Shown here: one piece after another, positions 1 through 5,699 of the stretch
Layout of the letters: every line of letters starts with the position of its first letter
Numbering within the stretch: position 1 is the first letter of the stretch
Assembly: GCA_028692515.1 (NCBI GenBank)
Contig: JAQUXG010000119.1
Location: 1-5,699, forward strand
Source of the DNA: Kiritimatiellales bacterium
GTDB lineage: Bacteria > Verrucomicrobiota > Kiritimatiellia > Kiritimatiellales > Tichowtungiaceae
Length of the DNA: 5,699 nucleotides
Direction of reading: 5' to 3'
Translations under genes and position numbers: made by a program
Notes under the pieces: model-generated
What the model saw: the letters and a program-made list of their open reading frames with translations, nothing else
The model's database searches: none
Told to the model about the DNA's origin: nothing

Positions 1-1
1 T

Positions 2-136
2 CTGGCCGCGATTCTGATTGCCGTTGCGGTTTGGATCGGCGTGCAGTTTATTCTGGTTCCTTCGTTGGAAAAGGATGCGAACCGGCAGGGCCATAAACTC
101 AAGGACTACACCAACCGGCTCTTTTACGGACGATAA
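2..136 (+). CDS. C-terminal fragment of an unidentified membrane protein (5' end outside window)
   Basis: The frame is open from the window edge and ends at TAA (134-136), giving the last 44 residues of a larger protein. The fragment begins with a hydrophobic segment (LAAILIAVAVWIGVQFILV, about 19 residues), which is probably the final transmembrane helix. A short charged tail follows, rich in Lys, Arg and Asp and ending LFYGR. No family can be assigned from so little sequence. It lies 104 bp upstream of the flavoprotein gene on the same strand, so co-transcription is possible, but a large inverted repeat sits between them. Confidence reflects the clear open frame and membrane-like composition; the product is unknown. 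Confidence 0.55.
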   Translation: MAAILIAVAVWIGVQFILVPSLEKDANRQGHKLKDYTNRLFYGR

Positions 137-141
137 TTTTA

Positions 142-235
142 ACCACGGAACACACGGAATACACTGAAGGCGTGCAGTTTTTTATTGTGCCTGATGTTCA
201 GGTTATATTTCCGTGTTTTCTGTGTATTCAGTGGT
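142..235. repeat. Imperfect inverted repeat with arms made of three 9-bp units
   Basis: The left arm (142-168) is three 9-mers: ACCACGGAA, CACACGGAA and TACACTGAA. The right arm (209-235) is the reverse complement of the same pattern: TTCCGTGTT, TTCTGTGTA and TTCAGTGGT. The arms match at 22 of 27 positions, and one further position would be a G-U pair in RNA. The 40-nt centre holds a small perfect hairpin (CCTGA-TGT-TCAGG, 190-202). From general knowledge, ACACGGAA-type tandem units recur between genes in many environmental bacterial genomes. The right arm ends five bases before the flavoprotein ATG and contains part of its probable ribosome-binding site (GGTGA, 233-237), so folding in mRNA could affect translation. 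There is no U-tract after the right arm, so a classical terminator is unlikely. Confidence 0.8.
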
Positions 236-237
236 GA
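233..237 (+). promoter_or_regulatory. Probable ribosome-binding site of the flavoprotein gene, inside the inverted repeat
   Basis: GGTGA can pair with the UCACC stretch near the 3' end of 16S rRNA and lies three bases before ATG 241. No purine-rich AGGAGG is present. Its first three bases are in the right arm of the inverted repeat, so it would be partly sequestered if the stem forms. Confidence 0.4.
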
Positions 238-240
238 AAC

Positions 241-1485
241 ATGAAAATTGCAGATGTGATTATAGTCGGCGGCGGGGCGGCGGGGATGTTCGCCGCTGCT
301 GTGCTGGCTGAAGAGGCGCCGGAACTGAAAGTTCTGGTTCTCGAAAAGGGAGCAAAGCCGCTGGCAAAAGTCCGCGTTTCCGGCGGCGGCCGCTGTAACC
401 TCACGCATCAATGTGCCGACATCCGCGACTTTGTGAAAAACTATCCGCGCGGCGGGCGCGAGCTGATCGGCCCGTTTAACCGATTCGGTCCGGCGGAAAC
501 CATCGCGTGGTTTGAGCGTCACGGCGTTCCGCTGGTGACACTCGCTGACGGATGTCTCTTCCCGAAGTCCGACACGTCGGAAGACGTCATCAATGCGTTG
601 CTCAAAACAACGGCAGAAATCCGAACGAATTCAGAAGTTTCCAAAGTCTGGAAATTCGATGGTGGGTTCAACGTCAAATTGACGAGCGGCGAACAGCTCA
701 GTTGTAAGAAGGTTTTGGTGGCGACGGGCGGCGGTGCATTTATCGAAGGGCTGGGCCATACGATCGAACCCTGCGTGCCGTCGCTCTTTACGTTTAACAC
801 CTCGGACAAAGAGTTCACTGCGCTGGCCGGCATTGTTGTTGAACCGGTTCGTGTCAGTGCGCCGGGTTTAAAGGCGGACGGTGCACTGCTGATTACGCAC
901 AGCGGTGTGAGCGGTCCGGCGGTATTACGGCTTTCGTCGTTCGGTGCGCGAACGCTGGCGGAGATGAATTACCATTTTGAGATGAAAATCAACTGGCTTC
1001 CGGATCAAAGCGAAGAAGAGATTTTCCAAACCCTGGAAAAACAACGCACCGCTTCACCGCGCAAGCAGGTCGGAACGTGGTCGCCGGTTGGCCTTTCTTC
1101 CAGACTTTGGAAACTTCTAGTGAATCGCGCGGACGTTGAAGAGACGCGTGAGTGGGGCGGATGCTCCTCAAAAGCGTTGCGGCAGATCGCGGCGCAGGTG
1201 AGCGGGTTCATTCTTCCAATCATTGGGAAAAACAAACACCGCGAGGAGTTTGTCACTTGCGGCGGAGTCCGCCTGAAGGAAGTGAATTTCCACCCGACCA
1301 AAGGGAGAGAGGCCGCGCGAGTGCGCGGCAATGACCGAAGGGAATGGCAAACCTTGGAAAGCCGTTTGGTTCCGGGGCTCTATTTTGCGGGCGAGGTGCT
1401 GGATATCGACGCGCTCACCGGCGGCTTTAATCTGCAGGCCGCCTGGACGACCGGATATCTGGCCGCGCAATCACTGCGAGGCTGA
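241..1485 (+). CDS. HI0933/YhiN/BaiN-family FAD-dependent oxidoreductase
   Basis: A 414-residue cytosolic flavoprotein, near the usual family length. Seen in the sequence: an N-terminal Rossmann FAD-binding motif (VGGGAAG, residues 9-15), an acidic residue ending the second strand (E35), the family signature KVRVSGGGRCNLTH (43-56), THSGVSGPAVLRLS in the middle, TCGGVRLKEVN, and the C-terminal FAD-contact block GLYFAGEVLDIDALTGGFNLQ (from residue 379). The family has FAD and a predicted NAD(P)H partner. Its physiological reaction is mostly unknown; one clostridial member, BaiN, has been assigned to bile-acid dehydroxylation, and that should not be transferred here. ATG 241 sits directly before the FAD motif, which fixes the start. 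Compared with the family pattern EVNPKTMESKLVPGLYF, this protein has about 19 extra residues (351-369) rich in Arg and Gly. Its DNA also carries several TTTCCA/TGGAAA palindromes. The 3' end overlaps the convergent lipoprotein gene by 15 bp. Family assignment is firm; substrate is unknown. Confidence 0.95.
   Translation: MKIADVIIVGGGAAGMFAAAVLAEEAPELKVLVLEKGAKPLAKVRVSGGGRCNLTHQCADIRDFVKNYPRGGRELIGPFNRFGPAETIAWFERHGVPLVTLADGCLFPKSDTSEDVINALLKTTAEIRTNSEVSKVWKFDGGFNVKLTSGEQLSCKKVLVATGGGAFIEGLGHTIEPCVPSLFTFNTSDKEFTALAGIVVEPVRVSAPGLKADGALLITHSGVSGPAVLRLSSFGARTLAEMNYHFEMKINWLPDQSEEEIFQTLEKQRTASPRKQVGTWSPVGLSSRLWKLLVNRADVEETREWGGCSSKALRQIAAQVSGFILPIIGKNKHREEFVTCGGVRLKEVNFHPTKGREAARVRGNDRREWQTLESRLVPGLYFAGEVLDIDALTGGFNLQAAWTTGYLAAQSLRG
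633..654. repeat. TTTCCA/TGGAAA palindrome, copy 1 (in flavoprotein gene)
   Basis: TTTCCA (638-643), five bases AAGTC, then TGGAAA (649-654): perfect 6-bp arms. It is read through as S-K-V-W-K (residues 134-138). Bases 633-653 are the exact reverse complement of 1098-1118. Confidence 0.7.
1022..1040. repeat. TTTCCA/TGGAAA palindrome, copy 2 (in flavoprotein gene)
   Basis: TTTTCCA (1022-1028), loop AACCC, TGGAAAA (1034-1040): perfect 7-bp arms. It is read in a different codon phase from copy 1, as F-Q-T-L-E-K (residues 262-267). It differs from the 17-bp core of copy 1 at two central bases. Confidence 0.7.
1098..1118. repeat. TTTCCA/TGGAAA palindrome, copy 3 (inverted partner of copy 1)
   Basis: TTCCA (1098-1102), GACTT, TGGAA (1108-1112) lies inside a 21-bp block that is the perfect reverse complement of 633-653. 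It is read as S-R-L-W-K (residues 287-291). Confidence 0.7.
1213..1230. repeat. TTTCCA/TGGAAA palindrome, copy 4 (degenerate)
   Basis: CTTCCAATCATTGGGAAA resembles the other copies, with CCAA/TTGG arms around TCA and one extra G in the right arm. It is read in the third codon phase as L-P-I-I-G-K (residues 325-330). Confidence 0.5.
1287..1360. repeat. Probable palindromic insertion inside the flavoprotein gene
   Basis: Between EVN and QTLESRLVPGL the protein has about 19 residues (351-369: HPTKGREAARVRGNDRREW) not expected from the family pattern EVNPKTMESKLVPGL. The DNA is bounded by TTTCCA (1287-1292) and TTGGAAA (1354-1360), the same half-sites as in the nearby palindromes. Its centre is a perfect hairpin: GCCGCGC (1312-1318), loop GAGT, GCGCGGC (1323-1329). 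The right boundary may be ancestral, since ACC-TTG-GAA corresponds to the family's T-M-E. The frame is preserved. An insertion is inferred from remembered family patterns, not from an alignment. Confidence 0.5.
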
Positions 1486-1938
1486 TTTTGTGAATTTCAG
1501 CGGTTTCTTGAACAGAAACGGATTCTGCCGGTGGACATCGATGTCGTTGAGCATTTCTTTTGCGCTCTGACATTTGGCTGATACGACATCCGGATTGAGC
1601 CGGTAAATCATCAGGCTGTCGGGAGTCAGTTCGTATTTCACAAAGAGATATTTCTGTTTTTCGACATTTTGCAGTTCCAGCTGAATCAGATTCAGTCCGG
1701 CGGCGCTGATCTCAAATCCTTTAAAGCTGATAGTATCACTGCCTTCTGTATAAGTGACGCTGTAGTCCGTTCCGGATGTTTTAACTTCCATCGAAACGGG
1801 TTTTCCGTCGCTGGAGTGCCCTGTCCAGCTTCCGGTCAGAGCCGGATTGGCGGGCGCGGAGGGAGTCCGGCTCAGCGGGATTTCATAATCGCACCCGGCG
1901 AGAAACAGCAGAATTACAGGAAGAATGAGGTTTTTCAT
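1471..1938 (-). CDS. Small lipoprotein of unknown function
   Basis: A 155-residue protein with a clear lipoprotein signal: MKN, a hydrophobic stretch, then lipobox LAGC with the lipidated cysteine at residue 16. Asp follows the cysteine, which in enterobacteria would favour retention in the inner membrane; whether that rule applies here is unknown. A Pro/Ala-rich linker (21-33) leads to LTGSWTG (34-40) and alternating polar/hydrophobic strands (KPVSMEV, DYSVTYTEG, DTISFKGFEI, LIQLELQ, KYLFVKYEL). This suggests a small beta-sandwich or calycin-like barrel, a fold guess only. The C-terminus is basic. The start has a good Shine-Dalgarno (GGAG, seven bases before ATG). The gene lies 19 bp after the stop of the hydrolase-like gene, so the two are probably one transcript. 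It ends inside the last codons of the convergent flavoprotein gene. Confidence 0.8.
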   Translation of the reverse strand: MKNLILPVILLFLAGCDYEIPLSRTPSAPANPALTGSWTGHSSDGKPVSMEVKTSGTDYSVTYTEGSDTISFKGFEISAAGLNLIQLELQNVEKQKYLFVKYELTPDSLMIYRLNPDVVSAKCQSAKEMLNDIDVHRQNPFLFKKPLKFTKSASQ

Positions 1939-1957
1939 TTCTGATCTCCGTTTTGGT

Positions 1958-2344
1958 TTATGGCAGGGCGTATTCTTTTTTCATCCAGTCGAGAGCGCTG
2001 TCAGCCAGCGGTTGCGGCAAGACGGCGATGCTTCCTTCGTAAACTCCAACGTAGTGCTTTGGAATCCGGTCGACGATGAACTTCGCCTGCCGGTCCACAT
2101 TGTTGCGGTCGCGGTTGCCGAGCAGGACGTAGGCGCGCAAGTTAGGGTTTTTCAACAGGAAATCGGGGCGGAGACCTGCTCGTTCAAATCCCTTGAAGTC
2201 GGGTTCCTGCAGAATGATTCCGGCAACCGGACGCATCGTGGCAAATATGGCTGACGGGACGCGCCCGGCAATAAAGCGGTAGTCTCTGGCCATGCGGAAG
2301 CGGTCGGTTGCGTCGTCATAGGCGGCGAGAAAGCTCCCGTTCAT
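1958..2344 (-). CDS. C-terminal part of an alpha/beta-hydrolase-like protein, separated from its N-terminal part by an in-frame TAG
   Basis: The ATG at 2344 gives 128 residues, but the frame has no stop back to the TAG at 2393-2395. The 16 codons before the ATG (IVIILPDAAQEQIGKT) look like a buried beta strand continuing the preceding gene. No Shine-Dalgarno lies near the ATG, so it is probably not a native start. The pattern resembles secreted esterase-like alpha/beta-hydrolases: FLAAYDDATDRF (5-16) before the nucleophile elbow, a strand AYVLLGNRD (71-79), and a late VYEGS...ALDWM block (101-121). Where active relatives have a G-x-S-x-G elbow, this protein reads YRFIAGRVPSA (22-32). Where they have Gly-Gly-His near the end, it reads EGSI. 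It is therefore probably not a classical serine hydrolase. It ends at TAA, 19 bp before the lipoprotein gene. As an independent protein it is doubtful. Confidence 0.6.
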   Translation of the reverse strand: MNGSFLAAYDDATDRFRMARDYRFIAGRVPSAIFATMRPVAGIILQEPDFKGFERAGLRPDFLLKNPNLRAYVLLGNRDRNNVDRQAKFIVDRIPKHYVGVYEGSIAVLPQPLADSALDWMKKEYALP

Positions 2345-2392
2345 GGTTTTGCCGATCTGTTCCTGTGCGGCGTCGGGCAGGATAATGACGAT

Positions 2393-2908
2393 CTATTTTT
2401 CTTTGTGGACGCGCTCTTTCACGCTGTCCCAGAGTGCGGGTGATTCGAGAAAAATCGAGGGGTAGTAGCGGGTGTCGGATTCGTGATAGCCCTGCGGAAT
2501 GTAAACGGCGTACTGGTATTTTCCATGGGTCGGGCGGATGGACTCAGGAAGGGTATCCCAGTTCTCCGTCTTGCTGTAGGTGCATCCGATTTGAATGACG
2601 TGGTCTTCGGGATAAAGCAGTTTTTGCTTTTCCAGTTCGGCCTCTTTGACGGCGCGGATTTCTTTGGCTTTAATGGCGCGTTCTTCCGCCTGCCGGGCAT
2701 AGTCCTGCGAAAGGTTGGCCCGGAGGACAAGGCCGTTCTGCAGAGTGACCGTGCCGGTTTTAAAAATCAGGATTTCCGTTCCGTCGCGTTGCATGGTACC
2801 GGACGGTTCGCCCAGTTCTGCGAGGACGGCATCGCGGGAGGCGCCGATCTCAACGGCGCCGGCCGGGAGGCGGATTAAAAGAAGTCCGAGGAACAGAAGC
2901 CTTTTCAT
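2393..2908 (-). CDS. Secreted protein with SmpA/BamE-like N-domain, coiled coil and truncated hydrolase-like domain
   Basis: A 171-residue product. The signal peptide is MKRLLFLGLLLIRLPAGA with a probable cleavage after AGA (residue 18). ATG 2908 is chosen over the in-frame ATG 2965 because it starts the signal sequence directly; neither has a strong Shine-Dalgarno. Residues 20-65 read IGASRDAVLAELGEP, then EILIFKTGTVTLQNGLV. This pattern is seen in SmpA/BamE-like domains, which are periplasmic and often join larger envelope proteins. Residues 69-97 are Ala/Glu/Lys/Arg-rich and probably helical or coiled coil. Residues 130-171 (YAVYIPQGYHES, then YYPSIFLES) resemble the opening strands of an esterase-like alpha/beta-hydrolase, cut off by TAG 2393-2395 and continued in the same frame downstream. 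The usual His-Gly oxyanion pair after the first core strand is absent (FLES instead). Divergent from the Cys-rich lipoprotein gene. No function is assigned. Confidence 0.7.
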   Translation of the reverse strand: MKRLLFLGLLLIRLPAGAVEIGASRDAVLAELGEPSGTMQRDGTEILIFKTGTVTLQNGLVLRANLSQDYARQAEERAIKAKEIRAVKEAELEKQKLLYPEDHVIQIGCTYSKTENWDTLPESIRPTHGKYQYAVYIPQGYHESDTRYYPSIFLESPALWDSVKERVHKEK

Positions 2909-2955
2909 GTCCGGCAGACTACCGCATGAATTCCGGAAAGACAATCTACGAACGG

Positions 2956-2984
2956 TTGACTTCAATGCCCGGATTGCTTACAAG
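2956..2984 (+). promoter_or_regulatory. Candidate sigma70-like promoter for the Cys-rich lipoprotein gene
   Basis: TTGACT (2956-2961) and TACAAG (2979-2984) are separated by 17 bp in the 85-bp divergent spacer. The expected transcription start, about seven bases downstream, falls at or just before ATG 2994, so the mRNA would be nearly leaderless. This agrees with the absence of any Shine-Dalgarno there. The -10 box is weak. No convincing promoter for the opposite gene was found in the spacer. Confidence 0.3.
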
Positions 2985-2993
2985 CCCGCATTA

Positions 2994-3749
2994 ATGAAAG
3001 TTTTTGTTTGGTCTCTTTTTGTTTTTCCGCTGCTGCTGATTTGCGGCTGTTGTAATTTTGCTTCGTTGGAAGGGAACGGAGCGTGTTCCCGTCTCGCGTG
3101 GGATGCGTATCTTCCGGTTGCGACCCCGGCAGAAGTGGAGCAGATCCGGGCCGTGGCCGAAAACAGTGATGTTCAGCTGATGTTTGAGCGCGGGGCATAC
3201 AGCGGGTACAAGGCCAAAGTGAACCGGGGGTTCAAGTGGGGAATTCCGCTTGGCCCTTACCGCGAGTGCTCTTTCTGGGCTGCCGACAAAAAGCGTAACG
3301 TCCACAATCTCTGCATTAAAATGAATTGCTGGGGAACAACGATTCTTCCGTTTATGACCGGTATTTTTATGGCAGGCGATGCGGAGGTATATGAATACTC
3401 TGGCGGAAAGTGTCTGGCGTATGAGCGGTTTATGCGGGCCGGGATTATTCCATTGGTGGCCTATGAAGCCAGCGTTATGCCTGCGGCACAGGGGCGTCCG
3501 ATGCCCGGATGTCCGAGTATGATGTCGCCGGATTCGCTCTGCCGGATTTCAACGTCTCTGGATGGTGTGAAGCAGGATGAGATGGGCGAGTGCTACGTCT
3601 GGTCATCGTCCTTTTTTGACCGGCCGAAGTATGAGAGGCTGACATCGTATTATTTTCTCTGCGGCCTGTTCGCCTTCGGACAGAAAAACGAACGGGCCTA
3701 TATGCAGCTGGCTTGGATTCCAATCCGGCTTTGGTCGATGGAAGAGTGA
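2994..3749 (+). CDS. Cysteine-rich lipoprotein of unknown function
   Basis: A 251-residue protein. The frame is open further upstream, but ATG 2994 directly begins a signal peptide (MKVFVWSLFVFPLLL) with lipobox-like ICGC, the lipidated cysteine being residue 19; Cys at -2 is less usual. The earlier frame reads through the divergent gene in basic, low-hydrophobicity sequence and is rejected. The mature part has about ten cysteines, many aromatic residues, and one moderately hydrophobic stretch (WGTTILPFMTGIFMAG). Disulfide-stabilised folding in the envelope is plausible. No conserved domain is recognised. There is no Shine-Dalgarno before the ATG (ACAAGCCCGCATTA). Its TGA (3747-3749) directly abuts the stop codon of the convergent satP, leaving no room for a separate terminator. 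Confidence is high that it is a gene, low for any role. Confidence 0.8.
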   Translation: MKVFVWSLFVFPLLLICGCCNFASLEGNGACSRLAWDAYLPVATPAEVEQIRAVAENSDVQLMFERGAYSGYKAKVNRGFKWGIPLGPYRECSFWAADKKRNVHNLCIKMNCWGTTILPFMTGIFMAGDAEVYEYSGGKCLAYERFMRAGIIPLVAYEASVMPAAQGRPMPGCPSMMSPDSLCRISTSLDGVKQDEMGECYVWSSSFFDRPKYERLTSYYFLCGLFAFGQKNERAYMQLAWIPIRLWSMEE

Positions 3750-4325
3750 TTACCCCAGCGGCAGAACGGTTTTTTTGTACACCTCGTTGAGTACCTGTGC
3801 GATACCGGCATAGATGGCGGAGAAGCCGCAGACGAGGCCTTCATAGCCTGCAATCTGTTTGAGCAACGCGTTTTCTGTTGCGTCGCCGATTGCGAGCAGG
3901 GCAAAGAGCACCACCAGCGTGCCGAACACCACTTGCAGGGCTCTTGAGAGTTTCAGTGTGCCGATGAACATCAGCAAGGTAAAGATGCCCCACAGTCCGA
4001 GAAAGCTGGCCATCGCCATGCTGGACGCAGGTGCGGCCAAGCCGAGTTTCGGCAGAACAATCAGCGCCACCAATGTCAGCCAGAAAAAACCGTAGGAGAT
4101 GAACGCGGTGGTTCCAAAGGTGTTGTTCTTTTTCCATTCCATGATACCGGCAATCACCTGTGCAGTTCCGCCGTAAAAAATACCCATGGCGAGAATCATG
4201 GCGTTGAGCTCGTAGAGTCCGGCATTATGGAGGTTCAGCAAAACGGTCGTCATGCCGAAGGCCAGCAGGCCGAGCGGAGCGGGGTTTGCGGTATTGTCAC
4301 GAATCGTCATCGTTTCATTGCACAT
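3750..4325 (-). CDS. satP: Acetate/succinate transporter, AceTr (GPR1/FUN34/YaaH) family
   Basis: A 191-residue inner-membrane protein, close to E. coli SatP (188 residues). Seen: the family signature NPAPLGL (14-20), [12 protein letters not shown] (23-34), [13 protein letters not shown] (44-56), [24 protein letters not shown] in the second and third helices, and [15 protein letters not shown] near the C-terminus. Six hydrophobic segments fit the six-helix subunit. Known family members are oligomeric channels or H+ symporters for acetate, succinate and other small monocarboxylates. The similarity to E. coli SatP as remembered is high over the whole length, which supports the symbol. ATG 4325 has AAGG seven bases upstream; Met6 is an alternative start without a Shine-Dalgarno. 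The gene begins 24 bp after the stop of the SulP permease gene and is probably co-transcribed with it. Confidence 0.93.
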
Positions 4326-4349
4326 GGAAGGGCCTTTTCTGTTTAGGTG

Positions 4350-5699
4350 TTAAATTTGTTTTTGAAGAATGAGTCGGGCGTTGTCGAGTGCGCGGGAAAT
4401 ATCTTTATGGATATTTGCACGGCCGATTTTTTCAATCAGGCCGGCTTTTTGCATGGCGGCGACCGGCTGTTTGTGAATGCCGGAAATAATCAGCGCCGTA
4501 CCGTTGCGGCGTGTGGAGTTCACCATTCCTTCGAGCGCGCGCAGACCGGTGGCATCAATGGCCGGAACGTGGCGCATGCGAAGAATCAGCACTTTCGGCA
4601 GTTTTATTTTTCTGATCTCATCCTGAAACTTGCTGGCCGCACCGAAAAAGAACGGCCCGTCGATTTCGAAAATTTCCACGCCCTTCGGTACGTTGAGGTG
4701 CGCTGAAGCATTTGGATCATTGAGATCACCGTCTTCATCTTCCAGATTGATGATACCGGCATTGGTCACCGTTTCCATGCGGCGCATAAACAGGAAGGCG
4801 GAAAGAACAACGCCAACCTGAATGGCGACCGTGAGGTCGGCAAAAACCGTCAGCAGAAAAACGGTAAGCAGAACCAGCACATCGCTGCGCGGACTGCGGA
4901 AGAGTTTCACAAAAAAGCGCCATTCGCTCATGTTATAGGCGACAACCAGCAGAATGGCAGCCAGAGCGGGCATGGGGATCAGTGCGGCATATCGTCCGAA
5001 AAAGAGCAGAATCAATGTTAGGGTGACCGCATGCACGATTCCGGCCAGCGGCGTGGTTCCACCGTTTTTGATATTCGTCGCCGTGCGGGCAATCGCGCCG
5101 GTTGCCGGAATCCCGCCGAAGAACGGGCAGACGATATTGGCAATGCCCTGTGCGACGAGTTCCATGTTCGAACGGTGACGCTGCCCGGTCATCCCGTCAG
5201 CGACCACGGCGGAAAGAAGCGATTCAATCGCCGCCAGCAGCGCAATGGTCAGTGCGGGGGCAAAAAGGCTCTTCATCAGTTCAAAACTGATCACGGGAAC
5301 AGTGAATGCGGGCAGGTGATTCGGAACGCCGAAGCGGCTTCCGATGGTTTCAACCGGCAGCTTCAGCAGGGTCACCAGCAGAGTCGTCACGAGAATCGCG
5401 ATCAGCGATCCGGGAATACGGCGGGTCACGCGCGGCCAGATGATCATAATGAGCAGTGCCAGCAGACCCAGTCCGGCGGAAAGCGGATCGACCAGATTCA
5501 AATGAGTCCCGATGGCCTCCAGCTTGCCGATAAACTCGCCCGGAAACGTTTCAAGCTGCATGCCGAGGAATGCCGGGATTTGCGTAACGGCAATAATCAC
5601 CGCGATTCCGGTCGTGAAGCCGATAATCAGCGGATAGGGCAGGTATTTAATGATCGAACCCAGACAGCAGATTCCCATCACAACCAGCATCACACCCGC
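4350..5699 (-). CDS. SulP-family anion permease with C-terminal STAS domain (N-terminus outside window)
   Basis: The frame is open to the window edge, giving the last 449 residues; the missing N-terminus is roughly 100 residues by comparison with usual SulP lengths near 550. The visible start AGVMLVVMG runs into transmembrane sequence, so GTG 5693 and ATG 5690 are internal. Seen: LGSIIKYLPYPLIIGFTTGIAVII, LPVETIGSRFG, IALLAAIESLLSAVVADGMTG with RHRSNMELVAQGIAN, and GGIPATGAIARTATN, all typical of the SulP core. This is followed by NMSEWR and a final pair of helices. A STAS domain lies at about residues 334-446, with the conserved loop PAIDATGLRAL; in anti-sigma antagonists this position (Thr/Ser after Asp-Ala) is the phosphorylated one. 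SulP proteins move sulfate, bicarbonate, dicarboxylates or other anions across the inner membrane. The substrate cannot be read from sequence; linkage to satP favours a carbon anion. It is the upstream gene of the operon. Confidence 0.93.
   Translation of the reverse strand, partial: AGVMLVVMGICCLGSIIKYLPYPLIIGFTTGIAVIIAVTQIPAFLGMQLETFPGEFIGKLEAIGTHLNLVDPLSAGLGLLALLIMIIWPRVTRRIPGSLIAILVTTLLVTLLKLPVETIGSRFGVPNHLPAFTVPVISFELMKSLFAPALTIALLAAIESLLSAVVADGMTGQRHRSNMELVAQGIANIVCPFFGGIPATGAIARTATNIKNGGTTPLAGIVHAVTLTLILLFFGRYAALIPMPALAAILLVVAYNMSEWRFFVKLFRSPRSDVLVLLTVFLLTVFADLTVAIQVGVVLSAFLFMRRMETVTNAGIINLEDEDGDLNDPNASAHLNVPKGVEIFEIDGPFFFGAASKFQDEIRKIKLPKVLILRMRHVPAIDATGLRALEGMVNSTRRNGTALIISGIHKQPVAAMQKAGLIEKIGRANIHKDISRALDNARLILQKQI

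Follow-up and report, generated by a model that had tools for sequence, protein, structure and literature searches.

A short palindrome, TTCCA-N5-TGGAA, occurs in 754 exact copies, about one site per 2.4 kb, in the 1,814,136-base draft genome containing the window (the whole stretch of 5,699 nucleotides analysed here), whereas the reversed-pattern control has 0 copies. The count, which the earlier note had proposed to compare with a genome background, lies far above it, and the suggestion of a dispersed family that tolerates coding sequence is borne out by these copies and by sampled coding sites in three phases. Closely neighbouring sites are separated by whole turns of the DNA helix. From these patterns we consider it fairly probable that the palindromes are double-stranded binding sites of a putative dimeric, cooperative, chromosome-wide DNA-binding protein. 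A dispersed repeat, a protein binding site and an uptake-like sequence had all been offered as options; the N5 spacing, the whole-turn arrays and the constraint on the arms only favour the second.

The flavoprotein gene and other coding sites

The window carries a flavoprotein gene with five palindromes, the last of them interrupted by an inserted element:

241..1485, plus strand: flavoprotein host gene, HI0933-like / aminoacetone-oxidase-family FAD-binding (Pfam PF03486, E 1.7e-62; NCBIfam TIGR00275, E 3.2e-113, above cut-off)
638..654, no strand: palindrome 1, TTTCCAAAGTCTGGAAA, exact; split by the 57-nt element in relative G466
1022..1040, no strand: palindrome 2, TTTTCCAAACCCTGGAAAA, exact; 17-nt match to TTTCCA-N5-TGGAAA at 1023-1039
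1097..1113, no strand: palindrome 3, CTTCCAGACTTTGGAAA; 1 mismatch to TTTCCA-N5-TGGAAA, exact for TTCCA-N5-TGGAA
1213..1230, no strand: palindrome 4, TTCCAATCATTGGGA; one arm mismatch to TTCCA-N5-TGGAA, 2 mismatches to TTTCCA-N5-TGGAAA (1213-1229)
1287..1292, no strand: palindrome 5, left part, TTTCCA; intact as TTTCCAAACCTTGGAAA at the same place in relative G480
1293..1349, plus strand: in-frame insertion of 57 nt, belonging to a family of repeats with three hairpins (codon alignment; repeat family; covarying hairpins)
1350..1360, no strand: palindrome 5, right part, AACCTTGGAAA, cut off from the left part by the 57-nt insertion

The four palindromes listed in the earlier note were found at their places, two of them exact TTTCCA-N5-TGGAAA and the others with 1 and 2 mismatches; the fifth copy, split by the insertion in the same gene, had been overlooked. 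The arms of palindromes 1-4 start at window positions 639, 1024, 1098 and 1214, i.e. at codon offsets 2, 0, 2 and 1 in 241-1485, so that all three codon phases are indeed used, and the reported readings S-K-V-W-K, F-Q-T-L-E-K, S-R-L-W-K and L-P-I-I-G-K are correct. Palindromes 2 and 3 are 74 bp (7 turns) apart and palindromes 3 and 4 are 116 bp (11 turns) apart. Among relatives, the place of palindrome 2 holds an exact TTCCA-N5-TGGAA in G032, G081, G003, G480 and G466 and none in G029 and G130, and that of palindrome 4 an exact site in G032, G081, G003 and G480. In the G480 flavoprotein the sites are separated by 74, 116 and 74 bp, each a whole number of turns, with one more site further upstream. 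Taken by itself, the window shows a moderate excess of palindromes, with 9 matches at three or fewer mismatches against 3.08 expected, a number reached by 2 of 200 shuffles.

Two further observations concern the window. Palindromes 1 and 3 are joined by a 21-nt perfect inverted repeat (633-653 / 1098-1118), which exceeds the palindrome length. On the minus strand, 1958-2344 and 2393-2965 are same-frame open reading frames split by one TAG (2393-2395), the codons between them being open; they look like one gene in which the stop is either a nonsense codon or a sequencing mistake. A search of the window against Rfam gave nothing except one match far under the gathering score.

Coding sites were also found in mnmE, coaE, ribD, dusB (scoring just under the cut-off), cysS and ligA (a fragment, below the cut-off), as well as in a gene for what we take to be a Tex-like protein. 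Among 14 members of the genus, mnmE has five shared places where the palindrome is present in some genomes and lacking in others without indels. Over mnmE and the flavoprotein gene together, nine sites are gained or lost by substitution alone, with no indel at the empty sites, the 57-nt element aside, which is what the alignment to homologues proposed in the earlier note was meant to reveal. Genome G433 carries arrays elsewhere but has no site in mnmE, and individual coding sites are therefore dispensable.

On closer comparison, the mnmE arms stay while the cores vary in both bases and amino acids (SKVWK, SNVWK, SSVWK, SMVWK; FQGLE, FQSLE, FQCLE). Identity at third codon positions is 0.742 in the arms, 0.411 in the cores and 0.516 in the gene as a whole, and 0 of 2,000 random draws were as high as the arms. 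The corresponding values for the flavoprotein are 0.703, 0.638 and 0.546 (p 0.010), for a comparison that omits the partial orthologue G437 and uses four sites chosen because the window has them. In mnmE clearly, and in the window's flavoprotein to a modest degree, the arms are thus more conserved than synonymous drift would leave them. The claim that the DNA rather than the protein is conserved holds insofar as the arms are kept around a core that changes its amino acids; however, most of the residues encoded there are conserved across the genus as well. A protein motif was considered as the source of the pattern and ruled out, since three phases give three different peptides and the cores swap amino acids while the arms stay.

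Distribution of the family and anatomy of one site

Of 387 genomes scanned from the phylum, an even draw from a larger group, 37 had at least 100 copies, all of them from the window's class, where counts range from 0 to 2,297 per genome; outside the class the maximum was 30. The palindrome-bearing class is probably Kiritimatiellia. Among the best 80 of 117 public contigs with the pattern, most are labelled Kiritimatiellae, Kiritimatiellales, Pontiellaceae, Lentisphaerae or Verrucomicrobia, the remaining labels being a few uncultured, one Spartobacteria and one Firmicutes bin. Of 288 genomes of the class, 94 contain site pairs at a distance of 30-33 bp, and 0 contain such pairs of the reversed pattern. 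A literature search, largely of open-access papers, turned up no prior account of the family among the results viewed.

Some observations stand apart from this distribution. The top pair count belongs to G403 (family f7), whose 6.7 Mb contain 1,349 matches to the pattern of pairs 30-33 bp apart. Some contigs filed as viral (18 stretches, L329-L346) carry paired sites. Unlike the other scanned genomes, G061, from a different class, has 55 copies of the reversed control AAGGT-N5-ACCTT and 0 of the forward pattern, and this is perhaps a separate site family.

The structure of a single site was studied in a sample made up of the window and 60 of the 288 contigs of its genome (321,536 bp, picked by contig number and not at random). 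This sample contains 131 exact sites with the N5 spacing against a simulated mean of 0.2, while spacings of 0-4 and 6-15 between the arms give 0-2 copies each. Chance and codon bias are ruled out by this enrichment at N5 only, together with the reversed control of 0. The centre base of the core is G or C in 128 of the 131 sites, the flanks lean to TTT and AAA, and the centres of the half-sites are 10 bp apart, about one helical turn. The inner base differs by lineage, being A/T in most, C/G in G233, T/A in G267 and mixed in others.

Perfect arms with AT-rich extensions might be expected of RNA or cruciform hairpins, for example terminators. Compensated double changes in the arms, however, number 8 against about 10 simulated, while single-change arm variants number 58 against about 19. 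At flank positions 1-6 the paired counts are 79, 59, 44, 41, 31 and 32, where independence would give 72, 55, 42, 36, 36 and 33, so that apart from slight excesses pairing is no higher than independence predicts. The uncompensated arm changes speak against hairpins and fit two protein half-sites; the 57-nt element, by contrast, covaries strongly. As whole-turn phasing would also have no reason in RNA, we regard hairpins as very improbable.

Array spacing, genomic location and the proposed protein

In the 321-kb sample, which was chosen without regard to site spacing, all 36 neighbour gaps below 135 bp (22, 30-32, 42, 53, 73, 74, 85, 95 and 116 bp) deviate by at most 2 bp from a multiple of 10.5 bp. 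They comprise 27/27 gaps of 15-34 bp and 9/9 of 35-134 bp, each result being reached in 0 of 20,000 uniform-gap simulations. With orthologue loci removed, the pooled loci have 40 gaps of 35-134 bp, of which 29 are in register (0/20,000 simulations as high) and 11 are more than 2 bp off a whole turn. The pooled gaps of 15-34 bp are in register in 402 of 402 cases, which carry little weight since most of them stem from loci retrieved by the 30-33 bp pattern and are thus not independent. Pooled gaps of 61-66 and 93-96 bp may be multiples of 31-32 bp with the middle site lost; phasing persists when they are dropped, in a set that still contains orthologues. Between 135 and 400 bp phasing is absent (2,081/20,000 and 7,943/20,000 simulations as high), and such fading past about one DNA persistence length would fit contacts between bound dimers.

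Spacing has its own lineage dialects. Spacings of 31 and 22 bp are found in the window's family and of 31-32 bp in f4 and f7, while f10 arrays run 22-31-31-31-31-22 (30 or 32 in places) or are of the 22-31-31-31-22 type or shorter. A distinct dialect is seen in G294 (f33), where the array period is exactly 21 bp and the inner base is mixed T/C.

With respect to genes, 71 of the 131 sampled sites are coding, with phases 32/25/14, and density is 0.25 per kb in coding sequence against 1.5-2.4 per kb in spacers. Densities are similar in divergent, tandem and convergent spacers, with no steady preference for any type. The samples from f4, f7, f10 and f22 have mostly intergenic sites (coding 0.00-0.16 per kb). 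Gene calls come from a simple caller, and the density row of the G436 sample, of which only 36% was called coding, is unreliable. At the 117 public loci, 127 of 149 arrays are intergenic and 22 lie within called genes.

The main rival explanation is a DNA uptake signal, by which the palindrome would mark the bacterium's own DNA for natural transformation and be spread by biased uptake. The density of about one site per 2.4 kb would suit it, as would the three coding phases, the presence in core genes (mnmE, coaE, ribD, dusB, cysS, ligA), the clade-specific inner-base versions and the patchy counts among close relatives. As far as described in PMC3630211, the DUS of Neisseriaceae likewise has thousands of copies, lineage dialects, intragenic copies and, in one species, Simonsiella muelleri, dyad-symmetric overlapping pairs; the palindromes share its high copy number, dialects, intragenic copies and dyad symmetry. 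However, one-mismatch copies of DUS outnumber exact ones in all Neisseriaceae of that paper, whereas here exact sites outnumber arm variants with one mismatch (131 vs 58, the latter expected about 19 times by chance), i.e. the arms are exact and not drifting. The strong intergenic preference in several families also differs from DUS, and phased arrays at 21, 22 and 31-32 bp would bring an uptake system no clear advantage. The comEC family (PF03772) was found in 23 of 23 genomes tested, motif-rich and motif-poor alike, and does not discriminate between them. On balance we think an uptake signal unlikely, though it deserves more weight than the other rivals.

A dimer-type palindrome, with arrays close to gene starts at many loci, might instead suggest operators of a classical transcription factor acting on a defined gene set. 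Promoter-bearing spacers are not preferred over convergent ones, however, and over half of the sampled sites are coding. The genes adjoining arrays are functionally incoherent: the 68 proteins scanned out of 82 (the 14 omitted being mostly short pieces or very long, and 54 control genes being unscanned) gave 128 Pfam families, the commonest in 3, with no common function found. In genomes with one or few arrays no common neighbour gene was found either, and several single pairs resemble chance or sit in repeats. Operators therefore seem a rather remote explanation.

An abundant cooperative dimeric DNA-binding protein would explain the half-site geometry, the whole-turn arrays, the arm-only constraint and the disregard of gene context together. 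Three features expected of an architectural protein's sites were found: enrichment, helical register and no confinement to promoters or to one gene set. Computation yielded no candidate for the protein itself. From the arrangement of the sites we infer protein binding, contact between dimers in array building and selection on genic sites. The putative dimer would occupy hundreds to thousands of chromosomal positions, its half-sites TTCCA and TGGAA lying one turn from each other on the same side of the helix. Contacts between bound dimers along one DNA face would assemble them into arrays with steps of 22 and 31-32 bp (21 bp in one lineage), much as a nucleoid-associated protein or a chromosome organiser may do, and selection for binding would preserve the sites inside genes. 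Against the predicted protein stands the span from 7 to 2,297 copies within family f2 alone, a fast turnover for a housekeeping protein.

Noc-binding sites, matS and parS are short palindromes recognised by a dimer and present in many copies in and outside genes. The palindromes described here are likewise short, multi-copy and of dimer type, and lie inside and outside genes; they differ in sequence and half-site spacing, in being far more numerous and in forming phased whole-turn arrays. A weak hint of further likeness comes from the complete chromosome of G081, where the 87 mapped of 951 sites fall 26/27/25/9 into quarters from the presumed origin to the presumed terminus, the origin being placed by twenty 5-kb GC-skew samples. 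The statistics are borderline (Rayleigh p 0.07; 53/87 in the origin half, p 0.053).

Bacterial chromosome-organising proteins are mostly non-specific or have few binding sites. If the proposed reading is true, a palindrome that recurs at intervals of 2 to 3 kb, keeps helical register, stays exact inside housekeeping genes and differs in dialect and spacing among lineages would record such a protein with unusual clarity and allow a direct search for it. Some short peptides encoded by these bacteria may then mirror the DNA and not protein function, a point to heed when their proteins are aligned or used for predictions. A bolder picture, which we put forward tentatively as possible rather than likely, is that in many members of the class the chromosome is coated by a lattice of sequence-specific protein reading a helical-turn code, the half-sites recurring every 10.5 bp along one face and both spacings and inner-base dialects varying by lineage. 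Its constraint would write F-Q-x-L-E-K, F-P-x-x-G-K and S-K-x-W-K into housekeeping proteins and offer landing pads to the 57-nt element. Such a lattice would parallel histone-like packaging, but in a site-specific form.

The 57-nt element and mobile repeats

None of the 7 same-genus orthologues compared at this place, all of them full or nearly full, has the insertion at 1293-1349. Matches to the element, counting weak ones, occur in all 14 genus genomes; among 146 genomes of the class, 13 have matches that reach E 0.001 (f1, f2, f28 and f87). The 31 collected copies, 57-60 nt long, include window 1293-1349, L158, L381 and L071. Three hairpins are common to the aligned copies of 57 nt, 26 of the 31 collected, with strong covariation (51 doubly changed cells vs 15.0 shuffled).

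Among the 31 copies, 15 are inserted in an exact palindrome and 23 in one at two or fewer mismatches, a count biased upwards in that most copies were retrieved with a palindrome-flanked query. By comparison, 130 of 5,000 random positions lie within a palindrome at two or fewer mismatches, the control being scored more strictly since 2 bases of junction play were allowed for the copies only. The fairest set is the 321-kb sample, in which 5/5 element copies sit in a palindrome with two or fewer mismatches. The element is also in frame in the G466 flavoprotein (reverse orientation) and in G466 mnmE, and likewise in a glycosyltransferase-like ORF of L071. It leaves no target duplication beyond one ambiguous A and resembles a single-strand (HUH-type) insertion. 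Since f28 has the element almost without palindromes, element and palindromes are separate, and we predict that the former is a small mobile element using the latter as landing places. The palindromic elements of Rickettsia, as far as covered by PMC10969869, are in frame within unrelated genes and about 150 bp long; the present element is likewise in frame in unrelated genes (flavoprotein, mnmE, glycosyltransferase-like ORF), but is 57-60 nt long and targets a defined palindrome.

The palindromes themselves might be a mobile repeat of REP or MITE type, each site being an insertion copied into a new place. High copy number, intergenic preference and arrays, for which REP clusters are a known analogue, would agree with this, and Y1-type transposases are present in 14/14 genus genomes. 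In the accounts of PMC8266576 and PMC1525189, as far as they bear on this, REP and BIME palindromes, which have their TnpA(REP), are clustered between genes and REPs are landing sites of insertion sequences, which recalls both the intergenic clusters and the use of the palindromes by the 57-nt element. The palindromes differ from REP/BIME in being gained by substitution, in lacking hairpin covariation, in their helical phasing and, in the window's genus, in being often coding. In the two genes compared, sites come and go without indels, the 57-nt element aside; array spacers differ from unit to unit in the arrays examined and arm changes are uncompensated. A copied unit would not be expected to hold whole-turn spacing at 42, 53, 74, 95 and 116 bp. 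We therefore hold a mobile origin of the palindromes to be improbable, somewhat more so than an uptake signal, and retain the binding-site reading. Finally, a 64-nt relative of the hairpin element was observed in L330, a contig filed as viral.
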